Shown here in pieces: positions 1-64,000 of a stretch of 64,000 bases of DNA; the stretch's first letter is position 1, and each line of letters opens with the position of its first letter. A program made the position numbers and the translations under genes. Under the pieces are notes generated by a model, which saw only the letters and a program-made list of their open reading frames with translations, was not told where the DNA came from and did not search any database. The stretch is from the NCBI RefSeq assembly GCF_040802235.1, contig NC_133167.1:16546501-16610500 (forward strand), in the 5' to 3' direction. The stretch comes from Manis javanica (lineage: Eukaryota > Chordata > Mammalia > Pholidota > Manidae).

Positions 1-86
1 TGGCAAATGCTCACTCTATCTACTGCTGAAAATTCAGAGGCTTAGGGCACCACTCCCCCACCCCACACAGCATGTGTGCACAACAC

Positions 87-1321
87 CTGACTGGAAGGTT
101 AAACTCCTGCTGGGCAGCTTCTAGGAACCGGCTAAGGGGCTCATCAGGTTGATAGAAGCCAATGAGCAGAATCTCCTGCATCCCAGGGACCTGAGGACAA
201 GGGAAGACGTTGGGAGAAAACAGTATCTGATGGGAAGGAATGTTGGGGGAATCTGTGGAATTGGCCCAGAAATCCAGAGACCACACAGTTGCAGACTCAG
301 CTATGGGGCCCCCCTGGATACTCACTTTACCACTTTGGTCTGATTTCTCCTCTGGACAATGATGTTTCAGTCTTTAATCTTTCAATCTTTTTTCATTCTA
401 CTATCCCCCAACTGCCTGCATCTGAATTGGGAAAATTCTGCCTACCAATCCATTCATTTCCCCAATATTTACTATCTGTTAATCTGACCTTGGGATGAGC
501 ATGAAGTTAGGGTATCATTTACCAAGTGCCTACACTGTACACTTCACAAACATCATCTGTAAGCATCTTTCACCACCCCACGAAGTAGGTCTAATTCACC
601 CCATTTTACAATTAAGGAAACTAAGGCTCAAAAAGGGTGAGAAATTTACTCAAGTCCTTACAGCAGGCAGATACTAGATTCATATAGTCTTATCTGTCCC
701 GATACCAAAAACAACAAAGAAATTAGCTTCGTGGTGAGCAACGGTATGAGTCCAGAGCTGTTATCATTAAGGTTCCTCATGCTATAGCTTTAAATGGTCT
801 CCAAGATGCCTGCCTGATCTCATATCCCATGCTTTAAAACAGGAGTGAAATCTGAGCAAGAAGAGGCCAGATGAGACTAGATTAGGTGGAAGACAGAACA
901 GCTGCACTGCAAACTCCAAGGGGTGCCATTCATGTTGTTATTTGTAAATGGTGGTCCTTGGAGTTATGCCTAGCAGGAAGAGGTTAAGGTTGGAAAAGAG
1001 GGGCAAAATGGCATGAAGGAATGAGCAGGAAGTGAGGTGGGAGAGGGGTTCCTATGGGGTTACCTGGGCACAGGCCTCAATGTGGTGCTGGATCATAGGG
1101 ACCCCTGCCACCGGAAACAGGGGTTTGGGCACCTCAAAAGACAAAGGCCTGAAGCGAGTCCCTGGGAGAGGAGAGAGAAGTACATTTCATCTTCCAGTCT
1201 CCCTCTGACTCCACCCCACCAACCATTCAAGCCCAACCTCCTACCCCCATTCCTCCAACTCCTCACCCTTTTGAGGGCCTCCAATCAGGATCACAGCTTT
1301 GAGCATGATGTTGATTGCTAC
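87..1321 (-). CDS. GMPPA: GMPPA 5' coding exons (GDP-mannose pyrophosphorylase A), partial
   Basis: Three coding exons are visible. The first is 1267-1321, with ATG at 1306-1304 and a likely acceptor just above 1321. The others are 1064-1161 and 87-190. Joined, they give 242 coding nt in consistent phase, about 80 residues. The protein begins [20 protein letters not shown], the nucleotidyltransferase signature with the Gln-Lys variation of this family, and continues through [18 protein letters not shown] to LPVR, where the exon ends in a GT donor at 86-85. The remaining exons lie beyond the left edge. GMPPA is known as the catalytically weak, GDP-mannose-sensing partner of GMPPB in the cytosol, and limits GDP-mannose supply for glycosylation. 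No lesion is seen in the visible part. Identity comes from recalled human protein similarity; the splice sites and phases are read directly. Confidence 0.95.
191..1063 (-). other. GMPPA intron 2, with a MIR fragment
   Basis: This intron lies between the 98-nt and 104-nt coding exons. At about 505-690 it carries sequence matching a MIR element in reverse orientation: 'accaagtgcctacactgtac', then 'ccattttacaattaaggaaac'. Nothing else is recognised. Confidence 0.6.
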
Positions 1322-2173
1322 CTAAACCTCAAATACCAACAGAGAAATCAAGCTCAGATCTCACAGCCCAACCCAGAAACTCCACTCATATCCCCAAGCA
1401 AACACCAAATCTCCAAGAACAACACAGCCCTCTCCCGGGATGTAAATCCAAAGTTCAATACAGTCCTTTCTGGCATACAACTCCTCACAAATCCCACATA
1501 TCTCAAATCCCAACCCAGATTCCAACAGGCCATCAAACCCTATGGTGACTCATCCCAGATTCTGAAATTGCTCCCTGTAATTTGATGCCTAACAGACTTC
1601 CCTCTGGCCACAAATTAAACTCAGAAACTCAGCAGTATTACCCCCTTCTCACACTCCAAACCTCCAAACCTTATCCACGTATTCCCAAATGCTGCAATCT
1701 CACGCTAGATGTTAAACTCTGAATCCCAATAGTGAACCCTGAAAATCGAACCTCGGATCCTGAGGGAGCCCCAGATATATAACCACAATGGTAAGAGTGA
1801 ATCCCAAGTATTGAACTAACACTGATATGCATCTGATGAATCTCAAATCCTAGCAAAAACCCTCTATATGCTGAACCTGAATCCTAAAACTAACCTCTAG
1901 GTGATGAACCCTGAATCAAAAGACATATTCCCTTGGCATCCCAAATACGGAACTTACAAACACCCTGAGTTCCAATACTGACAAGTAGCTGAAACTCAGG
2001 ATTCGGAGGACTGATCCTCAGAACCCCACATCTGACTGTTCAATAAACCCTAACCTCGCGTAGCCAGGGGTTGTAGGACCAACACAGGAGCGGACGTGCG
2101 TAGAACCATCCGGGACCTCCAAGCATCCCGGCCCCTGCCCCCCAAACCCTCCCACCACCCCTCCATCAGGAGC
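1322..2173 (-). repeat. GMPPA intron 1 with degenerate GAAYCCTGAATC-like repeats
   Basis: The intron between the 5'UTR exon and the ATG exon has a strongly strand-biased composition: the plus strand is poor in G and rich in C, A and T. From about 1690 to 1925 short variants of TGAATCCC and TGAACCCTGAATC recur at irregular spacing (for example near 1720, 1733, 1797, 1836, 1870-1885 and 1903-1915). This looks like an old, badly decayed tandem repeat. No exon is recognised in it. Confidence 0.4.
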
Positions 2174-2179
2174 CTTTAC

Positions 2180-2262
2180 CACTAGTTCCCTTTATTGCAG
2201 CTCTGCGGTCCACAACTGCTTGCTCCTTCCGCGCACGTGTCTTCTCGCAACTCGCGAGAACT
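2180..2262 (-). other. GMPPA: GMPPA 5' untranslated first exon
   Basis: A good splice donor on the minus strand (GTAAAG, 2179-2174) follows 2180 and could join to the acceptor above 1321, just upstream of the GMPPA start codon. The upstream boundary is a guess at a transcription start close to the GC-rich promoter motifs at 2233-2292. No ATG-led coding potential is needed here. The exon end is well supported; the start is approximate. Confidence 0.55.
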
Positions 2263-2420
2263 CCTTAGCATAGTATGCCGGGAATTGTAGTTCTTAAGCC
2301 CCTACCCCACGCTTCCGACTATGAGAGAGGGAGGAGGGCCTTAGAGGAGAACGCAGGGGCAGGGCCAACGGGTAAAGGGGGCGGGTCTAAATAGAAGAAG
2401 GGTGGGGCCTAAGAAGTAGA
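2231..2420 (-). promoter_or_regulatory. GMPPA: GMPPA promoter with ZNF143-type and CTCGCGAG motifs
   Basis: A short GC-rich, TATA-less region sits at the 5' end of GMPPA. On the minus strand 2292-2276 reads AACTACAATTCCCGGCA, a close match to the ZNF143/Staf (SBS) site. At 2251-2258 is the palindrome CTCGCGAG, close to the TCTCGCGAGA housekeeping-promoter motif. A CACGTG E-box is at 2234-2239. These motifs are typical of constitutive CpG-type promoters with initiation near the motifs. Binding is inferred, not shown. Confidence 0.7.
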
Positions 2421-2837
2421 GACTGGAATCTACGATTAGCACCCGAAACTGCCTGGGAACGGGCCCAGGAGGAACAGCCGAAGTAGAGAACTAGGTCGCG
2501 GGGAAAAGCGGCTAGAGACGAGACAGGGGTGTGGCCAGTCTTGAAATGGACAGGGCCAGAGCGCAAACCCTCAGGAGAGGGCGGGGCTTGAGGTATACAA
2601 AAGGAGGGAAGGCGGGGTCATAGACCCCTAGGCCCATCCCGCAGGGAAGTGAAGGAGTGTCTGACTGTAAAAGAAAGCGTGTCTCAGATTTACTGTCCGT
2701 AAAGTAAAGCAGTGGACTAGGCACTCCAAACACTCTGGCCCCAACATTCTGCGACCTTGGCGTGTAGGTCCGGAATAAGCGTGGGCGCTAACGGAAATGG
2801 CATCTCAAAAGTACAGAATAGACACGGAGGGTCAGGG
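2421..2837. other. Short intergenic spacer between SPEGNB relic and GMPPA promoter
   Basis: About 400 bases of GC-rich, gene-free sequence between the SPEGNB poly(A) signal and the GMPPA promoter. No gene or repeat is recognised. The small ORFs here show no recognisable protein. Confidence 0.5.
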
Positions 2838-4728
2838 AGAGCATCTTTATTGAGCAAGATGGAGAAGGGCTGTCTGTCCCACACACCCCAGGGCTTAGAG
2901 CCAGGGCGAAAGGCCTGAAGGTCCCTTTCAGGCTACGTCCAAGCGAGAGACGCTCTGGTCCATGTCCTCCAAGTACACCTCGTATTTGCCGCGGTCCTCG
3001 GGCGTGGCCCAACAAATGGTCAGCGTCGTGGTGGTACTACCGATCTCGAAGAACACCCTGGGCGGGAAGAGAGGGCAAAGGCGCTCCCCGTGTCAGGTAG
3101 AGCGCGCCCTGGGCCCAGCTAATTAGCTAGCTGTACTTCACCCCCAGTTTCTCCGCCCCCGTCCCACCCCCGCCGGGTTTCTGGGCCCTTTCCAGTCCAG
3201 GCGTCAGCTCCAGGCCTGGCCCTGCTGCCGGCCTCCGCCCTCGCCTGTCATCCTCCTCTATGTCTTGCCCATCCTTGGTCCAACCCACGACAGACGCAGG
3301 CTCACCCATGATCTCCGCAGTCAGCGTCACAGTGGCACCCTTGCGCGCCTTAGTGTTATCCGATCCCTTTTGAATCTTCGCCGGGACTAAATGAAGGGAA
3401 AGGGAATGCGAACCAGTGAGGGATCTAAGGTGAGGCGAGACAGGGACATTGCCTCCCCAGCTAATACCGGGCCCTAGATATGAAATGGATTTAAACTCGC
3501 AGTGGACATTGAGCAAGTCTGTATCCTCTCTGGGGCTTTATCTCCTTAGCTGTTAAATGAGACTAATATCTGCCCCCTCTGACTTCTCAGGGGTGAAAGC
3601 CGGGAATGCTCACACTTTTTGCAGTGCCTTGTAGACAGCTCTGGGTAGTGGAAATTTCCCTGTCGAAGCCAGAAGATCTGAGCTCTGCCCCTGGCTCTCT
3701 GTGACCTTGGGGCCCTGGAGTTGAGTGATTGAAGCCCTCAGTGGACTTCTGTGTCTCGGTGGGACGGATCCTGAGGTAGGGACTGGCTCCCCAGCCCTCT
3801 TGACACTGTGCCCCAGGCTATGCCTGGGGCTGGCCTGGTCCGCACCCATCCCAGACTTAGCTAGGCCCAGCGGTAAATGAGCACAGCTGGAACCAGCTGC
3901 AGGCGTCTGGGGGTGGTATTGCTCAGCGGGGGCACTGTACCTGGGGTGTGCATACCTTCTATAAGGATTCCCGCCGAGTTGGAGCCGAAGGGGTTGATTA
4001 CATTGATGCTGTACTGGTCCAGGTCTGCCAGCTCATCATCGCGCACCAACAATGTGACTACGTCAGGGTTCTTGAAGACATGGCGATTGATACTTTGGCC
4101 CTTCTCGTAGCTCCTTGATGTCATTGCTCCAACGGATGAATGGGTCGGGAAAGCAGAAATGCTGGCAAGTCAGCTGGGCTGGGCTGCCCTCCATCAACAC
4201 TGCATCCTTCAGTGGCTCTAGCACTCGTGGCAGCCCCTTCTCACATAGTTCCTCTGGGACCTAATAGCCAGCCAGGTCAGGGCCCAGACCTCCCAAGATG
4301 CAGCTCCCACCTGCAGCCCTGCGCAGCGCTCCTGTCCCCTGCCCTCCCTTTCTGTCCACTAGAACCTTAATGTAGGCGTAGAGAAGTAGAGGGCTGTGCC
4401 TGAAGAGTTACCCTGGTAAAATGATGTACTCTTGTCGGCCACCCTTCCACACCTCAGTAACATCTGTCCCCTAAACCCAATGACCCTAGCAGTCCATGAC
4501 ACTGTGCTCATGGACCACCCACCCACAATGTAGGAATGTGCTTTCTACAACTTCAGCTCCCTTCCTCCTGAGGGCTCCAGGGCTCCCCGCTCACCTGCAG
4601 CCCCTGTAGAGGCCTGAATGTGAATGGTTGCTCTCTGGACCTGGGGGTCCTTGATATCCAGGGTGCATTCCTAAGGTTGGGCAGCAACCACTGTTTGTTT
4701 TTTTTTTGGTGGGAGCTGCTTTGGATAT
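2838..4728 (-). pseudogene. SPEGNB: SPEGNB (SPEG neighbour) decayed four-exon gene
   Basis: Four exon relics line up with the small SPEGNB protein, an N-terminal IQ-like segment plus two Ig domains, about 238 residues in human from memory. They are 4595-4728, 3956-4260, 3245-3386 and 2938-3057; the last ends ...RLDVA then TGA at 2940-2938. Ig segments such as DLDQYSINVINPFGSNSAGI and KARKGATVTLTAEI are easily read. Lesions seen: the expected start codon is ATA (4728-4726); a ten-T run on the plus strand (4698-4707) expands the Lys-Lys codons and shifts frame; an in-frame TAG lies at 4673-4671; indels disrupt the IQ segment and the start of exon 2; a 4-nt insertion (4086-4089) shifts frame in Ig1; the exon-3 donor is GC (3244-3243); and three residues are missing near the C-terminus. 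A full-length product is not possible from this sequence. It lies tandem between SPEG and GMPPA, as in human. Confidence 0.88.
2846..2851 (-). terminator. SPEGNB: Poly(A) signal AATAAA of the SPEGNB relic
   Basis: AATAAA on the minus strand (2851-2846) lies about 90 nt past the SPEGNB stop codon, fitting a short 3'UTR with cleavage near 2825. The GMPPA promoter follows about 500 nt downstream. Confidence 0.6.
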
Positions 4729-4967
4729 CTAGGTGAAGGGAAGGTAAACAGGAGGTCTAGGATGACACAGAGATTCTGACTTTAAACCTTTTCCCTGCAG
4801 ATTCAGAACATCTCAGTGGGAGAGGTGTCTGGGGGTGGTCTGAAGGTGGGACTCACCATCGGGGGTCAACTTCAGGACTCCGGTGGACTAGCTGGGTAAT
4901 AGGTGGCACAGAGCCCTTCTGGACGGCACAGCAGGGGCACAGGCAGGTGCTCAGTCCCAGGCCCTGG

Positions 4968-4974
4968 TTTTATA
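4968..4974 (-). promoter_or_regulatory. SPEGNB: Relic TATA box of SPEGNB
   Basis: The minus strand reads TATAAAA at 4974-4968, about 240 nt upstream of the SPEGNB exon carrying the lost start codon. Spacing is right for a transcription start near 4940 and a short 5'UTR exon. The box looks intact even though the coding sequence is broken. Assignment to SPEGNB is inference from position. Confidence 0.45.
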
Positions 4975-7140
4975 CATCACTCCCCTCCTTGCCTTGTTTG
5001 GTGCGGCTGCCCCAAGACTCGGGGCCCCAGCTCCCGCCCCCTGACCCAAGCAGGCTCCTTACTTAGCTAGAAGACTCCTGGGATGCTGGCTCAGTCACTG
5101 GGGCAGGCCCAGGGAGAAACCCAAGTGGCTCTAGTCCCATCCCCTCCCAGGGCAGTGGGTATCCAGCCCACTCTTGGGAGGATCAGACAAGGCCCCAGCC
5201 CAACAAGAGATGCAGGTCCCTGAATCTGGGGCAGGTTTACACTCTGGTCAGTCCCCAATCGGACATGTCCTTCCCAGGACACTATTGGTTTAGGGGTGCA
5301 AGTGTTTGTGGGAGTCTCCCTGAATGAAGCCAGAGCAGCAGTGGACCACTGTCCATCCAGCCAGTTATGAGAGATCATGTGGCTGTCAGGACCAATCCGG
5401 AAGCATCTTACTCCCCTAGACCCAGGAGTCTAGAGGTTGTCATTTCTGTACTGTGCCCCCTGGTGGTAAACAGACAAACCTAGAGGGGACCATAATGATT
5501 TTTGAGAACAGTATCCTCTCCTGCCTCCCCCTCCCCATTCACTCCCCTCCATGTGGCAGTGGTAAAGTTTGCCTGAGCTGCACTGTCCTCAGAGATTGGC
5601 ACTAATATTGACTCCCCAAATCTAGGTCTGCCCAAGCCCCTTTGGGGCATAAGCTGGTCCACTGGGGCATCAGACCACCCAAGATGAAGGGCTTTAGTTA
5701 AGCCCTCTGGGACTCGCCTGGATTCCAGTGTGCCCAGGCCAGGGCATCAGATCACAGCATTGCTTCCATTCAACGTAACTGCCCGCCCAGGTGTGGAGCA
5801 CTGTCACCTTTTGATCAGAGCGATTTTGACACAGCTCTGCTGACATAAATTACCTTTGCTCCTCTGAGTTTGGAACAAGCAGTTCGCATGCCATTTCCAA
5901 TGGAAATGGGAAGAGAGCTCAAGATCAGAGTGGGGACGGGAGAGGAATTTTACCATTTATCAAGATATGAGTTCAGGCACCTCAGTTTCATAAGAAAAGA
6001 CTTGGAGTGAGTAGGGGATTAAAGCTTCTCACAGGTAAACTGTATATCTTCATTGCTAAAGTGACAGGTGGGCAAGACGCTTCTCTGGTGCCTTCCAGCT
6101 GGCTTTAACATCCTGTTAGTTTATAATGATGGGGCTTGCCTCTTCCCTGGGGTCCTGAGAAACCAGAGAGGCTGGGCTGGGCTGTGGAAAAGGTTGTTTG
6201 GGCTACAGCCAAGGCACCCTCAACCTCAATCAGCATCACACCTCCGCCAGCTCTCTCTGCTCATAGTGGGAAGCTTTACTCCTTTCACCTGGCCAAAAAC
6301 AGACTTTCCAAGGTGGAAGAGTGGGGAAACATCCTTCCCACCCACTATCCCCCCACTCCTCCACCTCCCCTCCACTGCGCACACACAAGAACTGATTCTC
6401 CCTTCCCTCATCTCAGGGCAGGGCAGCTCTGTTCTAGGATCCAGGGACCATTCTGTGGCACTGTGGGGGAGTGGCTAGAGCCCAGGTCCTTAGCACCCAA
6501 GCCAGGGGGGGAAGGAGGTCCAGGTTGAGGTGTCCCTTGGCTCTAGGAAAGTGCTCATCTGTGGCCCCCTCACAGCAGACATGCTGCCCAGAGCACTCAG
6601 AGCCGCCTTGTGAAGGGGAGCCCCACATGCCCTGACTGGTGCTCTAACACTGGGAGCATGGGGGTGTGGGCCTGTCCTGGTTCCCTCTTCGGCTCTTTAC
6701 ACCACCTGCTGTTGCCGATCATGAAGAAACCATTTCTGTTTCAGGGGGCAGGATCAGAGCTGACCTGTCTCCTGGGCAGAGAGAGGGAGGCTGAGCCAGG
6801 ATTTTGGTGTGGGCTGGGCCACTCCAGAGCCCAGCATCCTACAAGTTGTGATGATGGAACATGGGAAGAAAAGAGGTGGGGGCCACCAGAGTCTGGTTAC
6901 AGGGTGGTGGGGGTGATTTAGTGGTCCTGCCAGGATTCCAGAAACTTCAGAGGGAGAAGCAGGCCAAAGATTCTCCTCTTTTAGGAATAAGGGAGAGGCA
7001 AGGGGCCAGGAGGGCCTGGCGAGGGGATTGGAAGGCGAGGGCATACCTCCCCTCTTACTAGCCCAGACCAAGCTAAAACACCCCTGTCCCAGCTCCCCCA
7101 GCTCCCTGTACTGCCAGTCATCCCTTCCCATAGACCACAC
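4975..7140. other. Intergenic region between SPEG 3' end and SPEGNB promoter
   Basis: A gene-free stretch of about 2.1 kb. Several overlapping short ORFs (for example at 6068-6528 on the plus strand) have no recognisable protein features and overlap in several frames, so I treat them as chance. I see no RNA gene and no clear interspersed repeat. Confidence 0.5.
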
Positions 7141-7162
7141 ATAGGTCCTGCTGCTTGCCGTT

Positions 7163-7168
7163 TTTATT
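7163..7168 (-). terminator. SPEG: SPEG poly(A) signal AATAAA
   Basis: AATAAA on the minus strand about 860 nt past the SPEG stop codon, with cleavage expected near 7145. No other AATAAA is nearer in the 3'UTR. Confidence 0.75.
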
Positions 7169-7277
7169 TTCCTTGTGAAAGACAGACGGACAGCTGCACA
7201 GACAACTGGATGGCTGCAGGGATGGCCAGGACAACATGGGCAATAGGGATTGGATGGAAGGGAAACTTCATAAAAGT

Positions 7278-7294
7278 CAATAAATAAATAAATA
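7278..7294 (-). promoter_or_regulatory. SPEG: AU-rich element in the SPEG 3'UTR
   Basis: On the minus strand this reads TATTTATTTATTTATTG: overlapping ATTTA pentamers and a TTATTTATT nonamer, the form of a class II AU-rich element. It lies about 110 nt upstream of the poly(A) signal, inside the mature mRNA. Such elements recruit decay or stabilising proteins. Function here is inferred. Confidence 0.6.
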
Positions 7295-8024
7295 TGAATT
7301 GGAAGAAGGGTGAAGGCCACGAGGGGCAGTGGGGACATCCTTGGGCAAGCACAGAGTGTCCAGAGCTGCGTCCACCGGGATAGGAGCGCTGGCTTGCTGA
7401 TCACTGCCTCCAGCCTCCAGCACTCTCTGCACCCCCCTACCATGCTTCTCATTTCTCCTTCCTCCTTTTGGGCTTGCTGGCAGCTGGCGTACCCCACCCC
7501 CACCCAAGTCCTTTCTTCTCTCCCTCCCCCATCTCCAGACTTTCTCTCACACAGTAACTCTGTCTCCATTTCCTGTTCCTGATTCACTGACACAGGAGCC
7601 CACCCCCCAACACCCTGGGCTCCTTCCTTCTCCTCCTCTCCAGCCACTCACCTTCCTGAGTTGGTTCTCCCCAATGACTTGTCCCTCACTCCCAGAACCT
7701 CCCTAGAGTCACCCCCTCCCTATCCCTTGGCTCCTTCTCCTGGTCACTTCCCCATTCCCTCCTTGCCCCTCTTCCAGCTCCTGTGCTCTGGCCCCACCCA
7801 GCCTGGCCAATGGGTCTCCTGCTCTGGCTCTGGCCTGGGTGGCATCATGCAAAGCCCAGGGGCCTCTGTCCCCACAGGTCCATGAGGTAATAGCCTGGCT
7901 GGATGTTACTGCTGGTGGAGTCTGAAGCCCCAGGCCCAACAGGCTCAGTGTGGGCCCTGGAATGTCCCACAGCATCAGCGGGAACCCCAAGTGGAAGCCA
8001 GAGGCCCAGCTGTGGTCCAAGCCG

Positions 8025-10270
8025 CTAGGGGCTGCCTGGGTAGGAACGGAGCAGCACCTTGTGACGGGTGGCAGCCTCAGCCCTGCGGCGCCGCTGCTCG
8101 CCCAGGAATTCCTTGAGCCGGTTGGTGGTGAAGGTAAGCGTCTGGCGGCGCAGCTTCATCAAGTAGGCGTCCTGCAGCCATGGGTGGGCCAGGCAGTCCT
8201 GCAGGGAGGGCCGGCTCCTGCCAGGCCACGCCAGGGACCCTGAGCCTGGAGGGCTCTGCCCTCCCACAGACCCAAGTCCCAATCCTGAATTCACCCCTAT
8301 GTGGGTGAGGTAGATCAACTCTGGGACTCAGTTTCCAATCTCTGGAATGGGGATGATGATTCTGTCTACCTCATAGGGTGTCATAGGCTTTGGTAGTGGG
8401 CAGTGCAACCATTTAGTGGTAGTAGCAGCAATGTGTTCTTGGGGGCAGGGGAGGAGCTGGGGACCTTACACATGGGCTGGGCCAGGACAGCCAGGGGGCA
8501 GGCAATGCTGGGGGCTTGGTAGATGTGGGCCCACTTACCAGGGATGTACTGAGAGGACCTTTCGCAAGAAGAGGGTGGCACTTTGGGAGGTGTTGGGGTA
8601 CAGCTGGAAGGCATCAAAGCGGCCCCCCACAATCCGAGCCTCTGTTTCTTGGGGGTCTGGTTCATAGAACGGGGAGTGCCCACTGAGCCTGTTGTGGAGA
8701 CAGGTCACACACAGGGACTGAGGATCAACTCACAGGTCCAGGGATACATTAGCATGGGGGTCCTGAGGGGCACAGCACTCAGGTACAGGGCTACCCCCAC
8801 CTGTGTGTGCATGTGCATATGTGTGCTGGGGAGGCAGTGAGGGGAAGAGGGTGCAGGCAGAAGGTGGGCCCGGGGGCACTCACATGATGTAAGTGAGCAC
8901 ACCTGCTCCCCAGATGTCCGTGGCAGAGCCGATGGGGTCTCCTTTCACCATCTCAGGAGCTGACAGGAGACAGGGGCCAAGCTGAACCAGCTTCCTGAGG
9001 GCAGGGGCGCAGGGAGAGAAGGGGAGGCCCTGGGGGCCTAAGGACCAGGAGAATGCCCAGGTCACCAGACCATGGGAACAACTAGAGCAGCAAGTCCTGT
9101 ATGCCAGCAAGCAGGATGGGAGTAGGGGTGGGCCCCAAAGGAGATGGAGGGCGCCTTAGGAATCAGCCCAGGCACTGAATGGTGGGAATCCCCAGAACTG
9201 CAAAGGAGGCCAACACCAGGTTGAGAGCCTTTAAAATCACCCTGGTTGGTTCTGATCCCAGGCCTGCCCCTTCTAGCTTTGGGAACCTGGGCAAAGTATT
9301 AAACCTGTCTGGCTCTCCATTTCCTCATCTGTAAAAGTGTGACTTATAGAATAACTCAAAGGAATACAGATAATGAACATAAAATATTTGGCATGTAGCT
9401 GAATGGTAGCAGGTTTTCCTTATTTATATAAGTTAATAATTAATTCTCTCATCTTTCCAGCTTAATCAAATCATGGCTCTACCATTTATAACTACCTCAT
9501 GTTGGACAAATACTCAATCTCACTGTGCCTCTATTTCCCCATCTGTAAAATGGGAGGTAATGTTATGCCAATCTCCAGGGCTATTGTAAAGATAATTTGA
9601 AAAAAAATACCCACAGAAAGGACTTAGTTCATTGCTTACATACAGTAAACAATAAATGACACATATGTGAATAAAATGGGGGAAGCCCTGGCTGCTACTG
9701 CTCTGGCTGGCATGGTGTCCTCACCCATGAACTCCAGTGTGCCTGTGCGGTGGCCAAGGGGCCTCAGGGCCTGGGGGTTGTAGGGTTGGGCACTGCCGAA
9801 GTCCACGATCTTCAGGGCATTGTCAGGGGCCAGCAGCAAGTTGTCTGGCTTGATGTCCAGGTGTAGCACATGGCAGCCATGGAGGTAGTCCAGGCCTTGT
9901 AGCAGCTGTACCACATAGGTGGCCACATCATCTTCTGAATACCGGAACCTGGGGGACCAGGTAAAGCAGGTGATAACCCAGCCCAGCAGCCCCACTCTTA
10001 CTTTCCATTGCTCCCAGAATGCCCAGCTACCTGTCGCTGAGCCCACAGAGGAGTTCCCGGTTGCCACAGCTCTCGGTGATGAGCACGAGGTAACGTGGGG
10101 TGATGTAGGCCTCATGCAGGGACATGAGCCGCTCGTGGTGCAACATCCGCAGCACTTCATACTCCTGCAGGACCCGCCGCTTGCCCTCAGCCGCATAGGG
10201 CACAATCTTAGCCACGAACGTTCGTCCAGTGGCATTCTCCCGGCATGCTCGCACTACACCAAAGCGGCCC
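8025..10270 (-). CDS. SPEG: SPEG exons 37-41: protein kinase domain 2 and C-terminus
   Basis: Exons 10031-10270, 9725-9948, 8884-8959, 8539-8688 and 8025-8217 code residues 2976-3269. The loop is A-R-G-R-F-G-V-V, so the first Gly of GxGxxG is Ala. The ATP-binding Lys is in FVAKIV, the catalytic loop is [10 protein letters not shown] (Leu for Arg of HRD), the metal loop is VDFGSAQ and the activation segment ends FMAPEM. The kinase ends near [11 protein letters not shown] basic tail follows ([17 protein letters not shown]) to SYPGSP and TAG at 8027-8025. The domain looks complete and catalytically competent. Confidence 0.96.
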
Positions 10271-13200
10271 CTATGTGTGTGTGGGGAACACCGCATGCTC
10301 AGAGGAGAGGAAGGGATGTCTGCATCATAAGGGGTAAAGGGTCGGGGGAGCAGGGACCCCTGGGAACAAACAAGTATAAGTGGTCCTGACTGTAGGCTCT
10401 GGAGTTCAATCCTAGGAACCTGGCTTTGAGTCCCAGCTCTGCCACTCACTGGCCCTGTACCCTGTACCTTAGGCAAATCCCATAACCTCTCTAAACTCAG
10501 TCTTCCCATCTGTGAAATGGGTGACGATAACAAAGCAGTCTCTTTCAGAGTTGTGAAGCTTAAATGAGATCATGTGACTAACTAACAGTTCAGAGAAAAT
10601 TTGAACTCAATAGTGCTAAACATGTAGAGCCTAGCACCTCCCTGACCCTGGCCAGGGCAGTCAGGTCTTCTCTCCTGATCCCTCTGCTCCCTATGTCCCA
10701 CCTAGTCCTCACCCCTTCCCGATCCCATCCCCACTTGCCTGGCCTTCTCCTCTAGGAAGGTGTAGGGTTTCTGAGGGGGACCCTGTCGAAGAGCAGTGCC
10801 CTCTGGTCTGGGAGAGCTGGGGGGGCCACCCCCAGGGGAGCTGACCACCTCCTTGGCTGGGCTGAGGCTCCGCACAGTCACCTTGGTGGGCTCCGGAGGG
10901 GGCTCAGGGGCTGGGGGCTCAGTGGCTGGTGGTGCAGACACAAAGGAGGTCACCATATACAGGGGAGTAGAGGAAGACGCTGGTTTGACCTCTTGAGGGA
11001 TAGAGGCTGGGGTCAGGGTCCCAGTGTCGGGAACGGAAGACTTGGGTTCGCTTGGGGTGGCCTGGGCACTGGGTGGGGTGGGCTCTGCTTGCTGAGCAGC
11101 CTGCAGACCCCTGTGCTTTCGTGGGGGTGTTTGGGGTGGTGGACCCACAGCCTTGAGTGAGGACAAGGCCTGGCTAGGAGAAGTTGGGGGAGATGAGGGG
11201 CTGAGAGTAGCTAACTGGTGGACTGGGGAAGCAGGAGCTGGGGCGGGGCTTGGGGCCAGTGAGGTAGGAGAGTCAGGAGGTGGGGCCCTGGCTGGCCCTG
11301 AGGTAACAGGGGCTTCTTGGTGAGGAGCAGATGGCAGAGCTGAGGAATCTAAATTGAGACAAAGAAAATCATCACCATGGCATCCCAGGGGCAAAACCAT
11401 GGTGCTCTAAGGAGGGGGTGGACCCCGGGCTCAGGGTCCCCTTCCAACTCTGGCCACACTCCACCACCCTCTCCTGCTGACCTTGCATGCCCTTGACGAG
11501 GACCTTCTCAGAAGGGTTGCTGAAAGGCCCTTGCCCAGCACGGTTGGCACAGGCTACACGGAACCTCACAGTCACACCAACTGGCAGCTGGGTCACGTTG
11601 TAGTAACAGTTGGGGATTCCTGAGGTCACGGGATGCCAGGCAGACTCCCCTATAGGCAGCATGGAAGGAGGGGCTGAGGCCACAGCCAGGGTGGCCCAAG
11701 CTCCCAGTACCATCTGTGAGGAAGCCAGGGAGGGTATTTGTCTCCCGGGCATCTCTGCCTTCCACCTTCCCCCACTCCTTGCACCAGCCTGCCTTGTCCC
11801 TCACCATCCACCCGCCGCTCCAGCGTGTACGTGCAAGGTGCCCGGCTGTCTCCTGGCTTCCACAGCACCAGTGCTGTGTCCTGGTAGGTTTGGGGCACTT
11901 CAGGAGGAGCTAGCTTTCCTGGAACACCTGGCAAGAGGAGGGGAGCCCTTGAGAGCCCCTGTGCCCTAGCTCAGGGCCAATCATGCCCGGCCCCACCATC
12001 CCCCATCACTGCCCGCCTTGGTCCCTGTCCCCAGCTTACGAGCCACAGCCACAGTACAGGAGCTGGTGATGCTGCCTAGCACGTTGGTGGCTGAGCACTC
12101 ATAGAGTCCGGCATGCCGCTTGCCCGCCCGGGGGATGCTCAGCAACTGCCGTCCATCTTTGCAGGACACAATGATCACAGAAGGCTCTGACCGCAGGGAC
12201 TGCTTGTCTGGGGGCAGGAGGGAGCCAGAGGGGCTGCTGAGTGAAGCAGCACACCTGGCCCTCCAGGCTCTCTCGGTTGCTACCTCCCACCAAGCATCCC
12301 CTGGCCTTGGGACCATTGCCTAAATCTTTGCTCTGTGGAAGAAGTGACCTCCTTACCTTTCATCCAGGAGATGTGGGGTGCAGGGCAGGCTGCAGGCAGG
12401 CAAAGCAGAGTGGCTGCCTCTCCCTCCAGCAGCACCTGGTCCTTGAGTTTGATGTGGAAGACTGGGGGAAAGTCTGCAGGGAGAGCACAGACAGCCTCCC
12501 TGGTCTGGGCTGCAGGGACCCTGTTTTGCTTACCACCAAGGAAGGGGAGGTGCATGTGAGAGCTGGTGCTGAGGGCAGGGAGCAGAATGAGAGGTTGTCT
12601 CTTCGCTGATAAGAGAAGTAGAACCCCATGCCACACCTTTGAGAATTTTCTTTGGGGTGAGCATCACTTTCTCTGGACACTCACTGCATGTAGCACTATC
12701 TTATCTTTTCACTGACTATTGAAGATGCTTGGTAGCTACCCCATATGTTTGTAAATCTCCTAGAGCAGGGCCTGGCACTCAGTAAGTGTTCTATAAACAT
12801 TTGATAAATAAAATAAATAACAAATATTGAAAAACCATCATGGTTAAGATCTTGTAATACCCGCTCCCTCTGGGATACCACAGGACAAGTGAGAGGAACT
12901 GGTGACCTGCGCTGAGACTTGCAGGATTGAACATAATATTCAATCAAAACGTTCAGTCTTAAAAGATGTGAAGTCAAGGAAAACCAGGGGCAGACTCCAG
13001 AAGTGTGTTAGCCTCTCTCACTCCTTGTCCCACCTGGGTTCTAGGGAGATAGTCCTAAACCTTCTACACACTCCTCAGGTTGGCTCACTGGTGAGAGCTT
13101 TGGAGGGGACAAGAGACAGGGGGAGCTCCCTCTGGGAGCCCCAGCTGCTGCCTGTCTGAAGAACTGGGAGGGATAGGAGTGGGGATGAGCTGGGCCGGGG

Positions 13201-16200
13201 AGGAAAGCTTGTTAGGAGTGGGTGGTCAGGACAGCAGCATGCCCCTCTTTCACTGTACCCCAGTGTTCCCCCCAAAGGGGTCCCACACTGAGGTGCCAAC
13301 AACATGAGGTAAATATAGTTTCATCAATGGCTACCTCCAGCCTAAGTGAGGGAACCAGGTAGGCAGGGAAAGAGAGAGGCCAGGAGGAGAAGAGAAAGGT
13401 AACTCCAGCCCAGCTCTGCCAGTCCCACTTCCATTCCCCTGGGCCAACCCTGGTTGGTAAAGTGGACAAGAAACAGCTTTCTTCTTTCAGGGAGGGGGAG
13501 AGGCTGGATTAAGGTAACACTGTCTCAACAGGAAATCAGCTGCACAAGCAAACCAGAGCTGGGAGGGAAGCCCCAAGTGGGAAGGGATCAGCTGTCCCCG
13601 GGTCTCTGGGCTGGCTTCTCTCTCTCTCTCTCCCTCTTTCCCCATCCTTCTCCAGCTTTGTACCCCACACACACCCCCAGCAGGCCTCCCTCCCTCCTCT
13701 TCACTTACTGCAGCCCCCACTGCCCACTGGCTCATGGGAAGACACCTCTGCCCTCCTACCCAATGCCCCTGCAGGACACAGTCACCCCAAGCCCAGCTGA
13801 GGCACTGCTGGACTGGTTCTGAGGAGTTTCATCTGGAAGCCAGGGAAGCACAGAACTGGTGACTGGAGGGGGGCCTGCAAGCAGACTGGCTTGGTGGGCC
13901 TCCTCCTCCTCCATGCCACTCTGGAAAACAGCCTTCCCAAGCCTTTGCTGGTAGTCCTTGAGTAATACCCCTTCTTCAGGTGGGGGACCAGGGTGGCCCC
14001 CGTTGGAGAATACCTCAATCCCTGCAGCCCAGGACACTCAGGCAGAAAAACAGACCGGGGCATATTCCAAGTCCGTCCCACCAGCACAGAGCCCTGAGGC
14101 CCCTTGTCTATGCAGAAGTGCCTTCTCTGGGGGCAGCAGGACAGGGCAGGGCAACCAGGTATTCAGGGATGTAGAGAAATGGAGAATTGGGGGCACAGTC
14201 CAGATTAGGGGCCTCCAGGATGGGAGAGAAAGAGTGTCTTTGTGTGTATGTTCAAGCCTATACACATCTGGAGGGGACGGTAGGGGCAGAGGAGCCCTAT
14301 CCTGAGCTCCTTCCCAGTTAGAGACCTTCTGGGATCTCCCAGGAGGAAGGAGGCTAGCCAAAGAAAGTCACAAATATGGTGTCCCAAAGTCAGCTCTGGG
14401 GTCTGGCTGCAGAGGGTCATATAGTCCAGCTCTCTGGCTGCCCCACTACTACCAGCTCTGCGACTTGGACAAGCTACTTAGTGTGGCTAAGCCTCTGTTT
14501 CCTCATCTGTGAAATAGGAATGACAAGAATATTTCCTAAACAAGGAGGAAGGGTTGAGTTCTTATAAAGTGCTTAATAGGACACGTGGTGTTGCTAATTA
14601 GTGGCAGCTGCTGCTAGTATTGTTATTGTTGTTTTCCTGACTCCAGGCTCCTTCCACCACTGCCTGGCTCCTCCCTGTGGTCCATCTCTCACCCGGCTAC
14701 AACTGCCCCTAAGGCGGGGAGGGGGCTACTTACCCAGAGGGCCTAGATTACCTGATTCACTGCGCACATACTGGTGACCCAAATCCTCTTGATCGCTGGC
14801 GGAGAGGCTTGGCTGTGATAACCCCTTGTCCTTCCTCAGCTTAGAGAGTCCCCAGCGCAGCCGGCTTCGCCTTTCCCCAGGAGCTGGGAAGACCCAGGCC
14901 CATGAGCACTTGCTCAGTGGGTACCAGCAAGTTCCCACCTCCCTGCAACCAGCAGCCCAGAGGGGTAGAGAACTTCTGGTCTCCACCCTGGCCTGCTCCC
15001 TTGCCAGCCTCTGCCCCTCAGCCAGGCTTGCTCCATCCTGGGCCCTCCAGCACCCCCTCAGCCCTCTCCTCCTTCCAGAGCTTCTCTCCAGCGCACTCCT
15101 CTTCTGAGCTCTGTACCCGTCATCCCAGCCTTGCACCCTTACCCCATCCGCATGTGTTCACACATTCACCTGCTACTCTGCCCCTCCTCACCTGAGGAGC
15201 CCGACGTGGCGCTGGCTTCGGAGCCCAGGGACTCTGCAGAAGGCGTGGTGGCCCCGGCCTGGGCAGCCAGCTGGTTTTGCGGGAGCCCGAGGCGCCGCAG
15301 ACTCTCGCCCTCGGACGTGGCCCTGCGCAGCCTTCCGAACAGCGGCGTGCTGCGGCCCGACGCGCCTCCCGAGTCCTCGCTGCTGCCGCTGCGCTGCAGC
15401 CGGCTCGACAGCCGCTCCAGCGTGGAGCTGAGCCTCCTGCGCACCGTCAGCACCGGGGAGCCCCGCGCCGAGCTGCCACCCTCCGAACTCTCCCCGTCGC
15501 CACTGCGGGCCTCCCAGGCCGGGTGGCGCTGTGCGGGCGGGGTCCGCCGCAGGCGCTGGGACAGCGACAGCGAGAGGCGGCGGACGAGGCCCGGCTCCCC
15601 GACCGCCCTCAGGTCCTGCACGGAGCGGGAGCGCTCAGGCCGTCGCACTAGCTCCAGCGGTGTTCCCGCCGGGCTGGGCCGGTACATGCCATCCTCCTCA
15701 GCCCCGCGGAAGGGGCCGCGCTCTTCGGACCGCGAGCGGCTCAGCAGCCGCAGCCCCCGCGACAGGGGCGACTCACGGCTGCGCTTGAACTTGGCCTCGA
15801 ACACAGCCTCTGACTCCAGGTTCTCGATGCTGCTGCTGGGACCGCTACCTGGCCTGCGGGGCACCGTGCGCACCGTGGGCACCTGGGCTTTCTCGGCTAG
15901 CAGAGTGGGAGGCCCGGCCGAAGGCGCGCGCTTCTGGGAGGCTCCCGGCGGTGGGGAGGCCACTCGAGCGAACACAGCCGGGTGGGGCTTGGGCTCCGAC
16001 TGGGGAGAGGCAGGGCCCTGCGGGGGGCCTTGCGTGTGGTCTGCCAGCTGGAGCGTCTGCATGATCTGGGCATAGGGTGTGAGCGGGGGCGCTAGCGTTT
16101 GCAGAGCCACAGGGCGCTGTGTAAGCTTGGGGGCTGGTGCTAGTGCTGGCACGGACTCTGCGGCCTTCTTTTGGGTAGGCTCGGGTGCCGAGGGCTCGGG

Positions 16201-19200
16201 AGCATCACTGACTGTGGAGGCAGGAGGTTCTGAGGATTTACGGGCAGTGGGTTTGGGGGCACTGGGCTCCGCAGAGCTGGGTGACTGGGCCTCGCTGAGG
16301 GCAGACAAGGAAGGAGACTCCTGTAGCCTGCAGGCCCCAAGCCGGGCCACAGGGATCTCCAGGGGTGCCCCAGCACGGCGGTGCCGGCCCCTGGGCTCTG
16401 TCTCACCCTGCGAGAAGCTGCTGCTCTTCTGCAGGCCCCGTGTCTCGGGTGGGGGTTGGTGGTGGGGTGCTGCCTCACTGGAGGCAGCCCGTGCCAGCCG
16501 GGGGTCCCGAGCACAGCCCCCCAGGCTCTCTAGCAGGGGGCCCCTGAGGCCGCTAACCTTGCCATCCTCAGGGCCTCCCCGAAGCAACCGCTGGCGCAGA
16601 GCCTGCAGCCTCTGGGCATACTCAGCCTCACCCAGACCTCCCCGGGTCAGGCGGGTGGCTCCTGGGCTGGGACTCCGGCGCTGAGGCAGCTCCACAGAGG
16701 CTGCCTTGTGCAGGCCCCGGCCCGGCTCCCCCGGCCCGGCCCGGGGCAGGGCGCTCTCAGCTGAGCTGCCCCTCCGGAGCTCTCTCCGCTGGGGGCTGGG
16801 CCCAGCCAGGGACTCCTGGCCTGGGGAGGGGAGGCCCTGAAGACTGGTGGCCTCCTGGTCCAGACAGGGGACCCTTCCCTGCTCCTGCCAGTCCATGGGG
16901 GTGGCTGCTGCAGCCTCTGGGGCCCCCAGGGCCTCATCCTCAGTGGGAATGTCAGTGAGTGACACCCGGGAGCCAGAGAACTCAGGCTGCAGTGGCTGGG
17001 GCACTGAGGGCAGCTCCTCCAGCTCTTCCTCTTCAGAGTCGGAGGAGGATGAGAGCCCCCCACTGGGGGGTTGTCTTCTGGGCACGGTCACCCACACCCG
17101 CTCTGGGGGTGCCCGCAGCAGCTCAGGGATGGGGCGCAGCACCAGGTGGCATTTGTAGCTGATCTGAGAGCGCTGGAGACAGGGTCCTAGAGTCAGACCT
17201 GAGGGACCCATGGCACCAGACTGACCTACTCAGGCCTACCTCACCCCAGGGAGAAGGACTAAGGCAGGCAGAGGGTCAGGGGATAGGAAGGAAGCCAGAG
17301 TTGAGAGAATAAAAAAATGGATGAGGATGGATGAACACGAGGTTAAAGGTGCATGACTGGAAAAAGGGAGGGTTAAGGAGAGAAGGCTGCAGAATGAGAA
17401 GGTGGAAAGCACAGAGGCAGCACCCAGGCCAACTCACCTGCCACCTCCGCCGGGAGAGGAATAGCTTCAGGTGATCTGTGCTCACCTCTGCACCCTTTGC
17501 CTGTGTCTGCAAACCCAGCAAAGAAGGCCTGAGGGAAAGTCCTCCATCAACCTAGACCCTCTGGCAGTACAAAGCCCACAGGAGGGGAGAATGGACTGAG
17601 CAGTATGGAGTCTGGGCTCCTGGGGTCCCCTTTCCCTGAATCTGTCACAACTGCCAAGGTGCCCACGTATGGACAAATTACCTGAACCTAAGTGGAAAGG
17701 CAGAAAATTGGTGGTTCCTCAGGTGGGCTTCAGAGCTTATGCCACAGGGCTCAAGGCCCTGTCCTGGTACACCGGCTGCCCTGGAAGACCTGCCTAGGCC
17801 TCTGGGCCAGGGCCCTTCTCCCTATCTTATCATTTGTCTCCATGTAGAGCCAGCACCCCAAACATCTGGAGCCTTGGTAGGCCAGACCAAGACAGATGCT
17901 TCCCTCAGCCACCCACCCAGGCTGTTCTTTTAGGAGCTCATTTCTGATCATTTCTGAAATAAGTCTTATGCTCCAAGGACAGATACCAGAGTGACCTCAG
18001 CCTTCAGTTGACCCAGCACAGCACTAAACGGGTAGTTTATTTAGTTTCTCTTTCTGGGTCATTTGCTGACTCCCCAACCCCTGCCTGGAGCTATGCCCTG
18101 TGGTATTGGGGTTTAAAGGTGAATGAGTGAGAATTCTGCCCACATGGAGCTCAAAACCAAGAAGCCAAGCCAGCCACACAACCCACCAACTGCAGTGCAT
18201 TGGGCCAGCATAGGACAGAGGTGGGCATATGGGAGTGAGGAGGACAAGGCTGGTCTTAAGAATCCAGGGAGAATCCTAATGAGAACCCCCAGGATAGGGA
18301 GGTCCATGCCTATGCCTTGAAGACCATGATACCCCAGCTTGGGCCTCAGTTTCCTCATCAAGAAGATGAGAGTAATACCTTCCTTTGCAGAATTATTGTG
18401 AGGCCAATAGACTTTATATGTATATAAAATGCCTATCATGGCTACTGCACACAGTAGGCACTCAATAAATAACATTCTTTCTCTTTTTATCGTCTCTATC
18501 ACTACATTACCGGACTGAACTCACTTTGAGCCAAGGATGTTCTAGAGTCTCTTCTGCGGTAGGCCTCCTGTAAAGGAAGGAGGATGAAGAAGGGATTTAT
18601 CGTTCGTTCACTCAATAAATGTTTGGGGAAATGGGGCCTCTGAGGAGTTGGGGGATTGAATGTCTAAAGGCAGAGGCTTAGGCAGGAGTAGAGGGTGGCA
18701 TGAGGGGACTCTGCAGGTGGGGGCTTCTCAGGGCCTCGTACTCACAGCCTGTCCTGCACCAGCACTTTGATGAGGAAGCCCCGGGCCTCCCTGCTCAGGC
18801 TCAGGAATGTGGTCTCCTCAAAGGCCACATTGTAGTTTCGGATGTTCATTAATGTTGTCCGATCATTTTCCCCAACAAAAGGGGAGATTCCTGTCAGACT
18901 GTAGGGATGGAGAGGACTGGTGTAAGAGGTGGGCAGGGCCCTGGGGCTGAGGCAGAGGTGACCTGAGGTGCCAGTGGGAACACAGGGCTGAGGACAGGTG
19001 GAGGCCCCAGGGCTCTGGGGAAGGCAGAAGCTGGGTGAATGGGGCAGATGGTAGTCTTTCAGATTCCTGTCTGTCTTGTCCCCACCCCCGACAGGCAGGG
19101 AGGCAGTACTGCCTCAGGACACCGGCAACCAGGTCTCTGCCCAGAGCCCACACCTCAGAGGACTTGTTCTGTCCCTCTTCCAGCAGAGGCCTGGGAGGTG

Positions 19201-22200
19201 GCGCCAAGGCGATATGTCCACCGAGACTCAGCCTCTGCTTCTAGTCCCTGTTCTGGACACACAGGACCTTGCAGTTCCCTAAGTGAGCCTGCACTGGCCT
19301 CTCTGTCCAGCCTCCCAATCATGCCACCAGTGTGACCACCGTTATGGAGGGGTGTGGCGGTGGAGACAGCTTAGACACACAGACTGGGGTGTCCACGTTC
19401 ACGTGCATGATGCCTCTTGCAATGCAGGAAGGAGCAGGGGTGTGGAAGACAAGGGGTGGGCTGCAGGCCTCCACCTGCTTTCCTGCCCCAGGCCACGCAA
19501 ATGGTAGAGGTGGGCCTGCCAGGACACTGTTGGAGATTGGGGTCTTGAGTGCAGAGGGGTCCTTACCAGAGGAAGGCAACGACGCCCACAGGCCTGTGGG
19601 AAAAGGAGAGTGGACAGGTAAGAGGATAGGATAGCCCCCCTCCCACTGGAAGTTAAATGTTCCCTCCTACTGCTCATTTAGTGAGGGGTGTCCTCTGTGT
19701 GAACAGTGCCATGGACAGGTGGGCACATGGATGTCTCCTACAGGGAGGACTCTGAACCTGGAGTCCAGACATCCCTGGAGGAGCCAAGAGTCATGGCAGG
19801 GCCAGCACAGGAAGCCCAGAGGAGTCTGGGGACCAAGGGGCCATGCCTTCCTCACTGGGAGGAGGCAAGGTGGCTACAGAGGGGGAGGCGCAGCACCCAG
19901 GGGAGCCAAGGAGCCAAGGACTGACAGGGCTGAGGTCTTGAGTGACTAGGTCAGGCCTCATTGGTGAGGGGTAGGTAGCAAAATCAACAACAGACCCTGT
20001 GAGCAATGCCATGAGGCTACATGTCAGAGAAAGAATCTGGGCTAGTAAAGCTCCTCTCTGCGAGGTCCCCAGTATGGCACTAAGGGCCAACTCCAGCAGC
20101 CCAGTATGTCAACATTACCAGATGTCAGTGACTCCAGACACAGGGGTCTGGTTGACAATCTCAGGTGCCACGAACTCAGGTGTGCCATACTGGCAGTACT
20201 GGGGCTCTCCCAGAGTCAGCTCCTGGGCGTTCCCAAAGTCACAGATCCGTACCTGCTCTTCACCCTCCGCACCATCCCATACCAGCAGGTTCTCAGGCTG
20301 CAGGACACAAGGTAAGGCATGGGAGCTGAGTGAAGAGGGGAAGATCCCCACTGCCTGGCCCCTAGAGAGTCTGCCTGCTCCCTGCCCCTTACCTTGACAT
20401 CCAGGTGTAGCACATGATGCTGGTGCAGGTAGCATATTCCTTCCAGTACCTGTCTCATGTAGGTCCGAATCTGTGGAAACAGAAGGCCCAGAGTCCATAG
20501 GGAAAGGGTGGGATATTACATCTGATCACCACTAGGGCTGTGGCAAGAGGTCAGGCGGTGCCTGGGAAGTGGCCTACAGATGGCTGGTGGAAGAGGTTGA
20601 AACAAAACTTTGAAGTTTCTGAGATCCAGAACCTCCATGTACAGCTGCACAGGTTGGACACAGCACAATTCTAGGAGGGAGCCATTTATATTATAAGTAG
20701 AATTGTGCAGTGCACAATTTGTACAGCTGTACATGGCAGGACAACAGTAAGACTCAATAGAGTCTAGATGGGGCTCCTGGGAGAAATGCTTGAGGAATGT
20801 TTATATGAGGAAGACTGGGAACCAAAAGATTTAGGGGCCAGGGGGTGTCTGTTGAGATTTACAGAAGACAGTGCAAGTCCTAGGGTGAGTATCTGGTCCA
20901 GTGGGGGCAAAAGGCTCTGCTGCTTGCCCAACAGCACTCTCCACCACTTCCCCTGGCCCATCCATGGGCATAGATGGCATGCCCAGGACCCACCCCTCAG
21001 TTCTCAGAGCTCAGGTGGGTGAACGGCCCAACCTGACCCCTTACCACCCACTGCCCTCACCTCAGACTCACACACGATGGGTTTCCTGGCCATTCGTTCC
21101 AACAGCTCCTCGGTGCATCTATGTCCCAGGTCAAGGAGAACAGTGACCAGTGCCAACTGCCAGACCCTCCCTGGGCAGTGCCTTCCACCCACCTCCAGAG
21201 CTCAAGTCAGATCCCAGCTCAGCTCCTTCCCCTTAAAACACACCTGGTACTAGTTAGTGACTATGTCTTCACCTTCCTCCTCTCATCTGGGTACATAGAT
21301 AGGACAACCCTGCTTGAATTCCTACTTGCTGTGAGATCTCAGGCAAGTTAGCTAACCTCTGTGAGCTTACGTTGTAAAATGGGGATGATATTTTCTCTTG
21401 CCCACCCTGTAGTATTTGTAAGGATCAAGTTAGAGCAGAATTTTGACTTGACTATTTGATCATGACCCAAAGGTCCATGACATACAGTTATTGGTCATTC
21501 TACTGAGGTTTGGGGTCTAACAGTGCAGACTGGGAGGCTAGTGTGAAGGGCAAAGTCACCCTGCTACTGGGAGTGACAAGCTGACCACCCAGCATCCTTA
21601 TCAAAGTGTGCCTCTGTGTAATCACAGCTCTCATGAAAGGATAAAACACATTCTTTATGAAAACAGCTTCCCAAATAAAGCCAAGTACTGATGCTCATCA
21701 AATGTTCAGATAGACTGTGCTAGGCTGCATTTTGTGATAAAAATCACACACCTTCTCAGGGGAGTTATGTAACCTAATGAGACCTCAGTTTCATTATCCA
21801 AAAAGTGGGGATAAAAAAATCCCATGAGATAGGTGTACACGGGGATTTAGGTTAATATTTGTAAAACTCTTAGAACACTGCCAGGTACACAAAGTACTAA
21901 GTTTAAGATTTTTTTTAAATGGGATAAAAAAAATGTTGGTTTTCCCTGAAGTCTTGAAACTCCACCCTGTGAGGTACTTATAAGATGCCTCCAGAACTCT
22001 CAGTTGTCAGTGGGAACATTTTGTAAAGGTGAACTGCCCCTCCCAACTGTCAATGGGACGGCTCTGCAAAGTGAAAAACCTGTTGCTAACTGGCTGTCAC
22101 AAGGACCAATTCAGGCCATGAGACCCCACCCACCCCGCCTGTCCCAGGATACAACTCAGTGACAATGACCAGTCCTCGACGCCTCTCGAAGGCTTCATGG

Positions 22201-25200
22201 AAGTAGAGGACACAGTCATGCTGGAGCCGGGCCAGCAGCCGGGCCTCCCGCCATGCTGATACCTTTGGCTTGGCCTGGCTAGGGATGAACTTGGCTGCAA
22301 ACTCCAGGCCAGAGCTACGCTCCACCACGCGTCGCAGGTATGAGAAGGAACCCCTGGGTGATGACACAGGGAGGGGACAGGGCTCAGGCTTTGCTGCAGC
22401 CCCGGCTCTCCGTGCCCTCCTCGCCTCAGACCCAGTCTCTCTTGGCCCCCAGACACCACACCTCCTCCCATCCCCACACCTGCCAATCTCCTGGTGGATG
22501 TCATAAAAGTCGCTGAGTCTCCTTCCTCGCTGCTCCTCATCTTCCCCTTCTGCCTCCACCTCCATAGCTGTCTGAGCTGGGGAAGAGATACCTGGTGTTA
22601 GGTGGGGACAGCAAGAGGGGAAGGAGGGCAGAGACCAGGCAGGCAGGGCACATGGAGGCACAGAACGGGAACAGGAATGTTGGCCTGAGGCAGGGCACTG
22701 GGGCTGGAGGATACAGTGGTGAAGGAGTGAAGGGCCAGGGGCCCACATCGGATTCCTGGGGTGAATGCTTTGCCCTTCTCCCTTTGAACCCGAGCCCACC
22801 TGAATGCACAGCCAACTCTGCCTTGCAGGAGACATTGCCAGCCAGGTTCTGGGCGGTGCAGGTATAGACGCCTCCATCCTGGGGCCCCGTGCTGAGCACC
22901 ACCAGGGAACACTCGTTCTCCTCATACACGAAGCTCACATGGCTGCTCTCGGTCAGCAGCGCCTCATCCTGCAGAGTTGGCTGTCACCTCCCGCCCAGGT
23001 CTGGTTTCACCTCCATGCCAGAGACCCAGTCTCATCCCTACTTCGGGGCCAGGAACCTCTCTACCCCAGGGCCCAGCATTATCTCTGCCCTGGAGGCCTT
23101 GCTTCCCACAGAACCCAGAACTGGCTCCAGACTTAACTTGCATTGATAGCCTGCAGCCCCTAGTTTGTCCCCTGGTTCCTCAAACCCCCACCAGCCTCAG
23201 CCTGCTCCCCCAGGTCCCACTTCCTTCTCCTAATTACACCTCTGGAAAAATCTCTGCTCTTCTCTGTCTGGGCTCCCCTCCTGCCAAGCCTCCTGGTCCC
23301 CAACCATGTCCCCAGGAAATCCCACTTCCCCTACCCCCGGGCTCCAGCCAGCCCCGTGCTAGAACTCCGCTGAGGCCTTCATTACCCGCTGACCTTGTAC
23401 CACAGGATGTCCGGCAGTGGTTTCCCCTCAACCACCACAGCAAAGCGGGCGGTTTCCCCAGTCCCCACCTCCACGTCCTCCATGATGGACTCAAACCGAG
23501 GGGCCTCTGAAACACAAAAGGGTTGGTGTAGGGAAGGGAGGGCGACAACACGGGTCACAAGGGCCTGCCTCCTCAGTCCCTCTCCCAGCCCTCCCTCAGC
23601 AACTAGCTGAAGCAGAACGCCAGACCCCTGACTTCCCGGAGCCCAGGACCCTATTCAGTGGGGCTCTCAAACTCAGCTCCAGGGAACACCAGGGTTCCTT
23701 GCCTGGATCAAGCATGCCACTACATAAATCCATGTGATGTTCTCAAAATTTCAAAAACCTAAGCCATAGGATGCAGGCTTGCTTTGTTTGACCCTCAGTG
23801 TTCATTTGCCAACTTTGAAATTAGGAGATTTTCATACACAAAAGAAATCTGGATTTCTTGCCTCTCTTGAAAAATCAGGGCTAGCGGTCCTGAGCCTCTT
23901 CCCTCACTGCATTAATGGGCTGGCATGGAGTGGCTCAATGCTGCCCCCTGTGGGTGATCGCTATTCTGCACAGTCCCACTGCCCGGTTCTCTGACTTTAG
24001 GGTCCTCCTGGTCCTGGCAGGCCGCTCAGGCTGTGACCCTGAATCAAGTTCACTGCCTCTATCTTGAAGTTTTCTCTCTGAATCTTATTTAAATGTCTAA
24101 GGGGCCTTCTGCCATCTGGGAGCTGGCAAGATGAACAAACGGGTACTGATTCTCAGCTTAGTTCTCCCATATGTGACTGATTTTATTCTCCGCACATATC
24201 ATGCAGTTGTCTTATTTCCTGGTAAATTCTCATGATGGAACTAAATACATATTCCAACATGCTTTGCAAAGGAGCCTGTGACCTCCCAATGCCCTACTCC
24301 TGAGCATGTTTGAGGATCTCAGCATTAATGGAGTGGGAATCATCAGGCTCTAAGGGAAGAGCAGGGGTCTTAGGCAGGGACCACCACCATAACAGGCACA
24401 CAGCTTGATTTTACATAGATAAAAGGTGAGGGCATTGAGAGGTGGAGAAGACACTACAGAGGGAAAGACAGAGAGTGGGGCCTGGTAGGAGGGAGGTGTA
24501 GATCCAAGCCCCAGGCCAGCTCTAGCCCTGGCTGGCTGTGGCACAGTCTCCCCTAGTCCCTGTACCAGCCAAGCTGGGTGGCAGGGCTCTCAGTGGCCAG
24601 CACTCCCCAAACCACAGGGCTCTTCCTATATCTGGGAAGAAAGATGAGCCCCGCAGACGGTTCTGCCAAGGAACAAAATGCTGGCTGAGTAAGGGGGTCG
24701 ACGTGGGGGGAAAGCTGGGCAAGAGGGAAGGCTCATTAATGGGAGCCCAGGAGCCCAGGTGATCTGTGGCCCCCCCTCCAGCCCCCCAAGCCAGGGGGCC
24801 CCCAGCTCTTCCTCACACATCTGCTGCTTCTTTTCTACTGTAAAGTAGCCTCCTCTCCCCTCTGGATTCTGGTCTGGGTGTGGGGTGGCTCTATGAAGGT
24901 CAAAGGACTGGAAGGTGTCAAATGAACTTGAACAATTTTTTAAAAGCACCAGAAAATGTACATTTACCTGTGATAAGATTGCCTGTGCTAACTAAAATGG
25001 CACTTCCCTTGCATTTGGTTGGAATTGTATCTACTCAGCAGGTAACACTGTTTAGCTCATGCTGAAGTGAAGTTCTGAGTGGCAGTTACATATGTCGGGA
25101 GTTAATTAACAAACTGGAAAACAAGACAATTACTGCTTAATGTATGCTACCGGTTGAGAGACTACATCTTTCTAGGAGAAATTATAAGAGGGGCCCTTGC

Positions 25201-28200
25201 TGCAAAGGTTGGGAGGCTCTGTCAAAGAGGCCTGTGTAAAAGGGCAGCCAGGATCCCCAGGGGGGCAGTCTATGATAAGATGCGTTCACTTGAGCTCCTT
25301 TTAAGTTGACTTGGTGTCCCTATGCCTGTTATATTTGAGGTACTATTTCTTGTTGTGTTTAACAGGAGCTCAGAGCACTGTCTGGCTTTGGAGTCTGGCA
25401 TCGGGGCTTGAATCCCAGCTCCTGTACTCAGTAGGCTGGGTGACTTTGGGCCTGTTACTTACTATACTCTCGGAGCCTCAGTTTTCCCATCTGTAAAATG
25501 GAGATAATAACTGACCCCATCTCACAGTGTTGACATAAATGAAGGGATAGACGTAAGATACTTAGCACTGAGCCTTGCATATGCTAGGTGCTCAGTAATA
25601 TTAGTACTATTGCTGTTATTACTACTAGTGTTGGTATTACTATGGCCCTTAGATAGACAGGACTGAGAGGGGAGTCCCAGGACTGGCAGGGAGGTGTGTC
25701 CACCTGAGGGTGTGAGGAGAGGGCTGTGGGCCTCAGCAGGAGGAAGAGGAAGGAGGCCCACTGTCACCCACCTGCCAGCTCCAGCGTGACCGAGCAGGCC
25801 TGTGTGCCGTGGCGGTTGCGAGCAGTGCAGGTGAGGGGCCCTATGTCTCGGCGGCTCACCCGGCAAATCCGAAGACAGTACTGGTCATCATCTGGCTGGC
25901 TCAGCTCGTACACACCTGCCCGTGCCTCCAGGAGGGCCCCTCGGCAGCTGAGGGACATGTGACAGGGAGGTCACCCAGCATCCAGCCACAAGGAGGTCAG
26001 ACCAGGATGGCTGGAGCTGGACTGCCACATATGAGGAGTGGAGCATGCAGGGCAGGGCCCACCTCCTCCAGATGACCTGAGCCTCCACATGGTTGAAGGT
26101 GACAGTGACACTGGCGGGCTGTCCTTCCACCACATACACGGTGTCTGGCTTATCCAGCACAGCGGGTGCCTCCTCCAGGGGTGGGCCTGGGAAGAGAACA
26201 GCACAGGCTCTATGTTAGCTTGACAAGAGACCCTTAACACCCATTGTACCTTTAACCCTCCCAACTACCAAGTGGGCTCCATTTTTGCAGAGGAGGAAGC
26301 TGAGGTCCAGTGAGGCTTAGCAATTTGTCTAGGGAACACAGCCAGGAAGTAGCAGAACTAAGACTGCACCCCCAGCTTGTCTGATTCCAGAGTCTTGGCC
26401 TTGCCCAGTACGTGGGCCCCTTTCAGGAGTGAGGAGGGGCACGCTAATGGGTGGGAGTTGTGCCCAGCTATGCTCTGCCCACCACAGCCATCGTGTCCAG
26501 ACCAGCCCTTGAGCCTGCACTACAGGGACCCTGTTCCCTGGCCCAGTAGCTCCCACCTCTGCCCGTCCCCTAGGGGCACCCAGGCTCACCATGCTCCAGC
26601 AGCTGCACGGGCTCTGAGGGAGGGGAGGGCTTGCTGCTGCTCTTGATGGTGGTGCTGAGGACCCGGAAGATGTGCTGGGCCCCCTTCCGCAGCCCTGTGG
26701 CTGCCCACCTGGGCTCCCGCAGGCCCGTGGCCAGCGCAGTCCACTGGTCTGAGCCCAGCACCTGGTGCTGCACGGTGTAGGTCAGGGCATCCGGGTCTGG
26801 GGGGTAGGCAGCCACTAGAAGAGGGTCTTGCTGGGGTGCCCACCACCCCATTCAGCTGGCTTGGGACCCAGGAAGTCATCATTAGTTTGCTCTGAGGACC
26901 TGCCTCAGTTTTTCCTGTTGCTTCTGCCTGCCACCCCCATATCTGCTTTTGCCCAATCACTGGCCTGGCCAAGCTCAGAGCCAACAAGATGCCAGGCATG
27001 GGATCCAGTTATGGGCATGCAGGGAACTTGACTTATATCCCAATTCCTTGCTACTACCTGAGATAGGGAAACTGAAGCATAGAGAGGGTGCCCAGGGAAG
27101 AAGAGGGTATTCCTAAGATCATGACCCAAGCCCCCAATCCCTCTGAGAAAGAGTAGAGAATGTGGTGGCCCCTTTGTCTCTGGGACCAACCTGATGCTGA
27201 CCTGGATCCGGGATGCCATCCACACATGGAGGGGTGACAGACAAAGCTGCTCCTGGCCCTGCTCCCAGCCCTGCCCATATTCCTCCCTGGGCCTTGCCAC
27301 CCCTCTTGGCTCCTTTGGTGCCCCCGCCTGAGCCTGCCTGTCCGTGTCTCCCTCCCCTCCCCACAGCTGCGTGGGACGCTGACCCACCGATGGCCGTGTC
27401 CAGACTCCTGGGAGGGCTCCATGTGAGCGCGATCATCCTCCCGGTCACAGCCACCACCTGCGGCGCACCATCTGGGGGGCCCGGAACCACATCTGAAAGC
27501 CACAGGCCAGATGTTTGCTGGGTTTTTAGGGCCCAATGGCTCCATGGGATCACCAAGCCTCAGGGCAGTGGGCTGGGGGTGGAGGGCACTATAGGGGCAG
27601 GAGCAAGGCCAGATGGCTCCCCGGGGGGCGAAGGGGAAGGCATATAGTGCGGAAGCCCCTCCCTCACCCTGGCTGGAGGTTAGGCTCTGGACATGACTGA
27701 CCAGGGGGGTGTTTGCTTCACCTGTGACATAGAGGTGGGCATAGCAGGCAGCTTTGCCCAGCTTGTTGGCAATGACGCTCTTGTAGACACCAGCATGCTG
27801 AGGTCCCACAGCAGGGAACACCAAGCGATGGACATCCCTGTCTGGAGGTGGGAGGGACAGTGACACGGGGCTTGAGCTAGGAGGATACTTTGAGGGGTGG
27901 ACCCATGCCACCCCAGGCCTGCCCCTTCATCCTCACCCACCACAGGGAGGAGGAGAGGGGGAAGGGCGGAGCATACAGCAAGAAGTGTGTTCAATGTGCA
28001 GCAAACTCTAGGTCCAGGCCACCAAGTCTACACGTGCAACCCTGGCCTCTCTTGCCTGTCACTCCAGCACTTCAGGCCCAGCGACTTCTCACCTTCCTTC
28101 CACACTGCCTCACCCTCTGCAGGTTCCTAGCCGGCTGACCGCCCTCGTCTCTGCACCTCTGGGGAGTCACACCACTGAGTGGAAGTTCTGGTAAGGCTGT

Positions 28201-31200
28201 GCTCTCCAGGCCCCGCCCTTAGTCCCCTCTTCTCCATCGCCATGGCCACTGCGGCCCCCTCTTCAGCCCCGAGCCCACGGGAGCCCTCCTCTAGTGTGGT
28301 CCTCACTCTGCCAACAGCCCCGCGTGTTAACTCCATCTGGAGCCAGTACAGACACCTGCTGTACAGGGTGGCATCCAAAGCCCTCAGCCCAGACTCCCAT
28401 CCAGCCACATCCCCTGCTATTCCTCCACATTCTGACCCTGACAGGCCGTCAGGGAGTTCCCTCTCCAGTTCTCTGCTCACACTGCCCCTCCCTTTTGAAA
28501 CATTCTTCTCTTATCAAGGCCTCCTGCTCCTTCAAGACTCAGCTCAAGGTAACTGCCAGCCTGAGAAACTTCCTCTGCCATGCCCCAGGTCCCCTCTGTG
28601 CCCTCATCCCTGCCTCCCTCCCCAGGGCCTCCAGCACGGGCCCACACTGCTTTGGGTGGTCTTTCCTCTTCTCTTACACATGTCGTGGCTCCTGAATCAG
28701 CATGCAAACTCCTTAAAGACAGGGCTGGTTTCTCCTGCCAGAACCCAATGACTTGCACACTCTAAGTGCCAAATATGTTATATTATAAATTATAGTAAGT
28801 GTTGTCTGCTCTGTGCCCAGCTTAGGCCAGCTACTTAACATGCATTTTCTTTCCATTATCCTTTCAACAACCCTGCAAAATTATCCTCATTTTACCAATG
28901 AGGTCAAAGACATTAATGGACTTGTCCAAGGTCACACAGCTAATAAATGATGGAGCCATGGCTTGAACTTGGTTCTCTCTGATTCCAAAGCTCTTCCCTA
29001 CACTGTGTTCCCTGAATGATGAGGAGGCCATCTCAGGCAGAGACATGAAGGGGAAGAGGCCTGCATTGTCCTCCTTCACGTCAGGGCCATCCCCAAACAC
29101 CCCTCCCTTCTCTTAAAAGTTATCTCCGCATGGAACAGTCACCAATTCATTTATCTCTGCTGACGCTATTTATAAAGAAAGAGAAGCAAAGGCTGCCCCT
29201 GACCCCAGATACAGACAGAAGCAGAGACACCAGCTCAGATCCTGAGACAGACACCCACCCAGGGCCTGAAGCAGATGGAGAGATGGGAAGCCTGTGGGCT
29301 GAGCAGAGACAGCCAAGGGAGGGGGCTGAGAGGAAGGGTCAGAGCCATAATGGGGGCACTGAAGAACAGAGTGGGGATGGGGCCGAGAGTGGGGTGTGGG
29401 CGACGAGGCATCCTGATTAGGACTGGGGTGCCAGAGTCAGATGATCCTTGCCTGCCTTAGGGCAACTGCCTGACCCTCTGTAAGCTTCAGTTTCCCCATC
29501 TGTAAACAGGGAACATAGCACCTGCCTTACAGGCCTGAGATGAGGAACGTGAGATTGTCCATGTCAGCCCTTATGCACTCAGGGCCGGGCACTGACAAAG
29601 GGCTTAATATAGGAAGTTTTGTCATGTTGCATCTGTAAGAGGTGCGCATCCTGGGTCACAGTGTGGCACTGTCTGACAGGGCTAGGTAAAGCTTCTCACA
29701 CAAGACTTGGAGTCCTTCACGGATGGAAGGGAGATGCTGTACTCCCATGAAAAATATCCTAGGCTGAGAGGACAACATCCCAAATACGTGCCTCTGTACT
29801 TCTCCCCCAGTTCCTTCTTTATTTGCTGTTCATTAATGACCTGGCCAAGCATCCTTTTGGCGTTAGACATGGCCCACACCAGCCTTTCACTGACATTTCT
29901 CCAGGAAGGCATGACAGCACTGCTTTATCAACAAGGATGATAATGGCGGCAACAATAACAGTAGCAATAATAATAATTAACATTTACTGACCTTTGCTAT
30001 TTGCAGGCCCCACTCTAAGGGCTTTATATTCATTAACTGATTTAATTCTTATAACAAGCCTATTACAGATGAGGAAACTGAGGCACAGAGTCATCTTGTA
30101 ACCTTGCCCACGGTCCTGTGCTGGCAGCAAGCTGTACTTCCTGTCCAGTGCATGCTATGGGGCCACCGAGGCCCAGAGTGTGACTCAGCAGATAGCTGCT
30201 GGGTAGACCCCAGAAAGGAGGCGATGACCTCATAGCCCCATGGAGCTCCCCTCCTCAGGCACCCCATCACTGACCAGACTAGAAAAGGAAGGTTAAAAGA
30301 GGGGATGGGGGGTGGGGGGACACTGCCCGCAAAGAGGGTGCTGGAGGGGCCCCTCCCCAGGGTCCCTTCCCAGGCACATACACTGTGTCATGCGCCGGTC
30401 ATCGCTGCTCTGGATGCGGTGGCCATTGTGGAACCAGCTGATGGTGGGGTAGGGCAGGCCAGTCACCTGGCACTCCAGCATGGCCTCCTTGGACAGCCCC
30501 ACGTCCAGGTCCTGCAGTGGCCGCAGGAAGTCGGGCATGGACAGCCGCTCCAGCTCACCTTGCTCTGGCTCCTCAGGGATGGATGGCATCTTCTCCAGCT
30601 TAGAGCTGCAAGACCCACACCACTGTCCAGAGGCCCAGAGCCACACCCCCCACAACAGGGCCAGGGCACCAGAGAGGCAGCCCAGCAGCCCCAGGGGCCC
30701 CAGGCAGTACCTAGGGCCAGTGGCAGCTGTCCGAGGCTCCTCCACGTAGAGCTGGGCTGAGCAGTGGGCCTGGCCGTGTGTGTTGGCAGCACTGACCTCA
30801 TAGAGGCCCTCGTCCTCACTACCCACGTGGGTAATGTGCAGTGAGTGCAGGCCCCCTTCCTGCCGAAGCCGCACGTTCTCGCTCTCCTCCACAGACCGGC
30901 CTGGGGAATGCAGGGGCGGGAGTGCAGAGCAGGCTCAGTGAGAGGTACTGCCTGTTGGGCTTGGGGTGCCCCCCCAGCTGCAGACAGCGGGCCATACCAA
31001 AATGAGTCCAGGTAACAGACGGGGGTGGGGTGCCGCTGATCTTGCAGTCGAAGTGGGCAGTGCGGCCCTCCAGTACCTCCACATCCTCAAGCAGCCGTGT
31101 GAACAGAGGTGCCAGTGAGGGCCGCACAGCCAGCCGGGCACTGCAGGTCAGCTCATCTGGTGGGTAAGGGTCAGCGCTGGAGAAGGGAAGGTCATGCAGC

Positions 31201-34200
31201 CCCAGATACCCCAACCTGCAGATCCTGCCTTCATGCTGGGCAGGAAAGGGGAGCTGGGCCAGAACTGAGGCCTGGGCAGAGCCCAGCAAGGTCCCCAGGG
31301 AACCAGAGTGCGGCAGTGGTCAAGGTCCAAAGACCTGGACTTTTTGGGGGAGTGGAGGTCAGCAAGAGCGGGTAGCAGGAGGCTATGATGTCTGCAGGTA
31401 CAACGATGGGAGTCCCCTGCTCACCTCACCCTGCCACCCGGGATGTTCAGCTCAGCTCTAGAGAAGGCCTGGATGCCAAGCCCGCTCCTCCCCTTCACCC
31501 TTCCCTGTACTAGGAACTCTCCTCTGTGCGAGGGTCATGCCCTCATGCCCTCCCGCCCCAGACCCAGAGCTCTTGTCCTCACAAAGAATATTCTGGGGAG
31601 CTGACCTGTCCCTCTCCTGCTCACAAAGCCTCTCCAGTGTCACCTTAGGTGCTCATCATCCCAACTTGGTGAGACATTATCTCCACTCTCCAAATGAGGA
31701 CTGGGACCAGGTCAGAGATGTCATTAATAATAATAATGGCTGACATTTATTAGGTGCCACCTTTCACCAGGTGCTGTGCTTTGTTCTTTACATGCATTAT
31801 CTCATTAATCCTACAAGGTCAGGATTATCAGGACCCCTTTTTACAGATGGATGGTCTTAAGCTCAGAGATGAAGTGATCTATCCAAAGTCACATGGCTGG
31901 TATGTGGCAGGACAAGAATTGGAACCCACATCTGGGTTTGCTCACTATACTTCAGCAGACTGACCCCGTAATGGGAACAGCAGCTAACACTCGTGTGGAC
32001 ATGCTTTGTTCCAGGTGCCACTCTACTGCTGCTTTATCGAGGCAGGTGTACTATGCTACCTCCCATGCACTGCTCTTCCTGCAGGAGATGGTGCTGCACT
32101 TCCTGGGCAACTTACTCTGTACCCAGAGACCTCCCTCCAGCTCGTGGGTGGGTGCTCACAGCAGCCCAAGGGCCCAAGTGGGCAGTTACCTTTGGCCGTG
32201 CTGAGCTTGCAGGTGTAGACGCCACTGTCGTCCTCATGTACAGAGGTGAGCAGCAGCTTGCATTTGCGGCCATCGAAATGCATCTTGCATTTGAGTAGCG
32301 CGGGCTGCAGCAGGCGGCCTCGGCACAGCCAGTCTACCTCCACGTCGGCAGGACCTGCCACCAAGCACTCAAACAGCGCCATCTCCCCGGCCCCCACGTC
32401 CACGTCCTGCAGGGGGGCCAGCACGGCTAGGGACCGGCTTTCAGGATGTGCTGGGAGGAAAGTGGCCACAGGGGGCACACATGGAGCAGAGACACACAGG
32501 GCCAGGGAGACACACATGCACACACACACAGGGACAGACAGACACAGAAAGAGAGATGCATTTTTTTTTCCTTTGGAGAGAGGGAAAGCCCACCCACCCA
32601 GCCAGCCAGGGCAGCAAGGAGCAACCAGGCCTGGCTTCACGATGGCAATTCAAGGTGGGCCAGGGAGGGTGAACTTGGGAAGCAGTAGGGAATCAAGGGC
32701 AGGGAAACTGAGAGGGCTATGTAGGGGTAGAGACGGCGGCGGAAAAAAAAACACAGCACACCAGCTGGGTACAAACTGGACTTTATTTGAGCTAAGAAAC
32801 AGGTATTTCCAAATATCTCCACAGCCACTACATCAGGTCCCTAATTCTTTGCCAAGCCTGGCTAAATCCCTCATTCCCAGGCAGAACATCCTGGGCCCTG
32901 ACAGTGAACAAGAGAGCCCCAAATGGGCCCTAAAAGTACCCAGGGCCAAGCCTCAACCAGGCCTCCTCATCAGCGTAGGGCCTGGGGGCTTCTGGCTTTT
33001 GGTCTCTTGTGAAATAGAAAGTGTTGTGCCATTTGAAACCCATTTCTGGAATGGTCAGTGCCTGGCCCCCTCCCCCTTTGTGATCCCCTTATCAACGGCC
33101 CCCTGCCCTTAGGCCCCTCCATCCTGTAGATGTCGTGCCATATCTTCTTCCACTCTGCCTTGCCCCACACCAGCTTCAGGCCCCTTCCCTAACTGTCACA
33201 GACACACAGACAGACAGACAGACAGGGCCTGTAGCAGCGGTAGCTCATGCGCTCCCTGGGTGCTCCCCTGCAGGGAGAAACTGGGGGAGCAGTTTTGATA
33301 CCCCTCATGGCCACCTGTTCTTGGCACTCAGTCCACGTTGGGGCCATATGTCCACTTGGGAGGGAAGGGTCCACAGGGACCCACGGGCTATCCCAGGATG
33401 CTGCATGGAGTGAGGCAGGGAGGGGAGGCTGGGACAGGGTCCAGGCCGTCTGGCCGGCAGGGTCTGTGGGCAGGAGGCAGTGAAACACAGCGAGGTCCAA
33501 GAGGTGCCTGAGACAGGGGTGCGGCTCGGAGGGTAGCGGGGGGAGCACAGGTGGCTCCCTGAGCTCACTCGCCTGTGTACAGACAAAAACCTCGGTCAGC
33601 AAGCAGCAGGTTAGTGCAGCACACGCACACGCACACACACGCAGAGGCACACGCTCACAGACCTGGCTAGGGCCCCTCTGCTGAAGAGCTGCCTCTAATA
33701 CTGCCAGGGCGGCACTGCCACCTTCAGCTTCCCTGAGATCAGCTTTGTGGTATGGGCCTATAGCCAGCCAGAAGCTGGGTCTCTGGAGTTCCTGGGCGGG
33801 AAGAGGTCCTGGGACACCAGGATAGAGGCATTCCTAAGGATCAGGATCACCCCAAAGCCTGGGGGATGTCAGGAGGAACCCCAAAGAGAAGCACTGAGAC
33901 ATGGGTTAACACAAAGCAGCAAGGCAGAGCCAGAGCCTGGAGAGGAAGCAGCAGGCCAGGAAAGGGGGCTGGGGTGGGCGCAGGGGGCTGAGGGACTCGG
34001 ACTTGGGGGGTGACAACCCCAGGAATGGGGGGCAGGGGTCAGGATAACCGAGGGAGGCGGGGCCCAGTGGAGGTGACCGTGACTGTTAGCGCCTGAGCTC
34101 CAGCAGGGGGCTGAGGGTGTCCTGGGAAGCCATCGGAGCGGGCCTCTGCCAGGAAGGGAGGGATGACGGCTGAGTGCAGAGCTGAGGAGGGGTTCCAGGC

Positions 34201-37200
34201 CTGAACTGCTCACAGGAAAGGGTGAAGTAGAAGGTGAGGCAGCCAGCCAGCCGTTGGGGGTTAAACCACCAGCCCCCGAGGGCAGCCTGGTTAGGGCCTG
34301 CCGTCCCAGCTGCCTGAAAGGCTCCCTGCCCTTAGGCTCCCAGCCCCAGCACCCCTGGGGTCCCCACAATGTTCCATGCCCAAGCCACCCCAAGGGCCCC
34401 TCCGAACGGGTCCAACCATCACACGCTCCCCACCTCTTCCCTCAGCCACAGAGCTTCTGCACAGCAATGGGATGGGTTGGGGGCCAAGGGGCAAACGGAA
34501 AGGGGACAGTGGGTGTGAGGGAGGGGCCTGGGGAGGGCAAAGTGACAAAGGTTTATTAGAGTGTTGTGGGAGGATGGCCAGTGGCAGGAAGCAGGGTCTC
34601 TTTCTGGCTAGTATCAGGGGCAGGTGTGACTGAGCATAGGGAAGGCAGTACTGTGCACGAAGCTGAGCACTGAACAAGCCTCTGTGTGGCCTTGGGCAAG
34701 TCACTTCTCTCTGGGCCTCCGTTTACTCAACTACAGTATAAGCAACTAAACTTGGAGCCTTGAAGACCCTTTTGGTCCCGGCATCCTCTAACTGAGGTTG
34801 TGTGAAAGTCAGAAATTGGGCAGGGACCAAGCCTGGATTCGGGGTGGGGGTTCGTTAAGAGTGTGAGGTACTCACCTCTGACTTCCAGGCGGGCCTCACA
34901 CTGCCGAGCACCATACTCATTAACCGCTTTGCAAGTGTAGAAGCCGGCGTCACCACGCTCAGCGGCCAGGATCCGCAGCCGGCACAGCCCACCCTCTGCC
35001 TCCTCAGCAAAGCGCCGCTGGTCTGGGCGCACGGGCTGACGGTTTCTCAGCCTGCCAGAGGGGCAAGGACTCAGTGCCCTGGGCCCAGGGCCCTGATCTG
35101 CACATGCAGGAAAGGGGGGCTACAGGGCCAAGCAGGCCTCTCCTTCCTCTACAAGTGTCCACTCCACTCCCCAGATGCTTCCTGCTGACTGCAGGCACCC
35201 CTGGGCGACAGAGCTAGGTTTTTACCCTGACTCTGCCACCCCACCTCCCCTCCAGGAACTTTCAGAGCATCTCTGCCCACCTGGGTCTCTCCCTTCTTGG
35301 AATCTGACCACACTTAGAGAAGTGCTATGCTGTTTAGCTCTCAATAGTTCTTAAATTTCCTGATGTCTTATTTTTATTTATTTATAATGGACAGATAGGT
35401 TTCCCACTTCCCAAAAGGGATATGAAATAACATACAATGTTAGGAAATCACATTGGAGACTAGACAATCAACTAAAAATGAAGACTAGAATCCAGACTAA
35501 TAAAAAGCTACGTAAACTGACTAATCAGAGTTCCAGGCACTTGCAATGAATGCCTGCTGTGAAGCCCACATTTAACACTGGGTTCTGCTAGCTCTGAAAC
35601 AAACTGTTTTGTCTAGGACTAGCACAGGGATGGGTACACAGCAGGCCTTAAAAATTACCCTGCTGTCAACTGACAGCCTTCTCCAGAGAATGACTCCTGG
35701 TCATTCATCCCAAGTGAACTGACAAGAGACTATCTGTTACCCACACCCTTCCCCAGAAGAAGCCCCTAATGAGCTTGGGACCCCAGGCAAGGGGTGGAGA
35801 GGCATGTTGGGGAAGAGGCACCTCTGTACCTGGGATAAGGCCCCCCAGGCAGATCCTGGAGAAGTCTGCAAAGAGTCCATTCTCCTTCACCCAAAGAAGC
35901 CTCACAGTGCCACGCCTGGGGCAGGGGAAGCTGGCAGGTGGTGGCCAGTGGCTACTACTCACCAGGAGACCACCGGCTTGGGCTCCCCCTGCACTCGGAT
36001 GCTCATGGTGACATCTTGGCCTTCTCTTACTGACTGGTCCATAAGTGACACCTGAAGGAGGGCCCCAAAGTGTCAGAGGAGACCATCAGAGATCAGTTTT
36101 GGCTCCTGGGGCCTGAGGCTGCCCCTGGGTAAGGAGGGTTGGTGGGGCCAAGCTGAGGACTTGCTGGAGCTTGGTGTGGCCCCAAGAGCAAAGGGGAACA
36201 CAAAGGCACAAAGGAATGGGGAATGGAGGTATCCAGGGGCTGGGGACTGGCCTTTGGGGTCTGACCTTGAAAGTGGGGGGCGCCTTGGAGCCCATATCCA
36301 AGGAGTGGTGGTTCTGGCTGGGACTGAGCTTCATGGTGGGGGTTTGGGACCAGGTCTCCCCAGGCTCTGGGAACTCCTCTGGGGGGCTCAGGTACTCCTC
36401 GTCAGAGGTGATGGGGCTGCTGAAAGGGGATGTGGACCCACCTGGAGGAAAGACAGAGAAGAGACAATGGCACAGAGAGAAGGGGGCAGAGAGAAGGAGA
36501 GATGGATCAATCAGCCCAAGTCAAGGACCTGATCAGGTCTGGAATGTCACAGAGCTCAGGAGTCCAGGTAGCTCCCGCAGGCCAGCCCTGCCTTGACTTC
36601 ACTTCCTGGGGCTCCTACTCACTTGCTGTGTGACCTTGCCCAGGTTCCTGCTGTCCCTGAGCTCCGGATTCCTGCTCTGCCAGACTCTCCTAACACTTAT
36701 CCTGCTGAGACTCCTGAGGCAAAGGATTCGGGCAGTGGAGAGGCCGCCATGGGCCTCGTGAGAGACTTGGAATTCCACTGGAGCAGAAAATTCATGCTCC
36801 TGGCATAGAAGCACAGCTCCTGATGCATGTGGTTTGTGCCTCTGGTCCGTTTCTTGGGTGAGCTGGGCTTGGTGCAGAGGAACACACACCTCAGACAAGC
36901 CCCATCCTGACCTCAGGGCCAGGGCCAACAAGGCGGCACCATCCAGCCTGCCCTTCCCCCTCCCCCTTCTCAGCTTCCTGTCCCAGATACCCCAGGGGCA
37001 TCTGTTGGCCCCAGCCCTAGAGCAGGGACCCCAAAATTCTCAGGGGATGGGGAAGCAAAGCTTGAGTCATAGGCCGAGAAGGGCAGTTGAGACTGGGGAA
37101 GAAGAGGGGGGCACCAGTGTCTGCTTTAGGGGAGGGGTGTCCCCAGGGTCCTGATGCCCTCCCCTGCAACTGGCCAGGGGCCCAGCCTCACTGAGCTGGC

Positions 37201-40200
37201 TCCTATCCGACTGCCAAATACAGACATGAATCCACCACAGCCCCCTAGCCCCTCCTCCTGGTTCCCTCACCCCAACCCCTGTGGCCCGGCCCCCCACAGG
37301 GCTGCACCCCAACTCACCCAAGACTCTGCACACGGACCCCCAGCCTGCGCCTGTCCTGAAAGCTCTGCCCTGGCACCAGGCCCTCCTGCTGCCTGCCCAC
37401 TGTCCCCCCTGCCCCACTCCCCAGGGAGCAGAAGCCCAGCCCGCCCAGCCCTACTGGCTTGCTGGGCTGACCCTGCTGAGGCTCTGCACCCGGGGCCTGG
37501 GGAAGAGGAGGGAGCCTGAGGAGGGGGAAGGAGGAGTGGGGGCTGGCCAGGCAGGGACCGGCTAGGTGGCAGGCAGGCAGCTGGCTGGGGAGTAGTGCCT
37601 GCTGAGACCACAAGCCGACTGGGCCGTGGAGTGGAGGGCGGGAGAGGGGAGGGGCGGAGTGCGCCCAGCTGTATTTAGCCACCCTGCTCATTCCCTTGCA
37701 CGGGATCTGCCTTTTCTCTTCTTACAGCTCCTGGACCCTGACAAGAGCAAAGCCCCCTCAGTGGTGCCTCCACCCAAAGTTCAGGGCCTTAGTCCCCAGG
37801 GAAAGATGGGGGTGGCACTGCACTGAAGCATCCAAGACACTTGCCCTGACCCATTTGTTGTGACATGTCCATCAGAGGAGATACTGATGGCAAATCGCCC
37901 CTATAATGCCCGTTGCTCTGACCAAATCATCCAGATCTCCACATGGAATGCGCTGACAAGCCTCAAATACTACTGAGCCAGGCTGTTTTCCCTGGTGCTG
38001 ACAATCAGAGAACTATCAAGACCTTTAGCCTCCTTCCAGACATGACCCCCTCAACCTGAGGGGGCCCAGAATCCCACCTCTGTCTCCCCATTCTGCCATG
38101 GTAGCTTAGACCCAGCAGCTGCCCAGGGGCCCTGGGCCTGCATCCAATCCTCCTCCTACAGGCTCTACCAGCGGCACCTGGTGACAACCGTTCCTTACTC
38201 CGTCAGCCTCACCAGGGCCAAGAGTCAGGAGAAAGGGGCTGCTTCCTCCGACAGCCCCTCCCGACTATCCCCCATCTGTATTTGGGTTGGAGAAAGGGCT
38301 TGCATTCAGAGCCAGAAAGTAGGGGAGCTGTTGAGGAGAGGTCACATGCCCTTCTCCAGCCTCCTGTCACCCCACCCCCCAGGGCCACATTCCCAAGCTA
38401 TGACCTGTATTTCCCAGCACTGCCAGTGAAGAAGGTGGGGAGGGCAGCAGAGGAGGGACCCACCATTCAAGGCTGGCTGTCTTGAGGTGGGGGTGGGGAG
38501 GGAAGTCAGAATGGCACTTGGTGAGCGTCTGTTGAGGCTTGGCCCCTAGCTGATGCTGAGATCACAGGCATGGCCCGAGGAGACCGGCGCCTCCTCCCCT
38601 CTGTGGAGCCAGGTGACCTCCAGGGTCACCTCCAGGTTGGACAGCGCTAAGGTGCTCAGGGGCCCAGGGAGGGAGAAAAGAGATTAAAGCCTACTGGCAA
38701 GGTTTGCAGGGAGCCTGAGAGACCCCTGGTGGTGGCTGGGGGAACAGCACCCTGGAGGTATCCAGTGACCAAGAGAAAGGCGGCTGGCCCCTCAGAGAGG
38801 GGGCTATCAGAGCAGTCTTTGCAGGAGGCTCAGGCTCCAGAGGGTGCAGAACTAGTCCTCTTAGAAACAATGCAGTGGTTCCCCCACCCCCTCTGTACCC
38901 TCCAAACTGTGTGGCCAAGGAGGCTGATCAAGGATCTCTGGCTCCAGAGCCCCTGGGGTTCCAAACCAGTCTCTGATGTCACCCAGTTTTTACTGGCTCC
39001 CACACCAAAACCATCCTTGTAGGCAGTCCCTACATCTCAGCCCTGCTCTCACTGTGGGAAACACAGTCACAGCAGCTGGGGAGGGGGTCAGCAGGTATCC
39101 CCCAAACCTAAGATGTGCCTATGCCCCCCATGTTGGTGCTGCCCCACACACCTCACAACTCCAAAACACACCAACTCTGTGCACAAGTCTGGCATTTCAA
39201 CACTGTTCCCAAGTCAGACTCACTTGATGAAAATACTGGTGATGGGGAGCCTGCAAGTCAGGAAGCCCTCCTTTCCCAGACCAGTGTGTCACAACATCCC
39301 CTAAGGTGTTCTCACAATATGGTCACAACCACCCATGTGAAAGTCATCACACAAAGCCCTGTATGTCAGGACTTCTCAGAATAGCCCTTGAACCACTGCA
39401 TCAGGACCACCTGGGATCCTGTTTAAACTATACATCCCTGGGCCTTACTCTGACCTAAAGAATTAGATTTCTAAAATGGGGATGAAGGAACTGCATTTTT
39501 AAAAAGCACCCCAGGTGATTTTCTTTCATGCACATGAAAGTTTAGGGGCCCCTGTGATCCTCATGGGAGGACAATCCTAAAAGATGAAACTGCAAGTCCC
39601 ATCTCACTCAGTCACTGAACTTCGGGGTTTGGCTCTGAAGCTCGGAGGTTTGACTCCACGGCCCACATGCTTCCCACTGCACCACCTGTTCCCACCTTGA
39701 GCAAGGTCCCTAACTCTATGGCAGTGGTTCTCAAAGTTCACTGTGCATCAGACCCACCTGGAGATCTCCTTAAACCAAACCGCTGAGCCCCACCTCACAG
39801 GTTCTCATATAGTAGGTCTGGGCTGGTGCCAATAATGTGCATCTGTAACACATTCTTAGGTGGTACTGATGCTGCTGGTCTGGGGACTGCCCTTTGCAGA
39901 CCACTGCTTCATCCCAGCCTCTACTCCTAGGCAGATCCTTATTACCCTTTGCAGATGTGGCAACCCCCCATCTCTGCATGTTACCCAGGTAGTTCCAGGG
40001 GCTTCGAAAACCACAGGGATCTCTATTCCCCCCACCGCTGCTACTCACACATAGTTCCCATGACCCACACAATTCCTGACTATCCAGGAGGGCCTCCAGG
40101 TGTGGCTGTGAGGGCTAGGGAGTGGTCAAGTCACAGGCGTGACCTCAGGAGCCTTCTGGCTGGTGGGGATGACAGGCAAGATGCCCATGTGATCAGAACA

Positions 40201-43200
40201 ACAAGCAGGAGTACAGAGGCAAGAGAAGGGCACATGGGGCCATGGCAGTACGGGGAGCAGGAGATTACTTTTGGCTTAGGAAAGAAGTGGGAGATGAGGA
40301 AAGGGGTATTGGAATTAAGAGTTTGGTTTAAGCAAGACAAAGGGGAAAAACCTTCCCAGCAGAGAAACTTCATGAGCAAAGAAATGTTCAGAGGTGAGAA
40401 GTGCATGCAGAGAACTATAGCTCAACCTTCAGGCTACAGAGCTGGGGAAAGATGAAAGAAGTGGGACACAGCAAGGAGAGCAGACGCCTCCCACTGCCTC
40501 AGCCACCTCCAGGCCCCTCGGGTCATCCTCAGGTCCAGATGGTAGGAGCCAGCTTCAGAAGTGCGGCCTTCATTCTAAGGGCAAAGGGGAGCGCCTCAAG
40601 ACTTCTGGAATGAACCAGCACTTATATGTGGCCCAGCCATGCCCAGCCCATTCTCCACATGCACTGTCCCAGTAGGTTCCTGCAAGAGTGATTTCCTGAA
40701 GCGTCTCTGCCATGGTAATCCCGTGGTGGGAGATGGGAGACTGAGGGGAAGGGAAGACCCAGGCTAGCCCACAGCAGGGAGTTCCACAAATGCTGCCTTG
40801 AATATCTCCCTTTGCAGAGGAAAACAGTTGTGCTGAGAATTTTCCTCTTGGTTTAAAATGGACAAGAAAGCAGAGAGAATTTCCAGTGGCTAGCCTGACC
40901 TAGCTGTGTAAGTGGTTAATTCCATATATGATTACTTCGGGTTGCTCTGGGTTAAAGTGTTGGCACCCACAGCAGACTGGGACTCCATTATTCTGACAGG
41001 CTGCATGTGATAACCCCCACTCTGAGGTGGCAGCCTTGGGGAGATGCCCATAGTGCCAACCTGCTTCTGGAGGACAGGAGTGGGGAGGGAGAGCTGAGTC
41101 GGGGTGAGGGACCAGGCTGCTAGTTTAATTACTGTCCAGACCCTCATCAAGGATGGACGACAGGGTCTTGTGGCATTCCAAGATCCCTTCCATTGGCAGC
41201 CACTGCCTTCAAAGAGAGCTTGCAAATTGGCAACAGGCTGGGACCAGGGTGGGAAGCAGAGGGGCAGATGTTGGTGCCTCTCCTTTTGTATTCATGGCCC
41301 CCAATAAACAATCTCTTTTCTGTTTGATAGTGTTGGCCACTTGGGTGGGACCAGAATAAACTTCAGTAACCCATATCCTCTGGCCCAAGTATCCTTAGTT
41401 AAATTATCATCCTCACAAACCTTACCAAGCTGGTAGCCCTGGAGGTATAATGAGCCTCATTTTACAGATGAGAAAACTGGACAGCTAAGGGAAAGTGAAG
41501 AGGCCATGGTCTCGGCCAGAAACTGCTAGAACCTTGGGCTCAAATATATGCCCATGCTTGTGGCAGGACTGAAAGCAACAGGATGGAGTGTCCCACATGC
41601 TCCTTCTTCCTGACTAGCACCCAAAGGGAGCCTCCTGTCAGAGCCCATGGTGGGGGTGAGCCAAGTGTGCTCACAGCAGGCAGGACCACAGCCACAGCGT
41701 GCTGGAGAGTAAAGAGCAGCAGGAGAGAAAACCCCCAGGGTGACCCACCCACCCCAGCACCTCTGCCCCTCCACCCCATGAGCTCATGAGCATAATTCTA
41801 CCTTAACCCCAAACCTCTTCAGAGTATCAGGAAAGGGGATAGTAGTGAGGAGTGCAGGCTTGGGAGACCCAGGGACAGGGCTTCAAATCATGATGCAGCC
41901 TCCAACAGGCCCTCTGCTCCTAGAGCTGAGGGCAGGCACTTGCCATGGGAGGCTACTTAAATGCACATTAGTTAAAATGAAATGAAATGAAGACCTCAGT
42001 TTCTCAGTCATACTCACCACATTTCAGGACTCATGGGCCACATATGGCTAGTGGCTGTCTTACTGGACAATGCACATATAAAATATTTCTATCATCACAG
42101 AATATTCTGTTCATCAGCACTGCTCTACAGCAAGTTGCTAAAGCTTTCCAGGTCTCAGTTTCCTCATCTGTAGCATAGGCATAATAATAATAATAACAGA
42201 ACCTACCTCCCAGGGAGGAAATAAATGTGATAACCTAATCAGCACAGAGCCTGGTATATGTGAAGCACTGAGTAAATGCTCACTGCTGGGGTTATTTTCA
42301 TCTGCCATTCACACTAAGTTTATTTGCTTCATGGGCAAATATTCCCATCACCCTAAATCACTGGTCGCTTATACCATTTCTAGGCAGATTACAGAGGCTC
42401 AGTGAAGGCCACTGGCCTTGCGCTAATTCTCTGTCATCTTATTCTCCATGTTTTTCTCTTCTCATCTGTAAAGTGGGAATATCACATCTGTCACGTCCCT
42501 TTTGGGGGAATATATGTATCATGAGGTAAGTCAAATAAGGGAAAAAAGGTGAAAGGTTTGGAAACAAGTATATGGCACCCTCCAAACACAAGAAACTGTT
42601 TAAGATGTAGTACATGGTACCCAGCTGGTACTCAGTAAAGGCTGTGTGATGAATGCAGGCAGCAGCTGACAACACTTAGCTTCGGTTAAGCACACCTCTC
42701 ACACTTGCCAACTACCCCACCCACCCCAGTACACACACCCTTGGGGAGAAGGACTGTGATTTCCCCAGAGGTATTCAGTGGGGTGGGGCAGGCGGGAGGG
42801 ACCCAGAGCTGGGAAGTGGGGTATGTGTGTTGCTGCAAGAGTTGGTAAGGACCAGACCCTGCCCCCCCAAAACACAGTACTGAGTAACTACTTTCTCTAG
42901 TTACCCGTTCCCTGTTCCCATGGTTCCCAACCAGGCATTGAGGTTGGTGGACTCTCTAAGGCAGGCCCTGCTGGGGTGGGTGCTGCAGCCAGCCCTGGTT
43001 ACCAGGGCACAGGCAGGGTTGGCGGGTAAAGAACAAGAACGGGAGGTGGTTCTATGAGGCCTCTTCTCACAGGACATCAAACCCACCCTCCCTCAACCTG
43101 CTCCCCCACAGCCACACTGATACACACCCTTCCCTGGTCCCACCCCCTCCCTCCTCAAGAACTCCAGCTCTGGGACCCCTGCCCATGCCAAACATCTGCG

Positions 43201-46200
43201 CCACCCACTGGTTCTGCCCGCTCCCGCTGCTCCCTGGGTCCGCTGGCCTATGTCCAGCTGCCATGGACAAAACAGTGCCTTGTAGGGTAAGAAAGTCTGC
43301 TTCCTTCATGAGAGCCCTGGGGCCGAGTCAGCCTGACTTACGGGGGCTGTTCTCTGGCCACACTGACTGGTGCAACTGACTAATGTGATGAAGCTTTTCT
43401 GGCTCCCCAGGGCGGAGGAGGCACAGAGATGCCGTGAACAGCTGAGGACCCAGGGGCTTGGAAATATGGAGGGGCTGGGGACTGCAGGCCTGGAAAGGGC
43501 AAGGGAGGAGAGTCCCCAAGACACAGTCTGAGGAAAGGGCAGAAAAGGAAAAGGCAGCTCCCTGGAGCCTCATGAGAACCTGCGCTCCTGTGCACAATGG
43601 CGCCCCTTCATGATGCTAACAACTAACATTTGTCTACAGCTTCACAGTTCATAAAGCTCATTCACACGTTTGCTTTGGTTTGTGAGGATGGTATAATTAT
43701 CTCTGGGTTATGAATGAGGAAACCGAAGTGCAGGGGGTTCAGCGTGGCAAACACAGAACTCCCAGTCAAGTGCTGACAGCTGCCTTGCCCCAAGCCTCTT
43801 TCCCAACCTTAAGAGATTCCCATATGGCCTTTAGATAGACTTGGGGCACCCCTTTGCCTCCCCTTGCCAAATCTCGGCCCAAGCCAGATATTACCAGACT
43901 CCTGGAGCTAGGCCTAGGCCCTCTAAGGAGAGTTGTGCGCTGAGTCAGAAGCCAGATCCCGGAGGTGATGGAAGGACAGAAGCATGCAATGGAGGGATGT
44001 GATTCAGCGGGGTGGGAGGGGTGAGGAGAAGAAAACCTGAAACATGGGCTCCAGGGTGGGTACATAAGCTAAGGAAGATGAAGACCTGCCCTTCTGCAAG
44101 GCCAGATGGGTGCAAGCAAAACAATCTAATGCAGGTCTAGGACTCAGGGAAGATACCACCAAAAAGTCCTTAACTGTGAAGGTGCTGAAGCCCTAGGAAT
44201 ACAGCAATACAGGGTCTGTAATCTTGCCTCTGAGTCAAAGAAAGGGACAGAACAGTGTGTGCTGTTACCCCTCCTTGCCTGCCCAGCCCTGTCCCCTGGT
44301 TTAAATCCCAGTCTCCTTCAGGGCCCTGATGTCTCTCAACTCAGCATCCCACTACTGACCAGCTGCTCAACTGTTCTAGGAACTGAGTTCATATACTCTG
44401 CACCGTCCTCCAACCTAGGTCCTCTGATCTAGGTGGACCACCCAATGGTAATAATATCCTTGAGGACCGAGTCTGCATCTTTTCCTTCCAGAATACCTGC
44501 TACCCAGACTCCCCTCCCCTCCCCCTCACTGCCCAGGGTCAGCACACTGTCAGTCCCGGCAACGTGAATGAGTAGAACTGGCCATGCACACTGACACCAG
44601 TCCAGCCTCACCCTGAACCTGAAAGAAACTGGGCTTAAACCCAAAGGAAGTAGTCCGATACCAAGTGAGAGCTTTCATAAAAATAGAAAACAAGGCAGCC
44701 TCAGCCACTGCCATCTCCAGAGATGTGCTCTCAGTTGCACCCTCTTTACGGGCTTTGGGTTCAACAGTAGGAGTGAGGGGGAGGGTCATGGCACTTAAAG
44801 GCATCTCTTTGTTCTGGGTGGTGGGGGTACTGCTCTAGAGAGGAAATCTCAGAAGGCTCCTGATGGTTTTTAAGTCTCTTGAGCTTGGAGATTCTTTTTC
44901 TCTGAGACTCAAGGAAAATTTGCTTTCCCCACAGGACCATTTTCAGGGAAATGCCATGGGAAGATGGCATTTAGAGGATGTCTAAAGACAAATTTCAGTG
45001 ACTTCATGAATTGGCTAGCCTGGTGAGTGCCTTGGGAATTTGGCCCCTGCCCGGAGGCCAAGGCCATTTAAGTGCTTCCACCAGAGCATCTGACACAAGA
45101 GAACAGACGGTGATGCCCACCGGTTGAGAGCCTGAGTTCTCTGCTGGGAGTCGGAAGGTTCGTTCCTCACGTCACCCAGCCCTTGGGCCCACAGGCTCCC
45201 TACCCGGTCTTACAGCCAGAAGAGCAGCACAGCTGGCCTGGCCCAGCTCATTGGTGGCAGTAGCTGTGTAACTCCCAGCGTCAGCCGCCCGAGCCTCCCG
45301 GAGCAGCAGGGTATGCCGCTCGCCTTCAGCCCGGATGAGAAGGCGGCCATCACTGCACAGCGGGGACCCATCCTTCTGCCAGGACACTGTGGGGAAGCAG
45401 CAGGGTAACCAGGTTGCCATGCCTACAGGAGCCCACTGTGGCAAATCTCCCCCACCCCACACAGAGCCCAAACCACTCCTCTCCCCACCCTAGGGAATCC
45501 TGAGGACTCACCCCTCACTCACAGAACTTGAGGCCTGCCCTCACCTCTCTCAGGGGTTTCTGGGACAGCTCTCCTAACACACGCATAGGATAGGCCAGCC
45601 CCATGAAGCAGACAACCTCCCCTCCTTCCCCACCCTGCCCCCTGAGCATTGGGGGAGGGGGCCTCCTCCTCCCTGCCTCAACCTTAGCCTGGCCCCAGCC
45701 CCAGAGCTCACCGCGGGGTGGAGGGTTGGCAGTGATGATACACTTGAGCAGCGTGTCTGTCCCTGGGGCCACGACTGCATTCTGCAGGGGGATCTCAAAC
45801 AAGGGGGCTTCCAGGGGCTCTTCTCCAGCGGATACATAGGAGTCATCTGAGGACTCTGATGGAGACATGGGGACAGGGTAAAAGGACATGGTCCCTGTGG
45901 AGATAGCTCAGGGAGCAAGGGGATGATGGCAGTCCCATCTTAGAAACCCAAACCCAGAGTGAGGAGCTTCTACAAAGGCAGGGATCGGAGAATGAAGGGT
46001 CTCTCCCAAATGTCCTGACATAGGGAAGAAAGGAAGCTATAAGGGGGCTTCTCAAACAGGACAGGGCAGCCAGGATTCAATGGTAGTTTGGCTGTACCTC
46101 AACTTCAGCCACAATTAGTATTGGTTTCTGGTGGAAGGCAAGGATTGCACTGTGTATGCCTCTGCACTAATCAGTCACCAGGGATGGTAGATCGGGCCCT

Positions 46201-49200
46201 GTGCAATGTACTCTGGAGGTCAAAAAATTTTACAAGCTTCCAAACATAAGACAAGATAATAGCAACCCAAGATTTAAGCAGTAATAGTGTTGTCACAGGG
46301 CAGCATGTGGTAGACTGTCAAATCAGTGATGCCCCTGGATTCAAAAGAGGGAGCAGCAGGTGGGGCCTGTAGCCATCTGAGAAGCCTCATGAAGATCAGC
46401 TTTGATTTTGTCCATTCACCAAATAGTAATGCTGCACTTACTGCATACTAAGCTCTGTATGGGTACAAGGGAGACAATAGGAAATAAGATGCAGTCCCTG
46501 CTTAGAGGAAGCTTGTATACACAAAGAGATCATAAAACTCCACTGTCATGGATCTCTCTGGGTATTTTCTGACTCTGACTTTCTATAAACTAGATAAAAC
46601 ACGGTATATGTAGCCAAAAGAGCAATGAAATCCCAATTATGCTGTTTTCTAGCCACATAATCTTGGGCAAATTAAATAACCTCTCTGCACCTCAGTTTTG
46701 TTACCTGCAAAATGGAGCTGATAAATAACACCCAACATCTTGCAGGGCTGGCATAAGGATTAAAATTTTAAAAAATCCCTAAGAGGCAGTTAATATAATA
46801 CCTGAGACATGGCCGTGAGAACCCAATGTGGCTAGTATGATGATGGACAGGTACCTAATCATTTCTAAGAATACTTAAATGAAAAATGAAGTAATTTTAA
46901 TGAAGAAAAACACAGGGTGGTAAGTGCAACAAAAGAGACACTAGCAAGGTTGTCCTGGGAGAAGTGGGTAGAGGCATCTGGCCTGGGGAAGCAGCAGAGG
47001 GTAGGAGCCAATCAAGAATGGCTTCCTCTGCTTGGCTGCAGGAGTGGGCCCCAAGCTGATATTTAGTTAGGGGCAGGGACATTCTGGCTATTGGCCACCA
47101 CCCATGGGAAAACTGGGAGACAACACACAGGCTGGCATGTGACTGCAGTCAGCCCAGTCATGTAGGAACTCAAGGATGGCAGAGAGGAGGCTAGAAGGGA
47201 AGCTGAGTCATATCTTAGTGGCCACAGATGGATCAGGGGATGGTGCTGGTATGGATAGGCAGAATGGTGTGCTGGCTGGCCCCAAATTTGCCTGTAAGAG
47301 GAACCTGACAAATTACTTAAGACTGGTTTCCATCACTTCGCCTACAGAGGGGTGGGGTTTGGAGTGGCTCCTTAGGTTTCCACAAATACCTCCTTCCATG
47401 GTTAGGTCCTTGACCCTACAGCCCAGCAGAACACTGGCTGGACCTAAGGCACCTATGGCAGGCATCTGGGCACCAGATCTTTGCTTACATGTCGGTTCCA
47501 CCCAACCTCCATCAAAACATACTCACACTGTGCCTCATCAGTGGATGGGTTCTAGCACAAGGGCCTTCCCAATCCTTCACTCAAACTCCAACCTGGGTCC
47601 ATGCCTTCCCAGGAAAACCACAACCCCGCCATGTCTAGCATCCTTGCTCTCCCCAAACGCCCTCCCACCTAGGGCTCAGCACCTTCTCAGCCCTCCCTGA
47701 GGCCTTACCAATCTCAGGCGAGGTGGGCCGGGCCCGGCGACCTCTGCCCTGGCTGCGAGCCCCTCGGCGGTCCCAGGCACCCCAAGGACCATCCTCCTCT
47801 GGTCCTCTGCGCAGTCTCTTCTCGGCATCAGGCCCCGCCCTATTTCTCTCCAAGGTCTGGGACACAGCAGCGCCCTCCTGGCCCGGCGTGGCCCAGGGCA
47901 GGAAGCGCACGGTCTGCGCCGGGGGCTCCCGCTTCCGACTCGGGGGTGCTCTCGTCCTGGCCTCGGGGGGATCGGCGGCCGAGGGTGGCACGGGGCTCCG
48001 GCACTCCTGGATGGCCCTGCCCCGGGTCAGCGGGAACTGGTCCCGGCGCCTAACCTCCTGCTGCGGGCCTTCCCCTGGCTCCGATCTGCCTGCCGGTCCG
48101 CGGCCCCGGGGCCTCCCCGGCTCGTCCCCCGGCTTCCCCGCGACGCTGGGAGGGGGCAGCTGGGCGGCGGCGGGGCTCTCCGCCCGCGGGGTCTTGGGGG
48201 TTGAGGGCCGGGAGAAAAGCGGGGGCTCGCCGGGCTCTCGAGGGGACGGAGCACGCTGCAGCGTGGCGCGCAGGGACTCGTGCGAGCGCACCAGCTCCTC
48301 CCGTGACGTGGAGCGGCGGATACGGCCCAGTTCCTGGGCGAAGCGCAGCTCGAGGTCGGAGGCCGGGCTGCGCTGCCGCGTGCGCTCGTCCAGCGAGGCC
48401 GCCTTCTGCTGGAACAGGCGGCGCCGCTCGGCCACGCTGCCCGCCGCCGCCCGCAGCTCCTCCTGCGAGGCCTCGGACGTGCCCCACGGCGCACCGCCCT
48501 CGGACTTGGGCTGCTCCAGCGAGCGGGCCTTGCGCAGGGGCACCCACGGCCGCAGGGGCGCCGGCGGCGAGTCGCTGCGCTCCAGGCTGCGCCGTCGCTC
48601 CTCGAAAAACTGCAGCTTATCCAGAATGCGGGAGCCGGCCCGCACCAAGCGCGGCGAGCGGCCCAGCGCTGACAGGCGGCCCGAGGCCTCGCTCAAGGGC
48701 GTCTGGGGCCGGGACTCTGCCGTGCCAGCTAGCGAGGGCCCCGACGACTTGGACTTTTTCCCTCGCTTCTCTTCGGCGGTGGCGTCCTCGGGCAGCACGG
48801 GCTCCTGAGTGCGCCGGTGAGGTGATGTGGGGGTGGCCGGGGGTTGGGCGCTGGGTCCCGGCGGGGCCCGCTTACCCACCCGAGGGGACGGTGGTGGCAG
48901 CAGCGCGGATTTGGAGGGAGGCGGTAGGGCCGGGCGACGTGGGGCTTCACTGGCCGGCTGAGGCTGAAGGTCAGGTTCCTCCCTGTGCAGTCCACTCTGA
49001 GGGACGCTGCTGCAGAACCAAGATGAAGATGGGTAGAAGATTCAGGGGGCCTCGAAGACCTTCAGCTCGTGACAGGAATTGGGTGGTGGGACATGCTGGG
49101 AAGGCTTGGGGTGATGTGGGCCAGACCCTCTGCCCCCTCCCCCCTAAGAGGAAGGCACAGCCAGAGCAGGTGCTGGGGAGAGGCTGGGGGCTCTGGCACC

Positions 49201-52200
49201 AGAAGATTGGGCTGGTGGCTGGGTCCAAGTACAGACAGCCCCAGGGGCTCTGGCCAGCACCCTCCCCCCAGCCCTGGAAGCTGGGAAACAGCAGAAAGAG
49301 AACTGAGTTGTGGAAGACAAAAGAATGAGGCATAGGACCCAAAGGATGAAGTGGTGGGGGTAGGAAGGAGGGTGGGTGGGGATGGGCCCTCTCGGGAATG
49401 CAGCCTCCCACTCATTCCTGCCCCCAGCTGGCCCCCACAGCCCTGCCCATCCTCGGCAGGACATACCCGCTTCACAGCGGCGGCCGTTAGAGGAACAGGC
49501 ACAAACCTTCAGGGAGCCATGCCCCAATCCCTGGGATTACCTAGCACCTACTCAGACCTGGGCCCATCACCAGTGCTGACAGGGTACATACAGCAGGTGG
49601 TAGCTGAGGTCCCTGGGGTGAGAGACCAAGATACCCAGGTTCCCATTCCTTTGATCATCCTGCCCTCAGCACAGGCCTTTGACTTTGCCTACCTCTTGCA
49701 CTCCCTCACCCCCTGGAAAGTTCTCATTTAAGTCCTTGGGACCCCCTCCCGCCACCCCCACCAAAAGCACAGCAATTCCCCAAAGGGGTATGTTCAGAAA
49801 TAACTCAGCTCAGAAATAACTACCGCGTGGGCCTGAATAGTGGGTGTGAAAGAAGAGGAGGAAGGAAGGAGATGGTCATCCCAGAGTACCCCTCTCACCT
49901 ACAGAGCTCTGGCCCAGGAGCTGGGCCTCAGTTTTCCCCATCTGGACTCTGGGGGTCACATCAAACAAAGGTTTAGCAAGAAAAGGAATCTAAGATATTA
50001 GCATCATACCTGACACATTAGAGAGAGCTTAATAAAAACTTAGGGAATGACTCGTTGAGTACTTACTGTGTGCCAGGCCTGTATTAAATGCTTAAAATGC
50101 ACTGAGCCTTATAATCCTCACAACAGTCCTCTGAGATAGGAAATGTTATTACCCATTTGCAGATGAAGAAACTGAGGCTTAAAGAGGTCAAATTCATTAC
50201 CAAAGTGACATGGCTAGGAAATGGCTGGAGCTAGGACTGGAACCCAAGTAGTCTGACTCCTGAACCTTTGCTCACTCCAAAATGTCTGGGATTCTGGGGG
50301 CACAGAGGGAAGAAAAAACAGGACACCAACTACAAGCAGAAGTTCTAGGGGTGCCTGAGGGTAAGAATGTTTTAGACTAGCAACCCAGTCTCTGAGTGGG
50401 GTGGCAGGGCAGATGGCAATTCAGAGTGCCCTGAGGGAACAGAACCTCAGCCATCCACCTGCAGGGAGGCAGAGCCTACTCTGGGGGAGGGACAATAGAA
50501 TCCCTGAGGAATGGAGGAATTGCCTGTGGGAACTGGGTGAGGTATGAAGAGAAATTGGGGACAGCAGAGGAGGCTGCTTGCAGGCAGTTTCAAGCTGTAG
50601 GCCAGCCTCTGTGCCACAAACATCACTAAGGAAATAGGTTCCTCAGAAGTTGCCATAGCAACTCCAGGCTCCGGCTGAGTCCTGGCAAAGAAAGGCAGGG
50701 AAGGAAAAGGCAAGTCCAGGGCATGAGAGCACCTGGTTAATGCCAACCGGATAAAGCGAGGGAGCCTTCCCTGCCCCAGACCTCTCCCCTGTCACCACTA
50801 GCCACTCCAGCCACACTTAAAACAGCCTCCCACCACCAGGCCCCTTCTTTCTCCCCCATGAGGTCCCACCCCCCACACCCACACCCATTATAAATCAGGA
50901 CCTCTTCTCAGCTCCTCAAATGCCCCCAGTGCCCCTATCACCAGCCACTCCCCTCTTCTACTAGAGCACTGCCAGCCTCCAAATCTCCAAAAATGTCTCC
51001 ACTGCCTCACTCCAACATCTCCATGCTTCACCACCCCTACCAGGACAACCTTTACCCCCACCCTCAGGTCTTTCCCACAAGATCATCACATGCCCCCAGC
51101 CCCCAGCCCTGCAAGCCCTGGGCCCCCCCAACCCCAGCTCTGTCTCCATCACTCCCTGTCCCAGCCCCCTGCCTCCCACGCCCCCCGCATTCTCCTGCTT
51201 TCCCAGGCCCTGGCCCCATCTGCTCCCTAGCCACCTCACTCTCTTCTCTCTCCTGGTTGTGGTCCTGCTCCCTTGCTCTCTCCTGCTCTCCCGGGAGCTG
51301 CTGTGCAGAAAGGTTCCATTCCTCCCAGAAAAAGGCCCACAAGGGAACGGGAATGTGCAGAGAGATGACAAGGCAGCAGCTGCTGAGACAGCAGGCACAG
51401 AGGGGGCCTTCACGGGGGGGTCCTGGGGACAACTGGAGCCTGAATGGGCGAGGTGAGAGAGGGCCCCCTGGGAAAGTGGAGCTTTTGGAGGAGATGAGGA
51501 AGGGACAGAGGGGGCCATGAGACCATGGAGAAGGCATGGTGAGCCAGGACAGGTGGGAGCAGGAGGTGGGTGGTGATGGCACAGGAGGAGGATGGAACCG
51601 TGTGGGAAGATAGTGGGTAGGTGGGGCCAGGAGTAGAAGCAGCGGGCGTGGGGGTGGGTGGAGAAGCGCACAGAGGGATGAATGGTGCAGGGGATGGAGG
51701 GTGGAGGCTGACGGAGGGTGAGGGGTAGTGCAGGGCAACATGGTGAGGTGGGACAGTGCAGGCCATGTGAGGCCATTACTTACACGTGGATCGAGAGCGC
51801 CCGTCCTCTGTACAGACTGAATGCGCTGCCATACAGGTCACTGGCCACCGAAAGGCTATCCTCTGACCCCCAGCTTGCGCCCACCAGATTAGCTCGAGAT
51901 GCCCGCACCAGCGGCTCCACCCCCAGGTGCCGTGGCCCGGCCCCGGTTGCCTGTGCTTGCCTTGGGCTGCCCGGGAGGCGGCGGATGCCACCCCTGCTGC
52001 CCGCTTCCTGCTCCAAGACCGTCTGCCCGCTGCCCCACCAGCTCACTTGCTCCTCTGAAGTGCCTGTCACGGAGGTTGGGGGTGTGTCCAGAGAGGTGCC
52101 CACCAGGGTGTCGGAGCCCCCTAGAGAAAGGAGCACGGTGAAGTCCAGGAACCTCTTGTGGGAAGCTTGCCTGTCTGTTCTTTGAATACCCCAGACAGCT

Positions 52201-55200
52201 CACCCGTGGGGGTGCTGAAGTCCCTGTCATCCTGAAGCTCCAGGCGCTGGGTCCCCTGCACATCGCTGATGTCATCCTCGCCCGTCTCCGAGTCTGGGGA
52301 AGAAGGGGTCTGTGTGGGTGGGGCTCTCCTCCCTCTGACTCCAACTCTTCCCTCTGTCTCCTCCTGCTTCCCTCACAGCAGGCTCCATCTTACCACCAGG
52401 AGGCCTTCCAACACCCATCTTCTCTCCTCTTTTGCTCCCTACATCCCCCTGCCCATTCTGGGCTGCTCAGGGCAAACCCCCTGTGCCAGTCCCCTGGCTC
52501 CATCTCTGGGCCCCTGACTACTCACCCTGGCATCCCTGGTAGTGTCCTCAAAGCTACCTACTGACCTCCCTCCTGGCCACTTAATGGATTACCAGGGCCT
52601 CTGCCCCTCTCCCTCTTCCTCAGGCAGTGATAGCTTAAGTTCCCACGGAACCCCCAAAATATCAAGGTCTTACTTTCCAAGTATCTAAATTCTGGGTTTC
52701 AGTAGCCCAAGAACAAAGAGGAGTCACCTCAGAGTTGTACTCGACCAACCGCAAGGCCAGCCTGTCCTCCACCCCAAACCAGCTGGAACACATCAGGGTG
52801 CAGCTGAGGCAGGGTGAGGAGAAGCCAGGGTTGGGCAGCAAGGAGGGGGAATGGAGGACTAGGGCAGGAGCCAGTTTCCTACCGTAACTTTGCTTTCTGC
52901 AGGAGCGGAAAACTTCGCTTCCATAGGAGCAGCAGGAGAGAGACATGGACAAACTGTTATCAGAGCGTTTGTGGGGTAGGGTGTGGTGGGCAGGCAGGAC
53001 AGAGGGGGCGTGAGCGTACCCAGTGCCCAGAGATGCCCTGTGGGGATGGTGCAGGGGAGAGGGAGACACCTGGGATGAGCCAAGCACCTCTCATTCTCTG
53101 ACTGTCCAGCACTGGGGAGCCTGCATGCTTTGCCTAGTTATTCCAACTATACCAGTGATTCTGTACCCTTGGCACTTTTATCCATGCTCCCACTGGCCAC
53201 ACATGCATGTGTGTGAATGCTCACACACATACACACACACACATACACATACACACACACAACTACTTGTACGTGGCCTAGGCACAGACCCAGGCCTCCC
53301 ATTGGGATCAGGCCCACCTTCTATGAAAGCATTTGCATTGTGCTTTGACCCCTCCTTGCAAAGTCACCCCCCAATCTGTTCTGCATCATGATGTGACAAG
53401 CACCCTCTTCCCAATCCCTCTTCTACTGCTAAAGGGTCCTCAAAAATACCCAGTGGCTAGGAGCAAAGTTTCCTGGGCATATTTTTAACTTTCCCAGAAT
53501 CTATCAGGTTCTGTGCCTCAGTTTCTCTGAGTGCCATGACAAGCAGGAGCAGCGTACTGGCTGCCAAAGCATGGCAGTGAGCTCATCCCCAGTCAGCCCC
53601 ACAGATGAAGAACAGTGAGCCCAGGCTAACCATGGGCTGTGCTAGAGGGCCCCACCCCCCACTGCTAGATTCTCTCTCAGCTGCAGGGCACAGAGGGCCT
53701 TCCTAGGTGGGTGGGTAAGTGAGAGTGTGTACTGGGGGGCCCACATCTCATGGGCTGTCTTCAGGGTCTGGGTGCCTCATGAAGGGACATGGAACAGGAG
53801 GAAGGGTGGGCATGGGCTACTGCAGGGAGAGGCCATGGTCCACGCACCATGGGTGAGACGGCCAAATGCCCGGCGGGAGTGGCCGGTTTTCTGAAAGAGA
53901 AAAGCCAGAGTGAGGTTTTGAGGGGAAGGCTCGCTTCTGATATCCCTGTGCCTCCCACCCAAACGTCTAATCAAACAGAAGCTCATTCCAGGGGCCAGTG
54001 GGGGCGGGGTAGTGGACAGAGATCAGGGTGGGTGGCCAGCTTGCCCCGCAGGGACTGTCTCCATTCTTCCTTGCCTTCCTGCCCTCCAGCTGGAGCTCCA
54101 GGAGGCCCAGCTCGGCTCAGGGCAGAGGCAGAGGAGAAGGAGAGAGAAGAGCAAAGCTGTGGGCCAAATGCTGGGACTCATGATGGACAGAGGCTCATAG
54201 GACTGGGGACCTGAGGGACACCCCTAGGAGACAAGATAGGCGGCTGATTGACAGGAAGGAAGAGATGGGGGGCGGTGCTTGATGCCTGGGTGATGGAGGG
54301 ATGAGGACACAGAGTCCTGCTGAGGGGAGGGCAGATACCTGTGATAGGTGTCAAGCGGGAGGGGAGGATGATGAGGGGCAGAGGCAAGATCCCTCAAAGG
54401 GCCAGAGCTGATCGAACGCAGGAAGGAGGCCCGGGTACGCGGAGGGCAGGGCAGGACTTGGGGGATTTACTGAGCTCTGCGCGGATCCCAGTGTGTTGCT
54501 TTCAAGAGCTCGGGAAGATGGAAGGCTCCAGAGTGGGGGGCAGGGGAAAGCGGGACAGGGGCCGGGGTTGGACAGAGATAAAAAGAGACAGGGTGGCAAA
54601 GAAGCCAGTGGGCGCTCCACGCCTAAGGCCGCAACGGGGGCCTTCCTGAGCTGTTGCGGGATTGCAGGAGACCCGGGCGGGGGGTCCGCCCTTGAGCGCG
54701 GTCTGAGGAGCCCCCTGAGCGCGCCCGGCCGGCGGCCCTCAGCGGCCGGGGTGGGGCAGGCGCGGCTCCAGCGCCCCCACCCCCGGGCCCAGCAGGGGTG
54801 ACCCGCCCTCTCTCCGGGGAGCCCAGCCCTTCCTGCCCCCTCCCGGCGCCGCCCGCCCCCGGAGCCCTCACCTGGAAACGCTTCTTCACCCACAGCTTCT
54901 TCATGGCGGGGGAGGGGGCCGGGCCGGCAGCCGGGCGAGGAGGGGACGGGCGGGGGCGGGGCGGAGTCGGAGGCGGGGCCGGGGGCGATGGGGGAGCGGG
55001 CGGGAGCGGCGCCGGCGGCTGGGGAGCCTCGGGGCCGCGGGAACCCGGGCGGGGGCAAGGCGGTGGCTCGCCCAGAGCCCGCCCCTTCCCCGCCAGCCCG
55101 TACCCCACCTAGCGCCCCCTCCCCGCCTGCTCCCCTGCGTCCCCTGGGGCGGCGCTCACCTGCCTCCCGGCACCCCCACCCCCATCAGCCTCCTGAGCCC

Positions 55201-58200
55201 TGGGCACATGGGGAAACTGAGGCACAGAAGGCGGTACAGTGTCCCCTGTGAGACTTTGGGCCACTCTCTCATTGGCAGCCCAGCGCGGCCTCCACGCCAC
55301 CCCCACCCGCCTCCCGCCGGGCCGCTCTGGAAGGTCGGCCACATCTCCACTTGCTCACTCCAGAAACATGCGCACACGCTCACCGTGCCAGGCAGTACCG
55401 AACTCCCCCAGGCCGGAATACGCTGCAGGGCCACAGCGCCGAGTGGGGGCGCCTGGGTCATTCACAGGGCAAGGACCCTCGTCGGGGGTCTCAGTGCTAA
55501 CACGGGCCCAGGCTACGAAAACCCCCGGCTCCTCAGGAAAGCCAGAGAGGACCCTAGAGTTTCTTGATGGTAGGTACCTGCACCCTGTCCCTGCACCCTG
55601 CCTCTCCCCTCCAAAAAATACAAGTTAAGGTGCCCAGAGGTACTCCTGTTAGTCACAAATACCACCTACCTTCTCATTCCCTGGAGAGCACACTCACCAA
55701 ACTTTCTTTGTATTCCTCCCATTCAGCATCTTGCACACTTTGCCTACACAAAACTTCCCCTCCACCCAAATCATCGTAACTACTTTTCTTAAGCATTTAC
55801 TTAGGCACTTTATAAATGTCGCCTCATGCCCAACAACCCTGTGAGCTTGCAACTTTTCTGAGCATCTAAGTGGCTTCATTTAGCTGACAAGTGATCAGTG
55901 CTCAGAGAAGTCCTATCACTTAGCCAAAGCCACACAGGTCTGTGTGTCAACATGCCCCCCCCCACCATCCAAATCCCCATTCCAGCATGAGCAAGTAGCC
56001 CCAATTCTGGGTTCTGAGATGTGACTACTAAGTTATTATCATCAACACTTCCTGCATGCTTCCTATGTACCAAGCATTGTGCTAAGCACTTTTTATGAAT
56101 TAATTCATTTAATCCTCACCAAAGCAGGAGACTTTGGCACAGAGAGATCAGTGGCCCAAGGTCACACAGACAATTGGGAAAGCCAGGATTCTAACTGTGG
56201 CACTGTGACTTAGTTATTCACCTCTGTGTCAGAAAGCTTCACATGCTAACTGGTCAGCAGGTTCCCTAATTATATTTCTTGAAAGCATGGATCCCAAATA
56301 AATACAGAACCAACTGATAAGTTCTGTTCATCCTGCACAATATTTCACATGGGGTAAGCATGCTCAATTTCAGCTACTGACAACAGCACCTCACTCATTA
56401 TCCTTGTTGCTCCTTGGTTCCTGAAGTTTATTTGAGTTTATGGCCTTTTTATTTTAAAGGTTAAGGCTATGTCTTGGACATTCTGGCTACATACAGGTGG
56501 TCCTATTGCCCAGACCCACAGAGGCAAATGTTCTACATACAGATACATGCACAGGGGTGTGCACTGAGAGGGCACACTCTTATGTCCACATCAATTCCAG
56601 CCAGAGGACCTGGACACCCACAGGCTCTTTCCCTACCTGCCCCCAAACACACCCACTCACAGATGGGTTAGCTGAGTGAAGAGAGGGGGTAACCTGAGGC
56701 CTTGTTCCCCAGGAGAATCCGAGGGGCTGGCACATTCCATAGCAAAAATAACCAATGGGCAGCAGGCGTGAGTGACGGGACAGCTGGGCCAAGGAGAGGC
56801 CTGTGGAATTTTGTGTTCCTGCTCTGGGCCTGTGCTGCTCACCCCCACAGGGCTGGCCTGCGGCATGCTCCCAGGGTGGGCCTCCCCAAGCTAGCCCCAT
56901 GTTGCCTTATTTTTCCTCCATGGCTAGCAGCTCTGCCCCCTGCCATTTCCCCAAACCCAGACTTCCAGTATCTATACTGCTAGCATTTCCCCTTCCAGAG
57001 AAATCCCAAGTCACTGATGACTTAACTCTGCTCTGCATGTCTGATATACTATATAACTTTTACTTAGGTGTTATGTTTATTACATGTTGTCTGTCTCCCC
57101 TCACTAGAGTGTAATCTCTAGAAGGACAGGAATTGTCTTTTTTCCAACTCATGTAACCCAAGCACCTAGAATTTAGTGACTTGGTGCATAGTAGGTAATA
57201 AATATAAGAGGGGGTTGCAGAGCTGGTGGTGGAAACAATGAGGGATGGTGGGAATAGGGAGAGTAAATCTTCCTGAAACAGCTCATTCAACCATCCCTCT
57301 ATTTCTGTCCTGACCCAGACCCTTTTCCAAGAAAGAGCCAGAAAAGGGACCGTCTTGCATTCCATTCAGGATCTAACTTGGAGGGCCTGCCCTAGCTTCA
57401 GGAATGTTCTCCTGCCCCTTCTTCCCTCCCAAAGCACCTCATGCTGCTGCTCTGGCCCCTCCTCTTCTCCCTGATCAGGACTTGGCATGAATGGATGATG
57501 GCTCTCCCCATACCCATTCCTACCTCTACACTAGTTCCCTCCTGCTTTTCATCCAGACATTCCAAGTTCCAGGTGAAAAATGGTAACTGCAGAGTATTCT
57601 TTAATGCAGGTTCTGTGAACGCCCACTCTCCCTTACCTAAACTGGCCCCCTCTCCCTATCCCTAACCTCTCCTCATTGTCAAGCATGGTTCACTACCATC
57701 TGTTGACCTTCGACCTTTCTGATTGACAGCAGAGTCTTCCAGACCTTGGCCAGGAAACTCCGAACTAACAGATAGGTATCATCAGCTTACCCCTTCTCTA
57801 GGCTGTGCCCTCTCCTCCTTACCCCTGCCCTTTTAGTACAGGCCTCCCTCTCCAATCTCACATGCCTCAAGCTCTGAGGGTGACCCTTGCTCTGGTCACT
57901 TGATTTGCACATGGCTCCTCAATCCACACAGACAGGAGCCTGAAGTTCTCAAAGAGAATGCCTGCCCATCTTGGGGATGGGGCCAGAAGCTGGCTTTGGG
58001 GCTATTGGCAGGAGAAGCGTGGTTATGATGACAAATCCCTGCCATCATCTCCCCATTCTTCTCTTTCTGAGCACAAGTAATATGGACCTAGACCCAGAGA
58101 CCCAGTTTTCAAATCTGGCTCTGCCACCTCACTAGCCTGTGACCTTGGGTAAATTACGTCTTTGAAACTCAGTTTTCTTATATATAACCATCACAACACT

Positions 58201-60490
58201 AAGCTGGGGCTCAGAAGATTAAATAATTAAATGAGAGTACTTTACACATGTCAAGGTGTATCCTGCATTCTACAAGTAGCCTGCCTTCCTGCCATCTTTA
58301 CAGTTCCGATTCTGTCCTAAATACCACTCTCCTGTTTGCCATTCTCCCAAATCCACAGCCTGCAGCTCACTTGTCTTCTCAAGGCCCTAGGCTCTCCAAG
58401 CTGTGCCAATATCCCACCATCCTTGAGCTAACATATCAAGCTTTAGGAGTGCCAAGAACCTTAGCATCACCCTGTCTTGCCAAGCCAGACAGCGATCCCA
58501 GCCAGGAAGCTGCCTCCTTCCCTCTGTAGCCAGGTCCTGGCTGCACTTCCTCAAGAACTCTGAAGGCCTCGTGCTGTTCTTGTTCCCAACCAAGGAAGTT
58601 TTCCATGAGTAAGTGAGCAATACTCAGCTGTTTCCCAGCTGCTCCTCTGGTGGGGAACAGGCAATAACAGGAGGGGGCAGAAGCCAGACTCACCTGGTCA
58701 GGCCTCCCCTACATCACCAAAGCAAAGCCCTCCCTCCCCCAAGTCACGTGGGAGGGGCATAGTAGTTAAGGACATGGTTCTTTGCAGTGGGACAAACTGA
58801 GGCTTCTATCCCTGCTCTGCTTCTATCCATACAAGAGTGTTATTTAATCCCTCTGCACCTCAGTTTCCCCAGGGTTGCTGTGGAACTTAAACGATTTATC
58901 GAAGGGTTTGACAACGTACTGCCTGCCACACAGTGGCACAGTACTTATTCATACTATTGTAAATTACTGCAAGAATTATTACCAGTTAATAATAATTATA
59001 AGCCCACTTTGGGGATAAAGATTTCACTGATAGGAAAAAGTTCTCAATATGACCTGATACAGCCCAACTGTGTTCTTGTTTTAACATGACTGTTAAAAGG
59101 CCCCAAATCTAAGCCCATAGGACCCAGGGTCCTTTCCTCAGCCCAAGCCTCTCAAACGTGCTGTTTCTCCAGACCAAGCCTGGAGACTGTCCCCCAGGCT
59201 TCTGTCTATGTTTGTCCAGCCAGGGCTCAGCTCTGCCAACCATTACAGAGGGGTTGAGGAAACAGCCCTGCTGAGGGGCCCTAGCACCCTAGGCTCTCCC
59301 CACTTTGGGGAACCAGGGCAGAAAGGCCAGGCCTGGGCTACTCTCCATACAATGGACAGCTCCCCCAACCCTCTTTCTCTCTCCCTCCACCCTCCAGAAT
59401 TCCTTGACCACTAAGAAGTGCGCAGAGTGAAGACCAGGATGGGTTCTTAATTCTGGGCGTCATAACTAGCTGCACGTCTTTCAGATCTCCCCTGCTCTGG
59501 ACCACAGTGGCCTTACCTGTAAAAGGAAGCATTTAGAACTGCGGTTCTCTTTCCAATTCTAAACAAACGTCGTGACCACCTTGCTGATTCTTAGGGCTGC
59601 CTTTCCCTTCCCTAAACTCTCCCTACACTGTGTGCTCACCGATCTGAAGCTAAGAGTCTGATCCCCAGCTCAGAGCTCTGCCAGGGTGGGCCCCTTCCCC
59701 TGCCCCCAAACTGGGAAGGCCTGTACTTGGACAAGTACAAAGCCAACCAAGAGAAGCCAGCCTTGGCCCTGTCTGCCACAGGCTTGGCCACAGGGACTCT
59801 GAGGAATCACCTCGTTGAAACCTGTAGGAGGGTGGGCAGGGTGGGGTTAGGGAGAGAGCAGAAATGCTGATGAGGGGCTGAGCCCCTGTTCTGTCTTCTG
59901 ACCAGACTGCACCCTACAGCTTTCTTTCCCCTAGAGCTACTGAGGTCATTCATCCCTTGCCTCCTCCTCAGCCCCCAAGGATGGAGCCCTCCATAAACCA
60001 CCCAGCTGCAGTGAGAAGTCCCTCTTGAAAATGCCCAGTACACACTCAGTGACCCCCTAAGCAATTTGCCATCTCCCTCAGCTGCAGCCTACTTCCCCAG
60101 AATTCTGTCTTTCAAGGCTCAGCCAGCCTGGGGCTCTTGTCTTCTGCTTGAAAAAGAACTGGCTGACTTAGGAGCTGAGGAAGTCAGAAAGGAAGCCCAA
60201 ACACTGACCCCGGGAGAATCAGCCCTGGTCTGGCACCCACACCAGCCCCAGCAGGCCCCTAAGCAGCAAGTCCAATCTTGGTCCCCTCCCCTTCTGCCTC
60301 AGACCATCATCTGTCCCTTTATACAGAAGCCCAGCACTCTTCTCCCCCGGAGGCAGAGGCCCCAGCACCTGCCTGAGCATCTCTCCTCCATGCCCCCAAA
60401 AGCTCAGGTAGATATGGCCCGTGAGCTTTCCATACCTACTCCACAAACCCCTGTCTCTCATCCACTTGTACAACCAGACCCTCCTACAGC

Positions 60491-60529
<39 letters not shown>

Positions 60530-61510
60530 CACACCTGCATGTGATTCCCAAGCCCTATCCCTCCCCCATCCTCATACAGCCCGGGAACTCCCAGCCCTAC
60601 CTCCACTTCTTGATGTTCTGTACCACATTCATCCTTGCCAATCCACTGGCCTCTTCCAGTCAGCCTGGTGCTGACCACACCAACTTGCCCCAGCAGTGGA
60701 CTTTGAGGGGCACTGGCCTATCCCTCAACTTAGCAGCGGGAGCAGGGGAGCTGGCCATCCCTCAGACATGCACACACCTGTAAAAGGCTGGTCAGGAGTC
60801 TAAGGTACTGGACGGCCTACCCAGGAGGTCTCTCTACAGGGAAACTGGGTGGGCTTTCACTAGGAATTCCCAGGGATGCCTGAGTGCAGCTCAGGCTTTG
60901 CTGACCAAATGCTGATCTTTGATCTCTGACCTTCCTTTAGGAAACTTCCCTACCTTGATGCCCCTTTCCCCACACTTTCCTCTTCATGGCACTTGTGGGT
61001 CAGCATAGCTGAGAAGCCAGTGCACCTGGGGAGAAGGCTGGATGAATGGGTACCTCTCCCACATGGCCCAGGCAGCCTTCCTCTACCTCTGAGCACCCCA
61101 CCGGCCAGGTGCAGCCCCACCTCCCCATTACCTCCGACCTCCAACACTGTGAGAACAGCCTCACAGGAGGCCTGGCCCCGCTCATTCTGGGCCTTGCAGC
61201 TGTACACGCCGGCATCCTGCACCCCGCAGCTCCGCAGCCACAGGCAGCTGGGCTCAGGGGCCGGTGGGGGCAGGAGTTGCCCGTCCCGGAACCAGCTGAG
61301 TCTGGGCTGGGGTGTCCCGCTCACCACCACCCTCAGCCGCACATCGCTGCCCGCCAGCACAGCTGCGTCCTTCAGGGGCTGCAGGAAGATGGGTGCCCCG
61401 GCCATGGCCCCTCCGCTGGCCCCCACCTTGGCCCTCTTCGGGGGCACCCCGGGGCTGGGGGGTGCCCTCGTGCCCACGTCCTCGCCTCGCATGCCCCGGC
61501 CTTTCTGCAT
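8025..61510 (-). CDS. SPEG: SPEG, striated muscle preferentially expressed protein kinase (41 coding exons)
   Basis: Exons in transcript order: 61132-61510, 52204-52293, 51784-52120, 47709-49009, 45712-45855, 45204-45386, 36266-36441, 35963-36051, 34876-35051, 32190-32450, 30998-31156, 30711-30900, 30382-30605, 27722-27841, 27388-27492, 26590-26796, 26063-26186, 25772-25947, 23394-23506, 22800-22968, 22480-22576, 22153-22353, 21061-21118, 20393-20470, 20119-20297, 19567-19593, 18746-18898, 18525-18567, 17438-17506, 15192-17172, 14752-14883, 12357-12473, 12040-12207, 11805-11927, 11482-11649, 10739-11348, 10031-10270, 9725-9948, 8884-8959, 8539-8688, 8025-8217. All phases agree; the sum is 9,810 nt, or 3,269 residues, against 3,267 in human from memory. 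SPEG is an obscurin/MLCK-family giant kinase of striated muscle triads. It is known to bind myotubularin and act on junctophilin-2 and SERCA2; loss causes centronuclear myopathy and cardiomyopathy. No disabling change is seen, so the gene looks functional. Confidence 0.97.
9228..9660 (+). repeat. Two adjacent MIR SINE fragments
   Basis: Two forward copies lie back to back. One carries 'catttcctcatctgtaaaag' (near 9,320); the other carries 'tatttccccatctgtaaaat' (near 9,530). Both show the MIR core before these motifs. Confidence 0.7.
10388..10600 (+). repeat. MIR SINE
   Basis: It contains the core 'cagctctgccactcactggc' and 'cttcccatctgtgaaatggg' followed by 'gaagcttaaatgagatcatg', all MIR landmarks in forward orientation. 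Confidence 0.75.
10739..11348 (-). CDS. SPEG: SPEG exon 36: Pro/Ser/Thr-rich linker before kinase 2
   Basis: A 610-nt exon codes residues 2773-2975. It is very rich in Pro, Ser, Thr and Ala ([32 protein letters not shown]) and ends [17 protein letters not shown], where kinase 2 begins. The donor is CCAG|GCAAGT, a GC donor rather than GT. It is required by phase, because the next exon starts GGGCCGC and completes Arg, then Gly-Arg-Phe-Gly. Confidence 0.94.
11482..11927 (-). CDS. SPEG: SPEG exons 34-35: fibronectin type III domain 2
   Basis: Exons 11805-11927 and 11482-11649 code residues 2676-2772. FnIII landmarks are [30 protein letters not shown], then [10 protein letters not shown] and [18 protein letters not shown]. 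The acceptor of exon 35 is TATAG at 11651-11650. It immediately precedes the Pro-rich linker to kinase 2. Confidence 0.94.
12040..14883 (-). CDS. SPEG: SPEG exons 31-33: linker end and Ig domain 9
   Basis: Exon 31 (14752-14883) codes residues 2537-2580, a basic stretch ([20 protein letters not shown]) ending VRSES. Exons 32 (12357-12473) and 33 (12040-12207) code residues 2581-2675, an Ig domain: [27 protein letters not shown], then [15 protein letters not shown]. All three splice in phase 1. The 2.3-kb intron 31 holds MIR fragments only. Confidence 0.95.
12474..14751 (-). other. SPEG: SPEG intron 31 (2.3 kb)
   Basis: It contains a forward MIR at about 14,440-14,625, a MIR 3' end at about 12,755-12,830 and a short CT run at 13,617-13,634. 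No exon is recognised. Confidence 0.6.
15192..17172 (-). CDS. SPEG: SPEG exon 30: giant Ser/Arg/Pro inter-kinase linker
   Basis: One 1,981-nt exon codes residues 1877-2536. It opens [20 protein letters not shown] and then becomes low-complexity. Features are an acidic Ser run ([18 protein letters not shown]), many Arg-rich phosphosite-like motifs ([41 protein letters not shown]) and an alternating Ala/Pro stretch. It is the longest coding exon in the window and CpG-rich at its 3' half (15,200-15,850). A disordered regulatory linker is the likely role. The opposite-strand ORF of 314 codons is a by-product. Confidence 0.95.
17438..22576 (-). CDS. SPEG: SPEG exons 21-29: protein kinase domain 1
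   Basis: Nine exons code residues 1575-1876, with the kinase at about 1598-1855. The Gly-rich loop reads IGRGSFSY, so its third Gly is Ser. The ATP-binding Lys is in FAAKFI. The catalytic loop is HLDVKPENLL, with Leu where HRD kinases have Arg, as in the MLCK/titin group. The metal loop is CDFGNAQ and the activation segment ends FVAPEI. Exon 26 (19567-19593) is a 27-nt microexon completing [10 protein letters not shown]. The domain ends EHPWLK, followed by a basic regulatory-type tail ([11 protein letters not shown]). All catalytic residues needed for activity are present. Confidence 0.96.
17507..20118 (-). other. SPEG: SPEG introns 25-28 (around exons 26-28)
   Basis: Intron 25 (19594-20118), intron 26 (18899-19566) and intron 27 (18568-18745) hold nothing recognised. 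Intron 28 (17507-18524) carries a forward MIR at about 18,335-18,480. Confidence 0.55.
20471..22152 (-). other. SPEG: SPEG introns 22-23 (with exon 23 between)
   Basis: Intron 22 (21119-22152) carries two forward MIR fragments at about 21,330-21,440 and 21,760-21,905. Intron 23 (20471-21060) carries the long inverted repeat described separately. The 58-nt exon 23 lies at 21061-21118. Confidence 0.6.
20635..20736. repeat. Near-palindromic 102-bp inverted repeat (hairpin)
   Basis: The left arm 20635-20673 and right arm 20698-20736 are reverse complements at 33 of 39 positions, separated by a 24-nt loop. The arms begin CCATGTACAGCTG and end at ACAATTCTA near the loop. It lies in SPEG intron 23. 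It could be a short palindromic DNA transposon (MITE) or a pri-miRNA-like hairpin; I cannot name a family. Confidence 0.8.
22800..26186 (-). CDS. SPEG: SPEG exons 17-20: Ig domains 7 and 8
   Basis: Exons 26063-26186 and 25772-25947 code residues 1381-1480 (Ig7: [14 protein letters not shown]..., [20 protein letters not shown]). Exons 23394-23506 and 22800-22968 code residues 1481-1574 (Ig8: [42 protein letters not shown]). The join between exons 19 and 20 is phase 0; the others are phase 1 or 2. Ig8 sits directly before the first kinase, as is usual in MLCK-like kinases. Confidence 0.95.
23507..25771 (-). other. SPEG: SPEG intron 18 (2.3 kb)
   Basis: A nearly full-length forward MIR occupies about 25,365-25,640. 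The rest, including AT-rich sequence at 24,040-24,330, shows no gene. Confidence 0.6.
25365..25640 (+). repeat. MIR SINE, nearly full length
   Basis: It follows the MIR consensus from 'ggagtctggcatcggggcttgaatcc' style core through 'ttttcccatctgtaaaatgg' to 'taggtgctcagtaatatt'. It is an old mammalian-wide SINE, about 25-30% diverged by eye, and the most complete copy in the window. Confidence 0.8.
26590..27492 (-). CDS. SPEG: SPEG exons 15-16: fibronectin type III domain 1
   Basis: Exons 27388-27492 and 26590-26796 code residues 1277-1380. The FnIII pattern is clear: [29 protein letters not shown], then [13 protein letters not shown], and near the end [20 protein letters not shown]. The 591-nt intron between them contains nothing recognised. 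The exon-16 donor is CATG|GTGAGC. Confidence 0.94.
27722..30900 (-). CDS. SPEG: SPEG exons 12-14: end of Ig 5, linker, Ig domain 6
   Basis: Exons 30711-30900, 30382-30605 and 27722-27841 code residues 1099-1276. Exon 12 completes Ig5 ([30 protein letters not shown]). Exon 13 holds a Glu-rich linker ([18 protein letters not shown]) and the start of Ig6 ([20 protein letters not shown]). Exon 14 finishes it ([19 protein letters not shown]). The exon-13 donor is CAGT|GTATGT, which rebuilds a Tyr codon. Confidence 0.95.
27842..30381 (-). other. SPEG: SPEG intron 13 (2.5 kb)
   Basis: Three MIR copies sit here: reverse at about 28,825-28,995, forward at about 29,425-29,610 and reverse at about 29,960-30,110. 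A MEF2-type sequence CTATTTATAA lies at 29,166-29,175. No exon is recognised. Confidence 0.6.
28825..30110. repeat. Cluster of three MIR copies in SPEG intron 13
   Basis: A reverse copy at about 28,825-28,995 has 'aaggtcacacagctaataaa'. A forward copy at about 29,425-29,610 has 'cagtttccccatctgtaaac'. A reverse copy at about 29,960-30,110 has 'acagatgaggaaactgaggc'. The orientations differ, so these are independent insertions. Confidence 0.7.
30998..32450 (-). CDS. SPEG: SPEG exons 10-11: Ig domain 4 and first half of Ig 5
   Basis: Exon 10 (32190-32450) codes residues 959-1045: an Ig domain with [20 protein letters not shown] and [14 protein letters not shown]. Exon 11 (30998-31156) codes residues 1046-1098 and starts the next Ig ([17 protein letters not shown], then [19 protein letters not shown]). 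Both splice in phase 1. The 1.0-kb intron between them contains a reverse MIR (about 31,725-31,960) and no extra exon that I can see. Confidence 0.95.
31725..31960 (-). repeat. MIR SINE (reverse)
   Basis: It starts with an AAT-rich tail and 'gacatttattaggtgccacc', then 'tttttacagatggatgg' and 'agtcacatggctgg', matching a reverse MIR. Confidence 0.7.
33199..33226. repeat. (ACAG)n microsatellite
   Basis: About five CAGA units following a short CA run, in SPEG intron 9. Confidence 0.8.
34552..34557 (-). terminator. SPEG: Poly(A) signal AATAAA for the APEG-1 transcript
   Basis: AATAAA on the minus strand lies about 320 nt beyond the exon-9 donor and about 170 nt past the APEG-1 stop, within SPEG intron 9. 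It is followed by a GT-rich stretch on the minus strand (near 34,535-34,550), fitting cleavage near 34,530. Confidence 0.55.
34727..36334 (-). CDS. SPEG: APEG-1 short isoform reading frame, with extended C-terminus
   Basis: The internal ATG at 36334-36332 ([20 protein letters not shown]...) matches the start of APEG-1, the aortic preferentially expressed product. It uses exon 7 from this ATG, exon 8, and exon 9 read through its donor. In human, as I recall it, the frame stops at once after ...EVRGE (113 residues). Here the codon after GE is TAC, not a stop, and the frame continues about 40 codons ([13 protein letters not shown]...) to a stop at 34727. An AATAAA at 34557-34552 fits a 3' end for this form. 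Whether APEG-1 is made in this species is inference. Confidence 0.6.
34876..36441 (-). CDS. SPEG: SPEG exons 7-9: Ig domain 3 (the APEG-1 region)
   Basis: Exons 36266-36441, 35963-36051 and 34876-35051 code residues 812-958. After a Ser/Pro stretch ([20 protein letters not shown]), the Ig domain runs from [14 protein letters not shown] to ARLEVR. It has the Trp in PVVSWLRNRQPV, a lone RGD in [12 protein letters not shown], and the usual Cys pair. These exons are shared with the short smooth-muscle product APEG-1, which starts at an internal Met in exon 7 (36334-36332). Confidence 0.95.
37318..37680 (-). promoter_or_regulatory. SPEG: Probable APEG-1 promoter and noncoding first exon
   Basis: A TATA-like CTAAATAC (37678-37671) overlaps a CAGCTG E-box (37666-37671). 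A second CAGCTG lies near 37,578, inside the presumed 5'UTR. A consensus donor GTGAGT at 37317-37312 would end a noncoding exon of about 330 nt that could splice to the SPEG exon-7 acceptor at 36441. The vascular-smooth-muscle APEG-1 promoter in mouse is known to depend on an E-box. Assignment here rests on position and motifs. Confidence 0.45.
39370..39905. repeat. Two MER5-like hAT DNA transposon fragments
   Basis: At 39,370-39,550 and 39,720-39,905 the sequence resembles MER5A: 'gcatcaggaccacctgggat' and 'cagtggttctcaaagttcac', with internal 'agccccacctcacaggttct'. These are old non-autonomous hAT-Charlie copies. Confidence 0.6.
45204..45855 (-). CDS. SPEG: SPEG exons 5-6: Ig domain 2
   Basis: Exons 45712-45855 and 45204-45386 code residues 703-811. 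The first starts with an acidic Ser/Asp stretch ([14 protein letters not shown]). The Ig domain follows, with [13 protein letters not shown] before the intron, [10 protein letters not shown] after it, and [15 protein letters not shown] near the end. Splice phase is 1 throughout. The 325-nt intron between them holds nothing recognised. Confidence 0.95.
45856..47708 (-). other. SPEG: SPEG intron 4 (1.9 kb)
   Basis: It holds a forward MIR-like fragment at about 46,630-46,860 and an AT-richer middle section. No exon is recognised. Confidence 0.6.
47709..49009 (-). CDS. SPEG: SPEG exon 4: long Ser/Arg/Pro-rich linker
   Basis: A single 1,301-nt exon codes residues 269-702. It is GC- and CpG-rich. 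The sequence is dominated by Arg, Ser, Pro and Glu, with many RSxS-type sites (for example [26 protein letters not shown]), which suggests a disordered, phosphorylated linker. A helical, charged patch around [13 protein letters not shown] may be coiled. The exon ends TSPEI with a GTAAGG donor. Long opposite-strand ORFs over this exon are by-products of its codon bias. Confidence 0.94.
49010..51783 (-). other. SPEG: SPEG intron 3 (2.8 kb)
   Basis: It contains a well-preserved reverse MIR at about 50,045-50,275. From about 50,760 to 51,230 the plus strand is strongly C-rich and pyrimidine-biased, which produces the long spurious ORFs at 50,961-51,776. No exon is recognised. Confidence 0.6.
50045..50275 (-). 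repeat. MIR SINE (reverse)
   Basis: Reverse-orientation landmarks are clear: 'acttactgtgtgccaggcct', 'gatgaagaaactgaggctta' and 'agtctgactcc'. It is a well-preserved copy in SPEG intron 3. Confidence 0.75.
51784..52293 (-). CDS. SPEG: SPEG exons 2-3: acidic start and Gly/Ser-rich linker
   Basis: Exon 2 (52204-52293) codes residues 127-156, an acidic stretch with [12 protein letters not shown]. Exon 3 (51784-52120) codes residues 157-268, rich in Gly, Ser and Thr, ending RGRALSIHV, with no globular domain. The intron between them is 83 nt. The exon-3 donor is CACGT|GTAAGT; reading through it gives an immediate TAA, so intron retention would yield a truncated N-terminal protein of 269 residues. 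Confidence 0.93.
53219..53262. repeat. Imperfect (CA)n repeat
   Basis: CA repeats broken by TA units (acacatacacac pattern), in SPEG intron 1. Confidence 0.85.
53848..53890 (-). CDS. SPEG: Alternative SPEG second exon ([14 protein letters not shown])
   Basis: A 43-nt exon with acceptor TTTCAG just above 53890 and donor ATG|GTGCGT below 53848. It reads [14 protein letters not shown] and leaves one base that completes the Asp codon at the start of SPEG exon 2. It is strongly basic and continues the [11 protein letters not shown] exon in frame. Confidence 0.72.
54600..55480 (-). promoter_or_regulatory. SPEG: Intragenic CpG island promoter for the alternative SPEG transcript
   Basis: This block is very GC-rich with frequent CpG (for example around 54,660-55,130). 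It surrounds the alternative start codon at 54,904 and contains several GGGGCGGGG-type Sp1 boxes (near 54,952-54,980). There is no TATA box. It looks like a broad CpG-island promoter inside SPEG intron 1. Confidence 0.65.
54872..54904 (-). CDS. SPEG: Alternative SPEG first coding exon ([11 protein letters not shown])
   Basis: ATG at 54904-54902 begins an 11-codon exon, [11 protein letters not shown], ending in a consensus donor CAG|GTGAGG at phase 0. It lies in a dense CpG island. The next alternative exon (53848-53890) joins in frame, and the pair ends in phase 1, exactly the phase needed to enter SPEG exon 2 at 52293. The product would replace residues 1-126, including Ig1, with 25 basic residues. 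I recall an SPEG isoform with this start, so the exon is probably conserved. Confidence 0.75.
55775..56215 (-). repeat. Two reverse MIR fragments
   Basis: Copies at about 55,775-55,945 and 56,035-56,215. The second has 'gtaccaagcattgtgctaag' and 'aattcatttaatcctcacc', typical of reverse MIR. Confidence 0.65.
58100..58980 (+). repeat. Two forward MIR fragments
   Basis: One at about 58,100-58,260 ('aatctggctctgccacctca', 'gaccttgggtaaatta'). One at about 58,755-58,980 ('gcatagtagttaaggacatg', 'ctctgcacctcagtttcccc'). Confidence 0.65.
60492..60524. repeat. (CA)n microsatellite
   Basis: An uninterrupted run of about sixteen CA units, the purest dinucleotide repeat in the window. It lies in SPEG intron 1. 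Confidence 0.9.
61132..61510 (-). CDS. SPEG: SPEG exon 1: N-terminus and Ig domain 1
   Basis: ATG is at 61510-61508 and the exon ends in a GTAATG donor (61131-61126), coding residues 1-126 plus one base. Residues 1-40 are a basic, Pro-rich leader ([13 protein letters not shown]...). Residues about 42-126 form an I-set Ig domain with its Trp in LSWFRDGQ and the DAGVYSC tyrosine-corner motif, ending LTVLEV. The first ATG in frame with the domain was taken as the start, matching the human start. The exon is absent from the alternative CpG-island transcript. Confidence 0.96.
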
Positions 61511-61696
61511 GGCTTCAGTGAGCTGTGCTGGAAGTACGCTGGAAGCTGGAACTGTATGGCCACCGTGGCACCCAGGAGATGGTGCCCTGGGAGATGAGTT
61601 TTGGGGGGCCGGCACCCTGCCTTCCTGCTGCCCGCCAGCCTTCGGCCTGTGTTACCCAGAAGGTCACCAGGGCGGCGGGCGGTTGCGCCTCGGGGG
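61511..61696 (-). other. SPEG: SPEG 5' untranslated region / core promoter
   Basis: GC-rich sequence between the start codon and the MEF2-type site. No splice acceptor is obvious upstream of the ATG, so an unspliced 5'UTR of roughly 150 nt is the simplest reading. The transcription start is not determined from sequence. Confidence 0.45.
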
Positions 61697-61706
61697 CTAT
61701 TTTTAG
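61697..61706 (-). promoter_or_regulatory. SPEG: MEF2-type site / TATA-like element of the full-length SPEG promoter
   Basis: The palindrome-like CTATTTTTAG (CTAAAAATAG on the minus strand) is a perfect fit to the MEF2 consensus YTA(A/T)4TAR. It sits about 190 nt upstream of the SPEG start codon in an otherwise very GC-rich segment. Its position would also suit a TATA-like role with initiation near 61,670. MEF2 control fits striated-muscle expression, but both roles are inferred. Confidence 0.55.
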
Positions 61707-62529
61707 GCCCCCCGGCTCGGGTTGCGAGGGAGCTGTGGAGGGAGGGGGCAGCAGAGGAGGGAATTTCGACTCCACGCTGCTCCTTCCCTCCCTCTAGGAG
61801 CCCCCATTGCCTGCCCCAGCTTAAAAGGACTTGCTTCAGACCCCTACCCCCTCGGTGAGCCTGCCCCCCACCCCACTTAGGGAATCAGGCTCAGTCCTAT
61901 TTCCCTTCCTTCTTCTCTCAGGCCCCTGATTCCCAGCCCCACTTGGCTGGAGGGGAGGAAGAGGAGGACCTGGCTGAGAGGTCTGAGAGGCAGATGGGAA
62001 GGCAGGCTCCAGCAGAGGTGAGCAGGCAACCTGGGAAAGAGGGACCAGTGGTTTCCCTACCCTCCAGGGCAGCCTGGTAAACAGTAAGACCAGGAGCAGG
62101 AAGTCAGGTGGATTCAGGCTCCCAGCTAGTCCTGCCCATACTTGCTGGGTGATCTCCAACCTCTCTCAATCTCCAAGTCCTCATCTGTAAAAATGAGTAG
62201 TTGAATAGGGTTGCAACTACAGACAATAGTCGGAAGGACATTCCTGGCAGAGGGAACAGTTTGACCAAAATCAGAGCATGATGAAAGTAGATGATGCACT
62301 CTGAGAATCAGAAGAGTTTGGAGGAATTGAACTGCAGTGGGGTGCGGTGAGTGGAGGTGGGAAGTGGGCCCTGACTGAGAACACTTTACTGTATCTCCTG
62401 ATGGCAGTGGATACCAATGCAAGGTACTAAGCAGCAGGAGAGCATGGTCAGAGCGGTGTTTTAGAAGGATCCTCTAGCAGCCGCAGTGTGGAGGTGGACT
62501 CAAATGGGTGAATTGAAGGCCAGGTAAAG

Positions 62530-62695
62530 GAGTGGTTCTCAAAGTATGGCATCTGTTAAAAGGACAGATACCCAGGCCCCAACCTCAGAGATGCGGTTTC
62601 AGTAGGTGGTGCTGGGAGGGTCCCAGGAATCTGCACATTTAAGAAGTGGCCCAGATGACTGATGCATCTAACGTTTGTACTTTGAGAAACATCAA
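62530..62695 (+). repeat. MER5-like hAT DNA transposon fragment
   Basis: It opens 'agtggttctcaaagtatggc', has 'cccaggccccaacctcagag' internally, and ends 'tttgtactttgagaaac', matching MER5A terminal structure. Confidence 0.65.
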
Positions 62696-62699
62696 GATA

Positions 62700-63062
62700 G
62701 GACATTACCACTTTTAAAAGTTCAAGTGAGAGTTTTGTGTTAGAACAGTTTCATATCTTGACTGGGGTTATGATCACATGAATCTACACATGTGATAAAA
62801 TAGAATTAAATGGACATATAAGTGTGCATGCATGTGCACACACGTACACACACACTGAGTGCATGTAAAGCTGGTAAAATCTGAAGAGGGAAGGTGGACT
62901 ATATTAATGGCAATTTCCTAGTTGTGACACTGTACCACAGTCGGGCAAGAGTTACCATTAGGGGAAAATCAGGTGAAAAGTATACAGGATCTCTCTGTGT
63001 TGTTTCTTATAACTGCCTGTGAACCTACAATTATCCCCAAATAAAAATTTTTTTTAAAAAAT
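62700..63062 (+). repeat. Old LINE-1 3' end fragment
   Basis: The end 'gtgaacctacaattatcccc' followed by AAATAAAAA and a run of T then A resembles the 3' end of mammalian L1 of L1MA type. It is truncated, carries no ORF, and lies directly beside the MER5-like copy. Confidence 0.5.
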
Positions 63063-64000
63063 TCCAGGTGAGAGACCCAGGCCTGACCTTGAACCCTAAG
63101 GGCTGAAGCCTGGGAAGGCAGGAAGAAGCCAAAAGAGGAGCCCTGAGTCATTTGAAGGCAGAGAAAGTTACTTTTACTGTCACATCCCTTTCCCCCACCT
63201 TCATTCCGGGAGACCAAAGTCATTCTGTGCTTGTGTGTGTGAATGGAGAGGATACATAAGAAACAATTTTAAACACTGAATTATGTCCAGAGGGATTAAG
63301 AGCCTTGGGGAATGAGATTTTATTCTTGCTTGCATACATTAAAGCTTGCTCTTTGTGATGTGCAGTTCTCCGCGTTTTGACAGATGTAGAGAATTGTGCA
63401 TTGGCTACCCCAGGACCATACAGAATGTCACCCTAAATATTTTCCTGAGCAGCCCCTTCATAGTCAGCCATGCCCCCTCCACCAACCTCTGGCAAACACT
63501 GATGATGAACTGAATCCTTAAACATGAATTGAATTCTAAAAGACAAAGATGAGGGAGAGGCACTGCAAGCAGATTGAACATCAAGAACAAAGGATGTTTT
63601 GAGACTGTTTTTAAAATCCAGTAACCCAAAGCCACCTAGCAGTGTGCCTCAACAATTTGCATGGAATGCAGTGGGGGGTCTGTAATGTTGGCTGGCTGGT
63701 TGGCTGGCCGGGTAAAGTAATGAACTGTATAATCTCAAGGAAGCCACTTAACAATTCAAAGCCTCTGTTTCCTCATCTATACAACAGAGGCAGTGCCATT
63801 CAAGGTTTATTTATTCATTCAACAAACATTCTCTTAGATCCTCCTATGTGCCTGGCACAGCTCTAGGCACCAGGCATTGAATAAGATAGACAAGGATTCC
63901 TGCGTCTGTGTTGTTTACATCTGAGGAAGGAGACAAACAATGTAAAGAAATAAAGAAATGATGAAGATTATTAGAAGGAGATAAGTACTGTGGAGAAAAT

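What the first reader, a model, noticed from the sequence alone, without database searches (positions are those of the whole stretch)
2838..4974. SPEGNB is a probable unitary pseudogene in this species
Exon relics with correct order and mostly correct splice sites encode recognisable SPEGNB segments, but the ATG is ATA, an in-frame TAG lies at 4673-4671, a 4-nt insertion at 4086-4089 and other indels break the frame, and a donor is GC. The introns are still present, so it is not a retrocopy, and no intact copy lies nearby. Lesions are many and independent, pointing to old loss rather than one sequencing error. The locus, and its muscle neighbour SPEG, are otherwise intact.
Basis: partly seen in the sequence, partly recalled or inferred. 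Interest (0 to 1): 0.8.

Follow-up and report, generated by a model that had tools for sequence, protein, structure and literature searches.

The report
Broken SPEGNB gene beside SPEG
In this mammal, most likely a pangolin, the little-known muscle gene SPEGNB still sits in its usual place with its introns but is too damaged to make the full protein; this is an ordinary kind of gene loss, and the same gene is already known to be broken in some people.

Summary
The finding is real. Between GMPPA and SPEG, minus strand, lie four coding-exon relics of SPEGNB with introns in place. A frameshift-aware alignment to a RECALLED human SPEGNB gives 228 codons, 173 identical, and four frame-breaking indels (+1, -1, -1, +4). 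The +4 break has support free of recall: Pfam I-set positions 1-48 and 46-86 lie in two frames of one exon (second half weak, E 0.056). The recall fits a published 75-bp pig amplicon. No second copy was found in the 2.56-Gb assembly. The first 81 GMPPA residues (79 identical to human) and two large SPEG exons are open.

Corrections: the TAG at 4673-4671 is not an independent lesion; ATA may not abolish the start; all four frameshifts lie in the 5' 43%, leaving a 146-codon ORF over the second Ig domain. That domain's decay, upstream ATGs and an NMD layout argue against a working short protein without excluding it. Age and sharing with relatives are untestable here. The species is probably a pangolin (decayed ENAM and AMELX). 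Verdict: unitary pseudogene, ordinary in kind; SPEGNB is already a polymorphic pseudogene in humans (PMC11576641).

The parts
4968..4974 (-). TATA-box-like TATAAAA
   Evidence: read in the sequence; function not tested
4857..4950 (-). probable 5' mostly non-coding exon, ends ...GATG before donor GTGAGT; its 5' end is a guess
   Evidence: donor and TATA spacing only; no transcript evidence
4595..4728 (-). SPEGNB exon relic E1: N-terminus and first half of the IQ motif; ATA where recalled human has Met1; +6 nt, +1 nt near 4671, -1 nt near 4610
   Evidence: alignment; 26 of 40 aligned codons identical to recalled human
4671..4673 (-). TAG, a stop only in the frame of the downstream block
3956..4260 (-). 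SPEGNB exon relic E2: first Ig (I-set) domain; -1 nt near 4256, +4 nt near 4092-4086, in-frame -6 nt near 3983
   Evidence: I-set profile split over two frames
4086..4092 (-). place of the 4-nt insertion that breaks the frame inside the first Ig domain
3245..3386 (-). SPEGNB exon relic E3: first half of second Ig domain; frame intact; followed by a GC donor (3244-3243)
   Evidence: 41 of 48 codons identical to recalled human
2928..3057 (-). SPEGNB exon relic E4: second half of second Ig domain, in-frame -9 nt near 2963, stop TGA 2930-2928
   Evidence: 33 of 42 codons identical to recalled human
2928..4124 (-). 146-codon ATG ORF of the spliced relic (E2 part, E3, E4) that stays open
2846..2851 (-). 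AATAAA polyadenylation-signal-like hexamer
   Evidence: function not tested

Best explanation
This is the SPEGNB gene of this mammal, decayed in place: a unitary pseudogene. Shown from the sequence: exon order, splice borders, four frame-breaking indels in the 5' part, a split first Ig domain. Inferred: any transcript made from the retained promoter would meet upstream ATGs whose reading frames stop early in E2, before two remaining exon junctions, and would be an NMD target; full-length SPEGNB (IQ motif plus two Ig domains) cannot be translated. Inferred: the gene was dispensable in this lineage and lost by relaxed selection.
For: Four frameshifts in 228 aligned codons. I-set profile continues across the +4 in another frame, bridged score 43.7 bits against 26.3 and 13.9 for the halves. 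I-set scores below recalled human: Ig1 43.7 against 67.5, Ig2 55.5 against 78.0, the last 14 profile positions of Ig2 unmatched; a SPEG Ig of the same window scores 63.5. IQ motif 14.5 bits against 26.8 in recalled human, cut-off 20.3. No second copy: one DNA match genome-wide; by protein, 5 listed rows at this locus with 52-82% identity, the other listed rows at most 40% (153 matches, 150 of 311 candidates scored). Neighbouring code open in the same sequence. NMD layout: ORF from ATG 4859 stops at 4220, about 400 nt before the last junction. In humans SPEGNB carries a frameshift allele at frequency 0.058 and transcripts were not found in two transcriptome sets (PMC11576641, passages).
Against: The human reference protein is recalled, not fetched. 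One assembly, no reads: a segregating allele or local error is not excluded. All four frameshifts lie in the 5' 43% (chance 0.036 if placed at random, post hoc), both indels in the 3' part are multiples of three, and 133 codons in the ancestral frame stay open to the stop; TATA-like and AATAAA motifs and most splice sites are retained. Arginine loss, a hoped-for sign of CpG decay, is not significant (6 of 16 against 49 of 213, p 0.22).
Confidence: 0.86

Rival explanations
1. Truncated but living gene: a short protein of 146 codons, holding half of Ig1 and Ig2, is still made and selected.
For: 146-codon ATG ORF to the ancestral stop; frameshifts only in the 5' part (p 0.036); 3' part 106 of 133 codons identical to recalled human against 68 of 96 in the 5' part.
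Against: Ig2 lost three residues of the F-G hairpin and 22.5 bits of I-set score, Ig1's Tyr-corner Gly is Asp. Five upstream ATGs precede the ORF's ATG. A neutral 133-codon stretch stays free of stops in 27 to 54% of simulations at 6 to 15% divergence, so the open frame is unremarkable.
Confidence: 0.07
2. Segregating loss-of-function haplotype or assembly error: intact alleles exist in the species.
For: SPEGNB loss alleles segregate in humans (PMC11576641); one assembly only.
Against: Four frameshifts plus in-frame indels and 55 of 228 changed residues are too many for a young allele or one error; three of the four frameshifts are not in a long homopolymer; nearby code is clean.
Confidence: 0.05
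3. The transcript or its DNA serves a non-coding role (for example a SPEG-linked enhancer or RNA).
For: Promoter-like and poly(A)-like motifs and splice sites retained.
Against: Nothing was found that points to it; Rfam gives 0 matches at gathering score in the window; retained motifs are expected by chance over short decay.
Confidence: 0.02

Closest known systems
SPEGNB (SPEG neighbour) of humans and pigs
   Same: Gene between SPEG and GMPPA (order in PMC11818634, passage); IQ motif plus two I-set domains by the recalled sequence; exon 2/3 border and primer sites fit the pig primers of PMC10137702.
   Different: Four frameshifts, 6-nt and 9-nt deletions, degraded IQ motif, split first Ig domain here.
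Human SPEGNB frameshift allele rs11437065 (polymorphic pseudogene, PMC11576641)
   Same: Loss of function of the same gene by a frameshift.
   Different: There one lesion in part of the population; here many lesions in the one assembly seen.
Unitary pseudogenes of pangolins (ENAM, AMELX, MYH16 and others, PMC12906968)
   Same: Decay in place of a single-copy gene; ENAM and AMELX are also decayed in this genome.
   Different: Those are shown in several species and dated; SPEGNB here is seen in one genome only.

Membership tests
unitary pseudogene | at the ancestral place with introns (not a retrocopy) | tested here: met
   neighbours SPEG and GMPPA
unitary pseudogene | disabling lesions in the code | tested here: met
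   four frameshifts; frame switch inside one Ig domain
unitary pseudogene | no functional copy elsewhere in the genome | tested here: met
   for the assembly as held; first-look candidates only in part scored
unitary pseudogene | functional orthologue in other species | not testable with these tools
   no mammal relatives held; pig expression and primers only from a paper
unitary pseudogene | fixed in the species | not testable with these tools
   one assembly, no reads
unitary pseudogene | evolves neutrally (dN/dS near 1) | not testable with these tools
   no orthologous DNA; indirect signs only
SPEGNB protein | IQ motif | tested here: not met
   bridged piece 14.5 bits, cut-off 20.3; recalled human 26.8
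SPEGNB protein | two I-set domains in one open frame | tested here: not met
   Ig1 split over two frames; Ig2 in one frame but shortened

The most novel reading that the evidence does not exclude
SPEGNB, described as weakly expressed in tongue and skeletal muscle (PMC9846087, passage), was lost in pangolins as one more part of the regressive remodelling of tongue and jaw muscle that also took the masticatory myosin MYH16 (PMC12906968, passages).
Probability: 0.1. Interest if true: 0.5.

Novelty: new member of a known kind. Interest (0 to 1): 0.27.

Why it matters
SPEGNB has no assigned function. A natural knock-out in a living mammal, next to human loss alleles, says that the gene can be dispensed with and gives a species in which its role in striated muscle could be sought by what is missing. 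Beyond that it is an ordinary gene loss.

Tried and rejected
Counting the TAG and the ATA as separate lesions: rejected (see observation check). Reading the 3' ORF as a sign of selection: weak, kept as rival. CpG decay through arginine loss: not significant. Dating by lineage SINEs: 13 recalled SINE consensus sequences other than MIR gave no match at E 1e-3 in the window (25 MIR rows) and none at E 1e-2 in ten further loci of this genome (11 MIR rows); the consensus letters are recalled, so absence is weak. Alpha-globin against the PDB did not place the species. Rfam and tRNA scans of the window: nothing. Literature: 'SPEGNB' is in 4 held papers, none on loss in another species in the passages seen; 'SPEG neighbor', 'SPEG neighbour' or LOC100996693 in 1; 'gene loss' with 'unitary pseudogene' and SPEG in 1; 'pangolin' with 'unitary pseudogene' in 8, 6 listed (listing only). 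Supplementary tables of gene-loss screens could not be searched. The two searches meant to find pangolin DNA for comparison gave none.

Full report
Place and gene. The window is C12:16546501-16610500 of a 2.56-Gb, 63-contig mammal assembly. On the minus strand it carries SPEG, then the relic, then the start of GMPPA, the order given for human 2q35 in PMC11818634 (passage). The start of GMPPA, joined from three exons, matches human GMPPA in the PDB (7d72_A) in 79 of 81 residues (exons). Two SPEG exons are open over 687 and 468 codons. The sequence of this region is therefore not generally faulty.

Anatomy. Between them the sequence gives four coding-exon relics: E1 4728-4595, E2 4260-3956, E3 3386-3245, E4 3057-2928 (my scripts used 3246 and 3058 for the E3/E4 border, with the same spliced result). 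All acceptors are AG; donors are GT except GC after E3 (3244-3243). Upstream lie TATAAAA (4974-4968) and a probable 5' exon that ends GATG before GTGAGT; downstream AATAAA (2851-2846). Introns are present, so it is no retrocopy.

Reference used. No SPEGNB sequence could be fetched. I used a human SPEGNB of 238 residues from memory. Three checks speak for it. The pig primers in PMC10137702 (table passage) span the E2/E3 border with a product of 75 bp, which is the length that the recalled protein predicts (24 codons plus 3 nt); the same stretch of the window counts 69 nt, a 6-nt deletion. The human frameshift p.Val64Glyfs (PMC11576641, passage) falls on a Val in the recalled protein. And the recalled protein carries the expected Pfam domains: IQ and two I-set.

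Lesions. The frameshift-aware alignment has 228 aligned codons, 173 identical (75.9%), and these breaks: +6 nt in E1 (in frame), +1 near 4671, -1 near 4610, -1 near 4256, +4 near 4092-4086, -6 near 3983 (in frame), -9 near 2963 (in frame). The +4 can be seen without the recalled protein: in E2, I-set profile positions 1-48 are matched in one frame (26.3 bits) and 46-86 in another (13.9 bits, E 0.056, below the curated cut-off); bridged with X they score 43.7 bits. The relic stands far above chance: 40 to 86 bits per block against at most 25.8 in 300 resamples; but SPEG's own Ig domains in the window reach 44.7 and 41.2, so the weakest block, E1, is placed by order and by its residues rather than by score alone.

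The TAG at 4673-4671 is a stop only in the frame of the block ECTLDIKD that follows; read from ATA, the frame passes it. It is the same event as the +1 or depends on where that is put. The ATA at 4728-4726 need not abolish translation, since the preceding exon ends in ATG and splicing would give ATG ATA TCC AAA. Neither changes the outcome: the ORF from that ATG ends after 59 codons in E2.

A second copy. A DNA search of the whole assembly with 2838-4974 finds only the window itself. A six-frame search with the recalled protein gives 153 matches; of 311 first-look candidates 150 were scored and the list is cut. Five listed rows are the relic (82, 77, 67, 54 and 52% identity); the other listed rows have at most 40%, many of them in a cluster at C12:55.3-55.55 Mb that I take for titin from its size and place. 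No intact SPEGNB is seen.

Decay against constraint. I-set scores fall from 67.5 to 43.7 bits (Ig1) and from 78.0 to 55.5 (Ig2, last 14 profile positions unmatched), while SPEG's first Ig in this window scores 63.5. The IQ motif falls from 26.8 to 14.5 bits, below its cut-off of 20.3. By part, 68 of 96 aligned codons in the 5' part and 106 of 133 in the 3' part equal recalled human (this call counts 229 aligned codons because the final Ala was added by hand). All four frameshifts fall in the 5' 43% of the code (0.036 by chance, chosen after looking), and a 146-codon ATG ORF runs from 4124 to the stop at 2930-2928. Simulated neutral change leaves 133 codons free of stops in 54, 43, 39 and 27% of runs at 6, 8, 10 and 15% divergence, so the open 3' frame does not need selection. 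Five ATGs lie upstream of that ORF in the spliced relic, and the first ORF ends about 400 nt before the last junction, a layout for nonsense-mediated decay (inference from known rules).

Species. ENAM in this genome is split over three frames with in-frame stops in 4 of 7 matches. AMELX lacks GT after its exon 5 and shows CACCG where the acceptor of its large exon is expected (the expected border is recalled). Frameshifts in ENAM are reported for aardvark, pangolins, xenarthrans, baleen whales and pygmy sperm whales (PMC3562159, passage); a shared AMELX splice-acceptor lesion in intron 3 and four shared ENAM lesions are reported for pangolins (PMC12906968, passages; whether my border is their intron 3 depends on exon numbering). 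Pangolin assemblies have 2,537 and 2,443 Mb (PMC9848057, passage), near the 2,560 Mb here; the other groups have larger genomes or other SINEs, by recall. No lineage SINE of my recalled list is found. I take it to be a pangolin, about 0.85, species not resolved.

Conclusion. Full-length SPEGNB cannot be encoded by this assembly. The best reading is a unitary pseudogene (0.86). SPEGNB is a gene of unknown function with low expression in tongue and skeletal muscle (PMC9846087, passage), and loss alleles segregate in humans (PMC11576641), so its loss is not surprising. Whether it is shared by pangolins, how old it is and whether it follows from their changed feeding muscles could not be tested here.

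Noticed in passing
G000:C5:117292290-117294982 (L038-L044): ENAM (enamelin) is split over three frames with stops in 4 of 7 profile matches, the picture of an old pseudogene.
   Followed up: partly
G000:C19:6414604-6416654 (L034, L036): AMELX keeps a long open large exon but lacks GT after exon 5 and an AG at the expected acceptor of the large exon.
   Followed up: partly
G000:C4:90824367-90828500 (L020) against C63 (L021): A nuclear copy of mitochondrial DNA is 99.72% identical to the mitochondrial contig over 3935 nt, beside several older full-length cytochrome b copies.
   Followed up: no
L021:2813-3048 (C63): The stretch after cytochrome b in the mitochondrial contig holds tandem repeats of about 78 nt.
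   Followed up: no
window 1-64000: Only MIR-like SINE copies (25 rows) and none of 13 recalled lineage SINEs; a weak MIR match (3495-3568) lies in the intron between E2 and E3 of the relic.
   Followed up: partly
window 14969-16075 and 48054-49328, + strand: Long open frames of 368 and 424 codons run antisense to the two large SPEG exons, probably a by-product of their G+C-rich code.
   Followed up: no
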